Source: an uncultured Bacteroidota bacterium
GTDB lineage: Bacteria; Bacteroidota; Bacteroidia; Bacteroidales; VadinHA17
Length of the DNA: 42,910 nt
NCBI GenBank assembly: GCA_937864815.1
Contig: CALMJY010000274.1
Location: 1 to 42,910 of the forward strand
Reading direction: 5' to 3'
In this document: positions 1 to 42,910 of the stretch, piece by piece
How positions within the stretch are numbered: the first letter of the stretch is position 1
Layout: the number at the start of each line of letters is the position of its first letter
Notes under the pieces: generated by a model
The model's input: the letters and a program-made list of their open reading frames with translations, nothing else
Database searches by the model: none
What the model was told of the DNA's origin: nothing
Program-made: the position numbers and the translations under genes

Positions 1-1
1 T

Positions 2-670
2 TCGATTACTGAAGAGGAAGATTCTGGTACTTTCAGAGAGGTATTCTCTCCCAGGATGAGACCTGTTCTCCTCATCGGTGTCTTCCTTTGTATTTTTAGC
101 CAGATAACAGGAATCAATTCCATTATGTATTATGCTCCTGTAATTTTCCAGAGCATTGGTGCAGGAGCAAGCAGTGCTGTTACCCAGACGGCAATCATTG
201 GAGGCGGCAATCTGATTTTTACCTTTGTGGCAATATCACTTGTGGACAGACTCGGAAGAAAACCTCTTCTGGTTGGCGGAGTATCTGGCATGATCGTCTC
301 ACTTACATCGATTGCAACAGCTTTTTTTCTTAACAGGACCGAAGGTTATATCATACTGGTTCTTATACTTATGTATATCGCATCTTTTTCTGCCTCTGTG
401 GGAGCAGTAACGTGGGTAATAGTATCTGAGATCTTTCCCAATAAGCTTCGAAGCAAGGCAATGTCAGTATCAATAGTGTCGTTATGGCTGGCAAATTTTC
501 TATTGATCCTTGTATTTCCTCTGATGCTTAACAGATTAGGTGGTGCTTTCTCATTCCTGTTTTTCGATGCTATGTGCGTTATTTTGCTTCTGTTTGTAAT
601 TATAAAGCTGCCGGAGACAAAAGGAAAAAGTCTGGAAGAACTTGAAAAAATACTGCTTAAGAAAAGGTAG
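2..670 (+). CDS. MFS sugar porter, C-terminal part (5' end outside window)
   Basis: The reading frame is open from base 2, so the gene enters from the left; the ATG at 56 is internal. The visible 222 residues look like the second half of a sugar:H+ symporter of the MFS sugar-porter family (XylE/GLUT-like). Motifs seen are QITGINSIMYYAP (family QQxxGxNxxxYY, sugar binding in TM7), DRLGRKPLL (loop motif between TM8 and TM9) and PETKGKSLEELE at the C-terminal end. About six hydrophobic segments follow the cytoplasmic stretch ending SPRMRP, as expected for TM7-12. It probably imports a monosaccharide across the inner membrane; which sugar cannot be read from this part. It ends 28 bp before the convergent methyltransferase gene. 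Confidence 0.9.
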   Translation, partial: SITEEEDSGTFREVFSPRMRPVLLIGVFLCIFSQITGINSIMYYAPVIFQSIGAGASSAVTQTAIIGGGNLIFTFVAISLVDRLGRKPLLVGGVSGMIVSLTSIATAFFLNRTEGYIILVLILMYIASFSASVGAVTWVIVSEIFPNKLRSKAMSVSIVSLWLANFLLILVFPLMLNRLGGAFSFLFFDAMCVILLLFVIIKLPETKGKSLEELEKILLKKR

Positions 671-698
671 GGACAGGCTGGTTACTTTCTGAAAGTAA

Positions 699-1469
699 TC
701 ATTCATTTCTTCTTGAGAATTCAGAGAGAACAATTGATGCAGCCATTCCCACATTAAGTGATTCTATTCCTGGTTTGGAAGATCCCATTCCCGGAATAAA
801 AATTCTGTCAGAAATATAAGGAATAAGATCTCCTGAAATCCCTTTTGACTCATTTCCGAGAAGAATAATCCCTTTTTCCCCAAGCCGGTGTCTGTATATT
901 GAATCACCCTCGAGCATTGTTCCGAATACCGGGATCTTTTTTTCTGTTGCCTTTGTAAGAAATTCCGGAAGTTCTGTATAATATACTTTCACATGAAGAA
1001 TGGCACCCATGCTTGCCTGGATCACTTTGGGATTGTATAGATCAACACTTTCCTTTGAACAGACAATAGCCGGGATTCCAAACCAGGCCGCAGCCCTGAT
1101 AATCGTTCCGAGATTTCCGGGATCCTGTATGCCATCGAGAGCAACCGACAGTCCGGTAAAAACCTGATCAAAAACAATTACTGGATCCTGCTTCCCGATC
1201 ACCGCCAGCGCATTATGAGGCGTTTTAAGTGAACTCATCTGTTTCAGTTGCTCATAACTCACAATTTCTGTTTCATCAGCCAGCTTCAGCTTTTCAGCCG
1301 GCAGTGAATTGATGAATTCAGGTTTAGCAGCAAGGATTTTAAGGCGAACATTTGCATTCAGAAATTCCCTGACAATCTTATCCCCTTCAATAACAAAGAG
1401 TTTTTCATCATCCCTGTTCTTCTTTTTCTGAAGTGCGGTTATGAATTTTGTTTTATTCTTACTGATCAT
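699..1469 (-). CDS. TrmH/SpoU-family RNA 2'-O-methyltransferase
   Basis: This 256-residue SPOUT-fold protein probably transfers a methyl group from S-adenosylmethionine to a ribose 2'-OH of rRNA or tRNA. The three SpoU motifs are present: DPGNLGTIIR (residues 116-125), GNESKG (205-210) and SLNVGMAASI (237-246), which together form the knotted SAM site. The first 100 residues match the substrate-binding domain of the family (FVIEGDKIVREFL near residues 25-37). The length is normal. The target nucleotide cannot be assigned; homologues are usually annotated simply as RNA methyltransferase. It is transcribed away from tamL and converges with the MFS gene. Confidence 0.93.
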   Translation of the reverse strand: MISKNKTKFITALQKKKNRDDEKLFVIEGDKIVREFLNANVRLKILAAKPEFINSLPAEKLKLADETEIVSYEQLKQMSSLKTPHNALAVIGKQDPVIVFDQVFTGLSVALDGIQDPGNLGTIIRAAAWFGIPAIVCSKESVDLYNPKVIQASMGAILHVKVYYTELPEFLTKATEKKIPVFGTMLEGDSIYRHRLGEKGIILLGNESKGISGDLIPYISDRIFIPGMGSSKPGIESLNVGMAASIVLSEFSRRNE

Positions 1470-1575
1470 GCCGGGAAAGTGATTATAGAAAATGAGATGG
1501 TAAAATTACACAAAGTTTAATAAAATGATGTGTCATCGTGTGATCTGTATTGTGAAAGGATAATATTTTTATTGA

Positions 1576-1583
1576 TATATTTG
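1576..1583 (+). promoter_or_regulatory. Bacteroidota -7 box upstream of tamL
   Basis: TATATTTG matches the Bacteroidota sigma-ABfr -7 consensus TAnnTTTG and lies 44 bp before the tamL ATG. No good TTTG -33 box is seen at the usual 19-21 bp spacing (a TTG sits about 23 bp upstream), so this call rests on the -7 element. Confidence 0.5.
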
Positions 1584-1627
1584 AATGCCAATCTGTCAGT
1601 TGATACAGGCAGAACTAATAGAGCTAT

Positions 1628-3949
1628 ATGAGGAGGATAAAGGTCTGGTTATTTCTATCGCTGATAATATCTGCGGTATTTATATTCTCCTGTAATCCAA
1701 CCAAATATGTGCCAGAAGGCGAATCTCTTCTTGACGAAAATCGTATCAGGGTGAGTACTGAAGGTATCAAGCCCATTGATTTGCAACCTTATCTGAAACA
1801 GAAGCCAAACAAGAGGATTTTTGGTACCAGGTTTCACCTTGGATTATATAATCTTTCAAAAATAGAAAAGGATATAGGTTTTAATAAGTGGCTTCGTGAT
1901 ATTGGCGAGGAGCCAGTTATTTTTGATCTGCATGCAACCACTAAATCTGTGAATCAGATACAGTCATATGTCTCCTCAAAAGGTTATTTTGACGGCATTG
2001 TGGCCGAAACAGTTGAAACTGGCCGAAACAGGTCGACTGTATATTATAATGTAGATATTACAACACCATATACAATAAGAAATATTAACTATGAAATTGC
2101 TGATTCCAATCTTTTGCTGCTGTACAGATTCGATTCCATAAACAGCGTTATAGAATTTGGAAAACCATACGATGTTGATGTGCTTCAGCAGGAGAGGTTA
2201 AGGTTTGAGAGACTTGTCAGAGATCATGGATTTTATGATTTTTCAATCGATTACATTTCTTTTGAGGTCGACAGTACTGTGGGTAACAGGCAGGTAGATG
2301 TCAGATTTATTGTCAGGAATTTTCCTAAAGTTGATGCAAATAACAACATTAAGCTGGTTCCTCACTCCATATACACAATCAATAACATTTATATCTATCC
2401 GGACTTTATACCTCGTGATGCTCTGGAGGAAGGTGACGCATATTTCAGCGATCTCGACACAGTCTTATACAGGGGCTATTATTTTATAGGAAAGAAGGAG
2501 AAACCGGAATTAAAATATGACTTCATAATACAATCGCTCTACCTGAAACCCGGAGAAACTTATAATCAGACAAATACTGAGCGTTCTCAGGCACACCTGC
2601 TTGGTTCAAAGGTGTACCGTCTTGTCAATATAACATTCAATGATTATGCCGGCAATGAAATTACAGATCAATCCAGGCTCATTAACTGCAACATTCACCT
2701 TACACTGCTCAGCAAACAATCCTATAAGGTTGAGCTGGAAGGCACACACTCGGGAGGTAACCTTGGAGGAGCTCTTAACCTTATTTATCAGAATAAGAAT
2801 CTTTTTCATGGTGCCGAGCTCTTCAGTATGAAGCTTAAAGCAGCCTATGAGGCTATGAGACAGGAGGGACAAAGACTGGACCCGACCCAGGAGTACGGAG
2901 TTGAGACCAGCTTAAGGTTACCTGATTTCCTTGTACCATTCGTAAATAGTGAAGAGTTTGTGAAGAAGTATAATCCTTCAACAACGATTATAGCAGCATA
3001 TAACTACCAGGATATGCCATTTTACATCCGGACTATGGCAAACAGTGCCTTTGGATATAACTGGAAAGCCGGCAACTACAATGAGCATTTTGTGAATCCC
3101 CTGCAGTTTAACCTGGTCAGGCTTGACACAATTGATCCTGAATTTGCCAAGCAGGTAGAATCGTCGTCTTATCTTGCCTATGCATATCAGGATGTGCTTA
3201 TTCTGGGAGGCAGCTATTCATATATATTTAATAATCAGTCTATTAAAAAATCAAAAGATTACTGGTTCCTAAGATGGAATATGGAAGCATCAGGTAACCT
3301 GTTGCAGGCTTTTAACAGGATATCTAATCCGCATCAACCTGATAGTGTGGCAAATACGTTTTTAGGTCAGCCATTTGCACAATACTTCAAAACCGACGTT
3401 GACATCCGATACAATTATTTCATAAACGATGCAGCTTCAATGGTTTACCGAGGATTCTTCGGTATTGGCATTCCTTACGGTAATTCGAAAGCCATACCTT
3501 TTGAGAAACAATATTTTGGTGGCGGAGCAAATGGTATAAGAGGCTGGCCTGTCAGAACTCTTGGTCCGGGATCATATGCCACTGATACTGTAACCACATT
3601 TCTTAACCAGACAGCCGATATAAAACTGGAGCTAAATGCCGAATACAGGTTCAAATTATTCTGGATACTTGAAGGTGCTGTTTTTGTTGATGCAGGTAAT
3701 ATCTGGAACTACAGGGAGGATCCTGACAGGCCGGGAACACAATTCCAGCTTAAGAATTTTTATAAGGATATTGCAATAGGTACCGGTGCCGGTCTCAGGT
3801 TTGATTTCAGCTTTTTTCTCGGCAGGATTGATTTCGGAATGAAGCTAAGAGATCCTGTAATACAGGAAAGGAACAAGTGGATTGTATCAAACCGTCCATA
3901 TGATCGGAGCGATTTCACTATTGTAATTGGTATCGGCTATCCTTTCTGA
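1628..3949 (+). CDS. tamL: TamL-type outer-membrane assembly lipoprotein (BamA/TamA superfamily)
   Basis: This 773-residue protein has an N-terminal lipoprotein signal with cysteine at residue 22 (FIFSC, then NPTKYVPEGE), several POTRA-like regions and a C-terminal Omp85 barrel. Barrel landmarks are FGGGANGIRGWPVRTLGPGS, which includes the RGW-type loop motif of surface-antigen D15 proteins, and the final strand ending GIGYPF with a terminal phenylalanine. Bacteroidota carry TamL as a lipidated relative of TamA, working with TamB to insert or assemble outer-membrane proteins. CNPTKYVPEGExLL after the signal is characteristic of this group. A TrmH gene next door is familiar in the phylum; tamB is not visible here. 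The ATG is 44 bp after a TATATTTG box. Confidence 0.9.
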   Translation: MRRIKVWLFLSLIISAVFIFSCNPTKYVPEGESLLDENRIRVSTEGIKPIDLQPYLKQKPNKRIFGTRFHLGLYNLSKIEKDIGFNKWLRDIGEEPVIFDLHATTKSVNQIQSYVSSKGYFDGIVAETVETGRNRSTVYYNVDITTPYTIRNINYEIADSNLLLLYRFDSINSVIEFGKPYDVDVLQQERLRFERLVRDHGFYDFSIDYISFEVDSTVGNRQVDVRFIVRNFPKVDANNNIKLVPHSIYTINNIYIYPDFIPRDALEEGDAYFSDLDTVLYRGYYFIGKKEKPELKYDFIIQSLYLKPGETYNQTNTERSQAHLLGSKVYRLVNITFNDYAGNEITDQSRLINCNIHLTLLSKQSYKVELEGTHSGGNLGGALNLIYQNKNLFHGAELFSMKLKAAYEAMRQEGQRLDPTQEYGVETSLRLPDFLVPFVNSEEFVKKYNPSTTIIAAYNYQDMPFYIRTMANSAFGYNWKAGNYNEHFVNPLQFNLVRLDTIDPEFAKQVESSSYLAYAYQDVLILGGSYSYIFNNQSIKKSKDYWFLRWNMEASGNLLQAFNRISNPHQPDSVANTFLGQPFAQYFKTDVDIRYNYFINDAASMVYRGFFGIGIPYGNSKAIPFEKQYFGGGANGIRGWPVRTLGPGSYATDTVTTFLNQTADIKLELNAEYRFKLFWILEGAVFVDAGNIWNYREDPDRPGTQFQLKNFYKDIAIGTGAGLRFDFSFFLGRIDFGMKLRDPVIQERNKWIVSNRPYDRSDFTIVIGIGYPF

Positions 3950-3979
3950 TAAATCCGTTTATAATTTCAGATCTTTTTG

Positions 3980-4009
3980 TTAAATTGCATTGTTATCGCT
4001 GCAATTTAA
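3980..4009. repeat. 10-bp inverted repeat before the HhH gene
   Basis: TTAAATTGCA and TGCAATTTAA form perfect 10-bp arms around a 10-nt spacer, 12 bp before the ATG at 4021. It may be a leader hairpin or an operator. It also argues against the longer open frame that starts at 3985 inside the repeat. Confidence 0.4.
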
Positions 4010-4020
4010 ACATATGTGTT

Positions 4021-4665
4021 ATGAAATTTGATTTTTCGCCAATCCTGAAGTGGTTTGGCTATACCCGAAGGGAAAGGCGGGCTTCCCTGATTCTTATCAT
4101 TTTGATATTTGCTGTGTTCTCTGTCAGGTTTCTTGTTCCTGAAAGGCCAATCATTATCGAGGAAATTCCGGTTGAACCCGTAAAGAATACAGGCAATTCT
4201 GTCGGTCAGATTTCACCTCCGGCGAAAAAAGTTTCCGGTCATTCATCTGTTCAAAGGAAAAAGGAAATTATGGTCGATATAAACAGGTGCGATACTTCTG
4301 AACTAATCAGGCTACCTGGTATCGGACCGGTATTATCACAGCGGATTATAAAGTACAGGCAGTTGCTCGGAGGATATGCAGTTAAAGAGCAGCTGAGGGA
4401 AGTTTACGGAGTAAAGCCTGAGACATATGAGATCATTAAGGAAAGAGTAATTGTAGATACATCGTGCATTGAAAAGATAGAAATTAACAGTGGTGATTAT
4501 AAAAGGCTTTCAAGAATGCCATATTTTGAGAGGAATGAGGTTAATTCCATTCTTAAGTTCCGTGAACTTGAAGGCAGGATAAGAAGTATTGATGACCTTG
4601 TGGCAAATAAGCTGATAGGAGAGGAGACTGCCAAAAAAGTCAAACCTTATCTTAGTTTTAAGTGA
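4021..4665 (+). CDS. Membrane-anchored helix-hairpin-helix (ComEA-like) protein
   Basis: The 214-residue product has a short basic N-terminus (WFGYTRRERR), one transmembrane helix at about residues 22-38, a Pro/Ser-rich linker, then helix-hairpin-helix repeats. The first repeat is clear: DINRCDTSELIRLPGIGPVL, with the LPGIGP hairpin used for non-specific DNA backbone contact. Two weaker repeats follow (INSGDYKRLSRMPYF and SIDDLVANKLIGEETAKKV). ComEA proteins bind incoming DNA in transformation, but many Bacteroidota HhH proteins have no tested role, so only DNA binding at the membrane is inferred. An upstream in-frame ATG at 3985 would add MHCYRC and other unlikely residues and overlaps an inverted repeat; MKFDFSPILKWFGY is the better start. 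Confidence 0.85.
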   Translation: MKFDFSPILKWFGYTRRERRASLILIILIFAVFSVRFLVPERPIIIEEIPVEPVKNTGNSVGQISPPAKKVSGHSSVQRKKEIMVDINRCDTSELIRLPGIGPVLSQRIIKYRQLLGGYAVKEQLREVYGVKPETYEIIKERVIVDTSCIEKIEINSGDYKRLSRMPYFERNEVNSILKFRELEGRIRSIDDLVANKLIGEETAKKVKPYLSFK

Positions 4666-4698
4666 GACAGCCTCGCCATGCTTATAACTGGGCACGCT

Positions 4699-4721
4699 GG
4701 CGCCGATTTTTAATCGGTGCC
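4699..4721. terminator. Hairpin downstream of the HhH gene (REP-like or terminator)
   Basis: GGCGCCGAT and ATCGGTGCC form a 9-bp stem with one G-T pair and loop TTTTA, 33 bp after the HhH stop codon. No T-run follows, so intrinsic termination is doubtful. The shape recalls short GC-stem REP-type repeats or insertion-element debris in Bacteroidota intergenic regions. The rest of the 316-bp gap (4666-4981) is AT-rich without an ORF and ends in the rpsU promoter. Confidence 0.4.
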
Positions 4722-4920
4722 AAATAAGAATTAGCAAGAATTACAAATCCGCACTAGCTTAATGAATTATTATAAGCATTTTCCGATTCATCTCTTTTTT
4801 CTTGCATTTGTTCAGGAATTTTATTACTTTTATTAACAACTATAATGTGCAGAAAGATTAGAAATTCCATTCAAAATAATTAAAAACCAGCACTTATGAG
4901 AAATTTAAGTCCATAAATGT

Positions 4921-4951
4921 TTTGAAATCATTTTTTCTATTTCTAACTTTG
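4921..4951 (+). promoter_or_regulatory. rpsU promoter, -33 TTTG / -7 TAACTTTG
   Basis: TTTG at 4921-4924 and TAACTTTG at 4944-4951 are separated by 19 bp, a full match to the Bacteroidota housekeeping promoter. The predicted start lies about 20-25 bp before the rpsU ATG, and the preceding gap isolates this unit from the HhH gene. Confidence 0.75.
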
Positions 4952-4981
4952 CGCCTCATTTAAAAATGAATTTGTTATATT

Positions 4982-5173
4982 ATGATTATTGTACCATTAA
5001 AAGAAGGCGAAAACATAGAAAGAGCTTTAAAAAAGTTCAAAAGGAAGTTTGAAAAGACGGGAGTGATCCGCGAATTACGTTCACGTCAGGCTTTTGTAAA
5101 ACCTTCAGTACGCCGTAGAGAAGAAATCAAGAAGGCTATGTATGTTCAGAAGATGCAGGAGAACGAAGAATAG
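4982..5173 (+). CDS. rpsU: Small ribosomal subunit protein bS21
   Basis: This 63-residue basic protein begins MIIVPLKEGENIERALKKFK and carries the S21 signature (RELRSRQAFVKPSVRRREE). bS21 is the last protein to join the 30S subunit and lies near the anti-Shine-Dalgarno region. The length is normal for Bacteroidota. It sits behind a strong consensus promoter and is followed 50 bp later by the Xer recombinase and then hpf, so the three probably share a transcript joining ribosome assembly with ribosome hibernation. Confidence 0.97.
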   Translation: MIIVPLKEGENIERALKKFKRKFEKTGVIRELRSRQAFVKPSVRRREEIKKAMYVQKMQENEE

Positions 5174-5223
5174 TTCACCTGTTCTATCTTTAATTATAAC
5201 ATAACAGATATGGAGGTTCCTTT

Positions 5224-6111
5224 ATGAATAATAAGGAATCGTTCTTGCAATATCTGATGATCGAAAAGCGGTATTCGCCGCATACAGTCAGATCTTATTT
5301 AAATGACCTGGGTCAGTTTGAGTCTTTCCTGAATGAATCAGGGCACTCGGATAATCCTTCAGAAGTTACATCCCATGATATCAGGGCATGGATAGTCAGT
5401 ATGCTTGATACTGAATATTCAGCAGTATCAGTGCATAGAAAGATATCCTGCCTGAGGGTATATTTCAGATTTTTGCGTAAGGAAGGAGTCCTGAAAAATG
5501 ATCCCCTTCAAAAGGTTGTGGTTCCAAAAAGAAAGAAGAGACTTCCTGTATTTATTGAGGAAAAATCAATGTCCACGCTGCTGGATGAAGTAAGTTTCGG
5601 TGAAGATTTTGAAGGAGTGAGGAACAAAACAATCATAGAGATGTTATACCTAACAGGAATGAGGAGATCGGAGCTGATTGGTTTGAAGGATTCAGATATA
5701 GATCTCGCTGAAGCAACTGTAAAGGTTACCGGAAAAAGGAATAAACAGAGAATCATACCGCTGGTTAAGCCTTTTATAAAGAATCTTGGTACCTATATGG
5801 CGATGAGGGATGAATTTATGAATACGAATAGCAGTGAGTGGCTTTTTGTTACAGGGAAGGGTAATAAATTATATGATAAACTCGTATATAATATAGTAAA
5901 GGGGTATCTGTCCATAGTTACAACAGCCGACAGGAAAAGCCCGCATATACTGCGTCATACTTTTGCAACACACATGCTTAATAACGGTGCAGATCTGAAT
6001 TCAATTAAGGAATTGCTTGGACATGCCAATCTATCTGCAACACAGGTATATACACATAATACCTTTGAGAAACTTAAGAAGATATATAAACAGGCTCATC
6101 CAAGAGCTTGA
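5224..6111 (+). CDS. xerC: XerC/XerD-family tyrosine recombinase
   Basis: The 295-residue protein has the SAM-like core-binding domain (residues 1-90, starting FLQYLMIEKRYSPHTVRSYL) and a catalytic domain with all expected residues: Arg147 (TGMRRSE), Lys171 (TGKRNKQR), His241 and Arg244 (HILRH), His267 (LLGHAN) and the nucleophile Tyr276 (QVYTH). Length and motifs match the chromosomal dimer-resolving XerC/XerD enzymes acting at dif, not a phage integrase. Whether it is XerC or XerD cannot be decided from one copy; rpsU-xer-hpf is a familiar Bacteroidota neighbourhood. An unusually good ribosome site (GGAGG at 5212-5216) supports the ATG at 5224. No att sites or cargo flank it. Confidence 0.93.
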   Translation: MNNKESFLQYLMIEKRYSPHTVRSYLNDLGQFESFLNESGHSDNPSEVTSHDIRAWIVSMLDTEYSAVSVHRKISCLRVYFRFLRKEGVLKNDPLQKVVVPKRKKRLPVFIEEKSMSTLLDEVSFGEDFEGVRNKTIIEMLYLTGMRRSELIGLKDSDIDLAEATVKVTGKRNKQRIIPLVKPFIKNLGTYMAMRDEFMNTNSSEWLFVTGKGNKLYDKLVYNIVKGYLSIVTTADRKSPHILRHTFATHMLNNGADLNSIKELLGHANLSATQVYTHNTFEKLKKIYKQAHPRA

Positions 6112-6138
6112 CACTAATTAATAAAAGGAGGTACTATC

Positions 6139-6438
6139 ATGAACATTCAGATTCATTCAGTACGGTTTGATGCCGACAAAAAGCTGATCGACTTTGTTCA
6201 GCAGAAACTGGAGAAACTTAACCAGTTTGGTGAAGACATTGTAAATGCCGAGGTCTATCTCAGACTTGACAAGGATCAGGACCGTGAAAATAAAATTAGT
6301 GAAATTAAGCTGGAAGTATCAGGAAAACCTCTGTTCGCAAAGAAGCAGAGCAAAACATTTGAAGAGGCTACTGATGAAGCAGTAGATGCACTTAAAAAGC
6401 AGATTACCAAGCATAAGCAGAAGAAGAGGGGCTTATGA
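6139..6438 (+). CDS. hpf: Ribosome hibernation promoting factor (short HPF/YfiA)
   Basis: This is a 99-residue short-form HPF: MNIQIHSVRFDADKKLIDFV, a conserved acidic-basic pattern, and KTFEEATDEAVDALKKQITK near the C-terminus. It binds the decoding centre of idle 30S subunits and protects or dimerises ribosomes in stationary phase. The long-form C-terminal dimerisation domain is absent. The start is fixed by a strong AGGAGGT site at 6126-6132, one of the best in the window. It is the last gene of the rpsU-xer-hpf set; the tRNA promoter begins about 30 bp after its stop. Confidence 0.95.
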   Translation: MNIQIHSVRFDADKKLIDFVQQKLEKLNQFGEDIVNAEVYLRLDKDQDRENKISEIKLEVSGKPLFAKKQSKTFEEATDEAVDALKKQITKHKQKKRGL

Positions 6439-6469
6439 TCCTTCTATTTTCAAAAATATATCAATTTAT

Positions 6470-6501
6470 TTTGAATAATAAATTTTAAATTCATACATTT
6501 G
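6470..6501 (+). promoter_or_regulatory. Promoter of the tRNA-tuf cluster
   Basis: TTTG at 6470-6473 and TACATTTG at 6494-6501 with a 20-bp spacer match the Bacteroidota promoter consensus. Transcription would start near 6508, leaving a leader of about 45 nt before the first tRNA. It probably drives the four tRNAs and tuf. Confidence 0.75.
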
Positions 6502-6552
6502 CAAACCGTTTTTTAAGGGTAAATTATGCTCAAACGGTACGTTCTTTAAATT

Positions 6553-6626
6553 GCCGATGTAGCTCAGTTGGCCAGAGCAGCTGATTTGTAATCTGCAGGT
6601 CGGGGGTTCGAATCCCTTCATCGGCT
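6553..6626 (+). tRNA. tRNA-Thr (anticodon TGT)
   Basis: The cloverleaf folds with acceptor GCCGATG/CATCGGC, D-stem GCTC/GAGC, anticodon loop TTTGTAA (TGT at 6587-6589, reading ACA) and T-loop TTCGAAT. The discriminator is T and CCA is not encoded. The anticodon stem GCTGA/TCTGC has one T-T mismatch in the middle (6582 against 6594). Confidence 0.93.
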
Positions 6627-6676
6627 CTTGAAAGATTTGTAAATGTGTGTCTTAGGAGTAAGACTCTGTTTATAGG

Positions 6677-6759
6677 GGGGAGATACCAAAGCGGCCAACT
6701 GGGGCAGACTGTAAATCTGCTGGCAAATGCCTTCGTAGGTTCGAATCCTGCTCTCCCCA
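6677..6759 (+). tRNA. tRNA-Tyr (anticodon GTA)
   Basis: This is a class II tRNA with a long variable arm. The acceptor is GGGGAGA/TCTCCCC, the anticodon stem GCAGA/TCTGC, and the loop CTGTAAA with GTA at 6711-6713. The T-arm is GTAGG/CCTGC and the discriminator A. CCA is not encoded. Confidence 0.95.
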
Positions 6760-6829
6760 CTTAAGACAGGATAAAACCGTATTATGCAGCAGAAAGTGGC
6801 TTGCCTGCGGTTCTCTTTGGACGATATAA

Positions 6830-6902
6830 GCGGGAGTAGCTCAGTTGGTAGAGCATTAGCCTTCCAAGCTAAGGGTCGCGGTTTCGAGTACCGTCTCCCG
6901 CT
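6830..6902 (+). tRNA. tRNA-Gly (anticodon TCC)
   Basis: Acceptor GCGGGAG/CTCCCGC, D-stem GCTC/GAGC, anticodon stem TTAGC/GCTAA, loop CTTCCAA with TCC at 6863-6865, and T-loop TTCGAGT all fit. The discriminator is T; CCA is not encoded. Confidence 0.95.
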
Positions 6903-6913
6903 CACTTTTTGAG

Positions 6914-6985
<72 letters not shown>

Positions 6986-7044
6986 CAACAGGAGATTAAT
7001 GATTAATTGATTATAGATAAACTAAATTTAATACGCTTGGAGTT

Positions 7045-8232
7045 ATGGCAAAAGAAAAATTTGACAGGTCGAAACCACACGTGAACATCGGTACAATCGG
7101 TCACGTAGACCATGGCAAAACAACTTTGACTGCAGCGATCACTATGGTCCTTGCAAAAAAAGGTCTCTCTGAAATCAGGGATTTTGATTCAATTGATAAT
7201 GCTCCTGAGGAGAAAGAAAGGGGTATTACTATTAACACTGCTCACGTTGAATATCAGACAGCATCCCGTCACTATGCACACGTAGACTGCCCGGGTCACG
7301 CTGACTATATCAAGAACATGGTTACAGGTGCCGCACAGATGGACGGTGCAATCCTTGTGGTTGCAGCAACTGACGGTCCAATGCCTCAGACACGTGAACA
7401 TATCCTTCTTGCACACCAGGTTAACGTTCCTAAAGTACTCGTGTTCATGAACAAAGTGGACATGGTGGAAGATGCGGAACTCCTTGACCTCGTTGAGATG
7501 GAAGTACGTGACCTGCTCAATTTCTATAAATTCGATGGCGATAACGCTCCTGTTATCCGTGGTTCAGCACTTGGTGCAATGAACGGTGAAGCGAAATGGG
7601 AAGAAAAAGTTATGGAACTCATGAATTCAGTTGATGAGTATATTCCAATACCTCCCCGCGACAATGAAAAACCATTCCTTATGCCGGTTGAAGACGTGTT
7701 CTCAATCACAGGACGTGGTACCGTTGCAACAGGCCGTATTGAAACCGGTGTTGTTCTTACCGGTGATGAACTTGAACTTATCGGACTTGGTGCTTTAAAA
7801 CGTAAATCAGTTTGTACAGGTGTTGAGATGTTTCGTAAAATCCTTGACAGAGGTGAAGCTGGTGACAACGTAGGTCTTCTCCTTCGTGGTGTTGATAAGA
7901 AAGAGATTAAAAGAGGTATGGTTCTTGCCAAGCCAGGCTCAATAACACCTCATACAAAGATCAAAGCCGAGGTTTATGTTCTTAAGAAAGAAGAAGGTGG
8001 ACGTCATACTCCATTCCATAATAAATATCGTCCTCAGTTCTATGTAAGGACACTCGATATTACAGGTGAAATCACTCTTCCTGAAGGAACTGAAATGGTT
8101 ATGCCTGGTGATAACGTAACAATTACCGTTGAGCTTATCTACCCTGTTGCTATCAACGTAGGATTGCGTTTTGCTATCCGTGAAGGTGGAAGAACAGTAG
8201 GTGCCGGTGCAGTTACCGCTATTGTAGAATAA
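7045..8232 (+). CDS. tuf: Elongation factor Tu
   Basis: The 395-residue translational GTPase delivers aminoacyl-tRNA to the ribosomal A site. The G motifs are intact: [11 protein letters not shown] (P-loop), [12 protein letters not shown] (switch I), [12 protein letters not shown] (switch II) and [10 protein letters not shown]; domains 2 and 3 end in [11 protein letters not shown]. Length and start ([20 protein letters not shown]) are standard. It follows four tRNA genes in the order Thr-Tyr-Gly-Thr, as around E. coli tufB, and probably shares their promoter. A 34-bp palindrome closes the unit. Confidence 0.98.
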
Positions 8233-8251
8233 AAGGTTTTGGATATTTATC

Positions 8252-8285
8252 TATGTTGGGTACGGTCGCGACCGTACCCAACATA
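8252..8285. terminator. 34-bp perfect palindrome between tuf and tRNA-Trp
   Basis: The half site TATGTTGGGTACGGTCG is followed directly by its exact reverse complement, giving a very stable hairpin 19 bp after the tuf stop and 5 bp before the mature tRNA-Trp. No T-run follows on the plus strand (AAAAC), so it may act as an mRNA 3'-end or processing structure, or be a mobile palindromic repeat, and not a classical terminator. Confidence 0.55.
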
Positions 8286-8290
8286 AAAAC

Positions 8291-8363
8291 ACGGGTGTAG
8301 CTCAGTTGGTAGAGCACTGGTCTCCAAAACCAGGTGTCGGGAGTTCGAGTCTCTCCTCCCGTG
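8291..8363 (+). tRNA. tRNA-Trp (anticodon CCA)
   Basis: Acceptor ACGGGTG/CTCCCGT, D-stem GCTC/GAGC, anticodon stem CTGGT/ACCAG, loop CTCCAAA with CCA at 8324-8326, and T-loop TTCGAGT. One acceptor pair is a T-T mismatch (8296 against 8357). The discriminator is G; CCA is not encoded. It lies 18 bp before secE, a common bacterial arrangement. Confidence 0.95.
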
Positions 8364-8381
8364 CGAAAATTTATTAGTAAG

Positions 8382-8573
8382 ATGAATATAAAAGGATATT
8401 TTCAGGACTCATTCACAGAACTTTTACACAAAGTGACCTGGCCAACATGGAGCGAACTCCAGAATAGTGCCGTTCTCGTAATGGTTGCTTCCCTGATATT
8501 TGCATTGATAGTTGCCGGTATGGACCTGGCATTCAGCAATATCATGGAGTTTGTTTACAGTTTATTATACTAA
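8382..8573 (+). CDS. secE: Preprotein translocase subunit SecE
   Basis: The 63-residue protein matches minimal SecE: an amphipathic N-terminal segment with [17 protein letters not shown] (the KVTWPT motif) and one transmembrane helix ([20 protein letters not shown]). SecE clamps SecY in the SecYEG channel of the inner membrane. A longer open frame begins at 8334 but lies inside tRNA-Trp, so the ATG at 8382 is chosen. It is followed 16 bp later by nusG, the near-universal bacterial order. Confidence 0.96.
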
Positions 8574-8589
8574 TCAGAGGAAGATTCCA

Positions 8590-9138
8590 ATGAGTGAGAA
8601 TATTAAAAAGTGGTATGTGCTTCGGGCTATCGGTGGGAAAGAGAAGAAGGTGAAAGAGTATATCGAGAGCGAAGTGGCACGTCTTAAACTTCAGGATTAT
8701 GTCTCACAGGTTCTTATCCCGACCGAAAAGGTTTACCAGATAAGAGCAGGTAAAAAGATAAGCAAGGAAAGAACTTTCTTTCCGGGATATGTGCTTGTTG
8801 AAGCAGTACTTACAGGTGAAGTGCCTCATTTATTAAGGAATATACCTAATGTAATAGGTTTTTTGGGTTCACAGGATGGAGAACCTGTACCATTGAGAAA
8901 ACCTGAAATTAACCGTATTCTCGGTAAAGTAGATGAACTGAATGCCAGCGATGAGGAGCTCAATGTTCCATTCTTTGTTGGTGAATCGGTAAAAGTTATT
9001 GACGGACCGTTCAACAGTTTCACAGGGATTATTGAAGAGGTTAACGAGGAGAAAAAGAAGCTAAAGGTAATGGTTAAGATTTTCGGAAGAAAAACACCAC
9101 TGGAACTAAGCTTTATGCAGGTAGAAAAAGAGAATTAA
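8590..9138 (+). CDS. nusG: Transcription termination/antitermination factor NusG
   Basis: The 182-residue product has an NGN domain ([20 protein letters not shown], then [12 protein letters not shown] and IPNVIGFLG) and a C-terminal KOW domain ([20 protein letters not shown]). NusG binds the RNA polymerase clamp, increases processivity and couples RNAP to Rho or the ribosome. The open frame runs back into secE (to 8512), but [11 protein letters not shown] at 8590, after an AGAGGAAG ribosome site, is the normal start. Length is typical for a NusG without inserted domains. Confidence 0.97.
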
Positions 9139-9221
9139 CAGAAGATATTGAGAGTCGTGATATTTATAATGCTTCCTGAACGACTTTCAAGTGCTCGCAA
9201 TAAATACGCAAATTTAAAATT

Positions 9222-9665
9222 ATGGCAAAAGAAGTTGCTGGATTAATCAAGTTACAGATTCGTGGCGGAGGAGCTAATCCATCACCACCTGTTGGCCCCG
9301 CACTGGGTTCAAAAGGTGTGAACATTATGGATTTCTGTAAGCAATTTAATGCGAGGACCCAGGACAAGGCTGGAAAAGTTATCCCGGTTGTTATTACAGT
9401 TTATTCTGACAAAACATTTGATTTTGTCACTAAAACCCCACCGGTTGCTGTTCAGTTACTTGAAATTACCAAAACAAAGAAAGGTTCGAAAGAACCTAAC
9501 CGCGATAAGGTTTCAAGTATCACCTGGGACCAGATCAAATCAATTGCTAAGGATAAAATGGAAGACTTAAACTGTTTTACAGTGGAGTCTGCAATGCGAA
9601 TGGTAGCTGGTACCGCCAGAAGTATGGGAATTACCGTTAAAGGCGATTTCCCTAAAAATAATTAA
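9222..9665 (+). CDS. rplK: Large ribosomal subunit protein uL11
   Basis: This 147-residue protein carries the L11 signature: the N-terminal domain with [15 protein letters not shown] and [14 protein letters not shown], and the C-terminal rRNA-binding domain ([17 protein letters not shown]). It forms the GTPase-associated centre of the 50S subunit with the bL12 stalk. It is the first gene of the rplKAJL-rpoBC string, 83 bp after nusG. The leader contains AGTCGT and ACGACT as short inverted arms; an L1-binding mimic is possible but not shown. Confidence 0.98.
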
Positions 9666-9677
9666 TTAGGAGAAAAA

Positions 9678-10373
9678 ATGACTAAACTTACCAAAAATCA
9701 GAAGTTTGCTCTTGAAAAACTCGATAAGAACAAGCTTTATTCATTAAAAGAGGCTTCTGCTCTGGTTAAGGAGATGACCAAAACCAAGTTTGATGCTTCT
9801 GTTGATTTGGATGTAAGGTTAGGTATTGATCCAAGAAAATCCAATCAGATGGTTCGCGGCGTTGTTTCACTTCCTCACGGAACAGGTAAGCAGACACGTG
9901 TACTCGTGCTCTGTACCCCCGACAAGGAAAATGAGGCAAGAGAAGCCGGAGCAGACCATGTTGGCCTTGACGATTATGTTGAGAAAATCAAAGCTGGTTG
10001 GACAGATGTGGATGTTATCATAACCATGCCATCCGTTATGGGAAAGGTCGGTCAGTTAGGTCGAATACTCGGTCCCCGCGGACTGATGCCGAACCCCAAA
10101 AGTGGAACTGTCACAATGGAAATAGGTAAGGCTGTTAAAGAAGTGAAGCAGGGTAAGATTGATTTCAAAGTCGATAAGAACGGAATCATTCATACCTCTA
10201 TCGGAAAAGTCTCATTTGAGCCCCAGATGATCGCTGATAATGCCAAGGAGTTTATCACAATGGTAAACAAACTTAAACCGGCTGCCGCGAAAGGAACATA
10301 CTTACGCAGTATATTCATTTCCAGCACAATGAGTCCGGGTGTTAAAATCGATCCAAAAGGTCTTGATGAATAA
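9678..10373 (+). CDS. rplA: Large ribosomal subunit protein uL1
   Basis: The 231-residue L1 protein has the family landmarks [51 protein letters not shown] and the conserved C-terminal [20 protein letters not shown]. It forms the mobile L1 stalk near the E site and in many bacteria represses its own L11 operon. It starts 12 bp after rplK behind AGGAG. Confidence 0.98.
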
Positions 10374-10401
10374 TTATTTAAAGTAAAATTCGGAAGAAAT
10401 A

Positions 10402-10926
10402 ATGAGACGGGAAGAAAAAAACGCTATCATACACAGCCTTGCTGAAAGATTGAAAGAGTACGGTCACTTTTATCTGACTGATACTGCTCAGCTTAACGCA
10501 GCTGATACAAGTGAACTAAGAAGGAAGTGCTTCGAAAACGATATTAAACTTATTGTTGTTAAAAACACCCTCCTTAAAAGAGCACTTGAGCAGACTACTG
10601 GAAACTTTGAAGAACTCTATCCGGTTCTGAAAGGTACTACGTCCATCATGTTTACTCAATCGGGAAATGTTCCTGCAAAACTTATAAAGGAATTCCGTAA
10701 GAGTCATGGTAAACCTGTGCTTAAAGGTGCATACGTTCAGGAATCAATCTATATCGGCGATAATCAGCTAGATGCTCTTATCTCGGTTAAGACCAGGGAA
10801 GAACTTATCGGCGACGTTATTATGTTGCTGCAGTCTCCTGCCAAGAACGTTATTTCAGCCCTGCAGTCAGGTGGAAATAAAATTCACGGTGTGCTTGATA
10901 CACTGTCAAAAAGAGAAGAAAAATAA
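10402..10926 (+). CDS. rplJ: Large ribosomal subunit protein uL10
   Basis: The 174-residue protein has the L10 pattern: MRREEKNAIIHSLAERLKEY, then ELRRKCFENDIKLIVVKNTL and GTTSIMFTQSGN in the rRNA-binding domain, and a C-terminal helix that anchors bL12 dimers. It connects the L12 stalk to the 50S subunit. Length is normal. It lies 28 bp after rplA and 29 bp before rplL. Confidence 0.97.
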   Translation: MRREEKNAIIHSLAERLKEYGHFYLTDTAQLNAADTSELRRKCFENDIKLIVVKNTLLKRALEQTTGNFEELYPVLKGTTSIMFTQSGNVPAKLIKEFRKSHGKPVLKGAYVQESIYIGDNQLDALISVKTREELIGDVIMLLQSPAKNVISALQSGGNKIHGVLDTLSKREEK

Positions 10927-10955
10927 AGTAAAATCAATTTAAAAATCAATAAAAA

Positions 10956-11336
10956 ATGGCAGATCTTAAGAAATTTGCAGAAGAACTGGTTAACTTATCT
11001 GTAAAAGAAGTAAGCGAACTGGCTAAAATACTCAAAGAAGAGTATGGCATTGAACCCGCAGCAGCAGCAGCAGTTGCAGTTGCAGCTCCTTCAGCAGGTG
11101 GCGATGCTCCTGCAACAGCTGAGAAATCAACATTTGATGTTATTCTCAAAAATGCAGGCGGACAGAAATTACAGATTGTTAAACTTGTTAAGGATATCAC
11201 CGGACTTGGTCTGAAAGAGGCTAAAGCAGTAGTTGATGCTGCTCCCGGACCAGTTAAAGAAGGTGTTACCAAAGAAGAGGCTGAAGCTATTAAAGGTCAA
11301 TTAGTAGAAGCAGGAGCTGAAGTTGAACTTAAATAA
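10956..11336 (+). CDS. rplL: Large ribosomal subunit protein bL12
   Basis: The 126-residue protein has the N-terminal dimerisation domain ([19 protein letters not shown]), an Ala-rich hinge ([16 protein letters not shown]) and the factor-binding C-terminal domain ([33 protein letters not shown]). Several copies form the stalk that recruits EF-Tu and EF-G. A hairpin with a T-run follows 24 bp after the stop and separates the ribosomal protein genes from rpoB. Confidence 0.98.
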
Positions 11337-11360
11337 GTTATACCTGAATACCGGGTTATA

Positions 11361-11396
11361 GGTTTAGTCCCGCATGGTGCGGGACTAAGCCTTTTT
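11361..11396 (+). terminator. Attenuator-like hairpin between rplL and rpoB
   Basis: GGTTTAGTCCCGC and GCGGGACTAAGCC form a 13-bp stem with one G-T pair and loop ATGGT, followed directly by TTTTTG. This is a good intrinsic terminator. Since no clear new promoter is seen before rpoB, partial readthrough is likely, as known for the rplL-rpoB attenuator in E. coli. Confidence 0.8.
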
Positions 11397-11432
11397 GTTC
11401 TTTAAATTATAAGTTCACTTAATCTTTTTAAA

Positions 11433-14400
11433 ATGTCCTCAAAAAATACCGAAAGAATAAGTTTCGCTTCCAGGAAGAATCAGCTTGATTATCCTGATTT
11501 CCTGGAGATTCAGTTAAAATCATTCGGTGAGTTTTTCCAGCTTGGAACAACTCCCGAGAACAGGAAAAAAGAGGGACTATTCAAAGTCTTTACCGAAAAT
11601 TTCCCCATAACTGATACAAGGAACAATTTCGTCCTCGAATTTCTTGATTATTATATTGACCCTCCGCGTTATACAATCGAAGAGTGCATAGAACGCGGAC
11701 TTACTTTCAGCGTGCCGCTGAAAGCAAAATTAAAACTTTACTGTACAGATCCGGAACACGAGGATTTTGATACGGTAATACAGGATGTGTATCTCGGAAC
11801 CGTTCCATACATGACTGAACGCGCAACGTTCGTTATTAATGGCGCTGAAAGGGTTGTGGTTTCACAGCTTCACCGTTCCCCAGGAGTATTCTTCGGACAG
11901 AGTATACATGCAAACGGTACAAAACTCTATTCAGCCAGGATCATTCCATTCAAAGGATCATGGATAGAATTTGCTACCGACATCAATAACGTGATGTACG
12001 CTTACATCGACAGGAAAAAGAAACTGCCGGTGACAACCCTGCTTCGTGCTATCGGATTCGAAAGTGATAAGCAGATCCTTGAGATCTTCAATCTCGCTGA
12101 GGAACACAAAGTGTCAAAGACCAGCATAAAGAAACTTGTCGGCCGCAAACTGGCTGCAAGGGTTCTCAAAACATGGGTCGAAGACTTTGTTGATGAAGAT
12201 ACAGGTGAGGTTGTTTCAATTGAAAGAAATGAGGTAATCCTCGACAGGGAAACAGTCATCGAAAATGAACATGTTGACCTTATTGTTGATTCCGGTGCAA
12301 AAACTATCCTTCTGCACAAGGATGATACAACACTGTCAGATTACGCAATCATATATAATACACTTCAGAAAGATCCCTGTAACTCTGAAAAAGAGGCAGT
12401 AATCTATATCTACAGGCAGCTGCGTAATGCAGAACCGCCTGATGAGGCAACCGCACGCGATGTTATCGACAAGCTATTCTTCTCCGACAAACGCTATGAC
12501 CTTGGTGAAGTTGGCCGTTACAGGATAAACAAAAAGCTTGGCCTCGAAACCGATATGAATACCAAAATCCTTACGCGTGAGGACATTATAAAGATTATCG
12601 GTTACCTGATTGAACTTATCAATTCAAAGACTGATATCGACGATATCGACCACCTGAGCAACAGAAGGGTGCGTACCGTTGGTGAACAGCTATTTGCACA
12701 GTTCGGTGTGGGTCTTGCACGTATGGCAAGAACAATCCGTGAAAGGATGAACGTAAGGGATAACGAGGTATTTACACCTGTTGACCTGATTAACTCGAAG
12801 ACACTTTCTTCGGTTATCAATTCATTCTTCGGAACAAACCAGCTGTCACAGTTCATGGACCAGACAAACCCGCTTGCAGAGATGACTCACAAGCGCCGTA
12901 TGTCTGCTCTCGGACCAGGCGGTCTTTCACGCGAAAGAGCCGGATTCGAGGTAAGGGACGTTCACTATACTCACTATGGCCGTCTCTGCCCGATCGAAAC
13001 ACCTGAAGGTCCCAATATTGGTCTTATATCTTCTCTTTGTGTATTTGCAAAGATAAATGATCTGGGATTTATTGAAACTCCATATCTTACTGTTAATCAT
13101 GACGATAAGAAAGGTTCAAAAGTAGACTTGTCTCATAGCGGAGTAGTTTGGCTCAGCGCTGAGGAGGAGGAAGAAAAGATGATCGCCCAGGCGAACGCTC
13201 CTCTTACAAAAGATGGTCATTTTGAAAATCAAAGGGCAAAGTGCCGTTATGAGGCTGACTATCCTTTCGAGGAAGTTTCAAAAGTCGATCTCATGGATGT
13301 TGCTCCTAACCAGATAGCTTCAATAGCTGCTTCACTTATCCCGTTCCTCGAGCATGATGATGCCAACAGGGCTCTTATGGGTTCGAACATGATGCGTCAG
13401 GCAGTTCCGCTTATCAATCCTGAAGCACCGATAGTCGGAACAGGACTCGAAGGACAGGTTATCAGGGACAGTCGTATTCTTTATATGGCTGAGGGTGACG
13501 GAATTGTTGAATTTGTGGATTCAAACGAGATAGTAATAAGGTATACACGTACCGATGAGGAGAAATTTGTGAGCTTTGATGATGATATCAAACGCTATAC
13601 TCTTCCTAAATACCGTAAAACAAACCAGAATACCTGCATCAACCTTCTGCCTGTTGTGAAAAAAGGCGAGAAAGTGAAAAAAGGACAGGTACTTACTGAA
13701 GGTTACGGAACCAAGCATGGTGAACTGGCCCTTGGAAGAAACCTGAAAGTGGCATTCATGCCATGGAAGGGTTATAACTTTGAGGATGCTATCGTTATTT
13801 CTGAGAAAGTTGTACAGGAAGACTATTTCACATCTGTGCATATCGATGAATACCAGCTTGAAGTTCGCGATACAAAGCGTGGTCTTGAAGAACTCACCTC
13901 AGATATTCCGAATGTAAGTGAGGAAGCTACCAAAAATCTCGACGAAAACGGTCTTATCAGGATAGGTGCTCACATCCGTCCAGGTGACATACTTATTGGA
14001 AAGATCACTCCTAAAGGAGAATCTGATCCTTCACCTGAAGAGAAACTTCTGCGCGCAATCTTTGGTGATAAAGCCGGAGATGTAAAGGATGCTTCACTGA
14101 AAGCAGGTCCCTCACTCGATGGAGTTGTTATTGACAAGAAGCTCTTTACCAGGGCTATAAAAGACAGGAAAGCAAAATCTGTCGAGAAGCCGATGCTCGA
14201 CAAGATCGAGACAGAATTCAACAGAAATATTGATGATCTTAAGACCAGACTGGTTGATAAACTGTTTATTCTGGTTAATGGTAAAACATCTCAGGGAGTT
14301 AAGGATTATCTTAATGTTGATGTAATTCCTAAAGGCAGTAAATTCACTCTGAAGCAGCTTCAGGAAGTTGATTTTCTTAACGTCAATCCGAATAAATGGA

Positions 14401-15257
14401 CCACTGACAAAAAGAAAAATGACAGCATAAAGCAGCTCCTGCATAACTATATCATTAAATACAAGGAGATTGACGGTATCTATAAGCGCAAGAAATACAA
14501 CATCACTATCGGTGATGAGCTGCCAGCGGGTATCGTTCGTCTTGCCAAGGTTTATATAGCCAAGAAACGCAAGGTTAAAGTTGGGGACAAGATGGCCGGG
14601 CGCCATGGTAACAAAGGTATTGTTGCCAAGATTGTACGCGCTGAAGATATGCCTTTCCTCGAAGACGGAACCCCTGTTGATATTGTACTTAATCCTCTGG
14701 GTGTGCCTTCAAGGATGAACCTTGGGCAGATCTACGAAACAGTACTTGGATGGGCAGGAAGGGAACTTGGTCTCAAATTCTCAACCCCGATTTTCGACGG
14801 TGCAACAATTGACCAGATAACTGAATATACTGAGAAAGCAGGTATTCCGAAGTTTGGAAAGACATTCCTGTGTGACGGTGGAACCGGTGAGAAATTTGAC
14901 CAGTCTGCTACGGTAGGTGTAATCTATATGCTTAAACTGGGTCATATGGTTGATGATAAGATGCACGCCCGTTCAATCGGTCCATACTCGCTCATTACCC
15001 AGCAGCCTCTCGGAGGTAAGGCACAGTTCGGAGGTCAGCGTTTTGGTGAAATGGAAGTCTGGGCTCTTGAAGCATTCGGTGCTGCCCATATTCTCCAGGA
15101 AATCCTTACTATAAAATCGGACGACGTTGTCGGACGCGCTAAAGCATATGAAGCTATTGTGAAAGGTGAACCAATGCCGCAGCCAGGTATACCTGAGTCG
15201 CTGAATGTTCTCCTGCACGAACTCAGAGGTCTCGGACTTAGCGTGATACTTGACTAG
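11433..15257 (+). CDS. rpoB: DNA-directed RNA polymerase subunit beta
   Basis: The 1274-residue beta subunit shows the usual conserved blocks: [18 protein letters not shown], the rifampicin-pocket segment [45 protein letters not shown]-type acidic loops, [13 protein letters not shown] near the active centre, and [20 protein letters not shown] at the C-terminal clamp. In the rifampicin pocket Asp476, His486 and Ser491 correspond to E. coli Asp516, His526 and Ser531, so no classical resistance change is present. It forms the catalytic core with rpoC, 55 bp downstream. Confidence 0.99.
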
Positions 15258-15312
15258 AAGTATTGCACAAAGTTTTGAATTTTTAGTTTTTTGAAATAAT
15301 AAATATTCAAAT

Positions 15313-18300
15313 ATGTCATTCAGAAGAGATAACAAGACAAAGACCAGTTACTCGAAAATTTCTATAGGTCTTGCATCACCTGAAGAAATACTTGATCGCT
15401 CAAGTGGTGAGGTGCTCAAGCCGGAAACAATAAATTACCGTACATATAAGCCTGAACGTGACGGGCTGTTCTGCGAAAGAATTTTCGGTCCGGTAAAAGA
15501 TTATGAATGCCATTGCGGAAAGTACAAGAGAATCCGTTATAAGGGAATCGTGTGCGACCGTTGCGGTGTTGAAGTTACAGAAAAGAAGGTCCGCCGTGAA
15601 AGGATGGGACATATATCACTTGTAGTGCCGGTAGCACACATATGGTATTTCCGTTCTCTCCCGAACAAAATCGGTTACCTTCTTGGACTGCCAACAAAAA
15701 AGCTCGATTCAATAATATACTACGAAAGGTATGTTGTAATCAATCCGGGTATCAAGGCAGCTGATGGTGTTAAATATCTTGACTTCCTTACAGAAGAAGA
15801 ATACCTTGAGATAACTGAGTCTCTGCCAAAAGAAAATCAGTATCTTGAAGATAATCATCCTGATAAGTTTGTTGCAGATATGGGTGCAGAAGCACTTAAT
15901 AAGCTTCTGGGACGGATCGATCTCGATGAAATGTCATATTCTCTTCGTCACAGGGCGAATACCGAAACTTCACAGCAGCGTAAAAATGAAGCTCTAAAGA
16001 GACTTCAGGTTGTTGAAGCTTTCAGGGATTCAAAGCATGTGAACAAACCTGAATGGATGATAATAAAGGTTGTACCTGTAATTCCGCCTGAACTCAGGCC
16101 TCTTGTACCCCTTGACGGAGGAAGATTTGCTACAAGCGACCTCAATGATCTTTACAGAAGGGTTATAATAAGAAACAACCGTCTTAAGAGACTTATCGAG
16201 ATCAAAGCTCCGGAAGTTATTCTCCGTAACGAGAAGCGTATGCTCCAGGAAGCTGTTGACTCTCTCTTCGATAATTCAAGAAAAGCCAATGCTGTAAAAA
16301 CTGATGCAAACCGTCCTCTTAAGTCACTTAGTGACAGCCTTAAAGGAAAACAGGGACGTTTCCGTCAGAACCTGCTCGGTAAAAGGGTTGACTACTCTGC
16401 ACGTTCGGTTATCGTTGTTGGTCCTGAACTCGGACTTCATGAGTGCGGACTTCCGAAGGATATGGCAGCAGAGCTTTACAAGCCATTCATTATCAGAAAA
16501 CTGATTGAAAGAGGAATTGTAAAAACAGTTAAATCAGCAAAGAAAATAGTTGACAGGAAAGATCCTGTTGTTTGGGATATACTTGAGAATGTTCTTAAGG
16601 GACATCCTGTACTCCTTAACCGTGCTCCAACCCTTCACAGACTCGGTATTCAGGCTTTCCAGCCGAAGCTTATTGAAGGAAAAGCTATTCAACTTCACCC
16701 TCTCGTCTGTACAGCTTTCAACGCTGACTTCGACGGTGACCAGATGGCAGTACATCTTCCTCTCGGTAATGCTGCAATACTTGAGGCCCAGATGCTCATG
16801 CTTGCCTCCCATAATATTCTCAACCCTGCAAATGGTGCGCCGATCACAGTTCCTTCACAGGATATGGTTCTCGGTCTGTATTATATAACAAAGGGAAGAA
16901 AGAGTGATGGCAAGGATAAAGTAAGGGGAGAAGGTCTTGTATTCTATTCAAGCGAAGAGGTAAACATAGCTTTTAACGAAGGAAAGATAGACCTCCACGC
17001 GTACATAAAAGTTAAGGTAAACGACAGGAAAGATGGTGAACTTGTTAATCATCTGATTGAGACTACAGTAGGTCGCGTTATCTTTAATCAGTATGTACCT
17101 ACTGAAGTAGGATATATAAATGAACTTCTTACCAAGAAGTCGTTAAGGGATATTATAGGTCGCGTTCTGAAACTTGCCGGAACCGCAAAAACAGCTGACT
17201 TCCTGGATGCAATCAAGAATCTTGGATTCTACTCGGCATTCAAGGGTGGCTTGTCATTCAACCTTGATGATGTTATTATACCTGAGGAAAAGACAAAATT
17301 TGTATCCGAAGGATATGACCAGGTTGAGGAAGTTCTGAACAACTACAGCATGGGTTTCATTACAAATAATGAACGTTACAACCAGATAATTGATATCTGG
17401 ACACATGTTAATGCAAGATTGACACAGTCACTGATGAAGCAGCTTTCAACCGACAAGCAGGGCTTCAACTCAGTATATATGATGCTCGACTCAGGTGCAA
17501 GGGGTTCAAAAGAACAGATCCGTCAGCTTTCAGGTATGAGGGGTCTTATGGCGAAACCACAGAAATCAGGCTCAACAGGCTCTGAAATTATTGAAAACCC
17601 AATTCTTTCAAACTTCAAAGAGGGACTTTCAGTTCTTGAGTACTTCATCTCAACACACGGTGCACGTAAAGGTCTTGCCGATACAGCTCTCAAAACAGCT
17701 GATGCCGGTTATCTTACACGCCGTCTGGTTGACGTTTCTCAGGATGTTATTATCAATGAAGAGGATTGTGGCACTCTCAGGGGTCTTGTGGCAACAGCAA
17801 TCAAGAAGAATGAGGAAGTTGTTGAATCCCTTTATGAGAGAGTTCTCGGTCGTACCGTAGTTCATGATGTATACCATCCTCTCACAGGTGAACTGATTGT
17901 TGAATCCGGACAGGAGCTTACCGAAGATCTTGCCAGGAAGATTGAAGACTCACCGATAGAGCAGGTTGAGATCCGTTCAGTGCTCACATGTGAATCGAAA
18001 AAGGGTGTTTGCGCAAAATGTTACGGACGTAACCTTTCAACAGGCCGTATGGTACAGAAAGGTGAAGCTGTCGGCGTAATTGCTGCACAGAGTATCGGTG
18101 AACCAGGAACGCAGCTTACACTCCGTACATTCCATGTGGGTGGTACTGCCTCAAACATTACAACTGAATCGCGCCTTGTCGCAAGATATGGAGGTATAGC
18201 TGAAATTGAAGAGCTTCGTTCAGTTCCTAAATCAGATCCTGAAAAGGGTGATATTGAAATAGTTATCGGACGTCTTGCAGAATTAAGAATTGTTGACAAG

Positions 18301-19611
18301 AAAACCGGTATTGCACTTACTACTCATACTATTCCTTACGGTTCAAAGCTTTATGTTAAGCCAGGACAGGAGATAGAGAAGGGCAAACTGATCTGCGAAT
18401 GGGATCCGTTCAATGCAGTTATTATCGCCGAGATGTCGGGTAAGGTTGGATACGATTTCCTCATAGAAGGTGTTACCTTCCGTGAAGAGTCAGATGAGCA
18501 GACCGGTTTTAAGGAAAAGGTTATCATAGAAAGCAGGGACAAGACAAAGAATCCGGCAATAAAGATACTTGACAAGAAAGGTGAGGAGTTAAGGCTGTAT
18601 AACCTTCCTGTAGGTGCTCACCTTGTTATCGACCCTGACAAGATGGTTGAGGCTGGCGAAGTTCTCGCCAAAATCCCAAGAGCTGTCGGAAAATCAGGTG
18701 ATATCACCGGTGGTCTGCCAAGGGTAACAGAACTTTTCGAAGCACGTAATCCGTCGAACCCGGCAATTGTTTCAGAGATTGATGGAGAAGTAACCTTCGG
18801 AAAGATCAAAAGAGGTAACAGGGAGATATCAATCAAGTCAAAGACTGATGAGGTTAAGAAATATCTTGTACCTCTTTCAAAACAGATCCTTGTTCAGGAG
18901 AACGACTATGTTAAGGCAGGTATTCCACTTTCAGACGGAGCCATAACACCTTCAGACATACTTGCTATCAAAGGTCCTACAAAAGTTCAGGAATATATAG
19001 TAAACGAGATACAGGAGGTTTACCGTCTTCAGGGTGTGAAAATCAATGACAAGCATTTCGAGATCATTGTCCGCCAGATGATGCGTAAAGTTGAGATAGT
19101 TGACCCGGGTGATACAAAATTCCTCGAGCGCCAGGTTGTTGACAAACTCGAGTTCATGGATGAAAACGACTGGATTTATGGCAAGAAGGTTATTGTCAAT
19201 TCCGGTGATTCACAAACACTTCGTCCGGGTATGATTGTTACTGCCCGCAAGCTTAGGGATGAAAATTCGGCTCTTAAGCGCCGCGACCTCAAAACTGTTG
19301 AATCGAGGGATGCAATTCCTGCTACATCAAGCCAGGTTCTTCAGGGTATAACCCGTGCATCACTCCAGACCAAGAGCTTCTTCTCGGCTGCTTCCTTCCA
19401 GGAGACAACCAAAGTGCTCAATGAAGCTGCAATTCTTGGTAAGGTAGACAAGCTTGAAGGGTTGAAGGAAAACGTCATCGTTGGTCACCTTATTCCTGCA
19501 GGTACAGGTCAGCGTCAGTATAATGACATCATTGTTGGTTCACTGGAAGAGTATGAGAACCTTGTCTCTGTTGCCCAGGAAGAAGAAGAACCCGTAAAAG
19601 CTAAAAAATAG
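15313..19611 (+). CDS. rpoC: DNA-directed RNA polymerase subunit beta'
   Basis: The 1432-residue beta' subunit carries the N-terminal zinc site ([20 protein letters not shown]), the clamp and lid regions, and the catalytic NADFDGDQM with Asp472, Asp474 and Asp476 holding the active-site magnesium. Also present are the trigger-loop and bridge-helix blocks ([37 protein letters not shown]) and the second zinc site ([19 protein letters not shown]). The C-terminus ends with an acidic-basic tail ([10 protein letters not shown]). It is followed after 5 bp by the DUF3467 gene, which must be co-transcribed. Confidence 0.99.
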
Positions 19612-19616
19612 AAAAA

Positions 19617-19940
19617 ATGGCTGCACCAGATCCTAAAAATCAGGGACAGATAAGTATTGAACTGAATGAGGAAGTTGCACAGGGTACATATTCAAACCTT
19701 GCTGTTATAACTCATTCAGCTTCTGAATTTGTTGTCGACTTTATAAGGATTATGCCAGGTATTCCCAAAGCTCAGGTTAAATCAAGGATAATCCTTACAC
19801 CAGAACATGCAAAGAGGCTTGTGGCTGCCCTCCAGGATAATATCTCAAAATATGAGGCAGTTCATGGAACTATTAAAGACGTAAAAGGGTCGGTGCCTGT
19901 TGTACCACTCACTTTTGGAGGACCAACAGCACAGGCTTAA
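19617..19940 (+). CDS. DUF3467 family protein
   Basis: The 107-residue acidic protein contains GTYSNLAVITHSASEFVVDF and PGIPKAQVKSRIILTPEHAK, the core of DUF3467. No enzymatic motif, signal peptide or membrane segment is visible. The family has no established biochemical role; a gene placed 5 bp after rpoC and surely co-transcribed with the RNA polymerase genes suggests a link to transcription or translation, which is inference only. It is the last gene of the long rplK-rpoC string. Confidence 0.88.
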   Translation: MAAPDPKNQGQISIELNEEVAQGTYSNLAVITHSASEFVVDFIRIMPGIPKAQVKSRIILTPEHAKRLVAALQDNISKYEAVHGTIKDVKGSVPVVPLTFGGPTAQA

Positions 19941-19951
19941 AATAAAAAGCC

Positions 19952-19959
19952 TATATTTG
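19952..19959 (+). promoter_or_regulatory. -7 box for the small secreted protein
   Basis: TATATTTG fits the TAnnTTTG consensus and lies 31 bp before the ATG at 19991. No TTTG is found at the -33 position, so the promoter is weak or activator-dependent. Confidence 0.45.
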
Positions 19960-19990
19960 CGTTTTATACTGGTCAAATAATTAGTTAATA

Positions 19991-20392
19991 ATGAGTAAGC
20001 TGATAAGAAGAATAGCGGTTATCCTGGTTATCATTCTTCCTGTTTTTACGAGTACAGATTGTAAGAAACAAAAGAAATGTGGTTGCGGAAAAGATGTTCT
20101 CTTCTCCATAACCAATCAACCCTGCAATGTGTATTTCAATGAAGCAGGAACATCAATGACGCTACAGACAGTCGGGGATCCCTATTCTAACTATACCTTC
20201 TGTAATCCTGTGGAGATGTTTCCCAAAGTAAAAAATTTCAAATCAGGTGATGAACTGATGGTATCAGGTCATGTTTACTGGGATTGCAGTTATGTATGGC
20301 AGTCAAGCAATCAGAGCTATCAGACAAGCCTGTATAAGATATATAACATACAGGTTACAGACATTTTCCTTGATCTGTATGGCAAGAAATAA
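19991..20392 (+). CDS. Small secreted Cys-rich protein, function unknown
   Basis: This 133-residue protein is not recognised. It starts with a basic, hydrophobic signal (MSKLIRRIAVILVIILPVF) followed by TSTDCKKQKKCGCGKDVLF, so it is exported; the cysteine could be lipidated, but TSTDC is a poor lipobox. Cysteines at CKKQKKCGCG and later NQPCN, TFCNP and WDCSY could form disulfides or bind metal. The C-terminal half has a beta-rich pattern (GDELMVSGHVYWDC, YKIYNIQVTDIFL) suggestive of a small beta-sandwich or OB-like domain. It has its own -7 box and is followed by a repeat-rich gap of about 270 bp. Confidence 0.75.
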   Translation: MSKLIRRIAVILVIILPVFTSTDCKKQKKCGCGKDVLFSITNQPCNVYFNEAGTSMTLQTVGDPYSNYTFCNPVEMFPKVKNFKSGDELMVSGHVYWDCSYVWQSSNQSYQTSLYKIYNIQVTDIFLDLYGKK

Positions 20393-20410
20393 AGAAGATT
20401 GATAATATTT

Positions 20411-20570
20411 TCAACCCCCCAAAAGGGCATAGCCATCAAGCTAAGACTGTAATTAGAAGAGGGAATGCGAAAAAAGTTTCCCCTCCTTCAAAAGGAGGGG
20501 AAACTTTTACTATCCCTCAACTTCAACAGAAAAAGTTTTAAGTTAACGCCTATGCCCCCAGGGGTGGCTT
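20411..20570. repeat. MITE-like compound inverted repeat
   Basis: GGGCATAGCC at 20425-20434 and GGCGTTA-side CTATGCCC at 20550-20557 are inverted ends; read inwards, about 17 of the first 25 bases match. Nested inside is a perfect 15-bp stem (AAAAGTTTCCCCTCC at 20472-20486, complement at 20494-20508, loop TTCAAAA). There is no ORF. The design looks like a miniature inverted-repeat element; no target duplication was recognised. The inner hairpin could also end transcripts in either direction. Confidence 0.5.
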
Positions 20571-20662
20571 TCAAATCCACTGTTTTTCAATAAGTGCCGC
20601 TGTTGCGGCATTTAAGGGTGATTTTTCGCTTCATTTTTGTATATTTCAGAAAAAATCCGGAA

Positions 20663-21442
20663 GTGAAAAAAATTACAGTTTCATTTGTGGGTGCAGGCAG
20701 GGTTGGTTCTGCTTTGTGCCGTGAGCTTTTCACTAAAGGTCTTGTTATTGATACTGTTATATCAACCTCCGAAACAAAAGGTATCCTGCTGGCAAATGAA
20801 TGTAAAGCCACCTGGACAAAAAAACCGGCTATTCCGGATTCAACCGATCTTGTAATTATAGCAGTGCCTGACAGCAAGCTTAAAAGAGTACTTTCAGACC
20901 TCAGGTGCAGGCCAGGTACTATAGTGGCTCATACAGCCGGTAGTATTGGCTTGGAAGTATTCCCTGCCGGAATAACTAAGAAAGGAGTTATTTACCCTCT
21001 CCAGACGTTTTCATACAAACGCGGAATAAATTTCAGCGAATTAACGGTTTTTATTGAATCATCGGACAGTGAAACAGCTTCCATTCTCACCTATGTTGCT
21101 GATACATTAGGATGCAGGGTCAGTTATGCTGAAACAGAGCAGCGCCGTTTACTCCACCTGGCAGCTGTATTTGCCTGCAATTTCACAAATCATATGATGA
21201 CAATAGGGAAGGAGCTGGCAAACAATTCGGGTTATTCCTTTGATGAGCTTAAACCTCTTCTGCAGGAAACCTTTCTCAAAGCATTTGAATCAGGTCCTGA
21301 AAATTCTCAGACAGGACCTGCAGTGAGGAATGACAAAAACACTATCAGGAAACATTTGGAATTATTATCTTTCGACCACGATTTGCAGAAGATCTACAGA
21401 GATATCTCCAAATCTATTTTGAAATATCACAACAAAAAGTAA
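20663..21442 (+). CDS. DUF2520 protein with Rossmann NAD(P)-binding domain
   Basis: The product (259 residues from the GTG at 20663) opens with a dinucleotide-binding fold, KKITVSFVGAGRVGSAL, containing GxGxxG. It continues with DLVIIAVPDSKLKRVLSDL and a helical C-terminal domain (RRLLHLAAVFACNFTNHMM) that matches DUF2520, a relative of F420-dependent and 6-phosphogluconate-type dehydrogenases. Substrate and reaction are unknown. The frame is open back to a GTG at 20594, but those 23 extra residues look non-conserved and lie next to a hairpin, so GTG 20663 is preferred with moderate confidence. It heads an operon with the KdsC-like, UbiA and maf genes; gaps are 3 bp or less. Confidence 0.85.
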   Translation: MKKITVSFVGAGRVGSALCRELFTKGLVIDTVISTSETKGILLANECKATWTKKPAIPDSTDLVIIAVPDSKLKRVLSDLRCRPGTIVAHTAGSIGLEVFPAGITKKGVIYPLQTFSYKRGINFSELTVFIESSDSETASILTYVADTLGCRVSYAETEQRRLLHLAAVFACNFTNHMMTIGKELANNSGYSFDELKPLLQETFLKAFESGPENSQTGPAVRNDKNTIRKHLELLSFDHDLQKIYRDISKSILKYHNKK

Positions 21443-21445
21443 TTA

Positions 21446-21967
21446 ATGACCAATTTTAAAGAGAACCTGATCAAGGTCAAGGCTTTTATTTTTGATATTG
21501 ATGGAGTATTATCGCTGCAGACCATAAACCTGAATTCATTTGGTGTTCCAAACAGAACTGTTAACCTGCGTGACGGTTATGCCCTTCAGTATGCTGTAAA
21601 AAAGGGATATCATATCGGAGTCATTTCAGGGAACAGTTCCAAAGAATATCAGAAGAGGCTTAAACTGCTGGGAATTAAAGATATATATCTTAACAGCCGA
21701 TCTAAAATTGACCACTTTAATGCTTTCCTGAAAAAATATGATCTGCTTAATTCTGAGGTTGTTTTCATGGGTGATGATATTCCTGATTTACCGGTAATGA
21801 AGGTTGCAGGTATTCCTGTTTGCCCTTCTGATGCAGATAGCGAGATAAAGCAGGTTGCTGCTTATATATCGGATAAAAAAGGGGGGGAAGGATGTGTGAG
21901 AGATGTGATAGAACAGGTTTTAAGGCTTCACGACAAATGGATGGATTCAGATGCTTATAGCTGGTAA
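21446..21967 (+). CDS. KdsC-like HAD phosphatase
   Basis: This 173-residue C0-type HAD hydrolase has FIFDIDGVLS (nucleophile Asp17, acid/base Asp19), motif II ISGNSS, and motif IV MGDDIPDLPVM (Asp110, Asp111, Asp114), then the KdsC-type tail CPSDADSEIKQVAAYISDKK. KdsC removes the phosphate from 3-deoxy-manno-octulosonate 8-phosphate in lipid A/KDO synthesis, and the enzyme is a tetramer. No other KDO genes are present, so the substrate could be another sugar phosphate acid. It starts 3 bp after the DUF2520 gene and ends 3 bp before the UbiA gene. Confidence 0.88.
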   Translation: MTNFKENLIKVKAFIFDIDGVLSLQTINLNSFGVPNRTVNLRDGYALQYAVKKGYHIGVISGNSSKEYQKRLKLLGIKDIYLNSRSKIDHFNAFLKKYDLLNSEVVFMGDDIPDLPVMKVAGIPVCPSDADSEIKQVAAYISDKKGGEGCVRDVIEQVLRLHDKWMDSDAYSW

Positions 21968-21970
21968 TTT

Positions 21971-22954
21971 ATGAAATCATTTCTGACTCTTATCAGGTGG
22001 CAAAATCTGGCGATAGTTATTCTTACTATGGTTTTGATGCGCTATGCTGTAATTGAACCTGTAATAGGCAAAATCGGGATAATTCTACAGCAGGGCTCAG
22101 GTAATGAAATTCCTGTAACCCTGCAGTTTTCACTATTTTCCTTCATCCTTCTTGTCGCTGCCACTGTATTCATTACAGCCGGAGGCTATGTTATTAATGA
22201 CTATTTTGACATAAAAACAGACCTGATTAACAAGGGAAAGGTAATTGTTGGTACCAGAATCGAAAGAAGGCAGGCCATGATGCTGCATAATATTTTCAAC
22301 CTTGCAGGAGTTTTATTAGGATTCTATGTCTCTTGGCGCTCAGGTTATTTAATGACTGGTATCATGTTCCTTATTGTTTCGGGTCTGCTTTATTTTTATT
22401 CTGCCAGTTATAAGCGGCAATTTCTTATCGGTAATATTATTATTGCGATTCTTACAGCTCTTGTTCCGATGATTGTAGGATTTTATGAGTGGTCGGCACT
22501 CTACAGATCATATTCGGTAACTGCAATAAGGATTCCTGATTTTGATTTTATCTTCTATTGGGTTGGAGGTTTTGCTCTTTTTGCTTTTATTACGACACTT
22601 ACAAGAGAGATCATTAAAGATATTGAGGATTACGAAGGTGACATTGCCTATGGAAGGAATACATTACCGGTTATTGCCGGAATAATAACATCGAAGGTAA
22701 TCACATCAGTTTTGATTGTCATTACAATTGCATTACTATACCTTGTATGGTATTTTTTCCTTTTTGATAAATATACGCTGATTTATATTTCTGCATTTTT
22801 AGTTATTCCTCTGATTATTGTAATAGTAACAGTATTCAGAAGCACAGACAGAAAGCAGATGCACAGTGCAAGCAGGATGATGAAGATTGTAATGCTTGCG
22901 GGTATTTTGTATTCGTTGGTTGTTGAAGGGCTGCTTTCCTGGAATCTTTTATGA
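21971..22954 (+). CDS. UbiA-family prenyltransferase
   Basis: The 327-residue integral membrane protein has about eight or nine hydrophobic segments and the two Asp-rich motifs of the UbiA superfamily: NDYFDIKTD (residues 76-84) and DIEDYEGD (217-224), which bind the Mg2+-diphosphate of the prenyl donor. Databases often name such Bacteroidota proteins after the archaeal digeranylgeranylglyceryl phosphate synthase. The real acceptor is unknown, and neither menaquinone nor heme O genes lie nearby. Its stop codon overlaps the maf start (ATGA, 22951-22954), so the two are translationally coupled. Confidence 0.9.
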   Translation: MKSFLTLIRWQNLAIVILTMVLMRYAVIEPVIGKIGIILQQGSGNEIPVTLQFSLFSFILLVAATVFITAGGYVINDYFDIKTDLINKGKVIVGTRIERRQAMMLHNIFNLAGVLLGFYVSWRSGYLMTGIMFLIVSGLLYFYSASYKRQFLIGNIIIAILTALVPMIVGFYEWSALYRSYSVTAIRIPDFDFIFYWVGGFALFAFITTLTREIIKDIEDYEGDIAYGRNTLPVIAGIITSKVITSVLIVITIALLYLVWYFFLFDKYTLIYISAFLVIPLIIVIVTVFRSTDRKQMHSASRMMKIVMLAGILYSLVVEGLLSWNLL

Positions 22955-23544
22955 ATATGCTGATCGACAGTCTTAGAAAATACAGGGTCATACTTGCATC
23001 AAGGTCATTGCGCCGGCAGCAACTTTTGAGGGAATTGGGCATTGACTTTGAAATTGTGATCATGGACTTTGATGAATCATTCCCTGGCGGACTTGACGGA
23101 ATTGAAATCGCCCGTCTCGTTGCCGGAAAAAAAGCCGATTCTTTCAGAGAGGTGATTAAAGAAAATGAGATAATCATAACTGCCGATACAATTGTCTGGT
23201 GCAGAGGAAAGGTCCTTGGGAAACCATCCAGTACCGACGAGGCTGCCTTTATGCTCAGTGAGATTTCCGGAACCACTCACGAGGTTATTACTGGTGTTTC
23301 AATCATGTTGTATGACCGGAAAGTGGTTTTTACTGAGTCTACAAAAGTTACTTTTGAGGAGATGTCCGCCAGTGAGATTCGTTATTATGTCGAGAAATAT
23401 GCACCGTTTGACAAGGCAGGAGCTTATGGTATCCAGGAATGGATCGGACTGACTGCATGCAGCCATATTGACGGATCCTACTTTAATGTCGTAGGATTAC
23501 CTGTACAACGCTTATATGCAGAATTAAAAAAACTTATGCAATAA
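22951..23544 (+). CDS. maf: Maf-family nucleotide pyrophosphatase
   Basis: The 197-residue protein has the Maf/Ham1 fold signature: VILASRSLRRQQLLRELGID at the N-terminus, TADTIVWCRGKVLGKP with the catalytic Asp, GTTHEVITGVSI, and FDKAGAYGIQEWIG near the end. Members of the YhdE-like branch hydrolyse dTTP, UTP or modified pyrimidine triphosphates and limit their incorporation. It overlaps the UbiA gene by 4 bp and is followed 10 bp later by the S46 peptidase. Confidence 0.94.
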   Translation: MNMLIDSLRKYRVILASRSLRRQQLLRELGIDFEIVIMDFDESFPGGLDGIEIARLVAGKKADSFREVIKENEIIITADTIVWCRGKVLGKPSSTDEAAFMLSEISGTTHEVITGVSIMLYDRKVVFTESTKVTFEEMSASEIRYYVEKYAPFDKAGAYGIQEWIGLTACSHIDGSYFNVVGLPVQRLYAELKKLMQ

Positions 23545-23554
23545 TACATTGATA

Positions 23555-25723
23555 ATGAAGAAAATATGCTTATTATTAAGTGTAGTATATACACTTATTT
23601 TCACTCCGGTTCTCAGAGCTGATGAAGGGATGTGGATCCCGATACTGATTGAGAAATATAATATTAAACTAATGCAGGAGAAGGGTTTTAAGCTCTCTGC
23701 CGAGGATATTTACAGTGTTAATAAAGCAAGTATGAAAGATGCCATTGTACATTTTGGAGGTGGCTGCACCGGAGAGCTTATATCGAATGATGGTTTGCTT
23801 ATAACAAATCATCATTGCGGTTATGGTCAGATACAAAAGCATTCTTCTGTTGAAAAGGACTACCTGACCAATGGCTTCTGGGCTATGTCGGCCAGGGAGG
23901 AACTGCCGAATCCCGGACTGACTGTCACTTTCCTGAAGCGTATGGAAGATGTGACTGATAAAGTACTTAAAGGGGTTAGTGAAAACCTGAGTGCATCTGA
24001 ACGGGAGAGCGCAATTGAAGCGAATATCTCGATCATTACAAAAGAAGCTGTTGCGGGTACAGGTTATGTTGCAGCGGTTAAGCCATTTTATATGGGCAAA
24101 CAGTATTTTCTCTTTGTAAATGAAGTATTCAGGGATGTAAGACTTGTAGGAGCTCCTCCGTCAGCAATTGGTAAATTTGGTGGCGAGACCGACAACTGGG
24201 TATGGCCACGTCATACTGGTGATTTTTCTCTCTTCAGAATTTATGCAGGGAAGGACAATAAACCTGCAGATTATTCTGCAGATAATATCCCGTACAAGCC
24301 GGCTTATTTCTTCCCGGTGTCAGTAAAAGGTGTTAACGAGGGCGATTTTACCATGGTATTCGGATATCCCGGAACCACCTCAAAATATGTCCCTTCGTAT
24401 CATATAGATATGGTAAAAAACTATCTGAATCCCAGGATGATTGAGATCAGAGGCAGAAAGATTGAAATTATGGAGGAGGCGATGAATACCGATCCCCTTT
24501 TACGGTTACAGTATTCAGCTAAAAAATCAAGTCTGGCCAATGCCTGGAAAAAATGGATTGGTGAAAGCCAGGGACTTGAAAGGATGGGAACTATTGAGAT
24601 TAAAAGAACCTATGAAGAGAACCTGACTCAATGGATCAAAAACGACAATTCACGGTCAGAGAAGTACGGATATATTCTTCCAGGGTATAAAGAACTCTAT
24701 GGAAAGTTCCGGGAGTACAACCTCGTTAACAATTTTACCAATGAGGTATTTTTCAACTACGGTGCCGAAGCAATTGGATTTGCAAGGAATATCAAAACCC
24801 TGGAGGAACTCATTAAGAACAAAGATGATGAGGATAAGATAAATATGGCCAAAATAAATCTACAGGCATTTGCCTCCGGGTTCTATAAAAATTATGATGT
24901 GGAGACCGATAAGAAGCTTTTTGTTGCTGTCATGACTCTCTACAATAAAAATCTGGACGAAAAGTGGCAGGCGCCCGAGTTTATTAAATTGAAGAATTCA
25001 TGCAATGGTGATTTTGCAAAAATTGTTGATGAACTATACCGTAAGACAATTTTTGCTGATGAGGATAAATTCAAATATTTTGTTTCAGCAATGAATTGGA
25101 GTTCAGTCACAAAACTGCATAAAGATCCGTTTTACCAGCTTGCCACCGGAGTGACTGATTTCCTCGCTGAGAATGTAAGGCCTGATTTGCAGGCTCTTAA
25201 CAGTGAGCTGCAGCAGCTGAATACCAATTATATGACGGTTCAGTTGGAATATGCCAGTGATAAGGTATTTTACCCTGATGCAAATTCAACACTGCGTGTG
25301 GCATATGGCAACGTTAAAGGATATTACTCGAAGGATGCAGTATATTATTCTCATTATACCACACTTAAAGGGATAATTGAGAAGGATAATCCGGAGATTT
25401 ATGATTATGATGTACCTGATAAGCTGAAGGAGCTATACAGGAATAAAGATTATGGAATATATACTCATAACGGAGAGGTTCCTGTTTGTTTTATCGCAAC
25501 CAATCATACAACCGGAGGAAATTCTGGTAGTCCCGTTCTTAATGCTGAAGGGCAACTTATCGGGATCAACTTCGACAGGGCATGGGAAGGTGTTGCAAGC
25601 GACCTTGCCTATAACCCGGATCAGAGCCGTAACATTAGCCTTGATATCCGCTATGCATTGTTCATAATAGATAAATTTGCCGGTGCAGGGTACCTGCTTA
25701 ATGAAATGAAAATTGTGGAGTAA
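23555..25723 (+). CDS. S46 dipeptidyl-peptidase, predicted DPP11-like (Asp/Glu specific)
   Basis: The 722-residue exported protease has a signal peptide (MKKICLLLSVVYTLIFTPVL, then RADEGMW) and the chymotrypsin-like catalytic set of family S46: His87 (LITNHHCG), a likely Asp223 (TGDFS) and Ser657 (TGGNSGSP). Arg675, eighteen residues after the serine (INFDRAW), matches Arg673 of Porphyromonas DPP11, which selects acidic residues at P1; DPP7 enzymes have Gly there. It releases dipeptides from oligopeptide N-termini in the periplasm for amino-acid fermentation. A TTG six bases upstream is also in frame, but the ATG gives a normal signal. It converges with the DUF5916 gene, 14 bp away. Confidence 0.92.
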   Translation: MKKICLLLSVVYTLIFTPVLRADEGMWIPILIEKYNIKLMQEKGFKLSAEDIYSVNKASMKDAIVHFGGGCTGELISNDGLLITNHHCGYGQIQKHSSVEKDYLTNGFWAMSAREELPNPGLTVTFLKRMEDVTDKVLKGVSENLSASERESAIEANISIITKEAVAGTGYVAAVKPFYMGKQYFLFVNEVFRDVRLVGAPPSAIGKFGGETDNWVWPRHTGDFSLFRIYAGKDNKPADYSADNIPYKPAYFFPVSVKGVNEGDFTMVFGYPGTTSKYVPSYHIDMVKNYLNPRMIEIRGRKIEIMEEAMNTDPLLRLQYSAKKSSLANAWKKWIGESQGLERMGTIEIKRTYEENLTQWIKNDNSRSEKYGYILPGYKELYGKFREYNLVNNFTNEVFFNYGAEAIGFARNIKTLEELIKNKDDEDKINMAKINLQAFASGFYKNYDVETDKKLFVAVMTLYNKNLDEKWQAPEFIKLKNSCNGDFAKIVDELYRKTIFADEDKFKYFVSAMNWSSVTKLHKDPFYQLATGVTDFLAENVRPDLQALNSELQQLNTNYMTVQLEYASDKVFYPDANSTLRVAYGNVKGYYSKDAVYYSHYTTLKGIIEKDNPEIYDYDVPDKLKELYRNKDYGIYTHNGEVPVCFIATNHTTGGNSGSPVLNAEGQLIGINFDRAWEGVASDLAYNPDQSRNISLDIRYALFIIDKFAGAGYLLNEMKIVE

Positions 25724-25737
25724 TACTGCCCTTGGAT

Positions 25738-27891
25738 TCAGAACCTTATTGTATATTTCACCTTAGCCCTCGCTTCGTAGGCCTCTGGCTGGAATCGCTC
25801 AACAGGATCTATAAGAGGCGAATTGAATGTAAGGAAAAGTTCCTTCCCCGGCTTGATGATCCACTGGAATCTCGACTGCCAGCCCAGTGTCTCATTCAGA
25901 TTCTCATACTGTGCGAAGTTATACCAGGCAAGGTTTGGACTGAACATGAAATTCAGGTTTATACGGTAAATCTGAGCTACAAAGCTTCCATCAGGCAGGT
26001 TAACCCATTTTCTGTCGGACTCCACACCTATATATAAAGGTACTGCTACTTTATATCCTGCCTGTATTAGCCAGTCGGTTCTCTTTCCTGAGTAAAATCC
26101 TCCTGAAGCTGCTTTTGTCGAAAGCCAGAAAAGTCTTCTCTTTGCGGAGGTTAACTGTACGCTGTGCCTCCAGAAATTATAGTCATCAGCAACTATTGTA
26201 TAATCGCCAAAGATTTTAAAATCTGTTTCAAGTGATTCAAATATGTATTGTGATCCGAAGGTAATTTTATCGCCGCTCAGGAAAATTAAATCAGAATAGG
26301 TGAGATCGAACTGCGCAGTTTCCAGACCTCCGTTGTGCAGATCTGAAATAAGAATGTATTTGACCCCTGTTTTGACCTGCATAATTGGAGAATTCTTTGG
26401 TCTTGGGCCAAAACCAAACCCTCCGTAAAAGTCACGGATATTCTTTCTGGGTACGAAGCCAAGACCGGCTGTATAGTTTTCTCCGATCTGCAGGTAACCG
26501 ATCCTGAAATTAAAGAAATCATTCGGGTAGCTTATTTCAGTACCGAATGATACATCACGACCATTCAGGCTGTCGGTGAATGATTTCATCCCATAAATAT
26601 TGTATGTGATATTCTTGTTTCCGGCAATTTCCGAACTGGCCAGCCTGAGGTCCATTCCTACAAGAGAATTATCGCTTGAAGACAATGCATTTCCATTGGT
26701 GCCAATAATCCCCAGAGATGATTGTTTTCCAAGGTCTCTTGACAACCTGGCTACTGTATATCCCGGATTATCCCATTCATTGTCATCTTTTACATGAAGC
26801 ATACCGATATTCCATCCATCGGTTTTTCCTGTAAACTTTCCTCCGTATTTAATCTGGACAGGATTTCCCTCAGTATCAAGTCCTATTCTTCTGGAAAAGA
26901 ATGGTATATTGGCAGTATGCTGAGGATTTTCACCGTCTCCGTTTATACCGAAGGTGAAGTAATTTGTGCCGTCAAGAAAGAAATCTCTTTTTTCAGGGAA
27001 GAAGAGGTTGAAACGTGTAAGATTTATCTGTTTTTCATCTACTTCTGTTTGTGCAAAGTCAGTATTAAAAGTCAATGCAGCCTTCAGCGCAGGAGTTATA
27101 TTATAAAAAATATCCCCGCCACCATCAAGCACGGGCTTTCTTTCAGCATCCTGTTTTTTACTGAAACCTCCGGTAATATATGGAACAATGTCGAGTCCTA
27201 TGCCCTGGGTGATATCTGAAATTCCCGAAATCCGTCCGGCATCAGAGATCTGAAACCTGTTGGCATTCAGAGAGGTTAGAGGCCATGTGGATATTTCAGA
27301 ACTCCTCTTTATATACCTTATAATTTTCAGTCCCCAAGTATCATTGTTCTTTTTGAATCCCATGGTCTTAAAAGGTATAATAAGCTCACCTTCCCATCCG
27401 TATTCAGTTATTTTTGCCCTGCCATCCCACAGACCGTCCCATGATTTATTGAACTCTTTTCCATTTTCATTAACAAGAGCATCTCCGATACTTCCTCTTG
27501 GGCCAATCTGGAACCAGTAACCGCTTCTTCCGTCCATGTAGGTATCAAAAATTACCTGTATTCTGTCCTCTTCGCCCAGATCACCATCCCTGCTCAACTC
27601 TTTTGAGGATATGGCTTCAGGATCATCAAAGCATCTCACTCCAACATAGATATTTTGATGGTCGTACAGGAAATAGAACTCTGATTTTTTTGATACGGGC
27701 TCCCCTGAATTGGGTTCTCTCTGGTATAGTTCGTCAATCAGTGGAGCCTGTTTCCAGACATCATCATTTATATATCCGTCAATAACAGGAGCTGTTTCAG
27801 TGAATACTGCTTTAATTCCGGGTTGTGCGTTAAGGCTGAGACAGGAAAATAACAGACTGGAAGTAAGGAAAAAAATAAATCGGCTCATCAT
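25738..27891 (-). CDS. CBM9-like and DUF5916 outer-membrane protein
   Basis: The 717-residue protein has a signal peptide (MSRFIFFLTSSLLFSCLSLNAQ) followed by a CBM9/DOMON-like beta-sandwich (VIDGYINDDVWKQAPLID through YGWEGELIIPFKTMGF). A long DUF5916 region follows, with FNLFFPEKRDFFLDGTNYF and alternating aromatic beta-strands that end in KVKYTIRF. The terminal phenylalanine and strand pattern suggest an outer-membrane barrel. Function is unproven; the N-terminal module may bind sugars or a ligand at the surface. Length is normal for the family. The lone gene runs against the S46 peptidase and shares its direction with the flavodoxin gene 53 bp upstream. Confidence 0.87.
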   Translation of the reverse strand: MMSRFIFFLTSSLLFSCLSLNAQPGIKAVFTETAPVIDGYINDDVWKQAPLIDELYQREPNSGEPVSKKSEFYFLYDHQNIYVGVRCFDDPEAISSKELSRDGDLGEEDRIQVIFDTYMDGRSGYWFQIGPRGSIGDALVNENGKEFNKSWDGLWDGRAKITEYGWEGELIIPFKTMGFKKNNDTWGLKIIRYIKRSSEISTWPLTSLNANRFQISDAGRISGISDITQGIGLDIVPYITGGFSKKQDAERKPVLDGGGDIFYNITPALKAALTFNTDFAQTEVDEKQINLTRFNLFFPEKRDFFLDGTNYFTFGINGDGENPQHTANIPFFSRRIGLDTEGNPVQIKYGGKFTGKTDGWNIGMLHVKDDNEWDNPGYTVARLSRDLGKQSSLGIIGTNGNALSSSDNSLVGMDLRLASSEIAGNKNITYNIYGMKSFTDSLNGRDVSFGTEISYPNDFFNFRIGYLQIGENYTAGLGFVPRKNIRDFYGGFGFGPRPKNSPIMQVKTGVKYILISDLHNGGLETAQFDLTYSDLIFLSGDKITFGSQYIFESLETDFKIFGDYTIVADDYNFWRHSVQLTSAKRRLFWLSTKAASGGFYSGKRTDWLIQAGYKVAVPLYIGVESDRKWVNLPDGSFVAQIYRINLNFMFSPNLAWYNFAQYENLNETLGWQSRFQWIIKPGKELFLTFNSPLIDPVERFQPEAYEARAKVKYTIRF

Positions 27892-27944
27892 TAACTAATA
27901 AGCCTGCAAAATATATATTTTCCAGAGCAAATGGGATTTCTGAA

Positions 27945-28460
27945 TCATAAAATATGTGAAAGGGATTCACTCCATCTGATTATTTCATTCCTGTTTATAT
28001 GGTCACCCTCTTTCCAGACGCCGGCTGCCACACTTATGCGGAATTTGATTTTGTCACTTAAGGATGGCAGTCTCTTTATCTCAAGTTTTCCTGCAAACAG
28101 ACCTTCACTTACAGGTTTTACAATTTCCCGCACAGGTATCATAAAATCAGAAACAAACTGAAGATATTTTTCATTGTTTTTCATGGCCATTGTCATACAG
28201 ACAAGATATGCTGCAAAGGGTTTTTCAGATAATTGTTCTCTGAAAGATTCAAGAAAATCAAATGCTTCAGGAAGCCATCTTCCTGAATGTATTGCACTCC
28301 CTGCAATTACAGCGTCATAGGAAGAAATTTCTTTTACCTCATTAATGGGTATTAAATCAGTTTTAAACCCGCGTGATTCAAGATCTGATGATATGAATCC
28401 TGCTATTGTTTCAGCCGATCCTGTATAAGAGGCGTATGTAATAAGAATGTTTTTCGGCAT
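27945..28460 (-). CDS. Flavodoxin-domain protein (HemG-like)
   Basis: This 171-residue protein has an FMN-binding flavodoxin fold: ILITYASYTGSAETIAGFI contacts the phosphate, and YDAVIAGSAIHSGRWLPEA supplies the second FMN loop. The latter motif resembles the menaquinone-dependent protoporphyrinogen oxidase HemG and related flavodoxin-like proteins more than the short electron-carrier flavodoxins. No membrane segment is evident. It might reduce or oxidise a partner; heme genes are not nearby. A truncated YdhG-like ORF lies 26 bp upstream on the same strand and may be co-transcribed. Confidence 0.85.
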   Translation of the reverse strand: MPKNILITYASYTGSAETIAGFISSDLESRGFKTDLIPINEVKEISSYDAVIAGSAIHSGRWLPEAFDFLESFREQLSEKPFAAYLVCMTMAMKNNEKYLQFVSDFMIPVREIVKPVSEGLFAGKLEIKRLPSLSDKIKFRISVAAGVWKEGDHINRNEIIRWSESLSHIL

Positions 28461-28486
28461 CTGCTGATATTTTCGGATTATACATC

Positions 28487-28666
28487 CTAATTAACATACG
28501 AAGACAAAAAAAGTTTTCGTTTATCAGGAAATTTCAGCGTTTTTTTGATCTTCTTTTTAACAAGTGATCTTATCTTCAGAAGCCTTTCCCTAATATCTTC
28601 AGGATAGTTCAGAATGTATTGCTCAAAATCTGATGGATTATTGGTTATCATAACAGTGCTTTTCAT
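28487..28666 (-). pseudogene. Truncated DUF1801/YdhG-like ORF (59 codons)
   Basis: An ATG at 28666 with a fair ribosome site (AAAGGA) opens a 59-residue frame. SDFEQYILNYPEDIRERLLK followed by IRSLVKKKI resembles the first helices of DUF1801 (YdhG/iron-chaperone-like) proteins, normally about 110-150 residues. The family continuation with its glycine-containing core (E-x-I-x-Y-x-x-P) is missing; a Lys-rich tail ends in LFLSSYVN. No missing part was found in another frame before the flavodoxin gene, so a 3' deletion is likely. It could still be a genuine small gene co-expressed with the flavodoxin. Confidence 0.5.
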
Positions 28667-28720
28667 AGTTATCCTTTATTATTGCAAGGCATCTTTACCT
28701 GTATTATTCATGGACTACGG

Positions 28721-28830
28721 CCTCACCCCCTTGGTCCCCCTCTCCCGATGTGAGAGGGGGATGACTTCCAGAGCCACATCCATCCTGGAATTAAGCCCCT
28801 CCCACCTCGGGGGAGGGGTTTGGGGAGAGG
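28721..28830. repeat. Compound C/G-rich palindromic intergenic repeat
   Basis: Two hairpins lie in tandem: CCCCCTCTC/GAGAGGGGG (28736-28744 and 28752-28760) and CCCCTCCC/GGGAGGGG (28796-28803 and 28811-28818). The outer ends CCTCACCCCCTTGG and GGTTTGGGGAGAGG are loosely complementary. Such elements resemble dispersed intergenic palindromes of Bacteroidota. The surrounding gap (28667-28945) holds no other recognisable gene; a 97-codon frame across it is only repeat translation. Confidence 0.6.
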
Positions 28831-28945
28831 TCGACTGGGTCAGGAGTAAAAAGCGTAATAAATACATTTATGAATTAATCAAGTTTATTTCATATTCAAT
28901 ACATTAAAAATAAAAAAAATCCTAAATTCACACGAAATCATAAGG

Positions 28946-30076
28946 ATGAAGATAGTTGCCGACGATAAAATTCCGTTTCTTAAGGACGTTCTTGAGCCAT
29001 TTTCAGAGGTGATCTACCTCCCCGGAAACAGTATTAAAGCCAATGATCTGATGGATGCAGATGCACTTCTGGTCAGGACAAGAACAAAATGTAATGAGTC
29101 ACTTCTTAAAGGCACAACAGTACAATTCATAGGCACTGCAACAATCGGATTTGACCATATTGATACAGGTTATTGCGATCATCACAATATTAAATGGACA
29201 AATGCACCTGGCTGTAATTCTTCATCTGTTCAGCAGTATATTGCAGCGGCTCTTTTAAAACTTTCCAAAGATCATGACCTCGATCTTAAAAAACAAACAA
29301 TAGGCATTGTAGGGGCAGGCAACGTAGGATCAAAGGTTAAAAAAATTGCCCGTTCACTTGGTATGAATGTTCTGATCAATGACCCACCAAGGGAAAGGAG
29401 GGAGGGGAAAAGCGAATTTGTATCATTTGATACAATTCTGAAGGAAGCTGATATTATAACCCTTCATGTTCCGCTTAATTTAACAGGAGAGGACAGGACA
29501 ATCCATCTTTTCAACGATGATTCAATTCTTAAGGCACTTAAACATCCATGGCTTATAAACTCATCAAGGGGCGAGGTTGTTGAAACACTGGCGCTAAAGA
29601 AAGCACTGAGATCGGGTTTGATTAAAGGTGCAGTCCTCGATGTGTGGGAAAATGAACCTGATATAGATCCTGAACTTTTATCCTATGCATTTATTGCAAC
29701 TCCTCATATTGCGGGTTATTCGACTGACGGAAAAGCTAACGGAACCTCAATGGTAGTTGACGCACTAAGCCGTCATTTTAATTTGCCTTTAACCGGATGG
29801 TACCCACAAAATGTACCACTGCCAGAAATTCCTTTTCTGGAAATTAACGGGACAGGCAAATCTGATGAAGATATTATCAGGGAAGCTGTAATGCATACCT
29901 ATGATATATCTATGGATGACGTGAAGCTAAGAGAATCATTATCTGCCTTTGAAAAACAGCGAGGAAACTACCGGCTGAGGAGAGAGTTCCATGCATATAC
30001 TGTCAGGCTGAATGAAGGCTCTGTGAGAGTGAAAAAAATTCTGGAGGAGTTTGGATTTAAAATTACGATATTATGA
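28946..30076 (+). CDS. pdxB: Erythronate-4-phosphate dehydrogenase
   Basis: The 376-residue D-2-hydroxyacid dehydrogenase matches PdxB: an N-terminal KIVADDKIPFLKDVLEPF, ATIGFDHIDTGYC, the NAD-binding IGIVGAGNVGSKV, and catalytic Arg208 (NSSRGE), Glu237 (ENEPDID) and His254 (TPHIAGYS). A PdxB-type C-terminal dimerisation domain follows (residues about 285-376). It oxidises 4-phosphoerythronate in the DXP-dependent pyridoxal-phosphate pathway. Its stop overlaps the start of the next gene by 4 bp (ATGA), indicating coupling. Other pdx genes are not in the window. Confidence 0.94.
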   Translation: MKIVADDKIPFLKDVLEPFSEVIYLPGNSIKANDLMDADALLVRTRTKCNESLLKGTTVQFIGTATIGFDHIDTGYCDHHNIKWTNAPGCNSSSVQQYIAAALLKLSKDHDLDLKKQTIGIVGAGNVGSKVKKIARSLGMNVLINDPPRERREGKSEFVSFDTILKEADIITLHVPLNLTGEDRTIHLFNDDSILKALKHPWLINSSRGEVVETLALKKALRSGLIKGAVLDVWENEPDIDPELLSYAFIATPHIAGYSTDGKANGTSMVVDALSRHFNLPLTGWYPQNVPLPEIPFLEINGTGKSDEDIIREAVMHTYDISMDDVKLRESLSAFEKQRGNYRLRREFHAYTVRLNEGSVRVKKILEEFGFKITIL

Positions 30077-30987
30077 TAGAAAAAAACAGGATCAACAGGA
30101 GAAGTTTTGCAAGAAACATTGCAATGGCAGGAGTAGCTGCCACACTTCCGGTAAATAAAATATCATCTGAACCGGCAATTGCATCCACAGGAATGAATCA
30201 CCTTAAAATCAGTCTCAATGCATTTTCATTCAATGATCTGCTCCTTGCCGGGAAGATCACTATCGATGATGTACTTGATTTTTGTGCAAAGCTTGGAATT
30301 GTAGGAGTTGATCTGACAGGATACTATTTTCCCGGATATCCTGAAGCTCCGTCTGATGAATACATTTATCATGTTAAAAAAAGAGCTTTCCGGCTTGGTA
30401 TCGACCTTGGTTGCACAGGTGTCAGGAATGATTTCACGTGGTCTGACCCGGAAAAAAGGAAGTCTGAGAAGAAACTTGTCAAGGATTGGATAGTTGTTGC
30501 CCAGAAACTTGGGGCTCCGGGATTAAGAATTTTTGCAGGCACACTTTCAAAAGAAGAATACCCCTGGGAAACAAGGGCGCGCTGGATTGCTGATGACATA
30601 CGTGAATGCGCTGAATTTGCAAGGAACCACGGAGTTATGCTTGCACTTCAGAATCATTATGATTTTGCCAAAACTGCAGGGGAGGTGGAACGGCTTTTGA
30701 AGATGATCGATCATGAATGGGTCGGACTTATGGTTGATATAGGAAGTTATCATTCTCCCGATCCCTACAAGGATATTGCAGCCACTGCAAAATATGCCAT
30801 AACCTGGCAGATGAAGGAAAAGGTATTTATTAATGACACGCAGGTTGAAGCTGACTATGTGAAAATAATCGACATTGTTAAAAACTGCGGGTATCGTGGT
30901 TACCTTCCACTTGAGACTCTTGGAGAGGGTGATCCATATCAAAAAGTTGAATCCTTATACAATAAGGTGAAGAAGATTTTGGGTTAA
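30073..30987 (+). CDS. Exported xylose-isomerase-like TIM-barrel protein
   Basis: This 304-residue protein begins with a short Tat-type signal (NRRSFARNIAMAGVAATLP) and continues as an AP-endonuclease-2/xylose-isomerase-like TIM barrel. Segments such as LGIVGVDLTGYYFPGYPEAP, GVMLALQNHYDF, EWVGLMVDIGSYH and GYRGYLPLETLGEGDP give the conserved His, Glu and Asp metal-ligand positions. Relatives are sugar-phosphate isomerases or epimerases, mostly of unknown substrate. It overlaps pdxB by 4 bp, which is curious for a predicted exported enzyme. It ends against a 7-bp tandem repeat and the convergent activase gene. Confidence 0.85.
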   Translation: MIEKNRINRRSFARNIAMAGVAATLPVNKISSEPAIASTGMNHLKISLNAFSFNDLLLAGKITIDDVLDFCAKLGIVGVDLTGYYFPGYPEAPSDEYIYHVKKRAFRLGIDLGCTGVRNDFTWSDPEKRKSEKKLVKDWIVVAQKLGAPGLRIFAGTLSKEEYPWETRARWIADDIRECAEFARNHGVMLALQNHYDFAKTAGEVERLLKMIDHEWVGLMVDIGSYHSPDPYKDIAATAKYAITWQMKEKVFINDTQVEADYVKIIDIVKNCGYRGYLPLETLGEGDPYQKVESLYNKVKKILG

Positions 30988-30990
30988 GGA

Positions 30991-31025
30991 GCTCAGGGCT
31001 CAGGGCTCAGGGCTCACGGCTCAAT
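30991..31025. repeat. 7-bp tandem repeat between convergent genes
   Basis: Five units fill the 40-bp gap between two convergent stop codons: GCTCAGG three times, then GCTCACG and GCTCAAT. It is non-coding and touches neither gene. It may be a slippage-generated microsatellite. Confidence 0.75.
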
Positions 31026-31027
31026 GT

Positions 31028-34000
31028 TCAGAGTTTATGCGTTCTGGCATATTCCTTTACCTGGAAGACAAAAGCCTGCAGCCTTGTATCTAGCGATACA
31101 GTATCCTGTCCGTCGTAGGCAATATTTATAAACGGAATGTTATTGTGATCCTTTCTGAATGAGTCGCTTACTGAGGCTACAACAGTTCCCGGCATACAGG
31201 TGAAAGGCAGAATGGCTGCTATACCAGATACTCCTTTATTTACAAGAGATACAGCAGATCCCATTGCAATTGGAGGGTCTCCGTCATAATACTCACTTAC
31301 ATAAGGGTTGCAGGCACTAAGTATCTCATGAAGTGATAATTCCTTTTCCTCATCAGTGTATTTCATTAATCCCCGGAGAAGAGAATAGGAAATTACTTCC
31401 TGGCCAAGCTCCTGAATCTTTGATTTGATAACCCCTTTTTTGTCATTTTTCCAGAGACTGTCGCGTGTGAACCGGTGGGTTGAGTAAGTTATCCATTCAG
31501 AGAAAGGGCCAATAATGACCTCTGCTCCAAGATCTTCAATCCGGTTGGCAATATTACCGTTACACCCTGCATTATCTCTCATAAAGATCTCTCCGAGAAT
31601 GCCTACAACAGGTTTCCTCTGGCTTTTATCCACTTTAATTTTCATGAAATCATGAACAATTTCTGCAAGAATCCTGTGGAGTCCCCCGGCACCATTCTCA
31701 ATGCATACCTCAAGCTTTTTCAGCGAGTCTTTGTATAATTTGTCTGATTCTCCCTTATTGATCTCATATGGGCGTGTTTCCCTGTAAAGTTTTCTGAGGT
31801 AATCAAATACAACAAAACCTTTCCATGCATTGATCCGGAATTTTTTCCCATGTTCTCCTGCAATATCCTCATATGAAGTATCATTAGAAGGTGTTACCAG
31901 TTCTGCATCCTTGTAACCAAGCCTGTCGAACAGAATCCTGTGGAACTGGTTGTATTGCCCGAATCTGCAGGGACCATTATGGTCAGGCATAAAGAAACTT
32001 ATTTTTGAAGGATCAGCACCAGGCTCCATGAGTTTCTTCAGAAAACTTCCGGTGGTGCAGATCATGGGGAAACATTCTTTTGATGATGTATATTTTCTTC
32101 CAATTGCAAGATCCTCTTCGGTCTGTTTAGGCAGTACTTCTGATGGAATTCCGCAACTGCGGGCTGCAGCTGCAATCATGTAAGCCCCGTCGTGCATATA
32201 TGGAAAATAGAGTACTCTTTCTTTCTTTGGTGCTGACTGACCTGGTCTTGGTCTGAAGATTTCCGGTTCCTTTTTTTCATTCTGTTCTGCACCTTTCAGA
32301 CTGTCAAGGAAAGCCTCAATACGAGTTACCATACCGGCATCAGCTGAGTGTTCATCCACTTCGAGGTGCAGAAAAGGTTTTCCTTTTAGTTCCTCTGTGA
32401 TATAGTGCCAGATAAATGAATCTGGTCCGCATCTGAAATTGCTGAGATAGACAGCATGAAGATTATCAGATTTGGCTACAAGCTGTGCTGCTGCTATTAA
32501 TTTCTGCCCGTTTGGCCAGTACATATTCCGGTAATTCCTGAAGATTTCTGCCGGTTTTATATCAAGCATATCGATAGGTATCGGCATGACATTCTGGTTG
32601 ATGAGTTTTTCAACCAGACTCAGGCTAAGATGAGGATCAGCCGAGTTATAAGGTCTTCCCAGCAGAACAACAGGACGACAGTTATCAGGAATATTCTTCA
32701 TTACCTCTTTTCCATAGTCGGCAACAGTTTTTTCAAAACCTATCTGTACGCTGTCAGATTTATATACTGCTTTCCTGATTTTTTCCTTGCTGATTCCAAA
32801 CTTACTACTGAAATACCCTGTCATCTCTTTCATGAGAGCCCTTTCAAAAAACCTGAAATGCAGGGTGGGCATAAGAAGACGTGATTCGTCAATTTTGCCT
32901 TTCAGTGCAGACTTCACCATAAACGGATAAGTCTGGATCCATGGGCAATTACAGTTGAAAGTCTTATTTCCGGGTTGTTCTTTGCCGTTGACAATAAAGG
33001 GAATAAAGATGTAATCAGCATCCTTATTTATAAGGTCCATTACATGCCCGTGCATAAGTTCAACAGGAAGACATGTTTCTGCAGTGATTGTCTCAATAGA
33101 TTCCGTTACAATTGATTTATCAGATTCCCTTGAAACGATGACTGAAAAACCAAGCTCCTCGAAAAAGGTCCGCCAGAATGGAAACTGCTGATAATAAACC
33201 ATTAGGGCCCGTGGAATTCCAATTGTGGTTATCCTTTTATCTGTTGGAGGTGTGTAGTCCCCATTCAAAAATTCCAGTCTTTTCTTAAAAAGATCAGGAA
33301 TATTATTTGCAGTCTTTTTTCTGTCATCGGTTTCATATTTCTCACACCTGCCTCCATAAAAGAGAGCTTTTTCAACCCCGTCAATTTTAACCTTTCTTAT
33401 TTCGCAATGGTTGGTACATGACTGACAAACAAACCGTGTAATATTATAAGCTGCATTCCTGATGCCGAATCCCTTGAACCTGGTTTTCTGACCCTCTTTC
33501 ATGGATTTCTGTGCAAGGATTGCAGCACCAATAGCCCCCGTTACATCAAAATGAGGCGGAATCTGTATTTTCTTACCTACAACTTTCTCAAATGCAGCTA
33601 CTACTGCTTTATTGTTGGTGACACCACCCTGGAAAAAGATTTTATCGCCAATCTTCCTGTCCCCCACAACTTTCTGCAGGTAATTATATACTATAGAGTA
33701 GGCGAGACCTCCAACGAGGTTTTCATCCCTGGCCCCCTTCTGCATAAAGGAATTGAGATCCGATTCCATGAATACTGTACACCTGTCCCCAAGCTTTACA
33801 GGACAATCCGAATTCAGAGCCATACAGCCAAATTCTTCCACTATATTGATATTCAGCTTTTCAGCCTGTTCCTCGAGAAATGACCCTGTCCCTGCAGCAC
33901 AGACTTTATTCATTTCAAAGTCCACAACAACTCCATTTTCTATGCTGATATATTTTGAGTCCTGTCCGCCAATTTCGAATATCGTATCAACAGTCCGGTC

Positions 34001-35284
34001 ATAATCAATAGCAGCTATTGCCTGTGCCGTAATCTCATTCTGGATTGTATCGGCACCGATAAAGTCGCCTGTAAGATATCTGCCTGACCCGGTTGTTCCG
34101 GCGCCTATCACTTCCACATTCTCGCCTACTTCATCATAGATTTCAGTCAGTCCTCTCTGGATAGCCTCAAGTGGTTTTCCTGCCGTGGGAAGGTACCTTC
34201 GGGCTAAAACCCTGTGTTGTTCATCAATCAGAACAACATTGGTACTGAGTGAGCCAATGTCAAGACCAAGGAATACTTTTACCCTGCCATTGGAAGTATC
34301 TATCGGATGAACATATTTATCGTAAACAGCCTCTGATTCTTCCAGTTTAGGGAGACTTATAAAAGCAGAGGAATCATTAGCAAGATATTCTTCCAGTTTG
34401 CCAAGTCCTGCAAAATGATTCATCTCAAGTCCGTTTGACTGTGCAAACAATACCGCTCCGATAGCTCCCATTGATGCATGGTACTTCGGTATGATCAGGT
34501 CTTCACCCTCAAGTTTAAGAGTTTCCCTGAAAGCTCTTATCATTCCGATATTGGCAGCTACACCACCTGAGAAAACAACAGGTTTAATTATCTCCTTGCT
34601 TTTTGCAACATTGCTCCTGAAGTTTCTTGCAAGTGCAAAGCATAAACCTGCAACAATATCATGAAGAGGAGTTGCAATCTGCTGGTGATGTATCATGTCA
34701 CTCTTGGCAAATACGCTGCACCTGCCCGCTATCCTTGGCGGATTTACCGACAGAAGTGACATCTGGCCAAACTCATTTTCTATCCGGACACCTATTCTCT
34801 TAGCCTGCTGATCAAGAAAAGAGCCGGTGCCTGCCGCACATATACTGTTCATCTCAAAATCGACCAGACGTGAATGACCATTTGAAGGGTCTTTTTCAAG
34901 AAGAATGAGTTTAGAGTCCTCTCCACCGATTTCAATAACAGTTCTGGCATCAGGATAAAGTCTGCCGGTTGAAGTTGCCTGTGCAATAATCTCATTTATA
35001 AAGATTCCTCCAAGTAGCTCGGAACCGAGTTTACCTCCCGATCCTGTAAATGCAATTCCCCTGATTGACTGGGCTTTATATTTTTCTAAAAGAAATAATA
35101 GTCTGGTATGGAGGGTGTTAAACGGCTTTCCGTATATATAATCATAATGATTTTCCAGGATATTGTGATCGGTATCAAGTACAACACTGTTAAGAGAAAC
35201 TGAGCCAATATCAAATCCGAAAAGGAAATATTCCTGTTGTGATTGATTGGATAAGCCGCCAGTTTCCATAGTATTGAATTTCAC
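31028..35284 (-). CDS. Giant fused ASKHA activase / 2-hydroxyacyl-CoA dehydratase-like Fe-S protein
   Basis: The 1418-residue cytosolic protein has two BadF/HgdC-type ATPase domains. Domain 1 (about 20-285) has FGFDIGSVSLNS, EIGGEDSKL, Cys149 (NSICAAGTGS) and Cys189 (GRCSVF). Domain 2 (about 337-595) has LGLDIGSLSTNV, EIGGQDSKY, Cys462 (KVCAAGTGS) and Cys502 (DRCTVF). A four-Cys motif (620, 623, 627, 647) leads to a DUF2229 region starting TIGIPRALMVYYQQFPFWRT, then HgdB/HgdC-like segments with Cys738, 778, 780, 952, 1071, 1076, 1106, 1241, 1325 and 1363. Activases hydrolyse ATP to push low-potential electrons into dehydratases or double-cubane proteins. COG1924/3580/3581-type fusions are known from genomes, but the reaction is not established. 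It probably needs anoxia. No strong ribosome site precedes the ATG. Confidence 0.9.
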   Translation of the reverse strand: MKFNTMETGGLSNQSQQEYFLFGFDIGSVSLNSVVLDTDHNILENHYDYIYGKPFNTLHTRLLFLLEKYKAQSIRGIAFTGSGGKLGSELLGGIFINEIIAQATSTGRLYPDARTVIEIGGEDSKLILLEKDPSNGHSRLVDFEMNSICAAGTGSFLDQQAKRIGVRIENEFGQMSLLSVNPPRIAGRCSVFAKSDMIHHQQIATPLHDIVAGLCFALARNFRSNVAKSKEIIKPVVFSGGVAANIGMIRAFRETLKLEGEDLIIPKYHASMGAIGAVLFAQSNGLEMNHFAGLGKLEEYLANDSSAFISLPKLEESEAVYDKYVHPIDTSNGRVKVFLGLDIGSLSTNVVLIDEQHRVLARRYLPTAGKPLEAIQRGLTEIYDEVGENVEVIGAGTTGSGRYLTGDFIGADTIQNEITAQAIAAIDYDRTVDTIFEIGGQDSKYISIENGVVVDFEMNKVCAAGTGSFLEEQAEKLNINIVEEFGCMALNSDCPVKLGDRCTVFMESDLNSFMQKGARDENLVGGLAYSIVYNYLQKVVGDRKIGDKIFFQGGVTNNKAVVAAFEKVVGKKIQIPPHFDVTGAIGAAILAQKSMKEGQKTRFKGFGIRNAAYNITRFVCQSCTNHCEIRKVKIDGVEKALFYGGRCEKYETDDRKKTANNIPDLFKKRLEFLNGDYTPPTDKRITTIGIPRALMVYYQQFPFWRTFFEELGFSVIVSRESDKSIVTESIETITAETCLPVELMHGHVMDLINKDADYIFIPFIVNGKEQPGNKTFNCNCPWIQTYPFMVKSALKGKIDESRLLMPTLHFRFFERALMKEMTGYFSSKFGISKEKIRKAVYKSDSVQIGFEKTVADYGKEVMKNIPDNCRPVVLLGRPYNSADPHLSLSLVEKLINQNVMPIPIDMLDIKPAEIFRNYRNMYWPNGQKLIAAAQLVAKSDNLHAVYLSNFRCGPDSFIWHYITEELKGKPFLHLEVDEHSADAGMVTRIEAFLDSLKGAEQNEKKEPEIFRPRPGQSAPKKERVLYFPYMHDGAYMIAAAARSCGIPSEVLPKQTEEDLAIGRKYTSSKECFPMICTTGSFLKKLMEPGADPSKISFFMPDHNGPCRFGQYNQFHRILFDRLGYKDAELVTPSNDTSYEDIAGEHGKKFRINAWKGFVVFDYLRKLYRETRPYEINKGESDKLYKDSLKKLEVCIENGAGGLHRILAEIVHDFMKIKVDKSQRKPVVGILGEIFMRDNAGCNGNIANRIEDLGAEVIIGPFSEWITYSTHRFTRDSLWKNDKKGVIKSKIQELGQEVISYSLLRGLMKYTDEEKELSLHEILSACNPYVSEYYDGDPPIAMGSAVSLVNKGVSGIAAILPFTCMPGTVVASVSDSFRKDHNNIPFINIAYDGQDTVSLDTRLQAFVFQVKEYARTHKL

Positions 35285-35330
35285 AAGTTAGTTTTTCAGT
35301 AAACCATAACGAAAGGACACGTAGTGCAAC

Positions 35331-35367
35331 CAAATTTAGAAAAATTTCTTTAGTAGCTAAATTTTTC
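35331..35367 (-). promoter_or_regulatory. Promoter and inverted repeat before the giant activase gene
   Basis: On the minus strand TAAATTTG (35331-35338) matches TAnnTTTG, 46 bp before the ATG. At the -33 position lies only TTTAG. Overlapping it are inverted arms GAAAAATTT (35339-35347) and AAATTTTTC (35359-35367) with an 11-bp spacer, a possible operator. The rest of the gap to 35470 shows nothing clear. Confidence 0.5.
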
Positions 35368-35470
35368 ATGATAATTATCAGAACTTTAAAAAAGTGCGAT
35401 GGTTTGATAGCTTGTGCATTCGAACCAGGAACATAAAATCTGGAATTATTTCAAATTTAACATCCCCCTG

Positions 35471-35486
35471 CCCCCTTCAAAGGGGG
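35471..35486. repeat. C/G hairpin in the activase-ferredoxin gap
   Basis: CCCCCT and AGGGGG pair around loop TCAA, followed by AATTGAGCCCT. The flanking pattern (C-rich hairpin, then AATT-AGCCC) resembles the 28721-28830 element, so it may be a reduced copy of the same family. Confidence 0.45.
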
Positions 35487-35512
35487 AATTGAGCCCTAGA
35501 ACCGCCGCACTG

Positions 35513-35570
35513 TCGCACCGTCACACCGTCGCACCGTCGCACCGTCACACCGTCGCACCGTCACATCGTC
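35513..35570. repeat. 8-bp tandem repeat touching the ferredoxin stop codon
   Basis: Seven units follow one another, TCGCACCG or TCACACCG, the last degenerate (TCACATCG), with a further decayed copy (CCGCACTG) upstream. The array ends on the first base of the ferredoxin gene's stop codon (read on the minus strand), so it forms the start of that mRNA's 3' UTR. Confidence 0.8.
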
Positions 35571-36496
35571 TAAATCCATTCTTCCTCAAGAATACTACCG
35601 TTGATACCCACAAGGACCTTCTTGACAGGAACTTTTCTTGCAGAATTAGCAAGGGCTGCACGGACCATCTGTAAAAGTCCGCCACAGCAGGGAACCTCCA
35701 TTATCATTACAGTTATTGTATTAAGCTTTGCTGTTTCAACCATTGCTGTAAGTTTTTCCACATAGACTTCCATTCCATGATCGAGCTTCGGGCAGGCTAT
35801 TGCCAGTGACTTGCCCCTGAGCCAGGATGAGTGGAAATTGCCCAGTGAAAATGCCACGCAGTCAGCAGCCAGAAGAAGATCTGCTCCTCTGAAATACGGG
35901 GCATTTGGATTGACCAGATGCATCTGAACAGGCCATTGCCTTAGTTCTGAAGGCTGATCACCCGTTATTATATCATTGCCATTCTTATCAGCCTTATCAA
36001 TAACCAGTGTTCTTGAGCCGGGGCAACCTCCTCCTCCGTGACTATGGGCATGGTTATGCTGCGCTGCAACTGCCGCAGGTGCTGCAAAGGCTGCAGCCTG
36101 CTTATGTCCGTGATTATGGACTTCACTTATAACTTCATCAAGGTTGAATTTGAGTTCAGACCGGTGAACTTTGAGCCATCCGACACCCTCCTGCAGAAAT
36201 CCTGTTTCGCCATGATCCTTAAGATGTTTGAGATGGGCAATAATTGTGTTTTTACCGTTGTTTACCATTTGCTCCATCACACGGGTTTCACTGTATGGCT
36301 CAGCCTCTCTCTTCTCTATTGTTATTGCACCCTCAGGACAATGTCCGATGCATGCACCAAGTCCGTCGCACATAAGTTCACTTACAAGCCTTACTTTTCC
36401 GTCAATTACCTGCAATGCACCCTCATGGCAGTTTGGAACACACAGGCCGCAACCGTTGCAGAGTTCTTCATCTATCTTCAAAATATCACGTATCAT
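35570..36496 (-). CDS. Ferredoxin-like 4Fe-4S protein with His-rich linker
   Basis: The 308-residue protein starts with a two-cluster ferredoxin domain. Motif 1 is complete (Cys13, 16, 19, 23 in CNGCGLCVPNC). Motif 2 is CDGLGACIGHCPEGA, where Leu46 replaces the second cysteine (Cys43, 49, 53 remain). A His/Ala-rich linker follows (His127, 129, 131; 147, 149, 151, 153; then GGGGCPGS). The C-terminal domain has Cys213, Cys235 (IACPKLD) and a CC pair at 270-271 (EVPCCGGLLQM). Similar proteins occur near Crp-family HcpR regulators and hybrid-cluster genes under the name FrdX; I infer, but cannot prove, this identity. The His stretch could bind metal. It sits behind a 26-bp palindrome. Confidence 0.88.
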   Translation of the reverse strand: MIRDILKIDEELCNGCGLCVPNCHEGALQVIDGKVRLVSELMCDGLGACIGHCPEGAITIEKREAEPYSETRVMEQMVNNGKNTIIAHLKHLKDHGETGFLQEGVGWLKVHRSELKFNLDEVISEVHNHGHKQAAAFAAPAAVAAQHNHAHSHGGGGCPGSRTLVIDKADKNGNDIITGDQPSELRQWPVQMHLVNPNAPYFRGADLLLAADCVAFSLGNFHSSWLRGKSLAIACPKLDHGMEVYVEKLTAMVETAKLNTITVMIMEVPCCGGLLQMVRAALANSARKVPVKKVLVGINGSILEEEWI

Positions 36497-36522
36497 ATGT
36501 TTTGTTTTAATGGTTTATGATA

Positions 36523-36572
36523 CAAATATGAAGATGTCTTAAGACAGAAATTGTAACATATGTTACAATTTC
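36523..36572 (-). promoter_or_regulatory. Ferredoxin promoter with 26-bp palindromic operator
   Basis: GAAATTGTAACAT followed directly by its reverse complement gives a 26-bp perfect palindrome at 36547-36572. Downstream on the minus strand CATATTTG (36523-36530) differs in one base from TAnnTTTG. The palindrome centre (36559.5) would be about 40 bp before the start of transcription, where class II Crp/Fnr activators bind, and it covers the -33 position, which lacks a consensus box. Confidence 0.7.
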
Positions 36573-36578
36573 AAAAAT

Positions 36579-38081
36579 TTAATATTTTAGTGTTGAATCA
36601 TTGGCCATTTCCGTAAGTCCGACATACAGCATTTTTGACACATCTTCCATTATTTCAATAGTTACGGCGTCGGGATCATCGCCTGGCAGATGATAATATA
36701 CTTTTTTAGATGCATCTGTTGTATATACTGACATTGTCCTGTAACCTGCCATCCTGAAAACGACCTCATCGCTTCTCGGTCTGCCATAATACTCACCAGG
36801 AACAGGTGCCGCAGTTTTGATAGGTCTGTGAATATATTTCCTGTTAGCCTCTTCGAAATAACTCAGTAGCTCCTTATAAGGGCTTCCAGCACTTACATAT
36901 AATCCGGTTCCGTTTCCTACCATATCGAGGTTAATATAAGTTATTGTCTTTTCCTTCGGGAAGCTGTTTCCTGAAGCAAACAGCTTACTGCCTATCAGGC
37001 CGACCTCTTCTCCTCCGATAAAGACAAAAACAACCGATCTCTTCAGCTTTACCTCTGATAATGCCAGTGCCTTGGCCGAAGCAAGTATGTCAACCACACC
37101 GCTTGCATTATCGAGAGCGCCATTAACAACTTTTCCTGCTTTACCAACTGCGTCCAGGTGTCCTCCTATAATAATAAATTCATTTTTAAGTTCAGGATCA
37201 GTACCTTCCAGTATACCAACAACATTACATGATTTTCCTTCTGTGTGCCTGGTTGTATTAGCCCTGATAGTCATTGTTTTACCGGTATTGAATGATGCCG
37301 GTTTAAACGACTTCCTGATTTTCTCAATTAGTTCCCTGTTAGTTGTTTTAAGTCCGGCAAATATATCCTCCAACGGCTGGGGGCCAATTCCGCATACTAT
37401 AATTGACGGGTCGTATGATATATTCGGGTTTGCACTGGCTCCATCAACATATATGAATCCGGAAGCCCCGTGTTTAACTGCATTCTGAAGCTTATACTGG
37501 TGATAACAGTATGCAACCCATTTCTGGTATTCCGGATTGCGTGGATCAGCATGTGGTACATCCCTGTTAACGAGGACAATCTTTCCTTTTACATCAATAC
37601 CCTTATAGTCGTCATAATTTAATTCAGGGGCAGTGATACCAAAGCCCACAAAAACCACCTCTGCTGTTATTTCTCCCGATCCCGAGTTCATTCCCGGATA
37701 GTAGTCATCCGGATAATTATAGTTTTTATGGATAATGGATCCATCGGACAGCTTTATAATGAGTGAAAGATTTCCTATATCGTTAACCACAGTATATGGC
37801 CAGTCGAACCATTGAAAATAAGTATTGTTATCACCTGCAGGTTTAATCCCCCGGTCCTTTAATCTTGATGCAATCCATTCTGCACTGGCCAGGTATTCAG
37901 GAGTTCCGGCAAGCCTTCCGTTGAATTCAGGCGAACAAAGGGTTTCTACCCATTCCATCATCTCTTCACTCGATATTGAGTGGAACTGCTTTAGCAGCCT
38001 GGCTTCATAATCATTCTGCGCATTCAGGGATGAAGTCAGGGGTATAATTATTATTAACAGGAAAAAGAATTTATTTTTCAT
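36579..38081 (-). CDS. M28 family metallopeptidase with PA domain
   Basis: The 500-residue exported enzyme has a signal peptide (MKNKFFFLLIIIIPLTSSLN) and a PA-like inserted domain (about residues 135-265). The M28 di-zinc site has His308 and Asp310 (GGHLDAVG), bridging Asp324 (GALDNASG), Glu358-Glu359 (GGEEVGL), Asp386 (NLDMVGN) and His464 (YYHLPGDDPD). Such aminopeptidase-like enzymes trim peptides in the periplasm. All expected residues are present. It is divergent from the Crp-family gene with a 65-bp intergenic region, and its 3' end is 7 bp from the ferredoxin operator. Confidence 0.92.
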   Translation of the reverse strand: MKNKFFFLLIIIIPLTSSLNAQNDYEARLLKQFHSISSEEMMEWVETLCSPEFNGRLAGTPEYLASAEWIASRLKDRGIKPAGDNNTYFQWFDWPYTVVNDIGNLSLIIKLSDGSIIHKNYNYPDDYYPGMNSGSGEITAEVVFVGFGITAPELNYDDYKGIDVKGKIVLVNRDVPHADPRNPEYQKWVAYCYHQYKLQNAVKHGASGFIYVDGASANPNISYDPSIIVCGIGPQPLEDIFAGLKTTNRELIEKIRKSFKPASFNTGKTMTIRANTTRHTEGKSCNVVGILEGTDPELKNEFIIIGGHLDAVGKAGKVVNGALDNASGVVDILASAKALALSEVKLKRSVVFVFIGGEEVGLIGSKLFASGNSFPKEKTITYINLDMVGNGTGLYVSAGSPYKELLSYFEEANRKYIHRPIKTAAPVPGEYYGRPRSDEVVFRMAGYRTMSVYTTDASKKVYYHLPGDDPDAVTIEIMEDVSKMLYVGLTEMANDSTLKY

Positions 38082-38102
38082 TGATCATAATTTATTGAGT
38101 GC

Positions 38103-38119
38103 CAAATGTAATAATTTTG
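38103..38119. promoter_or_regulatory. Back-to-back divergent -7 boxes (M28 and Crp genes)
   Basis: TACATTTG on the minus strand (38103-38110) and TAATTTTG on the plus strand (38112-38119) both match TAnnTTTG and are one base apart. Neither has a TTTG -33 box. The two promoters must compete for polymerase, and together they form a CCAAA...TTTGG symmetry. Confidence 0.55.
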
Positions 38120-38146
38120 GAAACATATATATTATTACCTGTTGTT

Positions 38147-38818
38147 ATGAATTGTACCAAGTTAAATCAGGCTCCTTTATTCAGAGGATTAAAACCTGAA
38201 GCAATTGAGGATATTATAAATACAATACCTCACAAAGAAAGAAAGTTCAATGCAGGATCGTTAATAGCTCAGAGTGGAGATGCAGTCACATCTCTGATGA
38301 TTGTAAGTGTGGGTATGGCGAAGGGAGAAATGATCGACTTTGCCGGAAGAGTAATTAAAATTGAAGATATTCCCGCACCCGGGGCTTTGGCATCTGCTTT
38401 TATTTTCGGTAACCGTAACAGGTTTCCTGTTAATGTAATAGCAGTCTCTGATGTGGAACTTCTGATTATCGAAAAATCTGATTTTCTTTTCCTGATGATG
38501 AAGAATGACATAATCCTTGCAAATTTCCTGGATATGATTTCGAACAGATCCCAGTTTCTTTCAGAGAAGATCAAGTTTCTGAATTTCAAGACAATAAAAG
38601 GAAAGCTTGCCCAGTTCATCCTTCAGAAAACGGACCAGGGCACAAAATCGGTAAAACTTGAAATTACCCAGAATGAACTTGCTGATTATTTTGGAGTGGC
38701 CAGGCCGTCAGTGGCAAGGGCACTGGGTGATATGGAGGAGGATGGTTTAATAGAAGCAAACGGGAAAAATATCAAAATAATTGACAGGCAGGAGCTTGTA
38801 AAGCTGACAGCAGACTGA
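38147..38818 (+). CDS. Crp/Fnr-family transcriptional regulator (HcpR-like candidate)
   Basis: The 223-residue protein (from ATG 38147) has a cyclic-nucleotide-type sensor domain (about 10-115), a dimerisation helix and a Crp helix-turn-helix (173-203: LEITQNELADYFGVARPSVA, recognition helix near 185-198). It has only one cysteine (Cys3), so it is not an Fnr-type Fe-S sensor. The ARPSVAR recognition helix is like that of regulators linked to hybrid-cluster and nitrosative-stress genes, which is recalled and not verified. The frame is open back to GTG 38099, but that start overlaps the divergent promoters. It converges with the kinase gene, leaving 5 bp. Confidence 0.9.
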   Translation: MNCTKLNQAPLFRGLKPEAIEDIINTIPHKERKFNAGSLIAQSGDAVTSLMIVSVGMAKGEMIDFAGRVIKIEDIPAPGALASAFIFGNRNRFPVNVIAVSDVELLIIEKSDFLFLMMKNDIILANFLDMISNRSQFLSEKIKFLNFKTIKGKLAQFILQKTDQGTKSVKLEITQNELADYFGVARPSVARALGDMEEDGLIEANGKNIKIIDRQELVKLTAD

Positions 38819-38823
38819 AATTT

Positions 38824-40881
38824 CTAAGCCGGAAGTGTTATGATGATACAGGTCCCTTCTCCGGGAGCACTTTCAACAGATATTGTTCCTTTGTTAAGCT
38901 TTACCAGATCATAACAAAGAACAAGTCCGAGTCCTGTTCCCTTTTCATTTTCAGTTCCTGCCGTACTTTCTATTTCAGTTGATGAAAAAAGGATCTTTTG
39001 TTTGTTTAAGGGGATGCCTACCCCATTGTCACAGATCTTAAGCATCACCCCTTCATTGTTGGATGTCTTATCTTTCAGCAATATGCTTATTCTTCCTCCT
39101 CTGTGGGTATATTTAACAGCATTGGACAAAATATTCCTGATCACTATATCCAGAAGATCCTTGTCAAAGTAAGAAATTGTGTTGCCTACCTGTGTGAAGT
39201 TCACCAGGATATCTTTTTTATCAGCAGTCTCTTTGAATATGCTAAGGTTGGTAAGAACGAGTTCTGCAAGATCCTGTCTTTCAGGAGAGTATTTTATTTT
39301 ATCCTCCTGTTCTCTGCCCCAGACCAGCATGTTTTCAAGTAGATTTATTACCATCTGTGCATATTCAATACTAGAATTTGCGAATGTGTCATATTTCTCC
39401 TTGTATTCTTTTTCCTTCAGGAGATTGAGCATGTAAAGAATATTCACAACAGGGCTTCTGAGATCATGTGCAATTACGGAGAATATCCTGTTTTTGAGAC
39501 GAATTGTTTCTGATAGCTTATTGTTCTGAAGGGCTATCATATTACTTTGCTTTTCTATTTCACTATTTCTGGCAATTATCTCCTGTGTCCTTTCATTTAC
39601 AAGTATCTCAAGATTCCTGTTCATAAATTCAAGTTCACCCTGCAGTTTCTCCTTTTCATTAAAGGCTTTTATCCATTTGTACATCATTAAACCTGCCTGG
39701 ATGAATACAAAGAGCAGAATAAAATATGTAAGAATATAACCGTCAGGTTTCACTGCTTTTCCACTTGCAACCTGAATATCATGGATACCGCCGAAAAGAA
39801 GCAAAATGAAAGCAGTGAAGTATAGAATATCAATTATATTCTTTTTAAGGGCTCCTCTGAAGCTTATTATTATCGGATATAGTATAAGAATAAGGACTGA
39901 AGGATAATATAATTGAGTGGTATAACTAAAGATTTTAACAGGCAGGAATAAAGTAAGTACTGATATTATAGAAAATATGGCAGTGAAGATCAGGGCAACT
40001 ATTTTAATATACTTTGAAGGATAGATAATGTAAAGGAACCAGCCGCAGGCAATAATTAGAATCAGAAGTCCAAGGTATTCAAATCTGATGATCCATTCCC
40101 ATGACATATCCACTATATTACTGATAAGATAGTGTGATGTGAACAGAGGTCTGACAGCCAGGCAGATAGTTGCAATACTGAAAAACAGTGTCTCTGTTTC
40201 CTTTTTTGATATAAGATAGAAAAGCATGAAAAACACTGAAAATCCAAGAAGCAGGCTTATTACTGACCACTGCCATGCCCAGCTGTTTGCAAGTTTCTTC
40301 TGTACCATGGAAAATGTACCAAGACGTGCAGGCAGCCAGAATCCACCTCTTCTGTGATCATAGTTAGAGACATTTATTATAATGGACAGAGTATCTGTTG
40401 AGGGTCGCAACCTGAAGAAATTCTTCCTGTATTCAGGCACTGATTCGTCAGCATTTTTACCGGGGACTCCGTTTCCTCCAAGATATTCACCATTTATATA
40501 GATGTCATAAGATGAATCGAAAACAGGCAGATCAATTGCAAGAGCTTTCTGAAGTCCTTTTGGCAACAGAACAGTAAGTCTGTATGTGGCATAGCCGAAA
40601 GGTTCTGTTTTTACTGATAATTTCTGATATTCTGTCCAGTAGGATGGTACTTTCCCGTAGCAATCAGGCTGTATTGATTTATTCTCAAAATCATGTGGAT
40701 GAAGCATTTTTTTCCAATAGAACTCCCATTCACCGTTCAGACTGACACTAAAATCTTTATCATTTTCAAGACTGCTCAGATCCATTATCCCTTGTGAGGC
40801 AGAAGGTATTCCCTGGCTTGCCACTGAATTACAAATAGCAAAGCTAAAGAGAGCCAGATAAAACAAAAACCTCATTACCAT
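38824..40881 (-). CDS. Sensor histidine kinase with 7TMR-DISM-type sensor
   Basis: The 685-residue protein has a signal-like N-terminus and a periplasmic beta-sandwich (about 25-195; GEWEFYW, VFDSSYDIYINGEYLGGNG) like 7TMR-DISM extracellular or galactose-binding folds. Seven hydrophobic helices follow (about 203-405), then a coiled coil (about 405-465), HisKA with His472 (VIAHDLRSP), and an HATPase domain with ILSNAVKYT, DNGVGIPL and GTGLGLVL. It should autophosphorylate in response to a periplasmic ligand, perhaps a carbohydrate. No response regulator is adjacent, so the partner is unknown. Alternative starts two codons apart (MVM) are equivalent. Confidence 0.92.
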   Translation of the reverse strand: MVMRFLFYLALFSFAICNSVASQGIPSASQGIMDLSSLENDKDFSVSLNGEWEFYWKKMLHPHDFENKSIQPDCYGKVPSYWTEYQKLSVKTEPFGYATYRLTVLLPKGLQKALAIDLPVFDSSYDIYINGEYLGGNGVPGKNADESVPEYRKNFFRLRPSTDTLSIIINVSNYDHRRGGFWLPARLGTFSMVQKKLANSWAWQWSVISLLLGFSVFFMLFYLISKKETETLFFSIATICLAVRPLFTSHYLISNIVDMSWEWIIRFEYLGLLILIIACGWFLYIIYPSKYIKIVALIFTAIFSIISVLTLFLPVKIFSYTTQLYYPSVLILILYPIIISFRGALKKNIIDILYFTAFILLLFGGIHDIQVASGKAVKPDGYILTYFILLFVFIQAGLMMYKWIKAFNEKEKLQGELEFMNRNLEILVNERTQEIIARNSEIEKQSNMIALQNNKLSETIRLKNRIFSVIAHDLRSPVVNILYMLNLLKEKEYKEKYDTFANSSIEYAQMVINLLENMLVWGREQEDKIKYSPERQDLAELVLTNLSIFKETADKKDILVNFTQVGNTISYFDKDLLDIVIRNILSNAVKYTHRGGRISILLKDKTSNNEGVMLKICDNGVGIPLNKQKILFSSTEIESTAGTENEKGTGLGLVLCYDLVKLNKGTISVESAPGEGTCIIITLPA

Positions 40882-40941
40882 CGATGATAGTTGTAGGATG
40901 TGGTACTAAAGTTACGCCAAATTAATGAATTAACCACTCAA

Positions 40942-42910
40942 TTATTTTAACCCTCTGTTCACAAGGAGTGCATCAATTCCGGGCTCTTTGCCTCTGAATG
41001 CAATATACATTTCAAGAGGATCACGTGTACCACCTTTTGAGAGTATCTCTTTCTCAAACCTGGCTGCAACTTCCTTATTGAAAATGTTGCCGGTTTCCTT
41101 GAATGCCTGGAATGCATCAGCATCAAGGATCTCTGACCACATGTAAGCATAATAACCGGCAGCATAGCCTGAAGCCCAGATATGATTGAAATATGTCGAC
41201 CTGTAGCGGGGTTTGATCTCAGGTATCAGTCCGTATTTATCCATGGCTGTTTTTTCGAATTGCCTTATGTTGATATCAGAAGTATCTGTTAATGAGTGAT
41301 ATTCCATATCAAGTAATGAGGCAGCCAGGTATTCAACTGTTGCAAAGCCTGTATTGAATTTACTTGCCTTATCAAGTTTTTCAACTATTTCAGCCGGTAT
41401 CACCTCTCCGCTCTTGTAATGTTTTGCATATACTTTAAGGACCTCAGGTTCAAGAACCCAGTGTTCCATTATCTGTGAAGGAAGTTCAACAAAGTCGCGT
41501 GGAACGGAAGTACCTGATACTCCGGGGTAAGTTGAATTTGACAGAAGCTGGTGAAGTGCATGTCCGAACTCATGGAAAACAGTCGATGCTTCATCTGCTG
41601 TCAGAAGTGAAGGCTTGTCTGCAGTGGGTGGAGTTGAGTTGGTAACCATTGTAACCACAGGTGTAATCATTTTTCCGTTGATATCACGGCTCTGTCCCCT
41701 GTATGCACCGCACCAGGCACCATTCCTCTTTGAAGCACGCGGATAGTTGTCAATCATCAGAATACCTACATGTTCACCATTCCTTTTTACTTCAAAGGTA
41801 TTTACATCAGGGTGATATTTTGGAATATCGGTTCTCGGTGAAAAATCAAGGCCATAAAGCTGATTTGCAACGTAAAACATTCCCTGAATTACATTGTCTA
41901 TTTTGAAATATGGTCTGGTAATTTCGTCATCAAGATCATATTTGGCCTTTTTTATTTTCTCTGAATAGTACCACCAGTCCCATGGTTCCAGTTTGAATTT
42001 GCCCCCTTCTTTTTTAATTATTTCCTGTTGTGCCTCTGCTTCCGCTTTTGCGACGGGAGTTGCAGCGGCCCATACCTGTCCCAGAAATTCCTTAACCCTG
42101 TCGGGTGTTTTGGCCATATTGCGTTCAAGTACAAAATCAGCATAACTGCTATATCCCAGGAGCTTAGATCTTTCAACTCTCAGATTTGCTATACGGGCAA
42201 TTATTTCTTTGTTATCATACTTGTTGTCATTATCGCCTTTCATGAAATAGGCCGTAAAGAGCTTCTGACGAAGATCCCTTTTGGCGGAATATTTGAGGAA
42301 TGGTTCCATTATCGGATACTGAATTGTGAATACCCATTTTCCATCCATCTTCATGCTTTTTGCAGTCTGCGCAGCCTGCGCCACAACTCCTTCAGGAAGA
42401 CCTGAGAGATCTTCTTTATTGTCTATTACCAGTTTGAAATCGTTGGTTTCTGCCAGAAGATTCTGACCAAACTGCACAGAAAGAAGCGACATTTCCTGGT
42501 TAATTTTGCGGAGTTTGTCCTTATCTTCCAGCGATAAAGCAGCACCGCTTCTGACAAATCCCTTATAAGTGTCTTCCAGGACTCTTTTTTCTTCATCTGT
42601 AAGTGTGAACTTTTCACGGTTCTCATAAACAGATTTTACCCTTTGGAATAGTGTATCGTTCAGATTTATATCATCCCTGTGCTTTGAAAGGATGGGAGAC
42701 AGTTCTTTGTTAAGCTGCTGAAGAGTATCGTTGGTATTTGCTGAATTCAGGGCTCCGAAAACCCTTCCGACGCTTGTAATAAGTTCTCCGCTGTATTCCA
42801 GAGCCTTTATGGTATTTTCAAAAGTAGGTTCTTCAGGATTTGTGATGATTGCATTGATCTCTTTTTTCTGTTCCTCAATGCCCTGAAGATATGCCGGCAT
42901 ATAGTGGGCT
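40942..42910 (-). CDS. M3 family oligopeptidase / dipeptidyl carboxypeptidase (5' end outside window)
   Basis: The frame stays open to the right edge, with Ala-His-Tyr before the first visible Met (at 42898-42900). This matches the family pattern HYLPAFxxGM, so the start and signal are cut off. Numbered from that Met, the zinc motif HEFGH is at 443-447 (VFHEFGHALHQLL) and the third ligand is a Glu near 472 (FVELPSQIMEHW). The ASGYAAGYYAYMWSEILDAD segment near the end is typical of Dcp/oligopeptidase A-like enzymes. It cleaves oligopeptides, probably releasing C-terminal dipeptides, and may work with the S46 and M28 peptidases of this window. It lies upstream of the kinase gene on the same strand. 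Confidence 0.93.
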   Translation of the reverse strand, partial: AHYMPAYLQGIEEQKKEINAIITNPEEPTFENTIKALEYSGELITSVGRVFGALNSANTNDTLQQLNKELSPILSKHRDDINLNDTLFQRVKSVYENREKFTLTDEEKRVLEDTYKGFVRSGAALSLEDKDKLRKINQEMSLLSVQFGQNLLAETNDFKLVIDNKEDLSGLPEGVVAQAAQTAKSMKMDGKWVFTIQYPIMEPFLKYSAKRDLRQKLFTAYFMKGDNDNKYDNKEIIARIANLRVERSKLLGYSSYADFVLERNMAKTPDRVKEFLGQVWAAATPVAKAEAEAQQEIIKKEGGKFKLEPWDWWYYSEKIKKAKYDLDDEITRPYFKIDNVIQGMFYVANQLYGLDFSPRTDIPKYHPDVNTFEVKRNGEHVGILMIDNYPRASKRNGAWCGAYRGQSRDINGKMITPVVTMVTNSTPPTADKPSLLTADEASTVFHEFGHALHQLLSNSTYPGVSGTSVPRDFVELPSQIMEHWVLEPEVLKVYAKHYKSGEVIPAEIVEKLDKASKFNTGFATVEYLAASLLDMEYHSLTDTSDINIRQFEKTAMDKYGLIPEIKPRYRSTYFNHIWASGYAAGYYAYMWSEILDADAFQAFKETGNIFNKEVAARFEKEILSKGGTRDPLEMYIAFRGKEPGIDALLVNRGLK

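Follow-up and report, generated by a model that had tools for sequence, protein, structure and literature searches.

A single protein of 1418 residues, encoded in the window (the whole 42,910-nucleotide stretch of DNA that we analyzed), appears to be a complete 2:1:1 activase-dehydratase complex. As judged from its sequence and structure models, it combines two activase domains, a four-cysteine domain, and two homologous halves of the BCR/HAD type. Elsewhere, ATP-powered iron-sulfur enzymes of this type are made of three or four separate proteins. BCR/HAD enzymes use ATP to make some of biology's lowest-potential electrons. Our best explanation is that the fusion is a self-contained, ATP-driven Fe-S radical reductase of the BCR/HAD type with an HcpR2-type role in nitrosative stress. 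We are quite confident of the architecture and autonomy of the fusion, we give the whole statement an even chance, and we suggest a substrate related to nitrogen oxides only tentatively.

Domain make-up of the fusion

The fusion and its parts are:

31028..35284, minus strand: single-chain activase-dehydratase fusion (1418 amino acids; GTG start, or ATG at codon 6)
34430..35227, minus strand: activase domain 1 (residues 20-285), with intact ATP motifs, C149, and C189
33494..34276, minus strand: activase domain 2 (residues 337-597), with intact ATP motifs, C462, and C502
33305..33472, minus strand: four-Cys domain (residues 605-660) with C620, C623, C627, and C647; proposed electron-entry [4Fe-4S] site
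32270..33235, minus strand: DUF2229 half (residues 684-1005) with C738, C780, and C952; proposed beta-like relay subunit
31031..32215, minus strand: half that we take to be COG3581-like (residues 1024-1418), with C1071, C1106, and C1363; proposed alpha-like catalytic subunit

The open reading frame is real and not due to chance, and it is conserved across many phyla. On the minus strand, 1418 codons are open from the GTG start (31028-35284), and the opposite strand has stops throughout in the frame that we checked. The ATG at codon 6 is equally possible as the start, because alignments of full-length homologs begin at residues 3-22 of the query.

In Pfam, the fusion matches BcrAD_BadFG over two stretches (E = 1.2e-70) and DUF2229 (PF09989; residues 687-907, E = 8.7e-62, 209 bits vs. 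a gathering score of 29.4). TIGR00241 also matches the fusion (297.4 bits; cutoff 125.4). The four-Cys domain has no Pfam match at E up to 1. HGD-D matches residues 920-996 at 26.0 bits, which is below Pfam's curated cutoff of 28.4, so this is a divergent branch that lies outside the Pfam family as curated. The DUF2229 and COG3581-like halves are homologous to each other, and their three cysteines align (285 columns, hhalign E = 6e-11). By profile, the DUF2229 half is also related to three DCCP/YjiM-type proteins (91%, E = 9e-7).

All 14 cysteines are invariant in the 69 aligned full-length rows (64/64 from the main clade and 5/5 paralogs). The activase signature (the cysteine of CAAGTG and a second cysteine, which in dimeric activases bridge one [4Fe-4S]) is invariant in both activase domains, and both ATP sites are conserved in the main clade. 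A purely regulatory or sensory protein, with no redox catalysis, would fit with the absence of a known reaction and of a conserved operon. But all 14 Fe-S-type cysteines are conserved over many phyla, as are the two nucleotide sites, and Pfam shows no DNA-binding or signaling domain in the fusion, so we consider this very improbable.

Two AlphaFold2 models had high confidence (pLDDT 88.2 with pTM 0.86, and pLDDT 88.5 with pTM 0.80), with lower confidence in the four-Cys domain. Activase domain 2 matches 4ehu_B over 257 residues (VIA Z = 30.6, rmsd 1.9) and is 29-30% identical to the activases of 2-hydroxyacyl-CoA dehydratases (4eht/4ehu and 1hux). For residues 606-1418, all five Foldseek matches at E ≤ 0.001 are to DCCP or BzdNO. 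Next come MbdON and HAD (E = 0.005-0.008, probability 0.99-1.00); the rows around them include unrelated sugar isomerases with probabilities of 0.6 or less. VIA gave Z = 11.5-14.6 for subunits of HAD, BzdNO, DCCP, and MbdON, and 8.0 for the next row. The best VIA match of the DUF2229 half was 3o3n_B (Z = 14.6 over 270 residues, rmsd 4.0), tied with 3o3m_B and 8s02_B. The predicted catalytic pair has the HGD-D/HAD fold, the first half by its model and the last half by homology to the first.

An earlier note on this DNA described one activase and an "HgdB/HgdC-like" part in a single chain. Pfam, the models, and the fold matches bear out the single chain, and checking residues 680-1418 for a BCR/HAD fold, whose absence would have refuted the note, gave no refutation. 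However, there are two activase domains, not one, and the cysteine-rich part is actually two homologous halves that resemble dehydratase subunits. The label was off because HgdC, as a gene name, is the activase. The note overlooked the second activase domain, the four-Cys domain, and the HcpR-type locus described below. Given the second activase domain, the chain would be a complete complex. The note's view that activase and dehydratase normally touch only transiently is partly right: BCR- and MBR-type class I reductases are described as permanent heterotetramers (PMC11971306).

The note's comparison with double-cubane systems fails at the ligands, as there are three conserved cysteines in each half vs. 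six for the [8Fe-9S] double cubane described for BzdN. (In 2-hydroxyacyl-CoA dehydratase, three cysteines per catalytic subunit are described; PMC11574389.) We considered whether the fusion could be a one-chain, double-cubane-type reductase of small molecules. DCCP is described as reducing acetylene, hydrazine, and azide (PMC11971306), and its structures (7yyl, 7yzm, and 6eno) rank with the best matches by fold. Besides the cysteine count, the site that aligns with the GCP cysteine of a YjiM-like protein is arginine (Arg877) in 60/64 rows and lysine in 4/64, and the fusion scored just 13.7 bits against the NCBIfam model for double-cubane cluster proteins (NF040772; cutoff 350). We give a double-cubane-type reductase little probability.

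Relatives, split forms, and partners

The fusion belongs to the DUF2229 / COG3580 / COG3581 family (the COG labels are our assignment), which is known but, as far as we found, uncharacterized. In line with the earlier note, we found no reaction in the literature for the DUF2229 family.

Within the GTDB family, 45 of 59 genomes have a match to the fusion, and 37 of 59 have a match with at least 55% identity; two of the 59 genomes (G025 and G033) were counted from short pieces only, and the fusion is in pieces in G033. In a phylum-wide sample of 198 genomes, the gene is rare: 15 contain a match of any kind, and five contain a long one. These five include the window's own genome, and the other four are 28-34% identical. 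Relatives are spread over many phyla, as judged from the best 80 of 579 candidate stretches that encode a relative in other genomes. PF09989 is also found in Lactococcus, Thermotoga, Thermus, and Deinobacterium.

Some relatives are split. Monoglobus has a natural operon of three genes, in which one activase carries the same four-Cys motif at its C-terminus, and Fusobacterium has a two-gene form. In a tree of activase domains, domain 2 forms one clade (support 100/100) and the split Monoglobus activase is its sister (100/99), which fits with a tandem duplication. In a relative from Paraclostridium, the four-Cys domain is missing, as are all three cysteines of the last half.

The window's genome has no BcrAD/BadFG match besides the fusion and just one DUF2229 protein. 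It also has no HGD-D match, although this search did not report the fusion's own sub-threshold tail and would miss divergent forms; HGD-D is present in 1/59 genomes of the family. Since these searches of the genome turned up neither another activase nor an HGD-D dehydratase, the fusion probably acts without other subunits.

Could this be a 2-hydroxyacyl-CoA dehydratase or acyl-CoA reductase of the ordinary kind that just happens to have its subunits fused? Homologs are annotated as "acyl-CoA dehydratase activase" or "2-hydroxyacyl-CoA dehydratase," and the activase and HAD folds are present. Against this, the relationship is distant (HGD-D is below the cutoff), the genome lacks an HGD-D match, and among the neighborhoods listed, which were mostly read by eye, we recognized no CoA ligase, CoA transferase, enoyl-CoA, or 2-hydroxyacid module. 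Nor did we recognize a CoA-acid gene adjoining the fusion within the window, in agreement with the earlier note. We consider an ordinary CoA enzyme improbable.

The HcpR-type locus

The fusion gene is near the apparent switch of a nitric-oxide defense, which is a first clue to the family's role. In two related genera of Bacteroidales (g1 and g10), the fusion lies in an HcpR2-type locus with a Crp/Fnr regulator, a palindrome (TGTAACnnnnGTTACA), and a ferredoxin. In the window, these are:

35570..36496, minus strand: ferredoxin-domain protein (308 amino acids) with Fer4 matches, in an FrdX-like position; proposed electron donor
36552..36567, no strand: perfect palindrome TGTAACATATGTTACA, a candidate HcpR2-type operator, centered 63 nt before the ferredoxin start
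38099..38818, plus strand: HcpR2-like regulator of the Crp/Fnr family, with the recognition helix ARPSVAR

The recognition helix contains RP in the window's regulator and in those of L016/L096 (one genome), L084, and L157. As placed by eye against E. coli CRP, this proline may be at position 181 of CRP. The published HcpR2 consensus is given as GTAACnnnnGTTAC, with Pro-181 as a signature (PMC1274295). The window's candidate operator for this consensus (36552-36567) stands before the ferredoxin gene; the chance expectation in the window is 0.08 sites at up to one mismatch. The palindrome is conserved at relatives, where orthologs of the regulator are divergent from the ferredoxin gene, and it is also found before three hcp genes elsewhere. 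At two loci (L003 and L068), the palindrome is absent from the 150 nt that precede the ferredoxin gene, and none of 74 regions directly upstream of the fusion gene contains GTAACnnnnGTTAC within one mismatch. Genome-wide, there are 19 copies of the palindrome vs. 3 of a reversed control. Of 15 sites that we examined, seven are accompanied by an ORF start at -60 to 350 nt, and only the window's is less than 200 nt upstream of one.

The ferredoxin is near the fusion in 16/59 genomes of the family, from two genera. hcp adjoins the fusion in 11/59, all from g10, and lies between the ferredoxin and the fusion in eight of these 11. Co-occurrence with the fusion is weak (p = 0.058 for ferredoxin and p = 0.087 for hcp), and the fusion is missing from 8 of the 32 genomes that have the ferredoxin. 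Among the best 80 of 579 cross-phylum loci, many of which have short flanks, hcp was found in just one (L096), which is apparently the g10 genome G052 again. Overall, we lean slightly towards the ferredoxin and the fusion being a unit under HcpR-type regulation in this clade. A locus of this type is a hint that the fusion serves in nitrosative stress and not in the fermentation of CoA acids.

The earlier note proposed searching the neighborhoods of homologs for a shared substrate pathway; we found no conserved neighborhood outside the two genera. Another explanation is a reductive re-activator, in which the HAD-like halves only pass very low-potential electrons to a partner metalloprotein, as in RACo or the MCR activation complex. 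The partner could be Hcp, an Fe-S enzyme damaged by NO, or a dehydratase-type Fe-S enzyme. MCR activation is described as ATP-driven, through nitrogenase-like clusters (PMC12176620). A re-activator would also fit with the adjoining hcp genes in g10, with the location of the fusion gene between genes for the large and small subunits of an aconitase-family protein (leuC- and leuD-like by eye; L058 and L062) or after a large-subunit gene (L061), and with the RACo-like gene (by eye) that follows within 10 nt in L114. But there is no constant partner (among 55 adjacent same-strand genes, no Pfam family has more than three members), the window's genome keeps the fusion with no hcp match, and the three-Cys sites are fully conserved in both halves, as in catalytic clusters. 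We view a re-activator as unlikely, though worth considering.

Proposed mechanism and known systems

Returning to a self-contained reductase, we propose that the two activase domains would form an intramolecular dimer that holds one [4Fe-4S] cluster between them. A ferredoxin, probably 35573-36496, would reduce the four-Cys cluster, or else the cluster between the activase domains directly. ATP hydrolysis would drive an electron to the cluster of the DUF2229 half (a beta-like relay) and then to the three-Cys cluster of the alpha-like C-terminal half, whose open iron site may bind the substrate. We infer that the chain would act as an electron pump, as the earlier note called it. In these Bacteroidales, the fusion and the ferredoxin (and Hcp, where present) would serve an HcpR2-type response to nitrosative stress, and would act on a nitrogen oxide or on something that NO has damaged, not on an amino acid-derived CoA thioester. 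We consider the most specific form of this rather unlikely: an ATP-driven, nitrogenase-like machine in one polypeptide, with a built-in ferredoxin entry, that would reduce either a nitrogen oxide or some adduct derived from NO. If true, it would add an ATP-dependent branch to the nitrosative-stress defense of anaerobes and would give the DUF2229 family its first reaction.

Multi-protein BCR/HAD systems are awkward for purification, cluster counting, and single-turnover work. Having the whole machine in one gene, at a fixed 2:1:1 ratio, should make all of these easier. With the HcpR-type locus, a gene that lacked context also becomes open to a direct test: its target could be nitrogen oxides, or it could be damage done by NO.

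The closest known systems share parts of this design. MbdONPQ, an MBR-type class I benzoyl-CoA reductase (9gai, 9gba), also has an activase pair and a catalytic pair, and both folds match the fusion, but it comprises four polypeptides, acts on aryl-CoA, and is 10-11% identical to the DUF2229 half over aligned residues. 2-hydroxyacyl-CoA dehydratase (3o3m-3o3o; 4eht/4ehu; 1hux) shares the activase fold, the fold of the DUF2229 half, and the three cysteines per catalytic subunit. Unlike the fusion, it has separate subunits and a homodimeric activase, and no CoA pathway was recognized for the fusion. DCCP:DCCP-R (7yyl, 7yzm, 6eno) and YjiM/YjiL-type systems share the fold, an activase, and the profile relationship to the DUF2229 half, but DCCP has a double cubane where the fusion has three conserved cysteines per half. 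The HcpR2-FrdX-Hcp regulon of anaerobes has, as here, a Crp/Fnr regulator, the GTAACnnnnGTTAC operator, and a ferredoxin, with hcp present in the sister genus; the passages on this regulon describe most HcpR2 regulons in Bacteroides as containing hcp only and do not mention a large ATP-driven BCR/HAD enzyme (PMC1274295, PMC545781). Finally, among the DUF2229/COG3580/COG3581 relatives, Monoglobus and Fusobacterium have split forms, and the window's protein is the fully fused form.

Conserved parts of the fusion protein

The fusion protein is the only match to itself in its own genome (4.66 Mb, 348 contigs, 97% complete).

31028-35284, minus strand: fusion ORF, 1418 amino acids

Pfam reports two BcrAD_BadFG stretches and DUF2229 (residues 687-907); an HGD-D tail at 920-996 stays below the threshold. 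With phmmer against the PDB, the first domain matches the activases 4eht_A (21-285) and 9gai_C (20-273), and the second matches the activases 9gai_D, 1hux_A, and 7yyl_E from residue 338.

We aligned 69 full-length ORFs: the window's own, 58 from 80 cross-phylum loci, and 10 relatives from family-level and phylum-level genome searches. The 80 loci are the best 80 of 579 candidates; 22 of them are outside the alignment because they were truncated or split or did not pass the filter. Titles among the best 80 include Bacteroidales, the anammox genera Brocadia and Scalindua, Zixibacteria, Deltaproteobacteria, Planctomycetota, Nitrospirae, Armatimonadetes, Chloroflexi, and others. Five of the aligned rows are paralogs (26-30% identity). 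Two sequences (L054 and G055) have apparent frameshifts inside a domain, which we left uncorrected. Viral contigs gave 8 pattern matches and no relative.

Fourteen cysteines are invariant, both in the main rows (64/64) and in the paralogs (5/5). Column 623 is alignment-dependent in the paralog L035, because an earlier alignment had a proline there.

Invariant cysteines of the fusion protein in the 69-row alignment
Activase 1: 149, 189
Activase 2: 462, 502
Four-Cys domain: 620, 623, 627, 647
DUF2229 half: 738, 780, 952
Last half: 1071, 1106, 1363

Within the main clade, both nucleotide sites are conserved; the phosphate-1 aspartate of activase 1 is lost in four of the five paralogs. The cysteine signature, together with the pseudo-dimer, suggests that a single cluster is common to both activase domains.

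Structures were predicted from alignments of 58 and 53 rows. The model of residues 14-680 (pLDDT 88.5, pTM 0.80) has lower confidence in the four-Cys region, and VIA places activase 2 on 4ehu_B with Z 30.6 and rmsd 1.9 over 257/259 residues. For residues 606-1418 (pLDDT 88.2, pTM 0.86), all five Foldseek matches at E ≤ 0.001 are double-cubane cluster proteins (DCCP) or BzdNO. MbdON and 2-hydroxyacyl-CoA dehydratases (HAD) come next (E 0.005-0.008, probability 0.99-1.00), amid sugar isomerases of probability 0.6 or below. VIA superposes the DUF2229 half on the HAD chain 3o3n_B (Z 14.6, 270 residues, rmsd 4.0); more chains of HAD, BzdNO, DCCP, and MbdON have Z of 11.5-14.3, and the row after those has Z 8.0. 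When sequence profiles of the C-terminal parts were compared with the PDB, DCCP matched only weakly (best E 0.64, 0.11, and 0.13), and the searches with 0.11 and 0.13 also had unrelated chains at similar E. For the C-terminal parts, the fold search on the predicted model was decisive.

The VIA rows for the last half are generic Rossmann-like matches, and its hhalign comparison with three YjiM-like proteins is weak (32%). An hhalign comparison (97.1%, E 6e-11, 285 columns) shows that the DUF2229 half and the last half are homologs and superposes all three of their cysteines; on this comparison we assign the last half to the family of the DUF2229 half. Because the domains run activase, activase, four-Cys domain, subunit, subunit, the composition is that of one whole activase2-alpha-beta complex. 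The earlier note had described an activase and a dehydratase-like part in one chain; this combination is real and conserved, and the anatomy is more complete than the note's list of parts.

The fusion's own genome has one DUF2229 and no BcrAD_BadFG match outside the fusion (two matches, both within it). It also had no match in an HGD-D search that is insensitive to divergent forms, as the fusion's own tail went unreported. HGD-D was found in just 1 of the 59 genomes of the GTDB family. Within the sensitivity of that search, this organism has no classical partner for the fusion.

Split forms and origin

Monoglobus pectinilyticus has the parts as three genes, which encode a DUF2229-like protein (329 amino acids), a dehydratase-like protein (407 amino acids), and one activase (330 amino acids) whose C-terminus has the same four-Cys motif as the fusion. 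At this locus (L128), a TSCPD-domain gene (annotated as TIGR03905 family) lies at 8235-8480, 22 nt after the activase. Fusobacterium animalis has the same parts as two genes, and locus L122 (1026 + 451 amino acids) is broken at the same domain boundary as in Fusobacterium.

In a tree of activase domains (63 rows), domain 2 forms one clade (100/100), which has the single activase of Monoglobus as sister (100/99) and excludes the domain-1 copies. The fast-evolving domain-1 rows of the five paralogs group with classical single activases with modest support (82/78), perhaps because of long-branch attraction. To us, the tree suggests that an activase with a tail was duplicated once in tandem, and that fusion, rather than fission, probably came next.

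Other architectures occur as well. Three genomes of the same GTDB family (G012:C59, G024:C358, and G038:C343) encode a third, longer DUF2229 architecture, with 1643-amino-acid frames that are ~24-25% identical to the window protein. The Paraclostridium fusion (L130, 4992-8840; 1282 amino acids) has neither the four-Cys domain nor any of the three cysteines of the last half, and keeps the cysteines of the activases and the DUF2229 half. Of 14 control genomes, 4 have PF09989 (DUF2229). Two of them, Thermus composti and Deinobacterium chartae, belong to aerobic genera, which is surprising because the activase system is oxygen-sensitive. The others are Lactococcus lactis and Thermotoga maritima, and T. 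maritima also has a Prismane match.

Genomic context

We clustered the neighbors among ORFs called in the 80 loci and the window, and scanned 55 of 58 adjacent same-strand genes with Pfam (omitting two L122 neighbors, one of which is a piece of the fusion, and L123:8036-9751). No family had more than three members, so we rejected an operon conserved across phyla. Among the neighbors listed, RACo-, metG-, and radical-SAM-like genes (several named by eye) repeat in narrow groups only. In four loci (L104, L080, L107, and L108; three titled Nitrospirae or Nitrospiraceae), the fusion gene precedes a UroD/MetE-like gene and a metG-type gene, both named by eye. An aconitase-family, leuC-like gene precedes the fusion gene in L058, L061, and L062 (including Brocadia and Scalindua), and in L058 and L062 a leuD-like gene follows it, so that an isopropylmalate-dehydratase-like pair is split by the fusion. 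Any general role of the fusion must account for these loci as well as for those with unrelated neighbors.

Two genes near the fusion in the window are also found in its relatives:

35573-36496, same strand as the fusion: 308-amino-acid ferredoxin-domain protein, just upstream of the fusion
38099: Crp/Fnr-family gene, with a peptidase gene between it and the ferredoxin gene

The ~285 nt between the ferredoxin and fusion genes contain short repeats, including an imperfect tandem repeat of GTGCGACG/GTGTGACG units at ~35500-35570. A ferredoxin ortholog lies near the fusion on the same contig in 16 of the 59 genomes: 7 from g1 and 9 from g10 (hand count), two related Bacteroidales genera. In g10, a hybrid-cluster protein gene (hcp; NF003658 and TIGR01703 in the two copies scanned) adjoins the fusion in 11 genomes, on the upstream side in ten, of which eight have the ferredoxin on the far side of hcp; the order in G052 is fusion-ferredoxin-hcp. 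These 11 include genomes with the fusion (G033) or hcp (G058) in pieces. In the 9 remaining genomes that have hcp, it lies elsewhere or there is no fusion, and the window genome has no hcp match. Across the 59 genomes, co-occurrence with the fusion is not significant for the ferredoxin (odds ratio 3.2, p 0.058) or hcp (odds ratio 3.4, p 0.087), by hand-made 2x2 tables that ignore kinship.

Eight relatives (L002, L005, L006, L084, L096, and L159-L161) have a Crp/Fnr-family gene divergent from the ferredoxin gene. An RP motif occurs in the window regulator and in those of three relatives, probably at the place of position 181 (by eye, against CRP). For HcpR2, Rodionov and co-workers give a proline at position 181 and the consensus GTAACnnnnGTTAC, and they connect HcpR with hcp and with FrdX, a ferredoxin (PMC1274295 and PMC545781). 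Similar to that consensus, the perfect palindrome TGTAACATATGTTACA is centered 63 nt before the ferredoxin start (0.08 expected in the window at ≤1 mismatch). With up to one mismatch, it is kept before the ferredoxin in 9 of the 11 genomes looked at, and before all three fetched hcp genes that lie elsewhere (G042, G034, and G040). Loci L003 and L068 have no palindrome in the 150 nt upstream of the ferredoxin.

The palindrome is unspecific in the window genome, which contains 19 sites. Of the 15 sites that we read, 7 have an ORF that starts between -60 and 350 nt away (the ferredoxin at 63, others at 209, 247, 284, 340, and 347, and one overlapping), so this genome alone does not reveal a coherent regulon. 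Directly upstream of the fusion, FNR, Rex, CRP, and GTAAC boxes were not enriched relative to shuffles (74 upstream regions), and generic scans around the fusion gene were at chance level for promoters (17 versus 16.8 expected) and terminators (5 versus 5.8 expected). The HcpR-type link, which is confined to two related genera, is a lead, and the most useful new clue. Paraclostridium has a looser echo of this context: a Crp/Fnr gene is divergent from the shortened fusion, with the palindrome TGTCTCATATGAGACA between them, and hemerythrin, ferredoxin, and hcp lie 3-4 kb on.

Comparison with known systems

We found no study of a reaction of the fusion family in the open-access papers searched (subscription papers are mostly outside that scope). 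Expression studies mention two genes with similar names: SMU_0438c, which is 2.2-fold up under manganese depletion (PMC6952196), and LACOL_0137, which has a Rex-like motif (PMC4972977).

According to PMC11971306, six cysteines of BzdN bind an [8Fe-9S] cluster and three cysteines of BzdO bind a [4Fe-4S] cluster. Each C-terminal half of the fusion has three conserved cysteines, like BzdO and the HAD subunits of PMC11574389, and unlike BzdN with its six, so the double-cubane type is unlikely. The spacing in the last half (1071-1106-1363; 35 and 257) is similar to that in BzdO (95-128-380; 33 and 252), and hence the last half is probably the catalytic one. If the bridging site, the four-Cys domain, and both three-Cys sites each hold a [4Fe-4S] cluster, a chain would contain about 16 Fe. 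By analogy with the homologous systems (PMC11971306 and PMC11574389), we infer that ferredoxin would reduce the four-Cys cluster or the activase cluster, that ATP-driven transfer would carry electrons to the cluster of the DUF2229 half, and that they would then reach the last half, whose three-Cys cluster would have an open iron site.

The earlier note had also proposed that the fusion makes a transient activase-dehydratase contact permanent. In the benzoyl-CoA reductase (BCR) and MBR types, the heterotetramer is permanent to begin with (PMC11971306), so the proposal needs that limit. What is special in the fusion is that every part, including the extra four-Cys domain, is in one chain.
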